Assembly (NCBI RefSeq): GCF_030253575.1
Contig: NC_080568.1
Span: 4,749,501-4,813,500 of the forward strand
Reading direction: 5' to 3'
Source of the DNA: Rhododendron vialii
Lineage: Eukaryota; Streptophyta; Magnoliopsida; Ericales; Ericaceae
Length of the DNA: 64,000 bases
The notes below the pieces were generated by a model. The model saw only the letters and a program-made list of their open reading frames with translations, had not been told where the DNA came from and did not search any database. This document shows, piece by piece, positions 1 through 64,000 of this stretch. Position 1 is the first letter of the stretch. Each line of letters opens with the position of its first letter. A program made the translations under genes and the position numbers.

Positions 1-194
1 AATTAATATATTCTAGAGGCTACTCTACCTATAGCCAATTGATTTAAGGTTGGAATCTTCTAAGAAATCTAACATGCGTAATTAATCTTGTCTACCCACC
101 CGGAAGTCTTTTCAATGATAGATTTCGTTCAAAATTTCTACCTGTGAAAGAACTACTCTTCCTGATAAGAGTCTTTTTTAAAAATCTGATACTT

Positions 195-335
195 TGTTTG
201 ATTTGTGTTTTGAAATTTTTTTTGAAAAATAGTATGGTAATAAGTGGAGAGAGATAAAGAGAGAAATATTGAAAATAGGGAGAATCTAGGAGGTACTTTT
301 GAAAAATTATTTTTGAAAATAGAAGAGAACAAGGC
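195..335 (+). repeat. dispersed repeat, partner of 5115-5262 (opposite strand)
   Basis: This stretch matches the reverse complement of 5115-5262 at most positions, including shared blocks such as GTGGAGAGAGATAAAGAGAG and AATCTAGGAGG. The partner lies inside the Mutator-like element at 1491-6419; this copy lies outside it. The long minus-strand reading frame over this region has no recognisable domain and is probably chance. The origin of the repeat (captured gene leader or part of a retroelement) is unknown. Confidence 0.6.
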
Positions 336-654
336 ATCATCTCAGTGTTTGTTGAGATAAACAGTCCAAATAGAACTGCAGAGGTTTCTCTGAAACTAGA
401 CTGCATGATGCCAGATCCTTTTATTTTAAACAATCCTAATATATTGACGGTTATAGGTGCTAATGTGGTTCTATAACAATTATTGTTCATTGGTTTTTTT
501 TTTTTCCAAAAAATAAAAAAAAGAAAGATAGGGAGAGGCGATTGGTGTAGCTTTTTCCATGGGAATGGCAGTTCCCACCCACCATAAAATGTTTAGCTGT
601 GGCTATAATTCCAAATTAAAGTCATTACCATAAGGTATTCTTGCGAATTAATCA

Positions 655-832
655 CTAGCTGGAGCAAGATAGCTCGTCACCATAATCCCACTAAAGTGTG
701 AGTGGAATAAAAAGGCCCCTCTCACACAACATTTGGTTCAAGGACCCTATAACCTGCAAGCGGGATTCGAACACAAGACCGGGCGAGTAAGAACTTTCAC
801 CCACGCTCCTTGATTTGGCCATCTCGGCTACC
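655..832 (-). mobile_element. tRNA-derived SINE-like element
   Basis: Read on the minus strand, TAGCCGAGATGGCC (817-830) looks like a Pol III A box, and GTTCGAATCCC (near 762-772) is a near-perfect B box about 45 bases downstream. That is the arrangement of a tRNA-derived SINE head. Sequence after the B box does not fold as a tRNA, so this is not a tRNA gene. The 3' end and target duplication were not resolved. Confidence 0.6.
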
Positions 833-1100
833 ATGCACCGTGGAATCCAATGAAACCACCATAAACGTACATGGCATGAAAATAGGACTCATTATTTTAA
901 TAACTAGGATTTTTCGACAATTTATATGCACATTGAGCGTCTTTAAAAAAAAAAAAAATCAATATCACCGTCGACCAGTGAAAGTTCATTTAATGTTGGA
1001 GCAAACATGAACTACAATTTCTTGCAAGAGTATCCATTATTCAACATGGAACTCCAAATACACGAGTATGTAGCTGATCCGGGGTTTTTTTTTCGAAATT

Positions 1101-1489
1101 AAATTATACACACCGGTGGTGTAAATATTGTTTTCCTTTCAAATCAAATACTCCCTCCGTTCCAAATTAATAGTCCGGTTCGGTCTCCAATGCAACTTTT
1201 AAATTGTTAATATCTTTCAATCTACAATTTCTTTAAAGATTTTAAAAATTTTGTATAATAGAACTAATTAAGATATATCATATGAGATCCATATTGCGCA
1301 TAAAATTCATTATAGATTGAAAGATATTAACAATTTAAAAAATGCATTAAAGACCGAACCGGACTATTAATTTAGAACGGAGGGAGTAGATTGTACCATG
1401 TCGTCAAATTCTACTAATTGGGACTACTGTTTTGACAATCTAATTGATTTTGAGAAAAAGAATATTTATACCGCCGGTGTATATAAATT
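1101..1489. mobile_element. MITE with ACACCGG-type inverted repeats, split by a nested Stowaway
   Basis: The left end (1101-1130) and right end (1461-1489) are inverted repeats around CACCGGYGGTRTAAATATT. Removing the nested Stowaway at 1151-1386 leaves an element of roughly 150 bases. A related terminus, unpaired, is seen near 59888-59915. Its right end abuts the Mutator-like element that begins at 1491. Confidence 0.65.
1151..1386. mobile_element. Stowaway-like MITE with long inverted repeats
   Basis: It begins CTCCCTCCGTTCC, ends with the inverse, and is flanked by TA on both sides (1149-1150, 1387-1388), the classic Stowaway/Tc1-mariner target duplication. The terminal 38 bases and an inner block near 1205-1230 / 1312-1340 pair almost perfectly, so the whole 236 bases can form one hairpin. 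It is nested in the MITE at 1101-1489. Confidence 0.85.
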
Positions 1490-2162
1490 AGGGTTATTTT
1501 CAATGGCACTCCTTCAACTATCACATTTGTCAACATGACCCCCTTATATTTAAAACTCATTAAACACCCCCCACCCCCCCCCCCCCCCCCCCCCCCACCC
1601 CCCCCCAACATCAAAACTCATCGACCACACCCCTTTTGTCCAATTCTGTAACGCCCCCAATTTTTGGGTACGTTAAATGAGGCATTTATTATATAATAAA
1701 GAGAGTCTGGCTCATTATTACATCATAAATACATCATAAGGAAAAGGTACATTTATTCAACAAAGAAGGAAACTAGGGTTCCTAATACTACTTTGCTTGC
1801 TCTTCCATCCTAGCAAGCTCCTCTGCTCCAAAAGCTTCCACGGTGTACATCTTATCCTGTTCATCTAAGAAATCTGACACATTATACCGGCGTCGCCACC
1901 CATATAATATGTCAGGGTCACCAAAAAGGCAACACCGTGAGCTACAACGATCAATAGAGTAAACCCTTCCCACTAACTCATAACTTACAAACAGTAAATC
2001 ATATACGACGAATAGTAACAATCACACATCCACATTCACTATTCAAATATCGTTGGTGTCCATGTTTTTTTTTTCTGTGTTTCTCCTACGCAACTCATCG
2101 TAGACCGTGTCTCCATTTTCACTTTTCATCACCAAATCAACATTTTCAAAAATCCGTTTTTA

Positions 2163-2343
2163 ACACACCCAACCTCGGTTCCGCCGTTCCGGGTTCCCGA
2201 GTATCCTCACAATGGTTCCGCCGTCCCGGGTTCCCATTGGCTCCTCTCCGCGGATAACGAAGCCACACACCCAACCTCGGTTCCGCCGTTCCGGGTTCCC
2301 GAGTATCCTCACAATGGTTCCGCCGTCCCGGGTTCCCATTGGC
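2163..2343 (+). repeat. 79-bp perfect duplication (102-bp period) with internal GC-rich repeats
   Basis: Bases 2163-2241 and 2265-2343 are identical over 79 bases. Each copy itself holds two versions of GGTTCCGCCGTYCCGGGTTC, giving four copies in all. It lies inside the solo-LTR-like element and is much more GC-rich than its surroundings. Reading frames across it on both strands are repeat-driven and not considered genes. Confidence 0.9.
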
Positions 2344-3870
2344 ACACATTCACACACACACATCTCACATAATGCCATCAAAATCGGTCATTATGTAGTT
2401 TCACAAATATTTCCTCCTTCGAAACACATTTTTCTTGTTAACCACACCCTAGGTGTCATGTTTCTATTTTCTCGATTTTCGTGTCTCGTTCTCATGCATA
2501 GACTCCGCGGTAGGACCTTTCACATACGCAACCATAAATCATTCATTGTAATCTAACAAGATCATCCAATTCTATATTGCTAAGCATGCTCGAAAAGATC
2601 AAAATATGAATACTTCAATTCAAGCGTTAAAATCTTATCTTTCGAAAATCGTTATATCTTACTTTTTGAGAAATTCAATACAACATATGTTTATTCAAGA
2701 CAAAGTCATTTATCCAACATGTTCATACCTCCATTAGTGAGATAAACTTATCGACAATCATGCATTTTAAACGATAAGCTTATTTACTTGAAACCAAACA
2801 ATAGATAATCTTATCTACGATATTGATACTTTGAATCAAGAACATGCTACTTTCTAACGTAGATTCTATACTATACGTAGAGTTATTGGACTAGGGTTCT
2901 ACGTATACTTAGGGAAGTGAGCAGAGAAAATCTACATGATCGTAATGTCATTTCAAAATTTTGTAAAACGAGCTTGCTATTTATTCCTAATACTTTAACT
3001 TGCCTTATCATAAGCAAAATAACTAAAGTTATACTAGGGAAAATGAGTAGAGATTTATCTACCTTGATCCGAAACTTAGTCGGGGCCGAATAAGCTAGTT
3101 GGAAGATTTTCTACGGGCGGTGAACTTGCAAATCTGGACCGAACTTTGGATGGCAGTAACTCGGTCAATATTTGGCCGAATACGATCGTTCTTGGGTCGA
3201 AGTTGAAGCTCTCGAAGTGCTCTACGACTTTCGTGAAGGAAGTTGATCCTAGAAACTACTTTAGGTAGGAGAAAAATGGTGATAAAGGCAGAGACAGTAT
3301 GCTGTCAGGAAATGGAAATCCGAGATTTTTTACTGAACTTCGGATGCCAATATCTTTGTCATTTCTTCACCGATTGGGATGGTTCTTGGGTCTAACTTGA
3401 AGGTTTCGAAGTGCTCTACAACTTTCTCGAAGGGAGTTGGTTCTAAAAACTACTTTAAGCAGGAGAAAAATAGAGATTCGTGGAGGGCAGTAAGCTGCCT
3501 GGAAAAACAGAAATGGTTTCTAGAGAGAAGTGAGAGCAAGAAGTGAAGGTGTGAGTTGAAATGCTTGGAATGACTTGCTATTTATAGGCAAAACTTGAGC
3601 TCCTCCTCCCTCCTCTATGGCCGGCCCCCCCCTTCTCTCCTTTCTCCCATGGATTTGCTCCATTGTCATGTCCAATCAAGCTTGAAAGCATGCCAAGTCT
3701 TCCATGACTTGTCACTTCCATTTGTAGGCCAAATCTTAGGTCATCATGAAGGGTTTTGGACTTGTCAAGTCTATGGGGAGGTTGCTTGCAAGAAAGAATA
3801 TAATCATGGGCTAGCTTTGTACTTTGGAAGACTAGAATGGGTTGGCATGTAGTCAAAAAATAGGCTTAAG

Positions 3871-3880
3871 GCTATAAATG
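3871..3880 (+). promoter_or_regulatory. TATA-like box inside the LTR-like element
   Basis: GCTATAAATG sits about two thirds through the 1647-4829 element, ahead of a TC-rich tract. This is where a U3/R promoter would be expected in a long LTR. Motif only; no transcript evidence. Confidence 0.4.
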
Positions 3881-3941
3881 TTGCTTGTGTAAGTAATCAA
3901 TACTCATGCACACACTCCACCCCACTCTCTCCATCCGGCCT

Positions 3942-3948
<7 letters not shown>

Positions 3949-4014
<66 letters not shown>
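3949..4014 (+). repeat. (TC)n microsatellite
   Basis: About 33 uninterrupted TC units, within the solo-LTR-like element and just after its TATA-like box. Confidence 0.95.
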
Positions 4015-4017
<3 letters not shown>

Positions 4018-5114
4018 TGTATCTATATACATCCAAGAAAATCTAGGAAAGTAAGTCTAGGATTTTAAGACTAGAACATAGGTGTGCATGCATGCATGGC
4101 TAGTCTTGCTTCTTTTGGAAGTAAAATGATGGGATTCTTTGTATGACTTGTCTTGTCATGCATATTGGCAAGTCAAAGGTCTATTAACCAAGGGATAGAA
4201 ATTCCCCTAACAATTATGGACCAAGGGGTAAAGAAATATTGGTGATAATTTGATATGACTAGTCATGGGAATCTATTGTCCAAGGGATAATATTTTTCCT
4301 AACATTTATGGACCAAAGGTTAAAGTTTTCCCTTGCCTTTATTATCCAATAGGTAGGGGAAGTAATGATGCTAGGTAAAGTGAAATGACTAAACATAGGA
4401 ATAAAATGATTACTCCTACAGTCTAATGGTTTAATAGGGTTCGGAGGGTTTCATAAGGCTCAAAGACGGTCAAAAAGGTCCATCTAGGGTTAGGAAATTG
4501 TAACTAGATTGAAACGGTAATTAGGGTTTTCTAATGAATTGGTTGGAAACTAATTCTACTTGCCAAGTAGGATTTCTAGCCAAGAAATATAATTTAAAGA
4601 TTTTATTTTAACTCACTAGAAAAAAAAATACGAGTGCTTCTACAAGCATACTTGTCTTTAGAAAATGACTAGATTGCTCGGCGTGAAAGATATAATTTTA
4701 TAAGTTTTAAATCTAATTATGACGGATTATAAAAATTAAAAAGAAATTTTTAGTAGCAAATCCAAGTAATTAAGATAAAATTTAAATATTTAACGAAATT
4801 TTTATTTACCAAAAATCAGGGTCGTTACAAATTCTGTGAAGAAATGTTAACATTCTAGACAGAAAAGAGATAATTTGGACGGAAAAAAATTAACCCTAAA
4901 ATGCCCTCCAAAAGCCGTCTTCTCTCTTATCGCTACTACTCAATCTCTTTCTCCTCTCCCTCATATACAAACCCTCCCCAATTGTGATTCTTCTTTTTTT
5001 TCCCCTAATCCGAAACAAACTGTGATTCCCAAACCCAAAAATTTTAAAAATCAGCTTTTTTACCCATTTCCCATCTCCTCTCTTTTCCTCCCCACTCATC
5101 CCATCTCCTCTCTT

Positions 5115-5262
5115 TGCTATTTAAAAAGGATTTTTCAAAAAATTCCTCCTAGATTCCTCCTCCTTCCAACATTTCTCTCTTTATCTCTCTCCACTTATTA
5201 CCTCTACTATTTTTCAAAAAACTTTTCAAAACACAAATCAAACACAGCACAAATTTCTCCTT
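5115..5262 (-). repeat. dispersed repeat, partner of 195-335
   Basis: The reverse complement of this stretch aligns to 195-335 with few gaps. It lies in the unique interior of the Mutator-like element, in a C/T-rich region whose plus-strand reading frame (4875-5330) is low-complexity and shows no domain. Confidence 0.6.
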
Positions 5263-5534
5263 CTCCTTTTCATACTACAATCTCCTTCTCCCAACTCCCT
5301 CCACCTTCCTCAAGACCTCCTCCGCCCTAGCCTCCTTCGCCATCCCTTTGAACCTCAACCCACCGTGACTCACCCCATAAAATGCCGTCACGCACCTCGA
5401 GTTGGCTCAGATTCCAACTTGTCCCAACCAAGCATCCCAAAAAGAAACCTCCACACAAACTGCCAAGTTACACAAAGCCAACAAAACCCAACCCATCATA
5501 TGACATATGACCTGACCTCACCATACCTAGTAAA

Positions 5535-5841
5535 CACTGCCGGCTCTGAGCTAAGCCGAGTAAGGCAGCGGCCTTAAGCCCCCGAAATTTGGCGAAAAAT
5601 TGGGGCCCCTATACCTAGGTACGTATTATATATACTTAATGAGTGGCTTCCAGATACCAGAGGAGATAGCCAGCCAAGTGGTAAGTTTAAGTCTTGGTAT
5701 CCAACAGATTCAAGGTCCAATTCTCAGCCCAAGCAACTTTCAGCCTTTTTCCCCCTTCTTTTGTTTTCCTTTTTTAAAGAAAAATAGGCTCCCTGTTTTA
5801 CAAGTTCGACTTAGGCCCCAAGAATTTCAAGGCCGGCCCTG
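5535..5841. mobile_element. small non-autonomous hAT with tRNA-like core
   Basis: The ends are CACTGCCGGC and GGCCGGCCCTG (inverted), flanked by a perfect 8-bp duplication CTAGTAAA (5527-5534, 5842-5849), the hAT signature. Inside, 5665-5726 resembles a tRNA-type Pol III promoter: an A-box-like CCAAGTGGTAAG and a weak B-box-like GGTCCAATTCT. The element at 17882-18309 has the same ends and the same kind of core. It has no coding capacity. Confidence 0.8.
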
Positions 5842-6428
5842 CTAGTAAAGTTTGAACCGACCTGAGTTGAGCAGCTTTACCCGATTGCTCAAACCGAGTG
5901 AGAGGTGGTACAAGGCCAGAGTTGAGTCATTCTGAGTTCACTCCGATTCGGATCGGAGGGCATGGAGAAGCGGCGACAATGAACACCTAATTTTAAGAGG
6001 CCACCGTGCCCCCAAACTCATTATTAGTGGTTCTAATGGAAATCAAGAAGTGGGATTTTGTGGGTTTTAGAGATAGAAAAATCTTGTGTGTCAAATGGGT
6101 TTTGGGAGACAAGGATAGGGGGAGGTGGGTTGGAGGCGATGAGAACAAGGCCATGGACATTGGGTTTTGAGTGGTGAAAGCTCAGGAAAGAGGAGGAGGT
6201 TGCGTAAAAAAAATTTTAAGTCCAAAACCTAACTTTAACAAGACAAAGGGTAACTTAGTCTTTCCCATCGTTTCCGTCCAAATTTTTAACGGAAGTGAGC
6301 AGAGGGGGTGGAGTTAATGGAAAATAAAAGTTAAGGGGGTGAGGTTGCTGAGTTTTAAACGTGATGAGGTCATGTTGACAAAACGTGATAGTTGAAGGGG
6401 GTGTCCTTGAAAATAAACCTATAATTTA

Positions 6429-6754
6429 AGGGCGCCGCTATTCGCAGCCCTTTATTTTCTCCCGTAGCCCATAATATTTCGGTAAATGGTTGTTGAAAAT
6501 CATAAATAACATTTCGGTAAATTGCTGTTGAAAACAAGATTATATTTCGGTAACTACATGTCGAAAATATGTTCAACTTTCGGTAAACAACTGCCGAACA
6601 TGCATTTTCGGTAAACATCTGTTGAAAAAAATATTATATTTCGGTAATTGGATGCTGAAAATATATCTCAATTTCGATAACTAACTGTCGAGTATAATTG
6701 AAAATTTTTAACGGGCTATGGGAGTAAATAGAGGGCTGCAAATAGCAGTGCCCT
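6429..6754. mobile_element. MITE built of TTTCGGTAA tandem repeats
   Basis: The termini are inverted repeats (AGGGCGCCGCTATTCGCAG at left, its near-inverse at right). Both flanks read AATTTA (6423-6428, 6755-6760), a possible 6-bp target duplication. The interior is about seven degenerate units of 30-36 bases, each of form TTTCGGTAA..TG.YGAAAA, itself a small inverted repeat. Superfamily unassigned. Confidence 0.65.
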
Positions 6755-7080
6755 AATTTAATCTCTTTCTTTTCAATGGTTTTTTTCGTGCATGCTCTGG
6801 TTATTTACATTATTACCCTGATGGAAGCTCACTCTTGCTCCTGTCAATTTGGAACCAGGGTTTTAGTTTCTTGCCAATCAATAGCTTTAATAAACCTTTC
6901 TGATCAGAAGTAGCAGTAGGGTCCTTATTTTCCCATGAAAGTTCTGGTTGTGATGATAAGCTCCTTCCCATCAGTTCGATCTCCATCAAATCAAATATCC
7001 GATTAGCTTATTGTCGCGTCCACACAACTTTTTCCTTTGCCCATATGATAGTACTATAATATCATGAACCTTGCTACTGA

Positions 7081-7432
7081 CACGACAAAATTGTGCACAG
7101 ATTGTATTGTGGGGTCCATTACGGGCTCCGTATAAATAATTTGAGCCGTTCATTATGTTAAAACATTTTTTCGAGGGCTTCCGCAAAAAATCAGCTCAAT
7201 CAAATACTTATAAATACTTGATCTAATCGTCTAATTTTTCTTTCAGGTTTTTGGATCATGAAAAGTTAGACGATTCAATCAATTATTCATAGGTATCAAA
7301 TTGAGGTGATTTTTCGCAAGAGCCCTTGGAAAAATGTTTTAAACATAATTAACGGCTTTAATCATTTGTATGAGACCTTTTATGGGCCCCACAATGCAAC
7401 ATGTACACGATCTGTACACAATTTTGTGTTTC
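7081..7432. mobile_element. foldback MITE
   Basis: The left arm (7081-7235) and right arm (7255-7432) are inverted along nearly their whole length, for example ACAAAATTGTGCACAGAT against ATCTGTACACAATTTTGTG, and both arms carry a block like TCAATTTGATACC. No coding content. Target duplication not clear. Confidence 0.7.
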
Positions 7433-7559
7433 CACAGACTTTCTGCTATATTATATCGATGCATGAGAAAGTCTATTAACGCAACCATTTGTATAACGTG
7501 CGTACAACTATTCTATTATCGGTGAGTAAATGATTTGCAATTTTTTTTAATTCATTCAT

Positions 7560-7790
7560 TGACGAAATAATGACACATGAGCATATTGTATAAATGATTA
7601 TATTAGTAGATTTTATTGGACATCGATAGTTTTATCCGTAAATTAGCAATTCAAACTGTTCATTTGGTTTATAATACCGATGGTCAAAGACAGTTTAACT
7701 TGGCAGGATCAGATTGTCCATTTTATAAACTAAAATTCAACTTTTGATAAATCTATCGATGTCTAATAAGCTGATTTTTTTTGCGCGAAT
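7560..7790. repeat. degenerate inverted-repeat element
   Basis: TGGACATCGATAG (about 7618-7630) and CTATCGATGTCTAA (about 7757-7770) are inverted. The sequence between them resembles the middle of the MITEs at 44404-44810 and 49488-49909. Probably an old relative of that family; ends not defined. Confidence 0.45.
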
Positions 7791-8566
7791 ATAATGCATC
7801 CTATTCATGGATTTCAATCCCCATGTACGTGTACATGCATAACCAGCCTTCCAGCTTTAGTATCTATCTTTAAGACTTTAACCCCAATCCAAAAGTCAAA
7901 TCTCTCCCTCTTTTTGCGCATACACACACACAAAAACAAACAAAAATAAAGTTGCTTTTTGTAACCTATTAAGAGGTCCAAAAATATGCAGGCAAACCCT
8001 AGGACCCAACACTGTGTGCTAACCCTATATTTACCCGACTTGGAAAAACACACACATATCAAAGTGTGATCTGCTCGCTCTTACCTTTAGGACTCCTCAG
8101 TGTATAAAGTGGGGACACACACGCGTGGGACACTGTCACTGTGTGGACGCTAAAAAGCTCTGTGGAAGTTGCTTATAAAAATCCTTTAATTTTTATAACT
8201 AGAGTGTTTAAATCAGTTTACGCACATTTTGATTAATTTTACCGTTGGTTCCATTGAGAACTGAAGAGGAGCAATGGGCAGTCCCCTCGAAGTAGCTGAT
8301 AAATTTGGAAGGTTTCGAATGTGAAATTTGTGGAGAACTAAACCAGTAAGTCTCAAACCTTGATCACCAAATCTATCCGTTAAACTTCTGTATTTTTTGA
8401 ACCGTTGTTGAACCTGATGGTGTTTTGTGATCCCAATGTACCACTATTTCTTAGGCAAAAAAAAAAACTGGAGTATTATTAACATAGGGGTAGTAATTCT
8501 TTAATTGTAAAGCCTTCGAAACCAGTGATCTTGAACAGTAGTAAATGGATTGCGGTTAATATAATA

Positions 8567-8837
8567 CTCCCTCCGTCTCTTATTTATAGTCCGGTATTTT
8601 ATTTTGGACTGTCCCTTAATAAATGTTTATTTTGTAAAGTTAGTGGGTAAAAGTTGATGAATTGTCTATTTTGTCCCTAAAAATAGATTCCATTTTAAAA
8701 TGTAAGTGAGTAAAAGTGTAATGATGATGGGTAAGTAGGGAAAGTGGAGGAAAAAGTTGATGTGAAATGTATAATGATGATATCTTTTTAATAAGTTGAA
8801 ATTACGAAACAGGACACTTAAAAAGGGACGGAGGGAG
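8567..8837. mobile_element. Stowaway MITE related to the mariner at 19.5 kb (copy 1)
   Basis: 271 bases from CTCCCTCCGTCTC to GACGGAGGGAG, flanked by TA. It is the same family and same length as 59306-59576. Its reverse complement begins and ends like the mariner-like element at 19484-22260, for example TTTTACCCACTAACTTTACA near one end and ATCATCATTA near the other. It looks like an internally deleted relative of that element. Confidence 0.85.
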
Positions 8838-9173
8838 TACGGTAGTACTCTCCCTGTTCCATATTGTTAATTAGTTCTTTAGTTCCAATATTTTAAGGAG
8901 AGTTGTAATGACTATACCTATGTTCAATTATTTTTTTTTGGCTACACTTATATTCAAATTTTATGACGTCATATCCGTTTTTCCCCTTTTATTTTACCTG
9001 CTTTGCACTTGTTATTCAGTTATGAGGGATAATTTTGGAAGATCGATCATATTTCTACTTCCACTTTTAGACAAGGAAATATTTTGGAACATCCTAAAAT
9101 TGAATAATGGACTATCAGAGTAACACTATTCAATGTACATGATAATAGTTACGATCCGCTTACAAGTGACTTA

Positions 9174-9620
9174 GGTCCGTTTGATTAGCGAGATAATGGT
9201 AAAAAAATGCAAGAAAGAGATTTTTTTGTGTGTGTGTGTGTGTGTGTTTACTTACTAAGAATATCCTAGAAAGTGGTAGAAAGTAAATTTTCCTATACAA
9301 CTCCCTAAAACATGAGAGACCGTTTTACTTTTTCTCACAAAATGTACAGAAAATTTTATTTTCTTGAGAAAATCAACAACAATTACTCCATCTTTTTTTT
9401 TATCCTCTTCCCTCCACATTTGTTCTTCTAATTTTAGTAATTTTATTCCCTCTGAACAAGGATATCTTATTTTTTCTACTATTTTCTTGCAAAACTTCCA
9501 TTCTAATCAAACAGATGTGAGAAAAAAAATAAGTTTTTCTTTTCTTTTCTTTTCTTTCACACCATTTTTTGTTATTTTCACTTTTCATATTATTTTTCTC
9601 GCTAATCAAACAGAAGGCTA
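9174..9620. mobile_element. MITE with GTTTGATTAGCGAGA ends
   Basis: CCGTTTGATTAGCGAGA at the left (9178-9194) and TCTCGCTAATCAAACAG at the right (9597-9613) are inverted. A (GT)n run lies at 9228-9247. The reading frames through it on both strands are low-complexity T/A-rich and not credible genes. Confidence 0.6.
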
Positions 9621-9741
9621 AGTTTTTCCTAGCTATTTCTAATTGGACTGCGTAAGAAAAACTTAAAAGTTCAACAACCATATGAACATTTGATATTGGC
9701 TTAATTGCAAAAACACCCCCTAATACTCTCCCCATGTAATA

Positions 9742-10216
9742 CTCTCTCCGTTCCAATTTAACAGTCATTTTTAGAGTTCGTGTCATTTTTCAATTGATTA
9801 ATTATATCTTTTAAGTTTTATGTGATTTTGAAAATATTGTATTATAGAACTAATCGGGATTTATCAAACAAATCTATATTGGATATAAAATTTATTAATA
9901 ATTTAAAAATAAAAATAATTATTTATATTCAATTAAAATAGAACGAAAGATTATTAAATTGGAATGGTTTGGGTGGGCCGGCCTAGGCTTGGGTTGGATT
10001 TGGGTGTTTGGGCTTTATTTTTTATTTTGGGTGTTGGGTTTAACTGTAATGTCTTATCTTGTTGTGAACCCTGGTAGACCCTTGGGTGGTTTGGACTATG
10101 CCCTTGTGATGTACAGTATTTTTCAATTTTTTGTTGGATCTCTTTCTCCTTTCCCCCTTTTTTTTTAATAAAATTTTATCTTTTATCCAATAAAAAAAAA
10201 AATTGGAACGGAGGGG
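9742..10216. mobile_element. Stowaway-like MITE interrupted by a LINE tail
   Basis: The left end CTCTCTCCGTTCCAATTT and right end AATTGGAACGGAGGGG are inverted, with TA on both sides (9740-9741, 10217-10218). The element is split by the LINE fragment at 9965-10199; without it the length is about 230 bases, in line with the other Stowaways here. Confidence 0.75.
9965..10199 (+). mobile_element. 5'-truncated LINE 3' end
   Basis: A G/T-rich stretch passes into TTTAATAAAATTTTATC and ends in a run of A, like the 3' end of plant L1-type LINEs. It is bounded by a perfect 9-bp duplication AAATTGGAA (9956-9964, 10200-10208), as produced by target-primed reverse transcription. The plus-strand frame at 9959-10168 is noncoding tail and is rejected as a gene. 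Confidence 0.7.
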
Positions 10217-10631
10217 TAGCTTCGTTCATGTTCTTGCACAATTGTGGGCTAGAAGACCTAAGACAATGGATACGAAAGATCTTTGGATGAGACCAGTATC
10301 TTATGATTGTCGGCCTCGGACACTTTCTTGAAACAATAAAAATAAACACCAAAACCCGGTAGATTATTGTCAGATAAGGAATACCAAAAAAGGTGGCTCT
10401 CACATGTTTCTACCATTTTCTAAGTTCTTCCTTTGAAATTAAACATCTTTCTCAAATGTCCAACCTTTTTCAGAATGTAGAAAAGGGCAATGCAGATGTT
10501 GAGAGAGAGAGAGAAGAAGAAAATGCATGGATAGAGAATGCACATGCCCATTGCCCACAAGTTGGACATGCATGGGATGGGGTTCCCAAAAATTCTAATT
10601 GCAAGGAAAATTTGAAGGAAATCACGTAAGG

Positions 10632-10845
10632 AAAAACGCGTTTGAATTCATTTCGGATTTCACAAAAATTTAAAAAAATATCTATAAATTTTTGAATATT
10701 TTTTTATGGGGTTTTGTAAAAAAATCAGCTCCAACGGATATCGGTAAGTATTACTTGTGGATTTGTAAGGGCAAAATTTATGGATATTTTTTAAAATTTT
10801 TGTGGGATTCGTAATGGACCCAAATGCGTTTTTTCTTGGGTGGTT
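10632..10845. mobile_element. MITE with AAAAACGCRTTTG ends
   Basis: AAAAACGCGTTTGAATTCATT at the left and its near-inverse ending at 10840 pair over about 60 bases, including a shared AAAAATTTWAAAAAATAT block. No coding capacity. Target duplication not resolved. Confidence 0.6.
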
Positions 10846-11079
10846 CCCTGCAAATCTTCCTTGTGAATAGCAAGGCTTGGGTTCCCATTTTGTTAACCCA
10901 TCATGTGAAGTGGGTGTAATTAGGGTCAGTTCATATAGAGTTTTGCTCCAATTTTAATTAGACTCTCCGCAAGTGGGCGGTAAAATAGAACCCCCAAGTT
11001 TCGTTGAGGTATGCGTAGTTGGCCCATAATTTCCCAACAAATTTTCACTTCAATTATTATTGTTATTTCTCTATTTATT

Positions 11080-11590
11080 TCTTTCCATTCATTACGGAAA
11101 AACCTCTCTCAGAATCCTGATTAGACAAATGTTTCACCCAATCGATCAATAGTCGATATGTAGTACTCCCTCCGTCCCTAATTAACTGTCCATGTTACTA
11201 TTCCGGACATTTTAAAAAATCATTTATATCTTCTAAAGTATAATATTTTTTATATGCAATATAGATTTTATTTGATAGATTTCGATTGATTCTATTAGAC
11301 AAAATTTTGAAAATTATGAAAAAACAGTATAAATTAAAAGATATAACTCATTTAAAAAATTTTGGAAAAAGTGAAAGTGGACGGTTAATTAGGAATGGAG
11401 GGAGTATTATTTTTAAACTTGAAAGTTGCACAAAACTGCGTAGGGGGACTAATTTATTTCTTTCCACTCATTACAGAAAAACCTCCCTCAAAATTCTGAT
11501 CAGACAAATGTTTCACCCAATTGATCAATAGTCGATATGTAGTATTATTTTTAAACTTGAAAGTTGCACAAAACTTCGTTGAATGACTAA
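11080..11590 (+). repeat. tandem duplication, one copy carrying a MITE
   Basis: A unit of about 140 bases occurs twice. Copy 1 runs 11080-11163 and continues at 11407-11449. Copy 2 runs 11450-11590 without interruption. Shared blocks include CAATAGTCGATATGTAG and TTTAAACTTGAAAGTTGCAC. The only large difference is the MITE at 11166-11404 in copy 1. A MITE-like end GACGGAAGGAGTA follows copy 2 at about 11599-11611. Confidence 0.85.
11166..11404. mobile_element. Stowaway-like MITE with paralogous empty site
   Basis: It begins CTCCCTCCGTCCC and ends GGAATGGAGGGAG, with TA at 11164-11165 and 11405-11406. Copy 2 of the surrounding duplication reads GATATGTAGTATTATTT with a single TA at the corresponding point, so the insertion boundaries and the TA duplication are shown directly. 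Confidence 0.9.
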
Positions 11591-12019
11591 TTTTACGGGA
11601 CGGAAGGAGTAATAAGTGAACGAAGATATCAACTTTACATCTGTTACTGCAAACCTTCCAAGGTCAGTAGCAGAGTAGTCTGTGCAATGGGTCTTCTTTT
11701 CCTCATCATTTTGTCCCTGTAAAACTAGGCATCATCTAGGGTGCATGGGCCTACATGACTCCAATTCATTACGTGGGCTGAAACCAAATACTAAATGCCT
11801 GCCAAATACAGTAAGTAAATGCCTGCCTGCTAATTAATCCCTCCTTATCTGTAAAATGATGCGCATGCGGAAAACTGTCGGCCCAAATTTCTCGGGTCCT
11901 AAAAATTGAATTCGCAGAGGCTTTTGTCCGACGATTGTGTAGCGCTTAGAGCGTGAGTTCTTATGTTCAACTTCTGGCCTCGTTTGATAACAGTGAGTTA
12001 ATGATGGTTGGATTTCGTA

Positions 12020-12270
12020 TTCTATTGTCTCTGTTGCTAAATGAGAGTCCATGTTATTATTCCGGTCACTTCGAAAAATTGTTTATATCTTTTAATTTAT
12101 AATGTAAAAAATATTCAATATGAATATTATTTGATATGTTTTAGTCACTTTTGTTAGACAATTTTTTTAAAATTATAAAATTTATTACTATAAATTGAAA
12201 GATATAAACAAAATAAAAATAACAGGAAAAAATGAAAGTGAAAGTGAACTCTCATTTAGGAACGGAGGGG
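12020..12270. mobile_element. Stowaway-like MITE, left end eroded
   Basis: TGCTAAATGAGAGT at the left and ACTCTCATTTAGGAACGGAGGGG at the right are inverted, with TA at each side. The internal text (TTATATCTTTTAATTTATAATG) resembles the MITE at 11166-11404, so the two are one family. The left terminus has drifted from CTCCCTCCGTTCC. Confidence 0.7.
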
Positions 12271-12917
12271 TATTATCTTACCCAGAAAAACAAGAAGAAG
12301 AGATCTAGTTTAATTTTGAAAGTATCATACAAAGAATTTAAAATTTTGAAAAATTCAAGAAATAATAGGTATACACATTTTTTTGAAAGTCTAAATAGTG
12401 ACATGAACAATTATTTCAGTATGAATGAAGTACTACCTAAGAGATTTCGCACATGAGATGTAGGTGGAATCAAACACGTACATCTTGGACATTAACCGCG
12501 ATTTCTTTTTCCCTCGCTAAATCCTATTTTTTCGCGCTTAACACAATGGGCAACCTTCTCTGAACTCCACCTCAAATTATTATTTTTAAGTCCTCGAAAA
12601 TATTCAATAAATTGGATTCTCAAATAAAATATAATGATCATTTTCTCATAATACCTCACATTTTCCTTAACAGAACGAGGCTGAATATTTGACGGTAATT
12701 AATGGTTGTGCCCTGAGCATCGTTAGAGAGAGCTTTATTACATGAGTACTGCAGATGGTAAATAGTAATAAATACAGTGGTAAATGAGATTATAATAATT
12801 TATTTTCTGACCCCACCACCATCCATATTCTTTAGATCTGAAGCTTTTATTTAAGCCACTCGCAGTCTTTGTCACCTCCTCTGTTGTTCATGTTCAATGA
12901 AATTTTACCAAAGTAAC

Positions 12918-13150
12918 GAGAAAATTTTCAGTGCCGGGTGGGCATGGCGATGTGGTGCCCGTGCGTGCATCTCGGCTATTCAACGTGTTTTGGACGATCC
13001 AAATTTGTTTGGGTTTGAGGGGGTATTTTGGTAAATTTGTACTAAAAAATTCTCCAAACAAATCTAGGGCGTCCAAAACATATTTGGACGACTGCGATGC
13101 GCGCACAGACATCACGTTTCCGTGCCCATTTGGCACTAAAAAATTTCTCC
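12918..13150. mobile_element. hAT-type MITE with GTGCCGGGTGGG ends, copy 1
   Basis: Inverted ends GAGAAAATTTTCAGTGCC / GGCACTAAAAAATTTCTCC are flanked by a perfect 8-bp duplication AAAGTAAC (12910-12917, 13151-13158). The same TIR class recurs at 46890-47097. The frames on both strands are products of the inverted repeat. Confidence 0.85.
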
Positions 13151-13782
13151 AAAGTAACACTTAACATTTACTAAATATATGTAAGCACGGTGCGAAGTAT
13201 ATAAATGTAGAGAATAAGGGGAATCAGAAATGTATCTTGAGAATCTTTGGGAAAATATTTCAGATACCACATTTTTTTAGTTCTATTTATGAAGACAAGA
13301 AAATGGAAGTCAGGATTTATTCGTAGAAAATTATTATAGGTAACTAATGTATATTAAAAACATGCATATGTGTGTGTGCGCGCGTATTGATTTTATAATA
13401 ATACGTATCAAAATTATTTAGTCCTAGAAAAGATGATTGAGTATCCACACTAAAGGAAAAAGAAAAGACCAATTGGAAAAATAAATAGAAAGATGATTGA
13501 GTTAAGGTAATATTGATTAGTAATACATACACATATTCCGTAGGAATTTCAAACTTTCACATTAGAAAATAGATTTTTATAGGTCATCCAGTTTCACATT
13601 GAAATAAATAGCAAGTGGATGGTTTAGGCCTCATTTGATAGATTATGGATATTTTTATAGATCTAGATTTGATTAATAAAATCTTTTTCGCCGTTCAAAT
13701 GGTTTAAGCCTCATTTGGCATAATTTCTTGTCAACTTTTTGGCACGGTCTTTTTAGTTATTCTCTTAATCTTTACTCACAGG

Positions 13783-15678
13783 CAATGGCGGAACCAGGAA
13801 TTGATTCTGCCCTGGGCTAATCCCAAAAAAATTTGGTGGGAAAAATTGCGTGTATAATATGCATATACTGGTAATCTCTATGAAATAAGGCTTGTACGTA
13901 ATCTATTCATGCACCGCGCATATTTCTAGCACCATCATACCCTTGACCTCGCATATTGTGAATGTCCAGATTATAACGAGTGAAGATATCGGATATTTAT
14001 TTTTTAAGAGTTAATGCAGTGATATTTAACATGCGTAATATGAAAAAAAACGCTCCCATAAAAACCCTTAGATATCAACAAATCTCAAAAAATGCTCCAG
14101 TTTTTTTTCATGTTCCATATAATTTAGTGTTCTGCATCAACTAAATTAATAAAAATCTAAGCACACCGGTTAGTTATTTGCATTTAACAACATAATAGTA
14201 AATCTAAGCACACCAGCCAATTTCACTGGGTTTTCATGAAATTCCTTGAGTTGATTTAACTGGATTTTCAGCCGTAAACAATCTGTTGGCCCAAATAGCA
14301 ACCCAAGAGAGGGGGTGAATTGGGTATCTCAAATATAACACGGAATTTTAAAAAATTAATTGCAATCTATTCAACTACAATTCCAATTTCAATGATGTTC
14401 TATTCTACTCATGCAATATTGATATGCAAAACGGAAAATAAAGAAAGTAGGGAAGAGAGAATCAAACGCAAGGATTTATAGTGGTTCGGTCCGCAACTTC
14501 ACGGCCTAATCCACTCCCCAAGCGTCCAACTCGGGATTTGCTGCACTATCTCCAATAGTTACAATCTTCTAGCTTCGCCTAGACAACCTTTACAACGAGC
14601 AATCTATCCCAGGTCGCTCCGACTAATTTTGACTCCGGTGCTAGTCACACCTAACCCAACTAGTTTTGACTCCAGTGCTAGTAACACCTAACCACCAAGT
14701 GATTTTCTCTCCAAAATCACTCACAAAAAGTAAATCACTCACAAGAGTATGAATAAGAGTGTACAATCCCTTTTACAATAAATATCAAAATAAGAACTCT
14801 CTCACACAAGTGTATGGATGTCAAGATGAAAGAATAGAGTACTGAGAGATTGGTGTATTCCTTAGAATATTTCTGTGAAGCTCACCGGTCTATGCCTTTT
14901 TTCTTCCTTGGCCTTGTATATAGTCTTCAACATATGAACGTTGGAAGCATTCAATCACAATTGAAAATACTCTGATACATTATGCCTTTGATTGGAAACA
15001 TATCCAAGTCCACACAAATCCATTCCTTTTGTGTACTAGCCGTTGAACCCATTAGGAAGCCATACTCCGATCCACTTGACTTGTTCCCATTATTTAGCCA
15101 TTAGACATAATTAAGCTCCAAGTAGTCTTCTATGTTCCTCCTTAATTAATATTTGCTTTCCATAGGAGTCCTTATAGCCAATCAAAACTTAGGAGAAGAT
15201 TTGTCTTTAATCTTCTTCCTTTTAATTTCATTCTTGACTATTGGAGATGGGAGTTTTGATGTAGAGTATTTCCTTGTGTAGCTCAATCAAATTCTACAAA
15301 ATAAACATTATTCAAATCAATAGCAAATAATATTAATTATATTTCTCTTCAATAAAATTTACTTTGTTATCATCAAAATCGATAAGGTTTTCATAGAAAT
15401 TTTTGGGCTAACACAATCAACAAGAACCCAGACCTTGACGTTGGTAGAGAGGGAGAGATCGAACACAAGAATAGAAAGAACGTAGGTGAGAGGGAGAAAA
15501 CGTCATGTTAACAGAGAGGCTGAGAAGGTAGGACCAAAATGGGTTGGACTAAAAACAAAGGAATTGGGCTAAAATTATTTGGAATAAAAATATACATATA
15601 ATTTTATTTTATTTTTGGGTTTTTTGAAAAACCACCTAGGCTATAGCCCAGTGGAGCCTCCAAGTGGTTCCGCCCTTG
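13783..15678. mobile_element. non-autonomous hAT element containing a solo LTR
   Basis: It starts CAATGGCGGAACCA and ends GGTTCCGCCCTTG, with a perfect 8-bp duplication CTCACAGG (13775-13782, 15679-15686). Of its 1896 bases, 1130 belong to the nested solo LTR at 14284-15413, leaving about 770 bases with no transposase. Confidence 0.85.
14284..15413 (+). mobile_element. solo LTR (TGTTGGCCC..GGGCTAACA)
   Basis: TG..CA ends and a perfect 5-bp duplication CAATC (14279-14283, 15414-15418) bound a 1130-base sequence. The early AGAGGGGGTGAATTGGG text is typical of Copia-type (SIRE-like) LTRs; that assignment is from family knowledge and is less certain than the solo-LTR call. No internal retrotransposon domain remains. 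Confidence 0.85.
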
Positions 15679-16216
15679 CTCACAGGGTATAATTTTTACA
15701 TCAAATCCTTCGGCTTGGCGAATAGAGGAGTTGATTTAACATTTAATTTGTAATTTAGTTAATGCAAGCATGGTGCGAAGCATATAGATGTCGAAAATAG
15801 CGGAAATAAAAAATGTAAGGAAATCTTCAAGAATCTTTGGAGAATATTTCAGACACAACATTTTTAGTTCTGTTTGTGAAGACTTGCTTTTCTACATTTC
15901 CTCCGCGATTTCTGCGTTGGAGGTGATTTCTTGGCCATCTAGTTGCATGAGACGTTTTTTGTGCACACAGTATCCTCTATCTGGAGTCACTAATTGATTG
16001 GTATGAATCAATTTCTATATGAAGCCTTGTCAACAATGGAACCACCGTAATAGCTGCCGACTGATACAATTCGCATTTGCATTTCCATTTCAGATATCTA
16101 ACCGTCTAATCAATTTATCACTGGTATAATCTTCATTTGAATTATCAATTTATCACTGTGTAACCTTTATGTGTCCCATTCATGTGCGATAGATCTTTTT
16201 CCAATTGTGTTACATG

Positions 16217-16576
16217 TAGGGGTGGAAATTTCCAACACGACACGAACACGAAATGAAGTTAGTGGGTTAGGGTCAGCTATTTTTGACACGGAACATGAAT
16301 ATGACACTATACGATAACACGAAAAGCTAAACAGGTCGGGTTAGGGTTGAGAAAATTCTGACACGAACACGACACGACACGACACGAGAATTTATGAAAG
16401 GACACGACATGGAGTTAGCGGATTAGTGTCGGCTATTTCTGACACGAAACACGAATATAACACGACACGATAACATAAAAAGTTAAACATGTCGGGTTAG
16501 GATTGAGAAATTTCTGACACAAACACAAAAGGATACGACACAAACACGAGAGGACACGACACAATGCCCACCTCTA
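16217..16576. mobile_element. hAT-like element of GACACGA repeats
   Basis: It starts TAGGGGTGG and ends CCCACCTCTA, flanked by GTTACATG and GTTGTATG (6 of 8 match). The interior holds two long copies (about 16258-16375 and 16413-16530) of a unit with TCGGGTTAGG, GACACGAA and ACACGACACGA. It has no coding capacity. Confidence 0.65.
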
Positions 16577-17339
16577 GTTGTATGTCCTCTCGTAAAAAAA
16601 ACGAAGCCGTGTTGCTTTACTCTTGCCTTCAATAATATCCAAACCCTACTCATGCGCCACGTGGGCTTGTTGTGCCCATACGTGGAGGAATTATGATCCC
16701 CAGCCTTCTCTCTCTCTCTCTCTCTCGCTCTCTCATAAAGTCTGGTAGACCGGGAAGAGAACGGGGACTGGTGGGATCCCTTCTAGTTCTAGCCATTCTT
16801 TAACAGTACCTGATTTTTGCCTTGAGTTGTAGGGTACTCCTGCCCTTTAGCATTGCGGCTGCCCCGTGCAACAGTTGACTTTTGTTTGTTCACATTCTGT
16901 TCTAGTATGCCCTCCTTGAGGGATATGATCCCGTCTATGAAGGAGTGGTGGCACGTGACACTCCCGATTTTTAAAAAAAGTGTTTTATTTTACCTAAACG
17001 GTTTATGCAGCTATTGACATTCCAAGTCCCAACAACTTATTTAATATTTATCCACACAAATGCTGAAAATATAATGATTCGAAAGACCAAAAATTAATGA
17101 AAAACAAAGACTGTATAAGAATTGAATCAAATCTTTATTCTTTTTTAACGAAAAACAAAGTCCAACACAAACTTTGACTTACTAATTAACCTTGCTGTTC
17201 ATATTTTTTCAAAAGATATTTAACAATACTAGTAGGCTTGCATTAAACACCACCACCCCAATCTAGATACTAGTTCTGCCATTGACCGTAGTGTGGATGT
17301 AAATATGTTTAAAATATTGGATGAAATGATTTCATATTA
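16577..17339. other. intergenic, no gene seen
   Basis: Only a short CT microsatellite (about 16708-16735) was noted. No reading frame with family features. Confidence 0.5.
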
Positions 17340-17592
17340 GTCTAGGCTCCGTTTCGGAAATAAAAATAAGTATTTATTTTTTAAGAAGGTAATTTCAAGT
17401 TCAATAATAGTGTATTTACGCAAATAATTTTTCTAGCAATATGGATCTTATTTGATAGGAGTAAATTTTATCGAGATCTTTTATACGGTGTAAAAAAAAT
17501 AAAAAATTTATTTTTTATTTACATTATTTTTGAGTTTAAAAATATGAAATAAGTACTTATTTTTTAAGAAGGTGTTCTAGAATGGGACCTAA
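17340..17592. mobile_element. MITE with TAGG(C/T)CCGTTTCGGAA-like ends
   Basis: The left end GGCTCCGTTTCGGAA and right end TTCTAGAATGGGACCTAA are loosely inverted. Just inside each end stands a direct repeat ATAAGTAYTTATTTTTTAAGAAGGT-like block of about 26 bases. A-rich interior, no gene. Confidence 0.45.
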
Positions 17593-17881
17593 GAATATTA
17601 GTTATAGAGATATTTAAGTATATCATATGCGGAGTATATTACACGACCATCTATTTCAGATGTACTCGTGGGGTGTGAGATTATTTTCTGAACTTCACCC
17701 TCTCACGAAGGCCAAGAGGTCCTTAATTTGTACCAAAATTTGGTGACCCATTTACCAAAGTGTTTTCAATTACAGTATCAGAATATCAAAACATGATCAT
17801 GCGGTTGAAAACTACTTGGTATATGGATCCACTAAATTTTCGGTACAGAGAATCTTCAGTCTCCACGAAAGTGGTAGGACA

Positions 17882-18309
17882 CAGGGCCGGCCTTGAGGCC
17901 TGAGCCTTGGGCATTTAAAAAAATTCAAATTTTAGGGTCACTCCAATATTATTTGTAAATTAGTATCTATATTATTTGTTCGTTTTATAACACAAATCTC
18001 TTTGTTAGCTCAGTGATAAGTTGATTTTAATCCATATGGAATTTCCGAGTTTGAGTCTTTTGGGCAGCTTTATTTTTGAAATATTTTTTTCCCAAAAATT
18101 ATGCTATTGTAACTGTCAGGTTTTGAAACCAAGTCAAGTAGAATTCAAGCCAATAACTTTGGCTACTAGTGACAAAGCAATTAACATGCATTATGAAGTT
18201 TAAAGTAGCAATATAAAGAAATACTTTTATCATTGTTCAATTTTAAAAAGACGTAGGGTACCATCCTACAATTTAGCCTTGGGCATCTAAGTTCATTGGC
18301 CCGGCCCCA
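17882..18309. mobile_element. non-autonomous hAT with tRNA-like core (relative of 5535-5841)
   Basis: It begins CAGGGCCGGCC and ends with the near-inverse GGCCCGGCCCCA. Flanks GTAGGACA (17874-17881) and GTAGGACG (18310-18317) match at 7 of 8. The core at 18005-18057 contains TTAGCTCAGTGATAAG, close to a tRNA A box, and GAGTTTGAGTC, a degenerate B box. The 60-residue plus-strand frame across it is not a credible gene. Confidence 0.75.
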
Positions 18310-19007
18310 GTAGGACGTATATAGCAAAAGATACACTTTTTATAAGATGTAGGTGACAATACCGCATGAGCATGGAATAAGTTTTGTACTCGAAACAGAG
18401 GCCAACCTCGTGCTTAAAAAGAAAATTACAATCAATGAAACTTGGGATGTATTTTGAATGTCTGCTTTCTATAAGAATTTAAGGAGAAAACAAAAGACGA
18501 AAAAGCAAAATTAAGCAGAGGCCGTTATAATTAAATACTGTAAAGTTTACATGCATGCTTAACTTAATTTGAACATGTGTGTTTTCATTATATTATTTGA
18601 TACAGGCTAATGACAATAGTCAGATTGTTTTTGCTAAGTAATATTTTAGATTATGTAAGTAAGGAGAATGAACTGCATGTCTAAAAATTCATAAAAACAT
18701 TAATTTTAATTAGTTTGTTTAATGGACACGCTTAGTCGCCAAAACCTTTAGTTGAGTAGCTATTAGAACCGAATGAAGCCTATACTTCAAAATAACATCT
18801 AGCGGCCGAGATAAGATTTTGACCACAGATTATAGAAATGAACGATTTGGATCGAGCGCTAGTTCACTCCTGCACTACATGATCTCCTTGTTTGACGGAT
18901 GGAGTATCAGTATTTGTGGTGGGACCAAGATGGCCCCGTAAATAAATAAACAAGACCAGACCCACTGATCAAATTCCGCCCAAAGCCTTTTGTTTCATTT
19001 TTCAAAA

Positions 19008-19048
<41 letters not shown>

Positions 19049-19204
19049 GTCCAGCTTTCTTTTCCAATATTTTCTCTTGACAAAATCGATGCAATCTATT
19101 TCTAGTGGAGCATATAAATCAATCCGGCGGCGTATCTAGTCTGTTTTCTACTAGTACTTCATTAATGTGAAACAGTGAAACAATATACTATTTTATATAT
19201 CGGT
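18310..19204. other. intergenic, no gene seen
   Basis: AT-rich. A CT microsatellite lies at about 19013-19045. Nothing else could be supported. Confidence 0.5.
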
Positions 19205-19211
19205 CTTGCTA

Positions 19212-19340
19212 TTGTCAGCTCAATGGGCTGACGATAAACACACTATAAGACAAGAAAAACGCGCATTTTTGTGTACTTTTTATACCCTTTAACACACATT
19301 CACACTCTTACTATTGTCAGCCCATTGAGCTGATTTTAAA
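19212..19340. repeat. small inverted-repeat element around TCAGCTCAATGGGCTGA
   Basis: GCTATTGTCAGCTCAATGGG near 19207-19227 and its partially inverted partner ACTATTGTCAGCCCATTGAG near 19311-19331 bracket about 100 bases. Each is itself palindromic. Too short to classify. Confidence 0.4.
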
Positions 19341-19572
19341 ATTTTCCTTTATATATAAAAGATTCTGTGGCCATTAATTTTTGCTTTCTTATTTTTTCTG
19401 TGCTTAGATAGCCATCGTTTTATTCTCCGTGCAATAAAGTTCCCAATTTCTCCAAGTATGAGTTACGGATAAAAATAGTAGTACTTTTTCCGTTCTTTTA
19501 AATTCAACTTTTTATTCAGACATCATCATTACACTTTACAAATTTTAACTTTTCACAAATGCCCTCCACTTT

Positions 19573-19728
19573 AAAATTGAAACAAAAATTCTACAACCAC
19601 ACTTAAATACACATTTTATCACAAAACACAAGGGTCCCACACATACAGTGTGTGTGGGACCCTTGTGTTTTGTATGAAGGTGTGTAACTTTGGGTGTGAT
19701 TGTAGCATCTCTCAAATTGAAAAGAGTT
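19573..19728. repeat. foldback with perfect 23-bp hairpin inside the mariner leader
   Basis: 19621-19643 and 19651-19673 are perfect inverted repeats (CACAAGGGTCCCACACA core) around a 7-base loop. Weaker pairing extends to about 19573 and 19728 (CTACAACCACAC against GTGTGATTGTAG). Probably a small nested MITE. Confidence 0.75.
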
Positions 19729-20184
19729 GACGTGGACGGTGGACAATTAGTGTAACAGATTCCTTTACTTTGGAGGCGCTAAATTTTGGGCGCCATTTTG
19801 AAATGCTTCTCTGTTTTGGGAAGTGGGAAACTCCTCATTGTAAATTGAAAATGGAAAATGATTTTGCTACTCCCTTTTTTATTAACGACACTCCTCTATA
19901 AGTGTATTTTTGCACAAAAAATACACTTGCAGGGGAGTGGCGATTACAAAAAAAAGAAGTGGCAAAATCAGCAGCCTTGAAAATCTTCTCCAAAATTATT
20001 GGCGGGTTTTTCCAGAAAAAAGTCTCCTAAACAAGAGGCGGGTATTCCTTCTATTTCTTCTAAAAAAAAGGCGCGAATTTCTCGTAAAACAATTGGAATA
20101 TATAAAGACAACTAACCATTTCCAATTTAACTCTACTTCTTCCTTTCCTTTTTTAAAACCTTTGCCTACCTTTTTGAATCCATC

Positions 20185-21471
20185 ATGGATTCTTCCTCCC
20201 AAAACACTTCCATTAATCCCAGATCAAAAAAGAATCTGACGGCTGAACAACGCCAAACAATCTTTGAAACTTTGTTGATAGAAAGTCAACAAGGTGGAGT
20301 TCTCAAACTAAAAAGAGGTAGTTTTACTAAAGTTGCTGCAACGTTCTCGGTGAACCCGAAAACAATTCAGCGAATTTGGCGACAAGGGAAAGCTTGCATA
20401 GCAAACGGCTTGGCTGTCAATGTATTGAGCCGAAAGCCAATGAGGGTTGGCCGCAAGCGTATTGAAATCGATGTCAATGAATTCATTGGACTTGATTTTC
20501 GTCGACGCACTAACATTCGCTCACTGTCAAGTTCGTTGCACATCCCGAAATCAGTTGTGCACAGGAGGATAAAAGAAGGTGAGATCAGAGCACATTCAAA
20601 TGCCTTGAAGCCATATTTAACTGAAGCATGTAAGAAAGCAAGACTTAAGTTTTGAGTTTCAATGCTTGAGCCAACAAGTCTCGAAAGCCAGCCAATGTTC
20701 AAAAATATGTATGACCATGTGCATATTGATGAGAAATGGTTTTACTTGTCTAAAGTATCGGAAAGGTACTATCTACTTCCACAAGAAGAGGAACCAGTGC
20801 GCACTTGCAAAAGCAAAAAATTTATCACAAAAGTCATGTTTCTGGCAGCTGTAGCTCGACCAAGATTTGATTGTTATGGAAATGAAGTGTTCTCCGGTAA
20901 GATAGGAATTTTTCCTTTCACGTTCAAGGAACCGGCAAAGCGAAATAGTAAAAATCGAGTGGCTGGTACATTGGAGACTAAGGCGATTGTATCGGTAACT
21001 AAAGATGTCATCTGCTCGTGTTTGATTGAACAAGTTCTACCAGCTATTCGATCAAAATGGCCAAGTTCAGGAGCAACGGATCCTATTTACATCCAACAAG
21101 ATAATGCAGAACCACATATCAGTCCATTAGATGCTGATTTTGTTGAAGCTGCAAGTAAGGATGGATTCAATATTTGCTTAACTTTTCAACCTACTAACAG
21201 TCCAGATATGAACGTTTTAGATCTTGGTTATTTTCGGGCAATACGATCTCTTCAACATCAAGAAGCACCCGCAACTACTGATGCGCTTGTTCATGCCGTG
21301 GAGAAATCATTTGAAGAATTGTCATCAGATTGTCTCAATCGTGTATTTTTATGGTTACAAGCTTGCATGATTGAGGTGATGAAAGTTAATGGGGGGAACA
21401 ACTACAAATTGCCACATCGGAAAAAGCCAACTGTTAAGAGATGGTTTTGTTCTTCCTGCCCTCCCATGTGA
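20185..21471 (+). pseudogene. mariner-like transposase (DD39D), one in-frame stop
   Basis: A single frame of 428 codons before the final stop, close to full length for plant mariner transposases, which cut and paste the element at TA sites. The N-terminal ~150 residues hold the helix-turn-helix DNA-binding region (KTIQRIWRQGK; later SVVHRRIKEGEIR). The catalytic triad is visible: HIDEKWFY (first D), IQQDNAEPH (second D) and VLDLGYFRAIRSLQ (third D), with exactly 39 residues between the second and third, the plant DD39D pattern. Codon 157 (20653-20655) is TGA where relatives usually have a cysteine codon after ARLKF. No frameshift is present. The start ATG at 20185 follows a 5' leader of about 700 bases. 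Plant mariner identity is secure; loss of function is inferred from the single nonsense codon. Confidence 0.93.
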
Positions 21472-21964
21472 GCTTCAGATTCTAGAAAATGCAATGGCTA
21501 ATCTACAAGAGTGAATCTACTAGTTGTGTGAAGGAGCGTACAACCAGATTCTGTTCTTATTCTCTCATTTTTTTTGTTTCTTTTTTACGCTTAGAGTTGG
21601 AAAAGTATCCCATTTGAAAGTGTTTTTCTCTGTCTCTCTCTTGCAGGTTAGAAGACTGCTTAATTTTTCCTTTTTGCAAAGTTGTTCAGCTTGCTAAGAA
21701 GGCTTTTGGTGGCACTCTTCAAGTCTAGTGCTCTGTATTTTGTGTTTAGGCTGTATTTTGCGATTAGGAAAAGCTTAAATGTATTTAAGATGGGAAAATG
21801 AGAAAAATGGGCGTTGATATGAAGAACTTTTTTTTTGGATCTGATTTGGTTTTTTACTTTTGGGAACCAGTTAGATGATTTGAAGTGTACTCTCTGTTTT
21901 GGGAAATGAAATGAAAGCAGTTGCATCATTTGGAAACCAGTAGTTTTTGGAATTTCCAAAGGGG

Positions 21965-22126
21965 AATGCTACGTACAAAGAAAATTTACCCCGAAAGTAT
22001 TCCGAAAATAGCAATCAATGGTTGAGAATCACTTTGATGATTGGGTCACACACATCAAAGTGAATCTCAACCATTAATTGTTGTTTTCGGGGTACTTTCA
22101 GGGTAAATTTTTTTTGTCCCTAGCAT
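21965..22126. mobile_element. MITE with AATGCTAGGGACA-type ends, nested in the mariner
   Basis: AATGCTACGTACAAAGAAAATT and its near-inverse ending TTGTCCCTAGCATT pair over most of their length, with a central stem AATCACTTTGATG / CATCAAAGTGAATC. The same end type is seen at 37294-37433. Inserted in the 3' noncoding part of the mariner-like element. Confidence 0.75.
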
Positions 22127-22262
22127 TTCTGTTTTGGAATCTAGCTACAAGGGTAAAATAGAAAATGTACTCATTTTTACCCACTAACTTTACAGAATAA
22201 ACACTTATTTAGGGACAGCCTAAAATAGAATAGTGGACCATAAAAAAGGGACGGAGGGAGTA

Positions 22263-23229
22263 TAAAGAATTTTTTTCCTTTTCTAGTCGAAGCGCGCGCA
22301 AGAAACTTTTGTCTTTAGTGATTTTTGTTTATCTTTGGAATTTAGGAGTATTGCTTATAACGGATAACCACCTATCCACTCATTTATGGCATGTTTGGCG
22401 GGAGAGAAGGAAGATGGATAAGGGCATGAGAATAAGCTAATTCGAGCCCACTCTTATTCGGTATTTGGTCATTCCCTTTTGTACCGGGACTGCTTATACG
22501 GAGATAAGCTAAGCCCCCTGGAGAGTCTTAGTGAAACCCAACCCAACCCGCCCCCAGAATAAGTTTATCCGGATGGATATAGGCCCTTTTTGTTGCCTTT
22601 TTCAAGCAGCTCACGGGAGTTAAAATCAAGAATTAACGGACTCACAATTTTAACGATAGAAGAGCAAATGCCAGAGAATAATCATGAACTTGTGAACTTA
22701 CATAATTCTAATTATCTTGACCAAATTCTACTACCGTAACGGAGCGTTTCCGAAACTTGGGGCAGATGGTCGCACCTGTCCATCCGGCTCTAACGTCAAC
22801 TAACCAAAACTTCAAATGAAATCACACAAATCGTACCCTCCGTTGAGCCCATGTTCCAAGTTCTATAACTTCGATTATTCGACAGGAATTCAAAGCCCAA
22901 CTAATACACATATTCATCTTACCTTGTGCCAAAAGGGGGAAATAAAACTACTCCAATACAAAGATTTTGATTAAACTTAAACTATAGATGAAAACAGCTT
23001 TTTCTTCAACGCATCTTTAACACCGTGTGGTTTAAACCTTAAAAGGTCTTGGTTCAACTCCCGCTAACAAAATGGTGGCTCAGAGCAGGTCATGCCGGTG
23101 AGTCCGATGTTGATCCTAAAGTCCATGCATTTACAAGACAAATGTGGTGGGCTTCAGGATATAACTAAGACGGGTCATCGAAAAGGATGATATCTACCGG
23201 CGGCCCAGTAAATGGCCCAGGAAATATGT
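22263..23229. other. 3' flank of the PIRL gene
   Basis: No gene of its own. A B-box-like GGTTCAACTCCCG near 23050 hints at a degraded SINE or retroelement fragment. The stretch 22381-22590 has G/C-rich text with no clear structure. Confidence 0.4.
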
Positions 23230-23452
23230 TTACACATACATGTCAAACACACTGCATATGGCAAAGAGTTATCAGATCATCGACTATACCTGGTTTCAAT
23301 ACAAACCGATTTCACAGACTCACGGGTCCATTGAAACTTCACCTTTTCGCAGTCCCGGAGATCCAGTAACACTTGGGGAAATGCCAGAAGCAAAGTAATT
23401 CAACACAGAGGTCCCTAGTGCCAGCCATCCAGTCTCACCCTGTGTATTTGCC

Positions 23453-26400
23453 TCAACCATGCTTCTCTTTTTCTTCTGCTTCTATTATGTTAACCCACCT
23501 CTTAAACATAAACTCCACCACAGCTTCAACCCCATTACTCACAATCTCCTTTGGAGGAATTACTAGTGGGTTCTGATCCAGATTTAACTTGCTGAGGTTT
23601 TCAAGCCAACCGAATGTGTCAGGAAGAGCCCCGATTTGGTTGTTGCTGATGTCAAGTTCCCTGAGGTTGGGCAAATCACCAATTGTTTCCGGAAGCTCAG
23701 TGAGATCGTTGAAATTGCTACTTAGGTTCAATACCTCAAGATTTGCTAATTTCCCAATTTCGCGAGGTAGGGTGCAAAGCATGTTCAAATGGGCATCCAA
23801 ATATTGTAAAGACCACATTTCAAAAACTGATGGTGGTAAGGTGCGGATCTTGTTCAGGTGAATTGAGAGCTTTTTGAGATTCAACAGTCCATATCCGATA
23901 TTTGGAGGCAAACACATTAGGTTGTTGAAACTTGCATCCAACTCCACCAGTGAACTGTATGGAAACCAATATTTGAATTGACGAGAAACCAGATGAAGTT
24001 TGAAAACGAGAATCCGGGAAAAAAAATTTATAGATTACCTGCAGTGAGCAATACTTGCAGGAAGAGCATTAAGCCTATTTCCTGACACATTCAAGATCTT
24101 CAGGTTAATCAACAATCCAATAGAGTCCGGCAAGGATTTCAAAAGGTTGGATGAGACATTGAGCTCCTCCAACTTCAGTAGTCCGGCAAGTGAATCGGGG
24201 ATGAACTGTTTCCAAAAAACACAACCAGCATAAGTGGAAGAACTTTAGAAAAACAAATGCACCAATCATCAGATGGTTGATAACGATGAGATGATGGTTA
24301 TAGCTAAGAAGACGTATAAAGTATGAAGAAGAAGATCGAACCAATAACACCCACAGTTTGAGTTCTGTCAGTTCTCCATAAGATATTCTTCACTAACTGT
24401 AATGGAAAATCCAAATATTCCCTGGCTTGTATACTTCATTTATTTTACAATTGAACTTCACCCCAAATGCAGTTTAGCAAGAGAATGATAAGCATGAACT
24501 AGGAATCCGAAAAAGCAGTTGATGTAGATGGCGCATAAAATTATAACGTAGATTCCACAATATTCAACTAAGTTTCAGGAAAACAAAACCTTTATCTTAC
24601 CAAACAATCCTCCATACTTTTAAGTTTATTGGTAATCCTGATCAAGCACATCAAGCTTACAGCCATTGATTTATGGTCACTTGGTGTCGAATATTTGTGC
24701 GTTTTAACAACTTGGCTATGCTTACTCTTAGAATTTGATTTTTCAATTCCTTCCCGTATATAAAGCCGGAATGCCATGAGCAGTAAAGAAAGAGTTACTG
24801 ATTTCTCTCAGTACAGTATAATTTCCCTCTCCATGTTCTTTTGCACTTTCCTGTTCTTTCTCTTTCCTACCCTCCAACTTCTAGACACCTCTCTCTTTTC
24901 TGTGTGTGTATGTGAAACCACTGTAACCAGCCAGGGAACTAACCGCCGTTGCCGACAACAACCACCCAACACCAGTCTTCGTCGTAACAACTCCAGCAGG
25001 TACTCTCTTTCTGTCGTACTCGTAACAACCTTAGTTTTTAGCTTCTTTTAGATTGTTTAATTGGGTTTTAATGCTGATTTTGCGACGATCAACCAGCAGC
25101 TTCTTCTTCTTGCTGTTCCAAAGTTGCCAATGGGCATTTACCTTGTCTTCTGGATCTGAAATTGGTAATTCACGTCCTCAAAGCTAAGGACCGAAATTTG
25201 CCGATCAGGACTTTCAACTTTGACTTTTTTTTGGATGATAGAACATTTCTACTCAAAATCTGGATTGAACCATTATTAAGGACATCGATATTGGCTACAG
25301 TCGATCTTTTTTCTCTCGCTGGAAGGCTACTTGGGATTTTTATAATCGAGTCTTTTGATAACCATTGTAAGCCATTAGTGCTATTAATGTTTAATCTTTT
25401 TCTTCTGGAAATTGAAGGAAAATAACTATTTAAATCATGCGATATAATTTTGATAATACTATTATCGTTATCTTCATAAGTAAAAACAATACAAGCATAC
25501 ATTCAGCGAGACTTGTGTTGGGTCTGAGCTTGCATGCATCGCACGCATGTCGGTCATTAGTAAAACCAAAACATAAGGTAGTGGAAACAGTGCCATAGCC
25601 TGTTTAAGGTCAATAATAGACTGTAGTTTAGTAAAATACTCTACTTAAACCAAGCATGGTCTCCAAAAAAGTATCCTAACTGTGAACTCAATGGGCATGC
25701 CTCTAAATGAATGTCCCCAAAAGGCAGCTCTTCTCATGCCAGGCCAATTCAGCAAGAAAGAATAACGTAGAGGTGCTCATTCAGGTTAAGGACGTCCCAG
25801 TGAATGGGTGGAAGGATGTCTTCTAGAATGAAGGGAAGAGGATTGATGTGTCAAAATCAAGAGGTTAACCCCACAAAGGGAACTATGATTTTGCATGAAA
25901 ATGAACATTCGGATCTCAATATAAGCTACATTAAGAGTAATGGAATCATGAGGAGAGAGGGATAGGGTGCCAAAAGATAATGACTTAACTGTTTCTTTCC
26001 AAGCTAATGCATTTAGAATGGAGGATAATGGGGACTCCCCAATTACGGATGTGGGCAAAGTCCATGAGGGTGTTGGTAACGGTGCTAGGAAAAAAAGAAC
26101 TTTAGAATTGTTGTTTTTCGCCTAATGATTGTTCCAGTTTTCCTCTTTGGCTATGGTTTCTTCGAGGGTAGTTTAAGTTTCCTCATAAGGTGAGGTTCTG
26201 GCCAACGGCAGTGTTTTTCTGTTCCCCATGGCCATGTTTGTTGGTCAGATACAAGTATCGAATTGCATTATATATCTCAGGGGAGAACATATCCGGTAGT
26301 CGGTTAACTTTTTAAGATTGGGATTCAATATCTATCTGAAAATATATCCCGCACAAGAGAGGGTATAAATCCCATTAGAGTGTACTATTATCAATTGCCT

Positions 26401-27204
26401 CAGTGCCTCAGTATTAGTCCAATGGGATTTTATACCCCCGTCACTACTAATCCCATCAGACAAACAGGCCATACCGGTAGTAAAAACGGGGAGAAAAAGT
26501 GAAGAAGCTGAGATCCCCAAGCAATTTTTCAGAAAGAGCTACAGCATTGAAATGTGCTAGTCCTATTAGCTCACAAAAGGAGTTTCACAGCTTGAGCTTC
26601 TCTTATTCACCATATAGAGCTACAATGTAAAATTGAGACTGGGTTTCCCCAATTGCCTAAATGACTAAAGCCCGCAAAACACGGAATTTCGAGACAGGTT
26701 ATCCCACTCACATACATCAATTAAAAGTGCATGAAGAGGACACAACTTGTCTAAAGTCTTTTAAGTTATAGACAAGCTTTTCAGGGAAAACCCGCCCATC
26801 TATCGAGCTCAGCAATTGAAATTGCACCATTTGTCCCAAAGATGGGTCTTTTCAAAACCAACATATAATCCAAAAACACAGTCCGATAGAGAAACAACTA
26901 GATTACTCACTAATCTCACTCAACATTCAAAATTCAACAGAAGCGAGTCGACTCAGCGAGAAATACGAACCTCCAATTGATTGTGAGAAACATCCAGAAC
27001 GAGTAAGCCCTGAATCTTCCCGAAAGCCTCAGGTAGAAACCTCAATTCACAACGCGAGAGATCAACCCTCTCGACTGGTCCTCCATCTCGCAACAATACC
27101 CTAACAACTCTTCGATTCAATTCTCCATCCTCAAGATCGTTTTCACGACCAGACCTCCCTGTTTCCTCCTCACAAAATCTCTCCAAACAATCGCCCATAC
27201 CCAT
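23453..27204 (-). CDS. PIRL: PIRL-type intracellular leucine-rich-repeat protein, C-terminus frameshifted
   Basis: Plant intracellular Ras-group-related LRR proteins are soluble scaffolds with LRRs like animal Ras-binding proteins; some act in gametophyte development. Exons, minus strand: 27204-26971, 24205-24039, 23954-23453; all junctions keep frame (GTTCGT and GTAATC donors, CAG acceptors). The 300-residue product starts [10 protein letters not shown] and carries about nine 23-residue LRRs ([22 protein letters not shown] onward), then NQNP-type [10 protein letters not shown] and FMFKRW. After EAEEKEK the frame stops. A 1-base shift in the T5 run (23468-23472) restores [19 protein letters not shown], the tail expected of the PIRL1/3/9 class; that frame reaches a donor at 23324 and could splice to a 22-base exon at 23230-23251. 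The N-terminus is shorter than in relatives (usually over 100 residues before the LRRs). Intron 1 is 2.8 kb. The start is the first in-frame ATG; stops lie upstream. Family certain, tail and start less so. Confidence 0.85.
24206..26970 (-). other. 2.8-kb first intron of the PIRL gene
   Basis: No exon of the PIRL frame was found here. On the opposite strand, 24900-25120 reads like a plant gene leader with a donor-like CAGCAGGTACTC near 24995, but no coding exon could be joined to it. Other frames lack domains. Confidence 0.5.
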
Positions 27205-27351
27205 TAAGATCTCCTCTGTATAACCCTCAAATTGCCTCACTTTCAATGCCAATTTGACGGCCGTCGTTCGCCGCCGGGATTCGGTCAAAGTTGTCGGGCG
27301 ATACTATTACAGATTAGGCTTTTTCGGACAAATTCACACTCCCTCGAGACC

Positions 27352-28816
27352 GAAAATTGCTATTCCCCCCCCCCCCCCCCAATGACACACCACCCCCCCG
27401 GCCCCACCTCCCTTTTCCCATTCTACCCCCGCACCCCCCGCCCCACCTCCCTTTTCCCATTCTACCCCCGCCCCCCCCCCTTCTTTCTTTCTTTCTTTTT
27501 TTCTTTACCGTTTGGTTTTTTTTTTTCTTTTTCTTTTCAGTTTCAGTTTCGTTTTTTTTTTCATTTTTTTTTCAATTTCGTTTTTTTTTTCATTTTATTT
27601 CCTTTTCTTTCTTTCCAGTTTGAATTTTTTTTTCTCTTTAATAATAGGTTCAAGTCTAATTCTAGGCTTTGTAAAGTAATTGAGAGAAAAAAAAAGTGTT
27701 TTAATTGATCATGTTTATCCGACTGTTTTATTTTTATTTTTTTTGACCTTTATAGATTAAAAAATATAGTTACTAAAATAAGTGTTTCAATTTTCAATCC
27801 GTTTGAACCGGTGCAAAGTTGTTATTTTTCTGATCATTTCATCCTAAATGGATCTAGTAAATTTTTGGCTCCAAGGCTTTTCAATGGACACCCTAAGAGA
27901 GTTTTGAAACTAAATAATGAGTCTTAGGGTATTTGTTGAAAGGCCTTAAATCAAAAAATTCATTATGACCATTTAAAATAAAATAATAATAAAAACGATC
28001 TTTGTTCTGATTTAACTGAATTGAAAATTAAAACACTTAATTCTTGAATTATATTTTTAAATATACAAATGGTGTATTTATAGAAATTAAATAAATAAGG
28101 TATAAGTAATTAAATAAAAAAATAAATGAAAAAATAGGTGGGACCCGGGGGCTCAACTGCCCTCATTGACACAGTAGCCCCTAAAACATTTTCGTTTTAG
28201 TTATAAAAAAAATAGAAACCAGCCATTTGCAATCCTATGGAGTAGAGACGTGATTTGAAGCAACATACTACTGAATCAGTTAAGAGGATTTATGCTAAAT
28301 AATAGTTAACAAATTTATTAAATTGTACTATAGTTAAAAAAAAGTAATCATAAATATAACATTTGTATTTTGAATTAGTATGTCGTTTGCAAAATACATT
28401 TCGTAATTAGTTCTCGAACACTAATTGTAATCTTAATTGAAAATAGAATTTGAGTTAACCAAAAAAAAAATAAGAAGGGAGGTAAATGGGAAAAGAAACA
28501 AGTAAAGAAAATAATTGAAAAAAAAAAAAGATTCAAAGTGGAAGGAATAAAAGGAAATAAAGAGAAAAAAAACAAAAAAAAAAATCCAGCCGAAAAGAAA
28601 CAAAAAGAAAATAAAGAGGGAAAAAGAAAAAGAAAAGAAAAGTAAATGGCCGGAGGGGGGAAGCAGGAGAAGAAGGGAGGAAAAAAAAAAGTAAATGAGA
28701 GGAGGGAGGGGCAGGAAAAGTAGAATGGGGGGAGGGGAGGGGGTAATATGGGAAATGGGGTGTGGGGCCGGGGGGTGGGGTGTCGGGGGGGGGGGGGGGG
28801 GGGGAAAGCAGCCCTC
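27352..28816. mobile_element. Mutator-like (MULE-type) non-autonomous element upstream of PIRL
   Basis: Flanked by a perfect 9-bp duplication CTCGAGACC (27343-27351, 28817-28825). The ends (about 250 bases each) are inverted, C/T-rich at left and G/A-rich at right, with shared TGCTWTTCCCC, C18+ runs, CACCCCCCSGCCCCAC and TTTCCCAT blocks. The ~950-base interior is AT-rich and noncoding. The proline- and phenylalanine-rich frames in the arms are composition artefacts. It sits 148 bases before the PIRL start codon. Confidence 0.8.
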
Positions 28817-29030
28817 CTCGAGACCTCGAGAGAGAGTGAATATTATCCACTAGTGCTTATCATGTAATATACTTTTGGATAAGCATGACATCATTTTGGA
28901 GTGGGATTCAAATTATTTCAATCAATAAAAAAGAGAATAATGTTTACCATTTTTAAGTATGTTCACCTTCTTAAGTTCTCAAGTGGAGGGTGAACAAAAC
29001 TCAATTTGCCGTTTTGAACATGCTAGTTGC

Positions 29031-29241
29031 CCTTTATTTGGAAGTTGAGGAAAGCAAAGAGAAAAGAAGAGAAAGGCAAATTAGAGAAAATTGAGAAGAA
29101 AATAAGAGGGAAATTATACCATTCACGCTTCTAGATTTTACTATTTTCTTTTATTTTTCTCTTTAAATCAAACAATGGGAGATGTGTTTTTTTAATTTTC
29201 CTTTCATTTCTCTCACTTTCCTTAAGTTCCAAACAAAGCCA
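29031..29241. mobile_element. MITE with TTTGGAA(C/G)TT(G/A)AGGAAAG ends
   Basis: TATTTGGAAGTTGAGGAAAG at the left and CTTTCCTTAAGTTCCAAACA at the right are inverted over about 25 bases, with AAATTAGAGAAAAT-type text inside both arms. No gene. Confidence 0.6.
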
Positions 29242-29899
29242 AAATTTTCCACTATCAAAGGGGTTGCAGTCCGATGGCCGTCCTGGGCATTTGGGGTTCA
29301 CGGTTATAGACAACCTTTTAACCTCCCATGAACTATTTTTTTTTTTCACGGTCATGTGAACTAATCTACTAACTTCTCTAATCAGGCTGATGTATACCGG
29401 CATTGGAAAAAAAAAGTGTTCTCACTAAACTCTAAGGAGTGGAAAAGTTGTTATAGAATTTGTAGAGAAGAAATGGAAGAAATAATTTTTTTTGGATTAA
29501 AAAATTTAGTAAAAATAACTTTGCGGAAGGGAAGACGTTATCGAGAAAAAAATATAAGGGAAACAAGCTACCTACAATATATAATAAAAAAAACAAAAAC
29601 AAAAATAATATCTGAAAGGACGAGCAAGTTTGGAAATTACTTTTTTTCCCCCTCTTTTCCGTCTTCTCGTGCCAAGTTTTTAATTTACCATCTTATACAC
29701 ATTTTTGTAAGTTGACTTTTTTCTTCGAACCATTAATTTGCAGAAAGTTAGAATCAACATAATTGTTCGATTCCCACGTCAATGGAGTCTCCTGGCCTTA
29801 ATGAACATTTTATCCACTTTGGTACGCATGTATGTAGTTCATTGTGTTCACGAATTGCAACTTTGAATTCACATGGAGTTCCCAATTTTAGCCATTTTG

Positions 29900-30240
29900 G
29901 AACAAAGATTCCTATAACACTTTGCTTTTACCAATTTAGTCCATCATGGTTTGATATTTCTTAATTTAGCATTTTCCACTGTGAGTTATTTGGTTCCTTG
30001 AAAGTTTTCGGAGGTAGAAATATCGGGTTAAATGGCTTAAAGAAGGCAATAAGAACACTTCTTTTTTCCTAGTTAGCTCGGTCATAGTAGCCTATAAATA
30101 GGCAGTGTAAGCCTTGAGGCAATTTGGTTGAGTTTGAATAATAAGAAAAACAAATAGCTTTCTGTATATTGTGAGTTTGTGAGTTTTGTTCTCGTATTTG
30201 TTCTTGTTTTCATAAGCTTTTTTTGCATCACTTGGCAAGT
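29900..30240 (+). mobile_element. LTR-like fragment with TATA box
   Basis: CCTATAAATAGGC (30091-30103) followed by TTGAGTTTGAATAATAAG is the promoter/leader arrangement common in plant LTRs. No boundaries or target duplication were found, so this is a fragment call on composition and motif only. Confidence 0.4.
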
Positions 30241-32195
30241 GAAGCTCCATTAAGTTTACTGACAATGGATATGTAAGGTGAGTGGGGGGTGTAACGAGAA
30301 AGGTGAGTGTAAGGGAGGGGGAAGGGTGTGGGTATTATCTATACATGGGTATTCCAATGGAGATATTATGTAATTTCACATGGGGTATGAAATTGCAAAC
30401 TTGACAGAAATATATGATCGATTGGTTATAAGCGGGATGATTAGCAATGAATAATTGATTAAAAGCAAAGCAATGAGGACAAACATAGAGTCATCAATTC
30501 AAAATCCATACTACTCATGTTTCATGAAAATTCAACCAAGTGGATATAAGTGCGAAGAATAAAATGAAACCAAATCTAGAATCAAGAAAGAGACACGGGT
30601 AACTTGAACTATCAACACAAACCCCTCCATCCCTTGGAGTAGGCAGCAAACCTTACCCATGCAAAGTTACAAACAAAAACGTCATTTACACCTTCAGACT
30701 TTCATATTTTCACCATTTGGGACCTGAAGGGTCACGAGAAAGCTAAGGCACTACACAAGATCCAAGACTCTTCCTACAAAAAAGATATGGGAATCATTGA
30801 ATGGTAGTTAGGGCACAAACATCCTGCCGCAACCAAGGCTTGCCGCATACCCGACCCCTAGAATGTTGTTCACCTCATGTAAAACGCCTTGATTCCTTAT
30901 CTCTGCAACAGAGTATACATGGAATTGCTGCTTTTCACTAACCATAACAATCATTACATTTTCACCTTTATTCATAATCGAACTGAAGTGGGCAAAGAAC
31001 CCGTCAAGCTGTAAATCCCATAATCGAATCTCCCACAACATCCCTTCCTCAGAGCAACAAAAAGAGCCATTGGTGTGAGGAAGTACAATCGGTTTCCAAA
31101 AAGTTTGGTCGTTGATATTTCTCCTAGGCTTTCCACCTTATTTTATCAAGTGAAATTGAAAGTGTAGGAGCAAAATGAAACAACTGCACTTGTGCAAAGT
31201 GTATTTTGCCCTTTTATTTTTCCCCTAATACGTCGGCTCGCTTATTATTTGTCCAACCATCTTCAGGATTATTGTGGATCATTATGAAAATGATTGTCCT
31301 CGGGGTTTTTCTGTTAAATATAGTTGCATCAGAATATCATAAAATGATACACATTTTCTTAATTACGAAAATTTGCATGAATCAATCACTAACACACAAT
31401 AGACTACCTTTACACAGGGTTCTCTCATCATGCCGCACACTCTACGAGTCACTCTCAGCACACATGAACATTCCTGAGAGAACTATCCCAAGTGCACTCC
31501 ATAGGTGCTTTCCAAATGTGTAGTCTCTAAATCAACCATTCATTCCGTTTTATACCTATCCACATCCTCAACAAATAATTGAGATCATCTTCATCCGAAA
31601 ACTCACATTCTCATTCTGGACCAAAAAAAAAAAAAAAAACCTCTTCCTTATGCCTCCACAATATTCTTGAACTCTCAACACAAGTATAACACGTAGTGAA
31701 GTGTTCTACAATCTTATAGAATGTTGCAGAATCTTTTGGAACTCTCTAGAGCTCTTCAGGTTCTTCCACATTATCGTTTGAGGGGAAGGGGGTTGGGGTA
31801 CCTTTTAATTAAGTCTAACTTGTAGAAAGCGTGATCCACCTCCATGTCAATCTAGAATCTCTTGGTGTTAATCTCAACCTCCATCCAACCCAAACTCCAA
31901 GCCCAGCTTTGAAGCACAGACATCGTCACTGAAGTTAATTGCACCTACCACTGAACTGAGATTTTTTTTTCTAACGAAAATTAACAGAATTAAACGTTGA
32001 GGAGGAAATTGACACTTGACAGGAAGTGGGAGGGCTTGAAAAGTTAAATTGAAAGTGTAAAGAGCAAAGTGACCCCTATTATAAAGTGCAAGGGTGAAAA
32101 GTGTACTTTATCCAAAATATAAACTTCCTACAATTTTTTATTTATATATAATTATGGTTTGAAACTTCCTCCTAATATTTATTGACACTTATTAT
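30241..32195. other. intergenic, no gene supported
   Basis: Two direct copies of a block like AAATTGAAAGTGTARGAGCAAA occur near 31150 and 32045, suggesting old repeat DNA. The minus-strand frame at 30808-31041 has no recognised domain. Confidence 0.45.
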
Positions 32196-34699
32196 TGTAA
32201 CGCCCCGAAAATTCGGAGACATTAAAAATAATAATGAAAAGATTATTTTCACAAAAGAAATTCATAGATTTATTGCGTCGCCATTTCAAAAGCAAATGTC
32301 ATTATTTTACAACCGTTTCGAATAAATCAAAATATTACAATATCCAAATAAACTTAGAAGCTTCCAAAATAAAGTAGACTTAAATTAATCAGAACGACTA
32401 TGCGCACGGAAACCAAGGTTTTCAGCTTCTTCCTCATTAGGATTTAACTCGATCGAATCGTACGACACTTCTGTTCCATCTTCGGTACCTGGCGTTCGAG
32501 TTACCAGGGCAACATAGTACCGTGAGCGATGACGCTCAGTAACCAAAACCCACCCGAACCCATAACTTACAAGCAGCAAGAAAATATAATTAAAGTGCAT
32601 TGACATAACATAAATAGAGAACAATTAATCATTTTATTACTATTCTTCAACCTAAGTGAAATCTTGGATCTTATCCACAGATCCGCTCCTACCCATAACC
32701 TCTGGCACAAACACTGGTGTGGTCCGACTCCCCTTTTCCAGATCCGGATGAAAGATACCTAAGTTATATACCCGATATCCCATCCGCGACCATAAGTTCG
32801 GATAAAACTTCACCGGCAACGCTCAAGCGCCGTCTAGCCCAGGTTGTGACGCAAGCACAATGCCACCCTTATGTCCCGCCCCAACATCCGAGAGCCGACC
32901 ACCACCATGCCGTACCCAGGGTTCGTAAATCCATACTTTCAACAGATCACCACCAATCAACCTCCAACAATTCAATTCCCGGATTCCTTGTCCGGAATCC
33001 CAATCACAGTCTCTCACTTTATTCAATTTTTCTGTTAACCATATTTCACATCTAAGATGATAAATCCGCATATCGCAACCATCCCAGGAACCTATTTGTC
33101 CAATCTAACAGTACAACAACATTTCACACAGTGCAACATTTTTCGAAACATGCTCACAGACTACCAGCAATTAAATTCGCAATAATGACAAATCATGCAA
33201 TAAAGCTAAACACGTATTAATTTATCATATGTTCAATTTAATCATGCAATTCAATGATCCAACTAAACATACTATCATGCTAAAATTATTTAACCGTGCG
33301 ATAACCCTAATCATGCGATTCAAACAAATTACGTTGTTCCTTTTATTTTCTCTTTTATTATTCCAAGCTAAAATCCACGTTTACTCTTAATCATCTCGGG
33401 GTGTTGACGGTATTAGAAAAATTCGCATTTACAACCAAACTTGGATCGCCTCGGAACTAATTAATGTTGGGACTTATATTAATTGATTCCAATACACTAG
33501 AGTTAGATTTATAAGCTAAACAACTTGAGGGACCAAACTGTAATTTTTCCAAAACATTTCAATATTTCCAGCGGCTGCCTTTCTTTCTTTTCTTTTTTTT
33601 TTAAACAAAACAGGGCAGTGTTCGAACAAAGTGGTTTCCAGCCCGAACTCGGCCGGCGACGTCGGGTTTAGTTATTATCATACGGAAACACGAAACAATC
33701 AATACGGAATATAATTTATATTTAGGGAGGCGAGTTCCGAACTACCTCTCGTCCGGCGAAACAGTTTTCGGAGAGATTTCAGGACGGGTCGGAGTGGCGG
33801 CGGCTCGGTCGAAAGGTGGTAGTGTACGGCAGTGGAGATGCCTCCGGATGGTGATGAGAGGTGGCGGAGCTCGGCTGCTTTCCGGACTGATTTCCAAGGC
33901 TGCGATTGGAGCTGTTTTGGAGCCGGATCGAGACCCAGTTCGGTGCTGGTTTGAATGGGTTTTGAAGCTGATTTGGAAATGGAAAGAAGCTGGTTTGCCG
34001 AGCTATTCGGACCAGAACATGGCGGCTTTTGGAGCTGAATCGCAGCGGTTCTGGACTGGAATGCAGCTGATTTTTGGGGCTGAAAGGAGCTGTTCGGAAC
34101 TGGTATTTCACGAGCTGTTTTGGTGTGCTTAAACAGAGTTGGAACAAGGCTGTAACGGGCTGATTTTTAGAAGTTGGATTGGGTGAGTTGAGTTCAGTTG
34201 CGACAGTAGGGGGAAGAGGTGGTGGAAGAAATGGAGAAGTAGGTGTGAACTAATCTCTCCCTCCACTAATCTCTCTCTCTCTCTCTGCCGAAAGGTTGAG
34301 AAATTGGCTGGGAACCAGAAAAGGGAATGGAGAAGGGGGAATATATATTTGGATTTTGGATTTTTGCATGGGGGACAATAGCCTGTGGTTAATCATGTGT
34401 TGTCGAATTTTGATTGGAGGAGAATGAGGAGATTCTTTTTTTTTTTTTTTTTTTTCTTCTATTTGTTTCAGCCGAAAGTATGAAATGGAGAAATGAGATT
34501 GGGTTGGAAAAAATGATCTGGTGCAACACATGCACACACTAGGAAAATCTCTCTTCAGGCGTGCGCGCATACAAATGATTACGGAATAAAATTTGGTGTG
34601 ACAATATAAATAATTTTTTGCATTAAATAAATTAACAAAAATAGTATTTTTGTTTTGATAATAATAATTATTATTTATTAAAAATACCGGGTCTTTACA
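32196..34699 (+). mobile_element. long solo-LTR-like element, relative of 1647-4829
   Basis: It starts TGTAACGCCCCG and ends GGGTCTTTACA, with a perfect 5-bp duplication ATTAT (32191-32195, 34700-34704). No second LTR or retrotransposon protein was found in its 2504 bases. Block 32507-32580 (CCGTGAGC..ACG.TCA..TA, then AACCCATAACTTACAA) aligns to 1928-1996 of the first element at the same relative place, so the two are one family. The G-rich 33780-34200 frames lack domains. Confidence 0.7.
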
Positions 34700-34718
34700 A
34701 TTATGGTTGGAACTCCCT

Positions 34719-35424
34719 ACTAAGAGCATCCACACTTGAATAATCAAAAGTTGCCACATCATTTTTTGATTATCTATTTAAGGAGTTGCTAAGGTTAGCA
34801 ATGTAAAGGTCCACAATGGTACAATCAAAATTGAATAACCAAAACTTGCCACATCACCTTTTCAACTTTTAAAATTTAGAAATTGTGACATAGAAAATAT
34901 ATTTTTAAAAAATAGTTTGCAATCTATTAAAAACAGGTTATTAGAAAATGGAAAAATGGTTTTTTGAAAACTTTGATTTAAAAAAAATAGTTTTTGAGAA
35001 AAAAGTTTAAAAAAGCAGATTTTGAATAAAAAAAGTTTTTGAAAAAGGAGTTTTTTTTTAGTTTTGGGAAAAATAGTTTTAATAAAAAAACTATTTTGAA
35101 AAAAAATTGTTTTTGCAAAAAAAAAAAAACTATTTTTAAAAGTATTTTTCTTAAAAACATGTTGATAATAGAAGAGAGAAAATGTTTTTGGTAATGATGG
35201 TGTACTTGATTGAGAAAATGTGGAGATAATTAAATTTGATTATTGGCAAAAGGTTGCTAGTTTTGATTATCCGATAGCTAAAATTTGATGAGTTGCTAAG
35301 ATGTTTGAGTTGCTAAGATGTTGCTATGTTTAGTTATTCCAATGTGAGCTCTTTTTTGAGCAAATGTTGCTAACCTTAGTAACTTTTTGGTTTTGAATAT
35401 ACAACTATGGATGCTTTACTCTAA
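34719..35424. mobile_element. MITE with AGAGCATCCACA-type ends
   Basis: TAAGAGCATCCACACTTGAATAATCAAAAGTTGC at the left and a near-inverse ending GGATGCTTTACTCTA at the right. Both arms carry GCTAAGGTTAGCAA blocks. The interior is A/T-rich and partly self-complementary. No coding content. Confidence 0.6.
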
Positions 35425-35584
35425 TATTGTTCGTTGGATCAAAGTGGTAAGAGAATTCGAAACTATTTTGTTCCACTAAACTTTTTCTAAAAATTATGGT
35501 TGTGTCCTTATTTGAATTTTATTGTGTTTGTTAGTTTTATGTCAAACTTTTTTTACTTATTGATTTGTCTCAATGAGACGAATT

Positions 35585-35745
35585 GGAAAAGTATTTTTTT
35601 TTGTTGTACTTTTACTCAAATATTTTGAAAAATAACCACTTTTAAGTTTTAAAAAAAAAGTCAAAAAACTTAGACCTTTTTTTGCTAAAATAGTGGTTCT
35701 TTTCCAAAATATTTGGGTAAAAGTAAAAAAAAAAAAATCCTTTCA
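35585..35745. repeat. foldback repeat
   Basis: GTACTTTTACTCAAATATTTTGAAAA at the left and TTCCAAAATATTTGGGTAAAAGTA at the right are inverted around AACCACTTTTAAG..; about 160 bases. Probably a small MITE. Confidence 0.55.
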
Positions 35746-36426
35746 AGGTGGACAACCAAAAAAGTAGGGAAAAAAAAAATTCAATAGTGGTTCTATTCCG
35801 GTGTTAGTTTTTACTTGAACTAAATAATTATCATTATTCAGATAATTTATTCTGTCGCACATATCCATGGATATATTGGTCACTTAAAAAAATAGGATGA
35901 ACATTACTTAAATTTATTTGCGATCCATACCAGGTCAACCCTAATGACCCGAACCATTCATTTTGTAAGCTTTCATAAATGCTTTGATCAAATCATACAT
36001 CTTTTTTTTTGTCTAGATTGTGAACCAAAATTCTAAAGCAAGACACTGTCATTTGATCGAATACAAACAAATATAGAGATTAGCTAATTTTTTTGCTTGA
36101 ATCGTTCAAAATGAAGCCCTAAATGAAAGTATTTTTATTCTCGAAGTAAAAACCCAAGTTGAACGATGCAAAAGTAATTTACATCTAATTTTTAGGTGGA
36201 TGAACAAAAAACACTCGAACGAAAAAAGAAGAACAAAATAACACTCTACACAAACCTAAAACTCCCAATCATTATTCACGTCGCAAGACGCAAGTCACCG
36301 TCGCATCGCCAACAACCATCGGCTCATGGGTATGTGTACTGTTGTTGGAGCTTGGCTATTGTTGAAGTTCTTGTTTCATAGTGTCCCCGCTACTACATAT
36401 TTTTGACTCCGCCACTTTAGCTGGAA

Positions 36427-36545
36427 TGGACAATGACCTGCATATCACTTCGCATTTAATTTTTTACTGGCTTCGGCACCACACCAGCTAAAGTTCCGAA
36501 GCAAGTAAAAAATCAAATGCGAAGTGATATGCGGGTCATTGTCCA
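36427..36545. ncRNA. long near-perfect hairpin (miRNA-precursor-like or MITE)
   Basis: 50-base arms 36427-36476 and 36496-36545 are inverted with about three mismatches, around a 19-base loop. The stem is long and regular enough to resemble a young plant miRNA precursor or siRNA hairpin. It could equally be a MITE. The mature strand cannot be named from sequence, and transcription is unproven. Confidence 0.4.
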
Positions 36546-36679
36546 TCCCATTGTCACTATGTGCAGGTCATTTGCTGGGACCTGTCAATGCCAAATCAGA
36601 TGCGAAGTGATATGCGGGTCATTGTCCATCCCATTGTCACTATGTGCAGGTCATTTGCTGGGACCCATCAATGCCAAAC
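36517..36679 (+). repeat. tandem duplication, 83-base period
   Basis: From ATGCGAAGTGATATGCGGGT at 36517 and again at 36600, two copies of about 80 bases run nearly identical through GTCATTTGCTGGGACC. The first copy includes the right arm of the hairpin at 36427-36545, so the hairpin arm is present twice downstream. Confidence 0.9.
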
Positions 36680-37293
36680 GCGAAATGAAACATGGATTCC
36701 CATAATGGGTCCATGATGTGGATGATTTGACGTATGCTTATCCTTCTTCCTCAAATACTGTAACTAAAAACAAAACTTGGTCCCGAAAGGGCTTGAATTG
36801 TTACTTTTTGACTTAATTTACGCATACTTCGATTAATTCTGAGAGATAAATTACACTATTTATCTACGGGATTCCAATTAAACTTAGAATTGTATGAATT
36901 AGCCCTAAAAAAATCGATAGCACCGAAAAAATTTTGAACTCTAGGATTCCGTAAGTTCCACGCCTAGATCACTAGGCTTGCACTTGAATAATTCAAGTTG
37001 AATTGGTACTTTATTAAGCAGATCGACAAAGAGGGATGATCACAATACACACAGTACTAGAGATGTTGCTGTGGAGAAAGGATAATCTTAAAATAACATT
37101 CCCTTTTATCTCCAAAACTTAAGTAAACAATGCTCTAATGATCACTTGTAATGATCTCATGATCTGATCTATTAATCTTTTTAATGGATATGGGATAAAT
37201 TAAAGAAGGAAGTCATTAGGCAACTTGACCTCATAGGATGAGATCTCCGACCCATTATTAATTGTTCTTGTACTACTACGTGGGTACTTGGTA

Positions 37294-37433
37294 TGAGAAA
37301 TGCTAAGTGCAAAGAAAAGACCTTTCAAATGTATATAAATGGCTCAGATGCACTGCATAGTCAATCTGGGCCGTTCATGTACACTTTAAGGGTCTTTTCT
37401 TTGCCAATTTTCTTTGTCCCTAGCACTCTTCTC
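37294..37433. mobile_element. MITE with AATGCTAGGGACA-type ends, second copy
   Basis: GAAATGCTAAGTGCAAAGAAAAGACC and the inverse of TCTTTGTCCCTAGCACTCTTC pair. The ends match those of 21965-22126. The middle GGCTCAGATGCACTGCATAGTC / GGCCGTTCATG differs. Confidence 0.7.
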
Positions 37434-40400
37434 AACTAAAGAATTGCCGCAACATACACTATCTGAGTCACTCCTGATTTCCTAACAGTTCAATAAAACT
37501 GTGCAGTGATATCCTACCTACAAAATTCGTCTACGTAATTTCTTATGAGTACGGCCACATAAAAATACCACATAGTACTCCAGAAGCGACAGTAAAATAT
37601 CTTGCTTTCATTTGTCTACTACTATATATTATGCCAAACCTGAGCTTTTAATACCCAAACACCACCAAAACGTTCGGCAACTCCTGTTGCACTTTCCTTC
37701 TAGTAATATATAACCACCCATAAATCAATTTTCATCTCGATGTAGATGCATGACAAGTGCTCCCATGAGTGAGTTCCTTCTTCCGGAAAAAAATCCCAAA
37801 ATCATAGCGCATGGTCTTCAACTCGGCTGATTATTGCGTGCTCCCGAAGCATGATCACGTAATACTGAAATGGTTCGAAGCATCACAGGGTTATAATGAT
37901 TTAGAGTATCACAGGGTTTGTGCTCCGAAACTATTGTATAATTACTCATAGGACTCTCAATGTTTATTCTTTTCCCCCATCAAAGAAAAAGATCATCACT
38001 GGGTGGGCCAAGATAAACCTTAAACCACTTTTCCTTTATCTTCAACAAACAAATCCTTTCGCGGTTCAAAAAAAAAACCAAATCCTTTCCCCTCTTTCAA
38101 TACCTTTATTTATTTTATTTTATGTCTTTTAATCAATCCAGTCCCACTAATTATGACCTCATATTCTCATCTTCTATCCGACTGCTACGTTAGTGGAGAG
38201 CCTTAATCCCTCTAATTCCCACTCCTCCAATGGTAAAGGAACAGGGTAGTCTCTTTCTTTTACTTTGTTTATTTCCCCTTTGTATTTTTGTTTGAGTGGC
38301 TTTCAGTTTCTATCTTTTAAACATTTTTTAATATATTAAATTAATTGGTCCATTATCATGCACAACTGTCATGGGCCATGAGGCTCTCCATATCTTTCCC
38401 TCATTTGGTTCGACAATCAGGGTGTTCAGGCCAGTTTACGCATATCTTAACTAGTCTTTTCTTTCGTCCTGTTCAAAAGCAGGTCATTCACGCCAGAATT
38501 AAGAAATTCATAAGAAATTATTTTCTTCCGGACCTAACCCAATAAACGAACCTTCGTGCATGGAGCAAATCCACTAATCAATCGGACCAACCCTGAGGCT
38601 GGGGCTCCAGATAAGGCTTATTGAGTCATTGATACCAAAAATGGCCCCCTCTCCCAAATACTCCAATCCTTACTGCTTTCGGCTTAAGCACGATAGCCAA
38701 TATTCCTCCGTGTGAGACTTCTTCCGCTTGCAGCTGTCGAGTGAACGAATCTGGTCAAAAAAACAAAACCAAATACCACAAGAGAACAAGTCAGCTGGGC
38801 CATCACCAGTCACCACCAACTCTCGATGGCTTCATCCAAGATTAAAAGAAGCACAAATATCGTCGTAGCATTAAATACTTGCAAGACAAAATAAGCTGCT
38901 AATATCATGATATTTTTCCATCATAGTCTTAGAATTTCTGATAAATAGTGCTAAAACTATTGAAAAGCATAAGTAAAAAATAATCAAATCAGGCTAAAAG
39001 GTTTGCCAACCAATGCAACCTTAACTTCTTGGAATGAAGAAGCCAAACAATGCATTCAAGCAGAGCATGTTCTTGGTTATGCCTCAAGCATTTGTCAGTG
39101 CAGAGGACGATACCTTGTTGATAGAACCATATATCGGCTTTGGCAGAAGTATGCGCTATGCCAAGGTTTTAAACAGCGGCTGCTACATGCATCGGCCGCT
39201 AAGCATCAGTTTTTGACTATCTAATCCGGTTTACACACCATCATACCGGAGATACTCAAAATTCCCATGGGTTATCGGTTTTTATACCCATCGAATATCG
39301 CTTAGCTCAAGCAACAAATGGTGATACTCCCGCTATAGGTTGATTCTCAGTACTAATCGCTTAGCTCAAGCAAGAAATGTTGATACTCTAACTATCGCTT
39401 TATGAGCTCTAGATATGATTTTCTCATTAAAGTGATTTTAAGAAATTCATGGCCGCTACAACTTGATTACCTTTACGTATCATTTGACACTCCTGATATC
39501 ATACTGCTCCTGATACCGTTACACAAACTACTACTATCCACTGTTATTTAAAATGGCACCACCCTTCCTTCTCGCAGGCTAACAAGGTTTCGGGGGTGGT
39601 CAATCAAGATGTCGATGTCACAAGTTCACTACTACTTGTTCCAGCCGCACGGTTGACAGTTCATACTAAACTAACAAGTGACAACTATCTCTAGAGCCAT
39701 TTAATGCACGTGAGTCTATATATATCAGACAGTTCCAAACATAGTTGTGTCCAGACTCTGGAAGTTGTGATTGGCAGCAATGAAATAGTTCTCCCTAGAA
39801 GTTAATTTCTCTCCAAAAGCACCAAACAAACCACAAAACCGAACCTACAACAGAGCAAAAGCGATTATTAATGTTTAACTTCTTTTTCACTAAGAATTAC
39901 TCACAAAGTACTAGTGGTAATCCCCGGATTTCTCAGGTCCTTCCTTTCTTGGAGTCATCCTGAGATATGCTTAAATCTGTTTCATCACCTGCAAATCGAA
40001 ACAACAAACAGAGTCAGAAATCCTGCATATACAGAAAGAGATACAGGAATGGACAGATACAAATACGGATACATGTAATAGGTACAATGAATAAACAAGA
40101 TAAATATTCACACAATAACAAAAAAAAAAAAAACCCTCTTGCCGTTCAAAGAAACAAAACCAATCACGGAATCCCTAAGAAGGGGAAAAATTAGGGAGAA
40201 AAGACTGACGCATACAATGATCGGAAGAAAACAAGTGAGGAAACAGGATTGGATGATGTGACGCACGAGAATCAAAGAGTACAGGACACGCATAACGGAA
40301 AGAGGTATCAAAATCAAATAACTGCGGATAACGTGGCACGCATTACGAAGAATCTGGCGGCAAAGCAGAAAAAGGCATCTCCGTTAACGAATAGCCAATT

Positions 40401-40740
40401 TTCCATCTCACCGAATTACGAATACGTTACGAAGACGGAACGATATTGAAAGACTAAAAATCCTGTGTAACGGCGGATACATGAAATAAATGGAACACCA
40501 TCACAAATCGAAAAAATAGGACTGAACAATTGCATTCATTTCAAGCCACGGATCATAAAAAGCAATCCTAATGAAAAAAATTTACAGTCCATTTTTTTTA
40601 CATCCATTATAAAATCTCAATCCCTCTTTTGTGGATTAGATTTTGATTCTTCGATTAAACCTAGTAGTAGTACTATATTCATTCAACTTTATAAACGTCC
40701 ACTGAAAATTCCAGTCCAGGTCCTTCGAATTTAAGCAGTG
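37434..40740. other. intergenic; possible 3' UTR exon of the PB1 gene
   Basis: No coding gene is supported. On the minus strand, TTTGCAG near 39988-39994 followed by GTGATGAAACAGATTTAAGC looks like an acceptor and an untranslated exon that could belong to the PB1 gene upstream. Overlapping plus-strand frames at 39003-39224 show no domain. Confidence 0.35.
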
Positions 40741-41526
40741 TTATTGCCAGTGGTTGCCGTTGTGAACAAGGTAGACAGGCCTAGTAGGGTTTCCCTGATA
40801 GTACTGAGGAACCTTTCCGGTGGCAAGTTTATCGTAACACTGGGGGTACGGATACGACGGACACCGGTACGGAGATGCTATGGGCTTGGCTATCTGGTGG
40901 ACGCACTGGTTTGAAAGCTTAGAAGGCGAGCCAATGGAGTAGATCGAAGAAGATTTCGGCGACGCCGCTGTGGTGGTGGAAGGGGGAGGAGAAATCTTTT
41001 TGACGGATCTCAGAGGAGAGAGGAACGCCCTGATTTTGGGAGACGCGGCTCGGTCGTACTCCTCGATGAGATTGGCTAGATCTTCGTCTGAGGTGATCGA
41101 GACCAACGCGTCCAGGTCTTCCGATGGTAACTGACACCTCAGACTCACCGAGGTACCGCACATCTCCACCAGTTTCACCATTAGCTCTGTAATCACACAC
41201 ACACACACACGATCATCCATATGTGTACAGAAACAGGTTTCCAACTAAACGAACAGCAACAAATTACGAGAAAACACGTGCAATTTTCGAAGAATATTTG
41301 AATGACTGAAAACGGGGGGGGGGGGGGGGGGGGGGGGGAAAGTGAACTGACCGGAGAAGGAGATGGAGCGGTCGACGGCGAGGACGCGGGTCTGGCCTCC
41401 GTGGTAGCGGAGCATGCCGTCGGGGTAGCGGGGGAGGATTTTGCCGCCGTAGCTGCAGAGGAACTTGACGGCGGCGGCGTTGGGTTTGAGGGAGAGGTTG
41501 TGGGTATTTAGAGAAGGTCCGACCAT
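40741..41526 (-). CDS. PB1-domain protein (octicosapeptide/Phox/Bem1p family)
   Basis: PB1 domains mediate protein-protein pairing in signalling complexes; the partner here is unknown. Two exons, minus strand: 41526-41352 and 41186-40741. The donor is TCCG/GTCAGT and the acceptor GATTACAG; joined in frame they give 206 residues. The PB1 fold spans about residues 20-105: the basic VKFLCSYGGKILPR lysine is present, and the acidic OPCA region DLDALVSITSDEDLANLIEEYD is clear, so it has both interaction faces. The rest (from SPKIRAFLSP) is Ser/Pro-rich, then Tyr/Pro/Gln-rich, ending YLVHNGNHWQ, with no second domain. The 165-base intron holds a run of about 25 G and a (CA)n. A TATA box on the same strand at 41670-41661 supports this start. 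Short plant PB1 proteins of this type are common and mostly unnamed. Confidence 0.9.
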
Positions 41527-41660
41527 GGTTTTTTTTTTGGAGGGTCAAGTTGTTGAGATTTTGAAAAGGGAGGAGAGAGAGGAAGAGAGAGGGAATTGAA
41601 GAAGGCGAGAGGCGGAGATGGCTTGCGTCTTCTCAAGCCTATGTGAGGTACCATTGGACG

Positions 41661-41670
41661 GTTATTTATA
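41661..41670 (-). promoter_or_regulatory. TATA box of the PB1 gene
   Basis: Minus-strand TATAAATAAC, 135 bases before the ATG at 41526, with a CT/GA-rich leader between. This places the transcription start near 41630-41640. Confidence 0.65.
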
Positions 41671-41699
41671 GGGGTGGAAGGAAGGAGGGGGAGGGTAGA

Positions 41700-42221
41700 A
41701 TGGGAATTGGGGAGCGCAAAGGTTTACGTCAGTTGTTAAACTGTTACAGAAGATTCCCGTAATACGTGGACCCCAGGGATAGAGTATTGCTTTTTCAAAA
41801 GAGAATTCAGGAATTTTTAATAAAGTCAAGATTACATTCATACTTGAGTTTGACTCGTGGTTACTTCTTCTACTGTTAAAGAATTACTCGTGGTTGTTCA
41901 GATATCGTTTGATATAGTTTCGGAACATTTCAGTGTTAGAATATAACAAGATTACAACACTTAATTTGTTTCTAGACAAATGCATTCTGAAATCACATCA
42001 ACCAGTATATTTTCAACAGTATTTTGTTGTTGAAAGATTTTTTGAACGTGTTCTAAATTAAATATGAACTTATTGGATCATCAAACTAGGACCTAGAAAA
42101 GACCCACAAACGGGAAAATTAAACTGGACAGTCCAGTCCATTTTCGTGGATGGGAAAGGATCATCCTCCAATGAATCAAATAGTAAATGAATAGATCTCT
42201 CTTTGTTAAAAAAAATAAAAT

Positions 42222-42298
<77 letters not shown>

Positions 42299-43102
42299 TA
42301 CACACACCTTCAATGTTGTCAAGGCCACCACGTGTATGCCTTAATCTGCAAGTACCTCTTCCAAGGATCACAATTCATAGAGTAGGTGTATGGTGAAGGC
42401 CATGTCCCGCCGATATTGGAGTCGTATTCCTCCATAAATCCCCACAGGGAATCATTGTGCATGGCACGTGGGCCCCTGTATGCATGTAGTACTAGCCAGA
42501 TCGATAGATAATTAATAATCCTCATTTTGTCCATTCATGCATACAATCTCTATGGCCATGGTTGATAGCATCACCGAGCTGTTCGTTCGTCAATTTGATA
42601 GTTCAGATCTCATTTCTATCGTGTAGCATCTGAGCCGATCATTATCGAGATGAAATTTGAATCATTGAATTATCGAACGGACGGTTCGAATGGTACACAG
42701 CACGATGATATCTGTACGACTCTTGATTGGGAAGAACATATCCGTTTGTGAGAGAGTAGACCAAGAGGCTTGCGCCTTGGACATTCAATTTTTCCTTTTT
42801 AAATTAGGAGTCTTCAAATTTTACAAGGCGTAATCCTATGAATAAAAAATAAGCCCATTACCATGAATAAACCTTACAAACACGAATGCAAACTGAAGTG
42901 CTGAATTATTTGACATCGATGGATGGTTATTTTCCAAATGCATGGATTAAATATAGAATTCTATTGATTTTTTTCGTCACACAATTGTTCTTGGGAGAGA
43001 GAGCTTTTCAAAGTTGAAATGGATTAAAATCTATCTTCGCTCGACCATGTCACAAGAACGTTTGAATGTGTTAACTATGCTATATATATATACACACACA
43101 CA
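41700..43102. other. intergenic; PB1 upstream region
   Basis: No gene. 42225-42292 is a CT/TA microsatellite. The block at 42640-42690 (GAGATGAAATTTGAATC..GAACGGACGGTT) resembles 48850-48895 and is a dispersed repeat. Confidence 0.5.
42225..42292 (+). repeat. compound (CT)n(AT)n microsatellite
   Basis: About 16 CT units run straight into about 16 AT units. The reading frames on both strands here translate it as SL/YI or RE repeats and are not genes. Confidence 0.95.
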
Positions 43103-43333
43103 CAGTAGTTTTCCTATCAAGTATCTCGAATTTTAAACAAAATCCGCACCACCACTCAGCTATTGGATCGTGTTTCAATGGTTTAGATTTTAATGAAATT
43201 TTTTCGGAGAAAAGTTAATTGTGACCGAACATAAACCTTCCGCAGATCCGAACCATTGAAAACATAATCCAACGACTGAGAGGAGAGGTGCGGATTTTGT
43301 TTAAAATCCGGGAGGATTGATAGAAAACCACTG
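43103..43333. mobile_element. MITE with CAGTAGTTTTC ends in a (CA)n/(GT)n setting
   Basis: The left arm 43103-43190 and right arm 43245-43333 are inverted over about 85 bases with shared TTTTAAACAAAATCCGCACC. It is flanked by TA/CA runs at left and GT/CA runs at right. Confidence 0.8.
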
Positions 43334-44403
43334 TGTGTGTACACACACATACATATATTGAAAAGAAAATTGCATGAAACATTAATTGGGGTAATAATTA
43401 CAGTACTATTTTTATTGCTAAAAATGCAACAAGAGTTATACTTTTACGTTCTTGTAATAATAACTACTTTTGGAAATCCAATCTACCTTATCATATGTTT
43501 GTTATTCATTTTTAGATTGATTTTCTGATTATTTTATCTGTTTGTAACACTACTAATTAAAGGGCACAACTTTGAGGTTTGCCTCAGGCCCTCAAAATGT
43601 CCAGACGGCTCTGGGGTGAAATATATAATGGGAAATAAAAAGTTTGTACTAAGAGTGGTATTGCTATTTGCTAATACATTATTAATATAATAGACCAAAA
43701 AACATATTAATATGCTAGTAATTAATTCTCTCTTGGACTATATGGTTGTGATTTTATTCAGAAAACAAATTAATGTGCTATTATAGCATATAAGACGTTA
43801 GAAATACATTATCTAATATAAGGGCCTACGTGGAACCCAGTATATTTCCATATATAAGTAATCCTCCATACCAACATTCCAACGCCCCATAGCAATTATT
43901 AAACATGGTATACCTACTTATTTATGTTTCCTAGAATCAAGTGTCCACGTCAGTAAATGCGTACATCTCGATCAATAACGAGACTTTAAAAATACAGACT
44001 TGACAAACCTCGAGTGGTCCCAAAACTTTCTTCCTGGTTCTGAGATTCGAACATGTGAGCTCGATCGGAAGGTGAACGAACCCCTTACGTGTTTGTCGCT
44101 TCCACTCAACGTGTATGGTTTAAGTGCTGCCACTCTCCCACTCCCACCCAACCTATGTAGACGTATGTTAAGCCAAGCTCATTAGGGTCCAGGGAGTTAG
44201 TTAATTAATTAGTTGGTAGTCTAATCTGTTTCGTTCTAAAGAGAAACTTTACACGATTATAGTAGGTGCTATATATGTCTTGCAGTTCTTGTGGTTCACA
44301 AATGTTTCTGCCTCTTTGTCTCGAAAAAATCTATCTACGACGACATTACTCATTCGGTGTGGAGAGGTTCTATAAATATCTAAACTCTACATTAATTTTT
44401 TGA

Positions 44404-44810
44404 GATTAAATTCTTTCCACTTTTTCATCATCATCTTTTTCGGTCTTACCGTGTGTTTATTGTTGATCTGAACAGTTCATTTTGTAGACCCCACATAATA
44501 GTGTATCCATGCAAAAAATAAACTTGATCGGACATTAATAAAAGTATCAAAAATTGAATTTTACTTTGTAAAATGCACAGTTTATCTTTGTTATTATTGA
44601 CAGAAATTAAATCGTCCATTTTATCAACCAAAATTCGAATTTTGACATATCTATCGACTTTCGATGAAGATGATTTTTTGCATGGCAATACTATACTAGG
44701 AGTCTTATAATATGAACGGTTCAGATTATAATAATAGATGCATGGTGCGGCCTATAATAGACGGTGGTGAAAAAGTGGGATTGTACACCCGCGGTGAGAT
44801 TTGTTCTCCT
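44404..44810. mobile_element. MITE, same family as 49488-49909
   Basis: It aligns to 49488-49909 along its length, with shared ACTTGATCGGACAT, ATCAAAAATTGAATTTT and ACGGTGGTGAAAAAGTGG. The ends are loosely inverted (AAATTCTTTCCACTTTTTCA / TGAAAAAGTGGGATTGT). No coding content. Confidence 0.7.
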
Positions 44811-46889
44811 AACTTTTTACCCAAGTTAATACCCTTGCTCATGGCATCTTTCTGACGATGGTTTCCTTCTTTTTTCCCTCAGTAAAAAGGTGTGTTGGTG
44901 CGTGACCACCATATACAGTTGATCCCTTTGATGTGATCACAGGGGAATCCAGGCCAGCCGTCCTGGAATGTTTGGCTTTGACCTATAGATGACCTGGTCA
45001 GGGAGAGAATATTTGTCCACAATCATGTATATTGCGGAAACCATCACCAGAACTCCATCGGAATTCAAGTGAACATAATGCCTCCACAACCCAACCATCT
45101 GGTCCTAAGTAGACTCAATCACTCAAACTTAGGACCGATGGGAGGAGGAGGCCAGGTTTTAAGGTTTTAACCCAGCTGCCTCAGCCGCTAAAACTACCAC
45201 CCCGGTGGTTCTGATGATGGTTTCGTTCTCTAGCACTGTATTCTGTGAAATCTGCTGCCTAATTTCAGGGTTTTTTTGGCTGATATTCGACTGTCTGTTG
45301 TCCTGCATTTGATTGGTTAGGTTAATCCAGGGGAACAGTGCTCCTAATAATGGCTCCCACTTGGAACATGTTATGTGTCCAACCGTCCATGCAAGTGGAT
45401 CCCACACTTAAGGTGGAGTGAGTACTCTATGATCTTGCACATCCAATTCCAAGTTGAGTACGTGATTATCTAGTGTTCCTAAAGCAATGTACGCCATGCA
45501 CCAGGAGCCTCTATTATCACACTTTTACATGGAGTTCAAACACTTAATTCAGGGCTCTGTGCAATCGTACGGCGGTAGAGATCTTTGGAGCACCACACAA
45601 CGGTGCTCCAAGAACAAGTAATAATTTTTCCAATTCCAAATCCACCTTGTCATTCACCTCTCATTTCAATTTTTCTCTCTCATTCTATTTAGGTATTCTG
45701 TCAAAAGGGCCCGAAGCATATCCCACCATTATCCCCTTATCCTTTTGAAGAATCATGTACTTTGCTTGGTTCATTTAGATGCCTGTGGCATCCACTTCAT
45801 GAGCATTACCGGCCAGCAAAATAAAGTAAACAAGTCAATTATCGTGTGGTCAATTTTATCGGAAAGAAAGCGCCAAATCTGCCTACATGCATGTTGCGAT
45901 CAATTAAACAGCTCCAATCAGCTAGGAATCATCAGAAAGAACGCGCCAGAACCTAGCCGCGACCACAGTATCTTTCTTCTCCGTTAGGGTTTCACACCCT
46001 TAATTATGAGGCGGTGGGAAGGGAAGGCCTCTATACTTTTATCTTCTTCTTTTTTTTTTTTCGGTTTCTTCAGATCAATAACTTGTCGTTTAATTTGTGA
46101 GAGTCTTGTCACTTATTTTCTCGCGAGTGTAATTAGTTTCGTCTCTGGATGAATATTTGTCTACAGATTGGGTTCTTTCGGAGACGATATTGCTTCACAA
46201 TGATATCCCTGTCAATAGTACGTGCTCTTACCCTGCATGATGTTTTCGGCTGGACAACTCGTGGAGGCTCGTTAGATTTGTAGTTTTTTTGAAAGTTCAA
46301 TGATGTGTTCATATTTGGTTAGAGTCCATCTGATCTTGTCTGTGTGTTTGTTGTCATTTACCTTTAGCTAGCACTTTATCTCTTTTGTTGGCATTTGTTG
46401 TCATGTACCTTCGGCTAACACTTTATCTCTTTTTGAGACTGCTAATTCTAGGTATAAGTATACATCAGATCGCGGGTGCCGCTGTTTGTGTCAGACTCAA
46501 CGTCTGACATCGACTGCCTTGTATTTTTCTCATTTACAATAGTTAGATGCATGATTGGTTTGATTTTGTTTAATATATTCATAATAAACTCCGTTATGTA
46601 AGTATCGCTTGACTATTATCTATAAAATCTTCTCTATTTTGTCAAGAAAAAGAGAGAGTTCATGATCGTATCCAACGCCTATAGGCCATGGAATAACATT
46701 TTTAAGAGTGTTTGATGGGTATATCCACATTTTTCCTGTTTGGGTCAGGGTGAAGAACACTTTGAATTCCCTTTACTAGTTGATTTTGGAATTAGAGATA
46801 TGCCGTTAAAATCCGGGGCCTTACAATTGCTTTTCCACGTAAGCATTGGGCCCCAGAGGAAAAAATCTAAAGCAGACGTTAGGGTGGGC
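44811..46889. other. intergenic, no gene supported
   Basis: The minus-strand frame at 45159-45407 and the GC-richer, promoter-like 45900-46150 were examined and lack domains or convincing splice structure. Confidence 0.45.
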
Positions 46890-47097
46890 AAGAAATTTTT
46901 CGGTGCCGGGTGGGATATATTCCACGTGGTACCCGCTTAGTACATCTGAGTTGTCTAATATACTACTTTTGGATGACTTGAATTGAAATCATTCTTTCTC
47001 ATTTTTCTCTCTTAAAATCTGAACTGTCCAAAAACACAATAGACGGTTCGGATGCGCCTAGTGGGTACCACATAGTACCTGCCTGTAAAATTTTCTA
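46890..47097. mobile_element. hAT-type MITE with GTGCCGGGTGGG ends, copy 2
   Basis: AAGAAATTTTTCGGTGCCGG at the left and the inverse of CCTGCCTGTAAAATTTTCT at the right. Flanks GGGTGGGC and TTGTGGGC match at 6 of 8. The TIR matches 12918-13150; the interiors differ. Confidence 0.65.
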
Positions 47098-47436
47098 TTG
47101 TGGGCTGGCGGCTGGTCCATCCTTAATCACATAATTCTTTAAAATAGCATCTGCTCGCACTCACAATCATCACTCTGCATTTGCCGCTCGCGCTCTCAAT
47201 TCTCGCGCTGCAAATTTTAGTCATTTCATAGATTTTTTAAAAACGTTTTCACGTTCGCGCTTTCACGCCCGCATGCATTATGTGACTTATCTATTTTTAC
47301 GGGGCAATCCAAGTTGGGACTGCGGCCTGATCGGCTGTCGTTTTGTGAGATTTTTCAAAAGGGTGTGAGACCACACGTGTCACCACCATTGACGTGCTAT
47401 TCGTATGAATCGTATTTGACCGGTGTACAGGGATGC

Positions 47437-47590
47437 TAACTGGTGTAGCAAAAATTATTCAATACTTTCGGTATATATGAACAGTATACTCCCTCATCTC
47501 ATATAACATATGGAGTCCACATGAGGAACACATAATGTATAAGAGGAGAGAGTATACTGTTTATATACTCTAGAAATATTGATTAATTAC
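47437..47590. mobile_element. foldback MITE
   Basis: ATGAACAGTATACTCCCTC at the left and GAGAGAGTATACTGTTTAT at the right are inverted, with further pairing to both ends. Both flanks carry CTGGTGTAG. Confidence 0.55.
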
Positions 47591-48277
47591 TCCTGGTGTA
47601 GACCGGTGTATAGGCCTACCAAGTCATTTTGACATTTCAAGTTAAGGCCCAAAATTTACGGTTTTTTTTTTTTTCCTTTAGATTTCAAATTTGAAATTTC
47701 TCATGTGCTATTACCTCTATTGGAGCCAATTCATACAAAATTTTGCTCGAACTCTAATTGGACAACTCGTAAGTAGGCGGAGGGATGTAGCCTGCATTGG
47801 GTGTTAATTAGTATCCAGGTTAATTGTTGGGCGCTAATTAGTCCTTCAGAATCTAGAACTTCCTTTGAGGAGATAAAACTGTTTTCATGTGGCATTCATT
47901 GATACATATCCGATCAAGAACTAGGGAATGGTGTTGTGCACATTTCAACAGTTGATCTCGGCAATCAACGGTCTAGATATTTTAGGTCCGCAGTGTTGTT
48001 GTGGCTTTTGTGGGTCTTCCCTGCCTCCCACTTTGATGTTCATGTTTTAGATCTTGCAATGAGAAAACTAACCATATTAGTAACAATTATTTTAATCAGA
48101 TATTCACAACACATGATCCCAATTCATTTTTCAAAATAACTTGTTTTTGAAAGTATGTTTATTAAAATTCAATCTTCATAATTTTCAATAAGATTGATAT
48201 CCTTCACAAACTCTAAAAATAGAAAGATTACCATCACTGAAGACTCAGAGAAGAAAGCACCAAAACCACAACAATAC

Positions 48278-48510
48278 CACCCCAAGGGGTTGGTAGGGTG
48301 GTATTGGTCTGCGACTTCAATATTTGCTCCATCTTAAGATTTCAGGTTCAATACTCCTTGTCAATAACTCTTGGGCCACCTCACTTGGAGTCACTTCTAT
48401 GCGTAAACGTGTGAACTAGCTGTGGGAGAGGCTGCAAGGATTAGTCCGAGGTGCATGCAAGTTAGCTCGGGACACCCTACATTCTATAAAAATAAAAAAA
48501 ATAAAAAAAC
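48278..48510 (+). mobile_element. tRNA-derived SINE with 12-bp target duplication
   Basis: The head has an A-box-like TTGGTAGGGTGGT and a B-box-like AGGTTCAATACTCC, the tail is an A-rich run, and CCACAACAATAC stands on both sides (48266-48277, 48511-48522). All three are hallmarks of SINE retroposition. The body text (CTTGGGCCACCTCACTTGG) recalls widespread plant SINEs; the exact family is not assigned. Confidence 0.85.
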
Positions 48511-48522
48511 CCACAACAATAC

Positions 48523-49487
48523 GATGCAGCTTCTTTTAGGAAGTGAAGAGGAGTTGTCTAGCTGGTTTCAATAATCTACTGCATGCCAAATTTTGGAACA
48601 TGTATATGGTCCTGCATGCATGCCTTTGGACCCTACTAGGCTAGCTAGAATCTGGTGGTCTCATAAACTGCCCAGGGATAAGGACTTTAGGAGGACGAAA
48701 TGGTGCATGTCCTATGATTAGAAATGCATTAATATATATAATTTTGGAACCAACTGGGTTTATCTGAATTGTTAGAGCAGCAGATGGTATAGTCATACAA
48801 TCTTAAGAGAGTGAACACAGAACGGTAAATCGGAACTAGGGGATGCCGAGATGAAATCTCAAATCTGAACCGTTAGATTGCTGAACGGACGGTCTAGATA
48901 TGCACGGTGCCGCACGGCACCTTCCCATAAGTAATTACTAATATGTGCAACAAGAAGAAATACATGTTTTCCGATAATTAGTAGGGTCAAAGCTCCGAGC
49001 AGTCTCATTTAAGAAGAGGAGGAAAAAAATGGTTCGAATCAAAACTATAAATTGATATAATTAATAGTCAGGATTTGCTAAAGCGCAGTTTATTCTTACC
49101 GGTAAGAGTCTCTCGTGAGGAAATGCGAACTATTAATTGCAACAATGAAGATCTAAATTTGGGATTGTCCCGTTCAATCCAAATTTAACGCATGTATGAT
49201 ATTTTGTTTCGGTCTTCGCACCCTCACAAAAGTGAGTCAATAGTACTGTCCATCCACAATCTGCAAGAAATTTTTGTGGGGGTCCAAATTGTAGTGGCTT
49301 TTGTATTCTTTTGCACGACGTTTGAAACTTGTAATGAGAATACACTGATCTCTCTTTTGATATTCTTGAAGTCTTTCTAGAGGACTAAAATGCAATATGG
49401 GATGAATTCTCGTTACTGATATATACATGTGGTGCTTTGAAGGTGGACTTTTGAGTTTTGGAAGGTTCAAGCGGACACTAGAAGGAC
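48523..49487. other. intergenic, no gene seen
   Basis: 48850-48895 repeats sequence near 42640-42690. Minus-strand frames at 49133-49521 lack domains. Confidence 0.45.
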
Positions 49488-49909
49488 TAAAATTCTTTTC
49501 ACCGGCGGTAAAAAATCTCATTTTTTTACCATCATCTTTTTCGATTCTACCGTGTGTTTTTTATTGATCTGAACCGTTCATCTTGTAGACCCCCACATAG
49601 TTGTATATTTATGCAAAAAATAAACTTGATCGGACATCGATAGGAGTATCAAAAATTGAATTTTGCTTTGTAAAATGAACAGTTTATCTTTATTATTATT
49701 GACAGAAATCAGATCGTCTATTTTATAAATTTAAATTTAAATTTTGATGTATCTATCGACTTCCGCTCAAGCTGATTTTTTTCATAGCAATACTATACTG
49801 CGGGTCTTAAAATATGAACGGTTCAGATCACAAGAATAGACACTCGGTGGGTCTCATAATGGACGGTGGTGAAAAAGTGGGGTTTTACACCGGTGGTGAA
49901 TAAAATTTA
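49488..49909. mobile_element. MITE with CACCGGYGGT ends, same family as 44404-44810
   Basis: TAAAATTCTTTTCACCGGCGG at the left and the near-inverse ACACCGGTGGTGAATAAAATTTA at the right. Long internal match to 44404-44810. The CACCGG end recalls the MITE at 1101-1489. Confidence 0.7.
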
Positions 49910-50090
49910 GGTAAATGATAATGCCACGATTTGTTTTTCTAGTGGCACGACATTTTAAGCCTACTGACTATTGTACCCTTGTCAGATTACTGTTTTTCCT
50001 GGTCAACATTATCCTTCCACTCTTCTTCTTCCAATTTCTTTCACAAACCTGCTATCCAGTTGCTCCAATCAACCAACAATCGAATCCATC

Positions 50091-50093
<3 letters not shown>

Positions 50094-50147
<54 letters not shown>

Positions 50148-50154
50148 ACACACA
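50094..50154 (+). repeat. compound (TC)n(GC)n(AC)n microsatellite
   Basis: About 19 TC units, then 6 CG units, then 4-5 CA units. The overlapping plus-strand frames are translations of this repeat. Confidence 0.95.
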
Positions 50155-50159
50155 CGGCC

Positions 50160-51815
50160 AGACTAGTTTTCTCCCTTGAATAATTTTCTCTTCTCTATCC
50201 TTCGAATCCCATCATTCCGAACCAATGCCAAAAAAATCCCTCTTTCAACCCACAATCTCTACATCCATATAGACAATACGCAGATAACAATTAATAGCAA
50301 CAGATTTTGGTCATTTAGAACAAAATCAAATACAGTGACTCAGTTTTGCATTTGTATCTCTCCTTATTTATTTTTATTTTTTGGGGGTAAGTAAAGCTCC
50401 TTATTCTATCTTGGCATGCTGGGATTGTTCGATGGGTTGAACTACTATGATTTACGTCAATGGTGAAATGGATTGATGGGTACGGTGGCGTGCTTGATCA
50501 AAAGGGTGTGTGACCCACTTTTGCCTTCAATCAAAGATCGGTCCAGAAAGTAGGAAAAACTTGGAAGGGAGAGTACAAAGAAGAGCAAATGAGAGAAGGG
50601 GGGTTTATGGGGAAAAAAAATGAGAGAAGGGTAGATGGAGCAGAGGAGCGAGAAGGAAACAGAAGGAAAATGTGGGTTTGGAGTGAGAGCATCAAAAAGA
50701 TGAGAGAGAAAAGTAGGAGTCAAGGGCATAGTTGTACGAATAGGTTAGGATGTCGTGGCACTAGCTTAAAGAGTCGTGGCATTATAGCCAACCAAAATTT
50801 ATTCTCTTCTTCTAATTGTCATGTTTTGTGTGGATCTTGGAGTTGTAAATGAATTTTCTAATGAAAAAAAAAAAAAAACACTAGGAGCTTAACCATTGCA
50901 TGAGTCGTGGCAGATGCATGCAATGGGAATCAACGTTTCCGAAAAGAGTAGTGATATAAGTTCCACACACACTCACGTTCAAGTTTCTGTGACATGTTCA
51001 AGTTGTTGATAACTCCGTAAACAATAGTAGTAACATTATATTTGAAGTGCTATGTCAGCAGAAGGCATTAACCAAAGAGGACAGTAAACTTGCGACAACA
51101 TTTTCGGTCTCGCGAGTTTGAAGAGTGAGAAATGACTCTTTTAAATTGTCTAATCATCAATCATATTGTAGTACTTATGATCTGTGAATTTCTATTTCTT
51201 CGACAAAATGGGTCCCTCAAAATCAAAGAATAAAAACATAAAAATAAAAAGTTTGAAGAGTCCCTCGGAGCGCACGTGGTGCAACTTACAAATGGCCCTT
51301 CAACTTCTCACAGGTCACCAAATTTATATCTGGTATAAAACTTTGGTACCTCTCTTGGACATGCTCTAACACTGTCGTAAACCGTAGCCTTTTCCGAAGC
51401 GGGACACTTTTAAGGGAAAAAAATCCACAATGTCCATTTCAAGAATTGAATTGAAAAACTCTCTTCTTTTTTTTTTTTTTTTGGTGTGTGTTCAAATTTG
51501 GGCTGGTTTCTGCTCCATACTTCCTATCGTTTTCCATGTCATATTCACCTTCGAATGCCAAAGAGAATAAAGTGCTCACTTTCATACGTGTCTCCACGTG
51601 TTCATGAAGTATATCCAGGGCAAAACACTCAAGCTGGAAGATGAAAAAGTAAAGCGATGCTTTCAATCTCTGAATCATATCCTACGGGGCATTTTGAACC
51701 ATTTTTGGGGGCTATGGAAAACATATGTACGTTTGGTGGATAGTGCCTAACAATTTCGTATGTGAGGGTTTGTTCACTTTTTCACAACTCCAACTACAAG
51801 GGAAAAAATTTGACC
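50160..51815. other. intergenic, no gene supported
   Basis: GA-rich stretch at 50570-50720 and scattered A/T runs. No domain-bearing frame. Confidence 0.45.
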
Positions 51816-51818
51816 CGA

Positions 51819-52079
51819 GGCCCGTTTGCTGACCGGATTAGTTTTGGACGGATATAGTATGAGGGAAGATATGATTGGTGGAGATATAAAGGGTATGTTG
51901 TAGATGGTTTGTTTGAATAATTTATAGAAGATGGATATGTATTTTTTGAGATGGACATGAATAGGCGGATAAAGAATTAAAAAGAAACGCGGCATTTTCG
52001 TAATTAAACGGCCGGATATGAAGTCGGATATAATAAGGATACCGAAGGATGCTGCCATTATATCCGGCGCCAGACAAAT
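51819..52079. mobile_element. MITE with GCCCGTTTG..ACCGGAT ends
   Basis: GCCCGTTTGCTGACCGGAT at the left and ATCCGGCGCCAGACAAATA at the right are inverted. The form resembles Harbinger-type MITEs of other plants; no 3-bp duplication was confirmed. Confidence 0.55.
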
Positions 52080-52499
52080 ATACAATTCGGGGTTATTCTA
52101 AATTCCACCGAAAATCCTATGCTGAGGAATACTAAGAAAATTGCTATTCTTGTGGTCATTTGTATCCTAAATTCCATCAAAAAACATATGCTGAGGAATA
52201 CCATTCTAAGAAAAGTGCTACACTTGTGGGCAATAAACAGCAACCATTTCTCACGTAGAAACTTCTCCATGGGGTCATTGTTCGAAATGATATGTCTGCA
52301 AGTCATTCACATCATTTTAGTATTGATCTTCTGTATGCATAGCAGTATTCTTCATATAATCTTGATGCGCACATCTGGTATAAGCAATAACAACTTGGAC
52401 TACTCGAAAATCTGGGATCCCACTAAACTACAGGAGAATTTCTTTCATCCGACAAAGAACAGGTGAAAATGGAAATAATCCCCGAAGTAAATTTAGCCG

Positions 52500-53260
52500 A
52501 AAAACATACACATCCATTCGGAGGGTCTAAACAAATGCCAGAAGTAGAATATGATTTGAAAGAGTACAGCTAAAGACTTACTTGAGCAAATCTCAGACAA
52601 ACAAATCACGGAGAGATCTCCTGTATGGAATTTAGGCTGGGCTCCCACTCCAGTGCCCCTCACATTTTTGGCTTTTGGATTGGGGTACAAAGGGCTTCTT
52701 CTCTTTTGGCATTTTCTCGACAAACACCTTGTCCAACTTTCTCTGGACCCGTAGACGTCCTTTGTCGGACAAACTGAATCCTCCAAACACTCACCACCTC
52801 CATCCAACAACCCTCACATCCGACACCTCTTCTTCACCCTCAGCAGATTCTGTCACTTGCAGTTTTCTAACTTGCTCTCCAGTTTAGATACACTTGTCAA
52901 TGGAATTCTTGTCTACACAACAGCTTTTCTTCTGGCAATATAAGAGATTCATTGGTTTGTTTGAAGACTTGTGATCTGGCTACACACCTCCCTGGATATT
53001 TTTCCATCCACACGGATGCAGGATCCGCATTTTGATATCACTCTCCATGCCCTCCCGCATGGATTATCCTCACTGACACCCTTTAATTGCACACTCCAGT
53101 CCACCAAAATGATAGCATATTCTTACTTTTCCTTTCTTTTGGATTCTCTGTAGCTGTACTGTACTGACCCGAACAAACAGCCCATATCTTCTGCATAGCC
53201 AGCAACCCCAACTCCAGTTGTTTCGCTGTAAGGGATGAAGGAGGAGGATAACAGACAAAT
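52500..53260 (-). pseudogene. degenerate LINE ORF1 fragment with zinc-knuckle remnant
   Basis: A minus-strand frame near 53150-53070 reads VRICYHFGGLECAIKGC, which lines up with the CX2CX4HX4C knuckle of plant L1 ORF1 proteins, but with the second Cys and the His lost. Downstream, in other frames, KKSREV-like and KPFVPQSKSQKCEGHW text continues with several stops. Too decayed to define ends. A knuckle from another retroelement is possible. Confidence 0.4.
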
Positions 53261-53742
53261 TTTAGGTGGAAGAGGCTCAGACTGAGAAAATTAAGACTTT
53301 TAGTTTCATCATCCAGTATACATCCTATGTAATGGACTAATCAATTTCAACTATACGTGTTTCTGTACAATCTCTACTAGAATGAGTTCGACGTTACCTC
53401 TGGCTTGTCTCTTCTTCTGCTTATTCTCCTCTCTCTTTCTCTTCCCCGAATCCTCACTATTTCTCCTTTCTCCTCTTCCCCCCTAGCTTTCACCAGTAGC
53501 ATTGAAATCCCATGTCACCGGAAGATGTGAAGTCGATCATAGATTAAGACGTTTCGAAATTATTTGAGCATATACCTATGAAAAACATCTTGGCCGGCTC
53601 CCTATTTAAAGATTTGTTAGATGAGACCAGTGATAAATCCAAATATTATCAGAAATGCGATGTCATCTGAGGAATAATACTACTCCTTTGTATTTTTCTC
53701 CTTGACGTGAATAAACAAGTAGACAAGAAGCATCTGCAAGTT

Positions 53743-56700
53743 TCAGAAATAACTAGTGACTTTAGCCTTTTGCCAACTTTGCACACACATCCTTGAGTTA
53801 ACATCATATTCCCAAAGGCCTGACAAAACCTGGCGCTCCAACTTCTTCCTCCTACCACTGATCCAGTTGTTGTGGAGAATGAAACAGCCCTTCTTCTTGC
53901 AAATCGCTTTTGGATTTGTTCCCTCCCAGAGACCTTGGTATGCACCATTTGGAAAAAGGTCTCTGTCCAAAAAATGGACAGTCAGATTGGTTTCAGGTTC
54001 AAAGCACCTGTCATCGCCCACACGATTGGATCCACCTTCCCCACATAATGTGTCATAGAAACTTGGCTGCTCTGAGAGATTGGACGTCGCTGCATGCTTC
54101 ACTACCTTCTCCAGTGCAGCGACTGTTGAGCCATCATTACGAGCGAAGTAGAACCCAGAATTTAAGCGTCGAGGTACGTTTATGGGTCCTACAGAAAAAT
54201 GCCAAAGTCCAAGCAAAGAAGTTCAGAAAATGAGCACTATACTTGAAGAATAACCAAATGGAGGATTCCTCAGCTATTTATTTTTGACTTCTGAAGTCTA
54301 TGTTAATTGGTATTGTGTAATACCGAAACGAGCACAAAAAACAGATCAGCAGGAGAGCAATAAGAAAATACAAGAGCCAACAATGTCCTGTAACCCTCAA
54401 CATAAAACCTTACAGCCCCCAAATATCCCAGAGACATAGAGGGACACCTTACGTAACTAACTAATCGTACAACTAAATTATAGCACAGGGGGTGGACCTA
54501 GTAGTTATAGTTTTATAGTGGTAATTCAAGATGAATTCGAGACAACTCTCAACAACTTTCAATGTAGGTTCTTCTTCTTGTTTTAGAGGAAGGAAAACAA
54601 AACAAAACCATGGATGCATCATTAGATCAGAATCCAAGACTAATTTCCCAACTCATCTAGTCTATGAATTTTGCTCGTCGTTATCCTAATTTATCACCTC
54701 TTGCTATTAAATAAAGAACATTGAAAAAGGGCAGTTTTTAAAGTTCGGGATTCTTTATATCAACCTGTTTGGTTGTATTCATCAGATTGTGCCACTAGTA
54801 CCGAAGGCCCGAAAGAGTAAAGAAAGGGCAATGGATTTTTAAACCAATAGACATCAACGTCACTCAGAAGCACATTGTAACCCAGCTTCAGTATCTGCAG
54901 AACCAATCTAGACTTCACTTTGGTCACCCTTTGAAAGCATTGCGTTCCAAAGTGGCAGTCATTAAAGCTGATGTTGGTTGGAGCAAGTGAATCCTTGAAA
55001 ACAGGTAGGCCCTACGAGAGAATAATAGGGTTAAACCGAATACGAATATATGAATGACTGCAGTAAAACATGTAAGGTCTTTCCCTACTACAATTAAGGA
55101 CTCCCAACATATGCATAGAAAACACATCAGTTAACAAGCGCTACATATGTATGAATTAAAACCTAGGGTGAGAAAAACTTGATTACCTGTAAAATAGCAA
55201 ACTCGTATATTTCAGGATCAAGAGCACAAACCAGAAAATTTGAGATGAGGAGACTTTTTAATCTGCAGACCCAACTCATTAGCATATCCTTGTAATTATA
55301 TCCGGCAATTGCTAGAACAACTGTTCTATTCTTGTCTGAAAGCCCAGAAAGTAGCATTTCTAAAGAGTAAGGAAGAGATAGTGAATTTGAGGGCTTCAAT
55401 TGGTCCTTCACATAGCAGTCCCTGGTACCATGTAGTGATTTGAAACCATTAACACAATCTGCAACTTTCTTCCCTTTCCTGGATCCCAAGATCTTTTCCT
55501 TCATTAAGGTCAAAGACCTCTGGTTTCCAAATGGGTAAGCAGTAGCTTCTGCGGAATTCACGAAAACATATTGCCCATTGTTCATGCAAAATTTAACCAT
55601 GTTAGAGTAGTTAGCTTCATGGAAATATAATGCTCCATACAGAGACCCAAGTTGCAAATTTCCTACACTCTCCCAGCTTCTGTTTCCACTATTCGTAACA
55701 TTGGAAACTCCAAACGATTGATAAGACCCTTGATCAAGAGGGTTTAGATAGAAATTTGAGATGGCCAAACTTGCATCAAATACAAATCTATATTTAGATG
55801 ATAAGGCCTCGTTAATAACCCAGCTGTTGTGAAGCCCTTTTCCAAACAAGAAAGGAGGAAGCACTCCACTATGTAAAGGAAGGTCTCCATTGTTCCAAGC
55901 CAGAAGCATCCTCTCTTCACAATGCTTCCACTTCCAAGCCTTATCAAGAAACCCCTGCAACTGATGGAAGAGAGTACGATTTTAATGGAAGTTACCCCAG
56001 AGGCCACCCATGTCAAATCTGTATCGGATACCTATTTCCTACCTTTCTGGTTTTAATCTGTTTGCCATCCTCTCCCAGCCAATGTTTCCCATCTTTATCT
56101 AAGTGAAAAGGGAAGTAGGAGACATGTCTTGAGGAAGAAACAAGGAGCCAATCATGGTCGAGTTTGTGAGCATAATTTAGAGCTGAGATGAAGTCAGGCA
56201 AGAGAATGGTTTCAGGATCAATAATGACAGATACATCCGATAGCGATGCCAGTGATCTTGCAACCATTGAGTGAAAGTACGGTGTGCCGAGGAACCTACA
56301 CAATTGTGGACACATATCAGGATTCCACCAAGCAAGATTGACTTTGAAATTTTGAAAGAGCATAATAGAACCAACAAACATTTTGCAAATATTCAAATTC
56401 TCAATAATGATGTTACACACCTTACCATATGGTGAAGATAATGCTCCAGAACAAAACCCTGAATCAATATATACGGTGATTGTGTGTATTTACTCTTGTG
56501 AAGCACAAGGGATTAAACTCTGACATGCCCTCAACATCTATTGCAGCTTGAATGAAATTGATTTTCAACCTTGCACGCCAACAATTATTTTTATATCTTT
56601 CCTATCTTGTCCTCTCACCGCATTTCTTACTTAATCTTATGTTACTATTTCTCTGTTGCTTAACACCACCTATTTCACGTATATAACCACTATACATTTC

Positions 56701-58014
56701 ATTAACACGCACTACTAGCCAAATCAAGTAAATTTACAGCTGTGTGCATACAACTTTTGCACGACTATGGTTATTGATATCTGCAGAGGAATGGACAAAT
56801 GACAGTAAAAACAAAAGTTGACGTATTAAACACCTCACGTAACAGCAAAATCAGAAACCTCGAAACCTCGTATATCCCAAAGGACTAACAAGTAACAACG
56901 ATAATTTTTTAGAAACAGCATTAAACCTTCAGGCATATACACTTTTCTGATGGATCTCTCCATTTGATTGTGGAATAAACAATCGGCTTAAAATTAACAC
57001 AAGAAGTTCACAACCCAATGAGTTTGATATTAGGAATGTGGAGCCCAATGGTATTGTCCAACTTCCCACGCATGTCGTGGATCCAAATTGTAACCCCTAA
57101 GAGTACATATGGCTACTCCAACATACTACGTATCTAGTATCTACTTTACTCTCTCCACCATAGTGAAACAGCCACAACTATCGTGAACAGAGCTCACATT
57201 GGGTGAATCACGTAAATAAGCTGTTCTTATATTTCCTGCATTCATATACCTTATATCCCGTGTTAGAGGGTTCTGCATAGTCCAAACATTTTGGCTGGTG
57301 CTGCCTTTTTCATCGCTGCAATAATGAAATATCTATATTCGATTGCCATCAAAAGATTCAAAACACAAAAACTTCAAAGATCACATAACGTTATTTTCAA
57401 AATGTGACTGATAGTCTCATCCTGAACACATTCCCCCTCGTGCGAATTTCGTTGATGAAGCAAAAATGCTGTAGATAATTGCTCAATTCAGATAAAATGT
57501 ACACATTAAAGTTAGTTACTATTTCCCACAACAAGGCAAGTGTCTTGAACTAAAAAGAAACAAACATTACAAAGAGACTCTTATATTAGCAAAGAAATCA
57601 ACAGTGTAAAGTGTAAACCATGCATGCTTAGCAAATAATTCAACTGCATACACCAAAAATGAAAAGCCCTTACGTGAAATCGATATCAGGTTCAGCTGAA
57701 ACCCTAGAACCAAATTGACCTGCAAAAGAAATAACAGAAGGGTCTTGGGTGAACAGAACAACAGTGATATTTGGGGACAAACCAATCCAAGATCGAATGG
57801 CTTGAACCTGCCTTGCCCCAACTGAACCACTGAGAGGGGGGCTAGGCGCCGTGAATATAGTAATTGTTGGAGTGCCCGAATTGCTTCGACCACGGGGGAA
57901 AATCATCTGGGTATTCTTGATCTGGTCTTTAATTGAGGAAGGAAGCTTCTGAGTAGCATAGAAAGAGAGAGCAATCAAGAGAATCCCAGATAACCAAATT
58001 GACCACAAACCCAT
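53743..58014 (-). CDS. GT77/DUF271 nucleotide-sugar transferase, RAY1-like
   Basis: Likely a Golgi type II glycosyltransferase. The family member RAY1 is a putative beta-arabinofuranosyltransferase acting on cell-wall glycoproteins; donor and acceptor here are inferred. Five exons, minus strand: 58014-57674, 56295-56043, 55960-55187, 55011-54765, 54188-53743; all junctions stay in frame and give 686 residues. Residues ~5-22 (IWLSGILLIALSFYA) form a signal anchor. A first domain includes TFTAPSPP-like ITIFTAPSPP, FLGTPYFHSMVARS and DHDWLLVSSSR. The second holds VLAIAGYNYKDMLMSWVCRL, then the DxD in NVLLSDVDVYWF (exon 4), RRLNSGFYFAR and FLHNN-type CFILHNNWISGR. Intron 1 (1.4 kb) contains retroelement-like text near 57160-57260 that recurs near 60490-60580. 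ATG 58014 is preceded by a duplicated start region (see findings). Intact as read. Confidence 0.9.
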
Positions 58015-58183
58015 TTGAAATGCCTGTGAATCAAAACAAATTTCATCAAAATCAATGCGACAAGAAAAGAAAAGAAAAGATCATTTTTTTTTTGCTGAAT
58101 CACACATTTGGACTGAGTAATTTGGTGAGAAATGGAGAGAAAAGTACAAAGATGATTTTTTTTGATTGGTTTCTTCCCCTTCC

Positions 58184-58250
58184 TCACCAAATTGACCATA
58201 AACCCATTTGAAATGCCTTCGAATCAAAACAAAATGCGTTAAAACCAACG
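58184..58250 (-). repeat. duplicate of the GT77 start-codon region in its own leader
   Basis: 58184-58250 repeats 57985-58060 with a 193-base period. It includes an ATG at 58207 that reads MGLWSIW then stops. The downstream copy has the acceptor-like TTGATTCACAG just before GCATTTCAAATG, while the upstream copy has TTCGAAG at that place. Confidence 0.75.
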
Positions 58251-58424
58251 CATTTGCGCATGTGTAGATATATGTATGCTGTGTGTGTATATTTGTGTAG
58301 ATGTTGAGAAGGGGGAGGATGGAAAAGGGTATTGCTGAAAATGACCTTCTTGTGGGAGGGGAAGTGGGAGAGAGGAGAAGAGGGTTTCATTGTTGATGTT
58401 GTTGAGATCAAGAAACGGCTCCTG

Positions 58425-58433
58425 CTTTATAAA
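58425..58433 (-). promoter_or_regulatory. TATA box of the GT77 gene
   Basis: Minus-strand ATTTATAAAGC lies about 415 bases before the ATG at 58014. This allows a leader with a 5' UTR intron ending at the CAG near 58025. Confidence 0.5.
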
Positions 58434-58455
58434 TCTTGGGGTGGGTATGTTACCA

Positions 58456-58536
58456 GTGACTTATAGTATGTGTTTTTCTAGAGAGAGAGAGAGAGACAGT
58501 GACTATAGTATGTGTTTTTCTAGAGAGAGAGAGAGA
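58456..58536 (+). repeat. tandem duplication with (GA)n
   Basis: AGTATGTGTTTTTCTAGAGA and the following GA run occur twice with a period of about 41 bases, just upstream of the GT77 TATA box. Confidence 0.9.
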
Positions 58537-58836
58537 GGAACTTTAACGGAAAGAAGTAAGGTAGAGTTCCACCATTAAGCAAAGCAAGAGGGGAGACCAA
58601 CAACGCCGCGAACGGCGTGAGAAAAGGGAGCTGAGGCATGTGAGGGTTCGGCGTCATGCAAGCGTCATCAACCTACTGCAATCGAGAGAGCCAACTACCT
58701 TTCATGGTTTTGAGGTACACTCCAGAGGAGAAGAGGAGGGACATGGAACAAATGGGACAAATGTGAGAAACAAAGAAAGATGTCTTCTGGTTTTAACTAA
58801 GGTGTGCTGCTTGCAAGCAACTTAAGGCAAGGCTAA

Positions 58837-59033
58837 GTTCAGATCGCTTAGTAATTGAGATGAGCTCGAGCTTAAGTTTTAAACTTGTGCAGCAAACGAG
58901 CAGAGTGCTCAACACCTCAAAACTCGGCTTATTTCTGAAGGCTCAACTCATTTATAGAAACTCGAGTTTTAGACTTTTTTAGTAAATGAGCTTAAAAAGT
59001 ACAAAAGCTCGGTTTGGCTTGTTTGCACCCTTA
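58837..59033. repeat. dispersed GAGCTCGA-rich repeat, copy 1
   Basis: Text of AACGAGC, GAGCTCGAGC, AAACTCGAGTTTTA and AAAGCTCGGTTTGGC type, as in 63421-63750. It is a common composition of non-autonomous DNA transposons in plants. Ends not resolved. Confidence 0.5.
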
Positions 59034-59305
59034 GGTGCATACTCAATTTTGTACTAACAGACATGGTGAGTTAAGTTATGATCAGAATTCTGAAGCTGAT
59101 TTTTGAATTCTGTATTTTCTACTTCATTTCTGCATTTTGACATAATACTTGTAGGAGTGGCTTCCATACACACATATTAAATTGTTTATGATTTGTTTGC
59201 TAAATATCCACTTCAAAGTGTGAAAATAATGAGATTAGTTTGACATCAAACAATAATATAATCATTCCAAATGAGAAGCTTCAGTTTTAGGGTGCGTTTC
59301 TACTG

Positions 59306-59576
59306 CTCCCTCCGTCCCTTTTTTGTGTCCAGTATTTTATTTTGGGCTGTCCCTTAATAAGTGTCCATTTTGTAAAGTTAGGGGGGTAAAAGTTGGTGTA
59401 TTGTCTATTTTGTCCCTAAAAGTAGATTTTATTTTGAAAAGTTAGTGAATAAAAATGTAATGATGATGGGTAAATAGGGAAAGTGGAGGAAAAAGTTGAT
59501 GTGAAAGGTGTAATGATGATGTCTTTTTAATAAGTTGGAATTACGAAGCAAGACACTTAAAAAGGGACGGAGGAAG
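59306..59576. mobile_element. Stowaway MITE related to the mariner at 19.5 kb (copy 2)
   Basis: 271 bases, CTCCCTCCGTCCC to GACGGAGGAAG, right flank TA and left flank TG (one change). Nearly colinear with 8567-8837, including AAAGTGGAGGAAAAAGTTGA and the ATGATGATG block. Its ends match those of the mariner-like element at 19484-22260. Confidence 0.88.
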
Positions 59577-60964
59577 TAGTAATTTTTTTGTCTTCGTGCT
59601 AATGGCAATAATCAAGTTGTTATTCCTAATGGTATTTTTGTTGATATATGTGTGAGAAATGACATGCTTAGATATCCGTGAACATGGATGCTTTAGTCCA
59701 TTTAATTTAGCGAAAACGCACCCTTAATATCATTAGCACATAAAAATGTGTCCGTCTCATGTGAATCATCACCGGGATATCTAGGGGTATGCATCAGGAT
59801 TCTAGATGCATCAGTATTCGAGTCCTCTTGCCGTTCTTTTTCTTTCTTTTTTTTTTCAAAAGGAGACTCTAGAATCATATAAGAATAAATTATATACACC
59901 GGCAGTGTAAACATTTGTATGTTTATGAAAAAATTTGAGAATTAATCTCCAATCATATTTTCTAATTACTCAACTTTTCCATCATTACCATCATCTTTTT
60001 GAGATGAAATTTTGTCAACAGACATCACATGAGTTTCGTAGTGAAAATGGCTTAACAATACTTCATTTTGAAGATATGTTTCTTGAATTTGTTTTAGAAT
60101 CCAGTTCCTTTTTTCAACACCTAATTGAGGATCTCTGTATAAGTGTCAATCATCAAGCACTTCAACTATATATGTGGTTATACTCAGTACTATTGCCCAG
60201 GTGTGAGACTCAAATCCAAACATTACTTGGTCTTACTAGAGTTCTTTTTGGCTGTCATGAAAAATATCAGCGTGTAGTTCAATTCTGATCTCACTTGCAC
60301 CGAGCTGTAAGTGCCGTGGAAGCGGAATTAATTCTGCGACGAGTAGACCGGTGATTGCAGCCGTGAAATCAACTCCGCCGCGAGTAGATGGGTGGTTACA
60401 AGGGAGCAGGGCGAAGATTGAGAGCAAGGCAATTGTGGTATCCCCACACTTGCAACCATAAAACTAAAGCCGCTGCGACTTGGACATAAACCTTGGTTGG
60501 TGAATCATGTAAATCTTGTATTTCTTCTGAAATTCTTCCTGCCTTCATATTTTTGCATTTGTACTCACTAAATTTAAGTCAAGTTTTCCGCGTATTCTGA
60601 ACCCAAGAGACGAATCTCTGCTAAAGAAAAAGATGGCCATTATCACTAGCATACATACCAAAATAAAAAGTTCGCTTTGCAAGTTGTAACCAGTTCACAT
60701 TGGATCATACCTCAAGCTAGAGGGATTATTTGTTTGTGGACTACAGAATTTCCCTAAAATACATGACATGGAATCGTCGAGCTCTCACAACTTTTAGCAG
60801 TTAACTGGAGATTTTCTAAAGGAACCCAAACCCCTACATGTTTATCAAGTCAACAAACAGGTACTCAAAAAACCAGTAAAAAGAACGGCGCTGCAATTAG
60901 ATGCCACCGTAAACTATAGCTGCAGCAGCAGGAATCAACCTTTTCTCCCTTCCATTTTATGTGG
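59577..60964. other. intergenic between GT77 and Suc/Fer-like genes
   Basis: No gene. 59888-59915 carries a CACCGGCAGTGTAAACATT terminus like that of the MITE at 1101-1489. 60490-60580 resembles retroelement text in the GT77 intron. The plus-strand frame at 59935-60288 has no recognised domain. Confidence 0.4.
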
Positions 60965-63900
60965 TTATAGTCTTCCAAGCCTCTTAGTTCCAGTGCCTTC
61001 TCTCAAATTCGTTTCTCCAATGGCTTCGTTCCTTTCAAGGCAACAAACCCCATCAGCATCAGAGCAACAGACTGCTCCAGCTTTTGATCCACTGCTTCCC
61101 TTGTCGCTGATCCCAGCACTAGTTTCTTGAAGCTTTGGTTCTCCCAGTTTCTTACTTGCATCACTACCCATTTGGCCCCTGCATATAATAACTGTCATTA
61201 CCGCAGCCTTGCCAGCAGCTTGCTCTTTATGTGCAAGCAATAGATAAAACAGAAAGCACAATTATGTACCAGTAAACAAGCTTTCGTGCATGTCTTTGCA
61301 ACAACGTGCTTATATTACTCACAAAATTGTAAGGACGACAGCCATTACTAATTTGGCTGACAGTGGATAGACCAGTAAAACGACTACAGCATGGAGGCTC
61401 CTAAAGGTTTCATGGCAGAACTTCCATGACACAACTTTTTGACCACACCCTCACTGAAAAATGAATACTCACTTTGGATTGATAGGAAAGCAATGGAAAT
61501 ACATGTAAATGTCGGAGCTAACAGCAGAATAAGCGGTAGACAGTTGTCAGTCACAAAAACAAATAAATAAAATACTGGATCATTGCAAGGCGAACTTGAG
61601 GCAGACTGTTAGTATTTAGCATTGTAAATCCGCATGTTATTATGAATACAAAATGAGATATTGTGAACTTCCCATCAACAAAGATAACCCTGGACTGAGA
61701 TGATTAATTTCCAACTTGAGGAACAGGCTACTAGGACACTGTAGTGTACCAATTCTGTTGCATTTAACTAGAATACAAACACAAGTCAGAAATACACAGC
61801 TTAGTTCACACCCAAACTAGTTTTGAAAGAAATTTGAGGATAGCAGCCCGGGGGGATGTTATGGTAGTGAGAGTAACACCCTCAACCTCATTAGTCAGAA
61901 GCAGCAATTAGATAGCAATTGTAAGCATAAAATTACAACTGAACCAACCTCCAAAGTCGTTCCATAATCTTTCCCTTCTCGATATGCTCATCAAGCAAAA
62001 CAGGGACATCATTGGGAGTTACATAGCCATACCTATATCAAATAAGTAAAATCGGCAACCATCTTCCTAAGAATCAAACACAAATTCGTTATTTTCATCG
62101 AATAATTAAGTTGTGAAATGAATTACCAATGACCTTCACATTTTCCCTCAAGACGTGGGCCGAAAATTATCAAGTTTCCAGCATACTGGTGCCCACCAAT
62201 GTGAGAGCAAGGACTAACAAACACTTGATGTTTCGTGGCTCGGAGTAGCATCTCTTCTTTAAACCTCTCTACAAGAACAGGGCCACAATGGCCACATCTC
62301 CGGTCTCGATTCTTATGGCAACACACAAATACATATGAACCATTCAGCATTTCCATTTCTACCGTTCCTGACGCCCATTGGGAACCCTTCACAAAAACAT
62401 CGTCTACGAAAGCATCCACATCAAGATGTGTCAAACCCCTACACCATACAAGACAAAAGAAGGATTGAGCTCTAGTATGGATTGGAAAAGAGGCCAAACA
62501 AGTCATTGTACTCAATCTCAGATACATGAAAACTTTTATTGGCCTGTGTGATTGGTTGGATTAGGTATGAGATTGGATTATCATTGTCCGGGTTGAGTCC
62601 AACACTTGAGGGAGGGATTGCATATGTGTTGGACAACCAATCCCACAAACCTGAATGTGGCCTCACTATTAGTTTGGCGGGCTAATCATTTTGCAACATG
62701 ATATATCCCTCATCATTTGTCCGACCAATCAAGTGATCAAACATGACCTTAACTCAGATACATTACCTATATTTGATCATATCTGGGAAAATTAAGATGT
62801 CCCCGTTCGAAGACTCTCCACCATCGCTTCCCTCACACATCGTCAATCGAATCTGTTCAAATGACAGTTTTAACTGCTCAACTTTGGTTGGATAGGATTA
62901 TGCAATAACAAGATGAATTTGATCTGCACAATCAACACAAGACAACGCAAACTAGATGTGGTTTGCATCCACGGCAGAGATGAAGAACATCCACCTCACG
63001 CAAAAAAGGCTCAACTCTCAAGCAAGCTTCTTCTCTAGCCCTCGGCCTCCGTAAAATACAAGACAGCCTCACAACAGAAAGAAATCGGAGGAAAGGTAAA
63101 GCAGAAGAAAAAACCACAACAAATTAAATGTTCTGTGTCGGACCGCGGTCACAGGGAGTAGCATTGTATAACCAAATATATGGGGGCACTCCGGGCCCAA
63201 CAATCCCTCCCTCACGATGACGCTCCCGTGACTCGAACCCATGACTTCCTGACTCTGGTACCACTTGTCGGACCGCTTTTCCACCATGACTTCCTAGCTC
63301 TGATACACTTGGGCAAGTGTTTGAATTGTTCAAAATGGTACTGAGCGGACTAACCGTATATAATTTTAAAGTTTTTGAGCAAAAACGTCTATAAGTTTAA
63401 TAACATTTAAAACGCGGGTAGGGCTGCAGCCTGCAAACTAACCGAGCTAAACAGCTTGAGGCTCGACTCATTATGGACTCTGCTCGTTTTGTTACGAGTC
63501 GAACTCGAGTTTTAAGCCGGTTTAATAAACGAGTCGAGCTTGGGTTAATTGTAGCTAGACTTGTTCGTAAAAGCTAGACTCGCTCAACTCAATTACAGAG
63601 ACAAGGCTCATTATAGAAGCTCATTTTGTAAACAAACGAAGCTCGAACAACTCGATAAAAAATGAGCCGAGCTCGAGCCGAGCTGGACTAGTTTTGAACG
63701 AGTCTGAGCTCGAACACTTCAAAGCTCCGCTCGTTTGGACCACGTCCTTGAACCACAGTGCAAAAAACAAGTGTAAATGTAACTCAAAAAATCGACCTTT
63801 CCGTGAATGCTGTTGTTGTTGGACTTGAGAGCGGCGGCTAAGAGCCTCGGAAGAGGATCAGACTCAGGATCTTCGACACTGTGCGGCCAGTTCTCGGGAT

Positions 63901-64000
63901 TTCTGTAACAGAGAAACACGTGGCGGTCGTAGGCGTCGACGGTTCCGGCGAGAGGGGTCTTGTACATTTCCGGCCGCCGGAAACCGTAATTGAAGTCGGC
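60965..64000 (-). CDS. sucrase/ferredoxin-like (Apd1/Aim32-type) [2Fe-2S] protein, 5' end outside window
   Basis: Thioredoxin-fold ferredoxin of the Suc/Fer-like family (PF06999). Yeast Apd1 and Aim32 are relatives that bind a [2Fe-2S] cluster with two Cys and two His; the plant role is not settled. Exons, minus strand: 64000-63797 (partial), 62852-62767, 62438-62127, 62032-61949, 61178-60965; all splice in frame, 299 residues in the window. The order is EMYKTPLAGTVDAYDRHVFLCY, then ILIFPDMIKYR, GLTHLDVDAFVDDVFV, the cluster Cys pair in VFVCCHKNRDRRCGHCGP (first C and the C nine residues on), and the His pair in SPCSHIGGHQYAGNLIIF. Next are YGYVTPNDVPVLLDEHI, ERLWRGQMG, then a Ser/Gly/Cys-rich tail with two CC pairs, ending TKRLGRL. 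All four expected ligands are present. The start codon and first residues lie beyond the right edge. Confidence 0.93.
63124..63333 (-). mobile_element. retroelement fragment with PBS-like / tRNA-like motifs, in intron 1 of the Suc/Fer gene
   Basis: Minus-strand text contains GTGTATCAGAGCTAGGAAGT and TGGTACCAGAGTCAGGAAGT (both close to the TGGTATCAGAGC primer-binding site of plant LTR retrotransposons) and GGGTTCGAGTC (B-box-like), followed by GAGGGAGGGATTGTTGGGCCC. It may be an LTR-retrotransposon leader or a SINE. Boundaries not defined. Confidence 0.5.
63421..63750. repeat. dispersed GAGCTCGA-rich repeat, copy 2
   Basis: Runs of GAGTCGAGCTTGG, GAGCCGAGCTCGAG and AACGAGTCTGAGCTCG; same class as 58837-59033. 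It lies within intron 1 of the Suc/Fer-like gene. Confidence 0.5.

Follow-up and report, generated by a model that had tools for sequence, protein, structure and literature searches.

A decayed DD39D mariner-like element shares both ends with two Stowaway MITEs in Rhododendron vialii

A 64-kb stretch of the Rhododendron vialii genome (64,000 nucleotides; hereafter the window) holds a mariner-like element and two short Stowaway MITEs. A mariner origin of Stowaways has already been stated in print (PMC6881990, in the portion of the article available), and we asked whether these three elements are kin and, if so, whether the mariner is the parent of the MITEs or a relative of whatever their parent was.

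The mariner copy and its reading frame

The mariner occupies the bounds given for it in the original prediction, and can be divided into the following parts:

19484-22260, + strand: plant DD39D mariner-like element, degenerate, 2777 bp, with TA on both sides
19484-19496, + strand: left TIR, decayed, agreeing with CTCCCTCCGTCCC at 8/13 positions
19499-19553, - strand: left subterminal DNA, homologous to MITE positions 186-238
19588-19708, no strand: inverted-repeat hairpin, probable nested MITE 1, 79.7% self-complementary
19859-19970, no strand: inverted-repeat hairpin, probable nested MITE 2, 77.9% self-complementary
20185-20652, + strand: N-terminal part of the transposase; DUF7769 with E = 1.3e-18, Tc3-type HTH below its cutoff
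20653-20655, + strand: in-frame TGA
20656-21468, + strand: catalytic part of the transposase, stop at 21469-21471
21412-21514, + strand: probable displaced C-terminus, with frame loss near 21412-21420
21952-22140, no strand: inverted-repeat hairpin, probable nested MITE 3, 80.4% self-complementary
22135-22260, - strand: right arm with intact right TIR (13/13 against CTCCCTCCGTCCC), homologous to MITE positions 1-126

The TA/TA flanks are the target duplication of plant mariner-like elements. A Pfam search places DUF7769, which we take to be a mark of plant mariner transposases, on the N-terminal part at 66.8 bits (cutoff 27). The three aspartates predicted for this transposase are there as well, encoded at 20728, 21100 and 21220, the second and third being separated by 39 residues, as is the TGA at 20653-20655; motifs and spacing suggest that the three residues form the catalytic triad. 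The same DD39D spacing is given for plant mariner-like elements (PMC4054914) and for those of carrot (PMC6881990), in the excerpts of both reports used here.

The catalytic half matched no Pfam family and, by sequence, had no relative in the PDB, where one chance match (E 0.2) was returned. Searches of viral contigs, plasmids, prokaryotic genomes and phages confirmed no relative of the catalytic half. Of two degenerate motif scans in viral contigs, one yielded six loci and the other zero, and tblastn showed none of the six to be related (best E 1.5). An AlphaFold model of the catalytic half alone, with a pLDDT of 34, was too poor to use.

The TGA had been held to be the element's only lesion, a claim that is probably wrong for the reading frame and plainly wrong for the left end. 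The transposase frame ends at 21469, and the stretch 21415-21512 is open in the next frame, up to a stop at 21512-21514; within this tail lies the pattern 'PH..K..L.R.G.LP', presumably a plant mariner motif. By codon frequencies estimated from 404 codons of the same ORF, the 32-codon tail reaches 4.0 in the new frame, whereas the remaining frames give -6.4 and -4.6. When 33-codon windows from the ORF are read in the phase of the new frame, which is wrong for the ORF, none of 75 overlapping windows exceeds 3.3; in the other wrong phase the maximum is 1.1 (n = 75), and right-frame windows average 2.8, ranging from -11.3 to 12.5 (n = 75, own codons excluded). Per codon, the tail scores 0.12, well under the 0.36 of a control stretch at 21100-21399; non-coding DNA 3' of the gene (21515-21700) reaches up to 0.05 per codon in one of its frames, a sum of 3.0 for 61 codons. 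We regard a frameshift near 21412-21420 as likely, on a score that is modest.

Damage extends beyond the gene. All five positions at which the left TIR differs from CTCCCTCCGTCCC are changes from C to T, a pattern suggestive of methylated-cytosine decay, and the three hairpins, which sum to 422 nt, are probable nested MITE insertions. Judged by its sequence, the element is a defective, dead mariner copy: with the TGA at 20653 and, in addition, the probable frameshift, it has no intact ORF of the kind that an autonomous copy carries.

Stowaway elements of the window

Two 271-bp MITE copies lie within the window:

8567-8837, + strand: Stowaway MITE M1, 271 bp, flanks TA/TA
59306-59576, + strand: Stowaway MITE M2, 271 bp, flanks TG (left) and TA (right)

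They are of equal length, as predicted, and the TA flanks ascribed to both are found on three of the four sides, the exception being the TG to the left of M2. With 243 of 270 aligned bases identical, M1 and M2 share one common architecture. M1 has all the marks of a Stowaway, being short, with the TIR CTCCCTCCGTC and a TA duplication; M2 has them too, apart from its one TG flank. Shortly after M1, a 36-nt piece at 9080-9115 is 83% like the right subterminal DNA of the mariner (E 3e-4) and is possibly a remnant of that element's lineage; a degenerate Stowaway-like TIR also lies near M1, at 8846. M2 sits slightly more than 1 kb upstream of the putative 5' end of a gene on the - strand, where reading frames within about 53700-58100 resemble the exons of a single gene; the frame at 53746-54222 contains a nucleotide-diphospho-sugar transferase domain, and three others scanned in this interval had no Pfam match.

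A second Stowaway family is represented at 1151-1386 (S1), 11166-11404 (S2), 12029-12269 and about 9742-9925, its members about 71-76% alike; S1 and S2, the two complete copies tested, are unlike M1 and M2 inside the TIR. For S2 the window preserves a natural empty site in a tandem-duplicated segment, the copies of which (11073-11165 plus 11405-11455, and 11452-11593) are 91-92% alike. The first copy contains the 239 bp of S2 and one extra TA, and the second a single uninterrupted TA, which is the difference that an insertion duplicating its TA target should produce. Elsewhere, two copies of an element some 370 bp in length that carries long inverted arms (44418-44788 and 49519-49890) are 84-87% alike, the arms of the former being 71% complementary, and are possibly another MITE family; an inverted duplication of about 125 nt (192-318 and 5120-5247, 83-93% alike) falls within similar open frames.

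Homology of the ends beyond the terminal inverted repeat

The mariner lies in inverse orientation to M1 and M2. Its right arm, 22135-22260, is identical to the MITE left arm at 101/126 positions in M1 and 101/125 in M2 (80-81%), and its left subterminal DNA, 19499-19553, matches MITE positions 186-238 at 76% (M1) and 78% (M2) over 55 columns. In blastn searches against the 64-kb window with the TIR included, the MITE left arm gave E values of 4e-28 (M1) and 2e-26 (M2) and the right arm 3e-5 (M1) and 2e-6 (M2), and the matches at both ends agree in order and orientation.

With the outermost 20 nt removed, local scores at the MITE left arm are 101 for M1 and 95 for M2, and those at the right arm 39 and 47, respectively. 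In each of the four tests (two MITEs by two ends), 0/1000 dinucleotide shuffles were as good, the highest reaching 36, and 0/3382 window stretches, the highest reaching 31; these stretches were 140 nt long and taken every 35 nt on both strands, with the neighbourhood of the three elements excluded. The kinship had been predicted to fail if subterminal identity proved no higher than for other Stowaways beyond the TIR. In the same test, run in both orientations and with S2 also in a longer form to 11609, S1 and S2 score 14-24 against M1 and M2, and the mariner scores 39-101; this outcome does not refute the kinship. By these alignments, the mariner and the two MITEs are homologous at both ends beyond the TIR.

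The subterminal match that had been predicted at both ends thus exceeds every control, but it is short at the left end of the mariner (53-55 nt) and does not extend to the MITE middle. Forced alignment of the entire 101-nt MITE right arm with the mariner leaves 52/83 positions identical (Jukes-Cantor distance 0.52). For the MITE middle, about 126-176, no colinear source was found in the mariner, the inner parts of which gave scores of 16-28 in a search run without a shuffle control. Individual pieces do recur: M2 106-152 matches mariner 22217-22172 at 81% (E 8e-6), and M1 147-163 matches mariner 19537-19521 at 17/17 (E 0.004). Given these arm-like pieces, the middle may in part be duplicated arm DNA; an ungapped scan for arm repeats inside the MITEs, again without a control, reached no more than 67-73% in the best 30-nt stretch.

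At the right end of the mariner, the MITE match stops at 22135, almost exactly at the edge of the hairpin 21952-22140, so that the homology may once have run further. At the left end, the subterminal match begins 15 nt from the tip of the mariner and 33 nt from that of the MITEs, about 18 nt that the MITEs possess being absent behind the mariner's left TIR. Self-pairing of the termini over the first 30 columns amounts to 13/26 in the mariner and to 23/30 and 23/29 in the MITEs.

Ancestry of the MITE family

M1 and M2 differ by a Jukes-Cantor distance of 0.121 along the MITE left arm, where the mariner lies at 0.230 from M1 and 0.222 from M2; along the right arm, M1 and M2 are separated by 0.072, against the 0.52 of the forced alignment with the mariner. 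From their common architecture and mutual closeness, M1 and M2 more likely go back to one earlier MITE founder, and the mariner is more likely a separately decayed relative of the MITE source, a cousin rather than the parent, in a comparison that covers three sequences from the 64-kb window and does not polarise the order of events further. Of the proposal that the window holds a parent-type element together with its deletion derivatives, the kinship survives; the word parent was too strong, with M1 and M2 closer to each other. We consider it likely that this dead DD39D mariner is a cousin of the source, and that a founder arising there by internal deletion multiplied in trans into a Stowaway family.

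By analogy with the transposon family, the transposase of the living lineage would have bound terminal and subterminal DNA, cut the element at its ends and joined it to a TA that was then duplicated. Internal deletion would have reduced one member of the lineage to a non-coding founder of 271 bp that kept both ends; MITEs that retain the binding sites would, as in the family at large, move in trans, and the founder would have multiplied in this way into the Stowaway family of which M1 and M2 are two copies. The mariner at 19484-22260 would have decayed independently, acquiring its nonsense codon, the probable frameshift, the damaged left end and the three probable nested insertions. The deletion event, the mobilisation in trans and the order of events are what we infer.

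A left-arm distance from mariner to MITE (0.22-0.23) twice that between the MITEs (0.12) would also suit an origin of the MITEs from a different but related subfamily of mariners, with which the element at 19484 would share older terminal DNA, its own lineage never having been source or helper. The worse fit of the mariner's left end than of its right points the same way, as does the case of rice, in which Stowaways called orphans without cognate autonomous elements were moved in yeast by Osmar transposases (PMC3660474, in the passages available). Against such an origin stand the in-order matches at both ends, consistent in orientation and absent from S1 and S2, and we think it unlikely. Nor do we favour the element itself, or a near-identical copy, as direct parent of MITEs formed by deletion in one step. 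Both mariner ends are represented in the MITEs, and the right arm is 80-81% identical, as direct descent would have it, but the same distances place M1 nearer to M2 than either is to the mariner, and the MITEs have a good TIR where that of the mariner has decayed, keep the roughly 18 nt that it lacks (which the mariner could have lost later) and contain a middle without a colinear source; this descent is most improbable.

That the likeness reflects shared constraint, Stowaway ends being alike as any transposase target must be and not by descent, is scarcely credible. The left end of S2, at 11166, does match the 31-nt TIR of carrot Dcmar1 and DcSto7b (CTCCCTCCGTCCCTWTTTATCTGTCCAHTTT) at 28/31 positions, a better fit than that of the mariner right end (26/31), and the outer TIR therefore does not separate families. 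The match between mariner and MITEs, however, reaches 126 nt inward and is absent beyond the TIR in S1 and S2, and the inner-arm scores contradict an explanation by constraint. The reading that we prefer thus remains that of a dead cousin of the MITE source.

Carrot offers the same kind of pair, a DD39D mariner and a Stowaway family akin in their termini: Dcmar1 and DcSto7b are described as most similar in their 100-nt termini, and Dcmar1 has been proposed as the DcSto7b helper from the termini that they share (PMC6881990, as far as the available text goes). According to the same text, Dcmar1, an element of 4353 bp, possesses the features that transposition requires and shows expression in 4/20 tissues, whereas the element at 19484-22260 is dead. 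Aligned without gaps, the carrot TIR agrees with the right end of our mariner at 26/31 positions and with the four MITE ends at 22-27/31, but with the mariner left end at only 17/31. In rice, Osmar elements and Stowaways such as Ost35 likewise combine a mariner-like transposase with a TA target, and a rice Stowaway was excised in trans in yeast by Osmar transposase; the rice Stowaways are described as orphans, whereas M1 and M2 match a full-length relative at both ends (PMC3660474, same passages). Sugar beet, with Vulmar1 and the VulMITEs, is another plant genome in which a mariner and Stowaway-type MITEs occur together (PMC12804786, in excerpt). The plant mariner-like elements Ppmar1 and Ppmar2 of bamboo have a TIR that also starts with CTCCCTCCGTCCC; the inner TIR differs, Ppmar2 agreeing with our mariner right end at 25/39 (PMC6696609, likewise in excerpt).

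The principle is thus known already, from the helper proposal in carrot (PMC6881990) and the mobilisation of rice elements in yeast (PMC3660474), in the portions of those reports at hand, and the gain here is one further worked example. The MITE arms are traceable to a full-length mariner over about 126 nt on one side and about 55 nt on the opposite side, so that the probable source lineage can be named and sought. It is rather unlikely that the host genome retains an intact sister mariner matching the MITE family along both entire arms; if it does, the cognate source of this Stowaway family would be known and possibly active, and the breakpoints of the deletion could be read.
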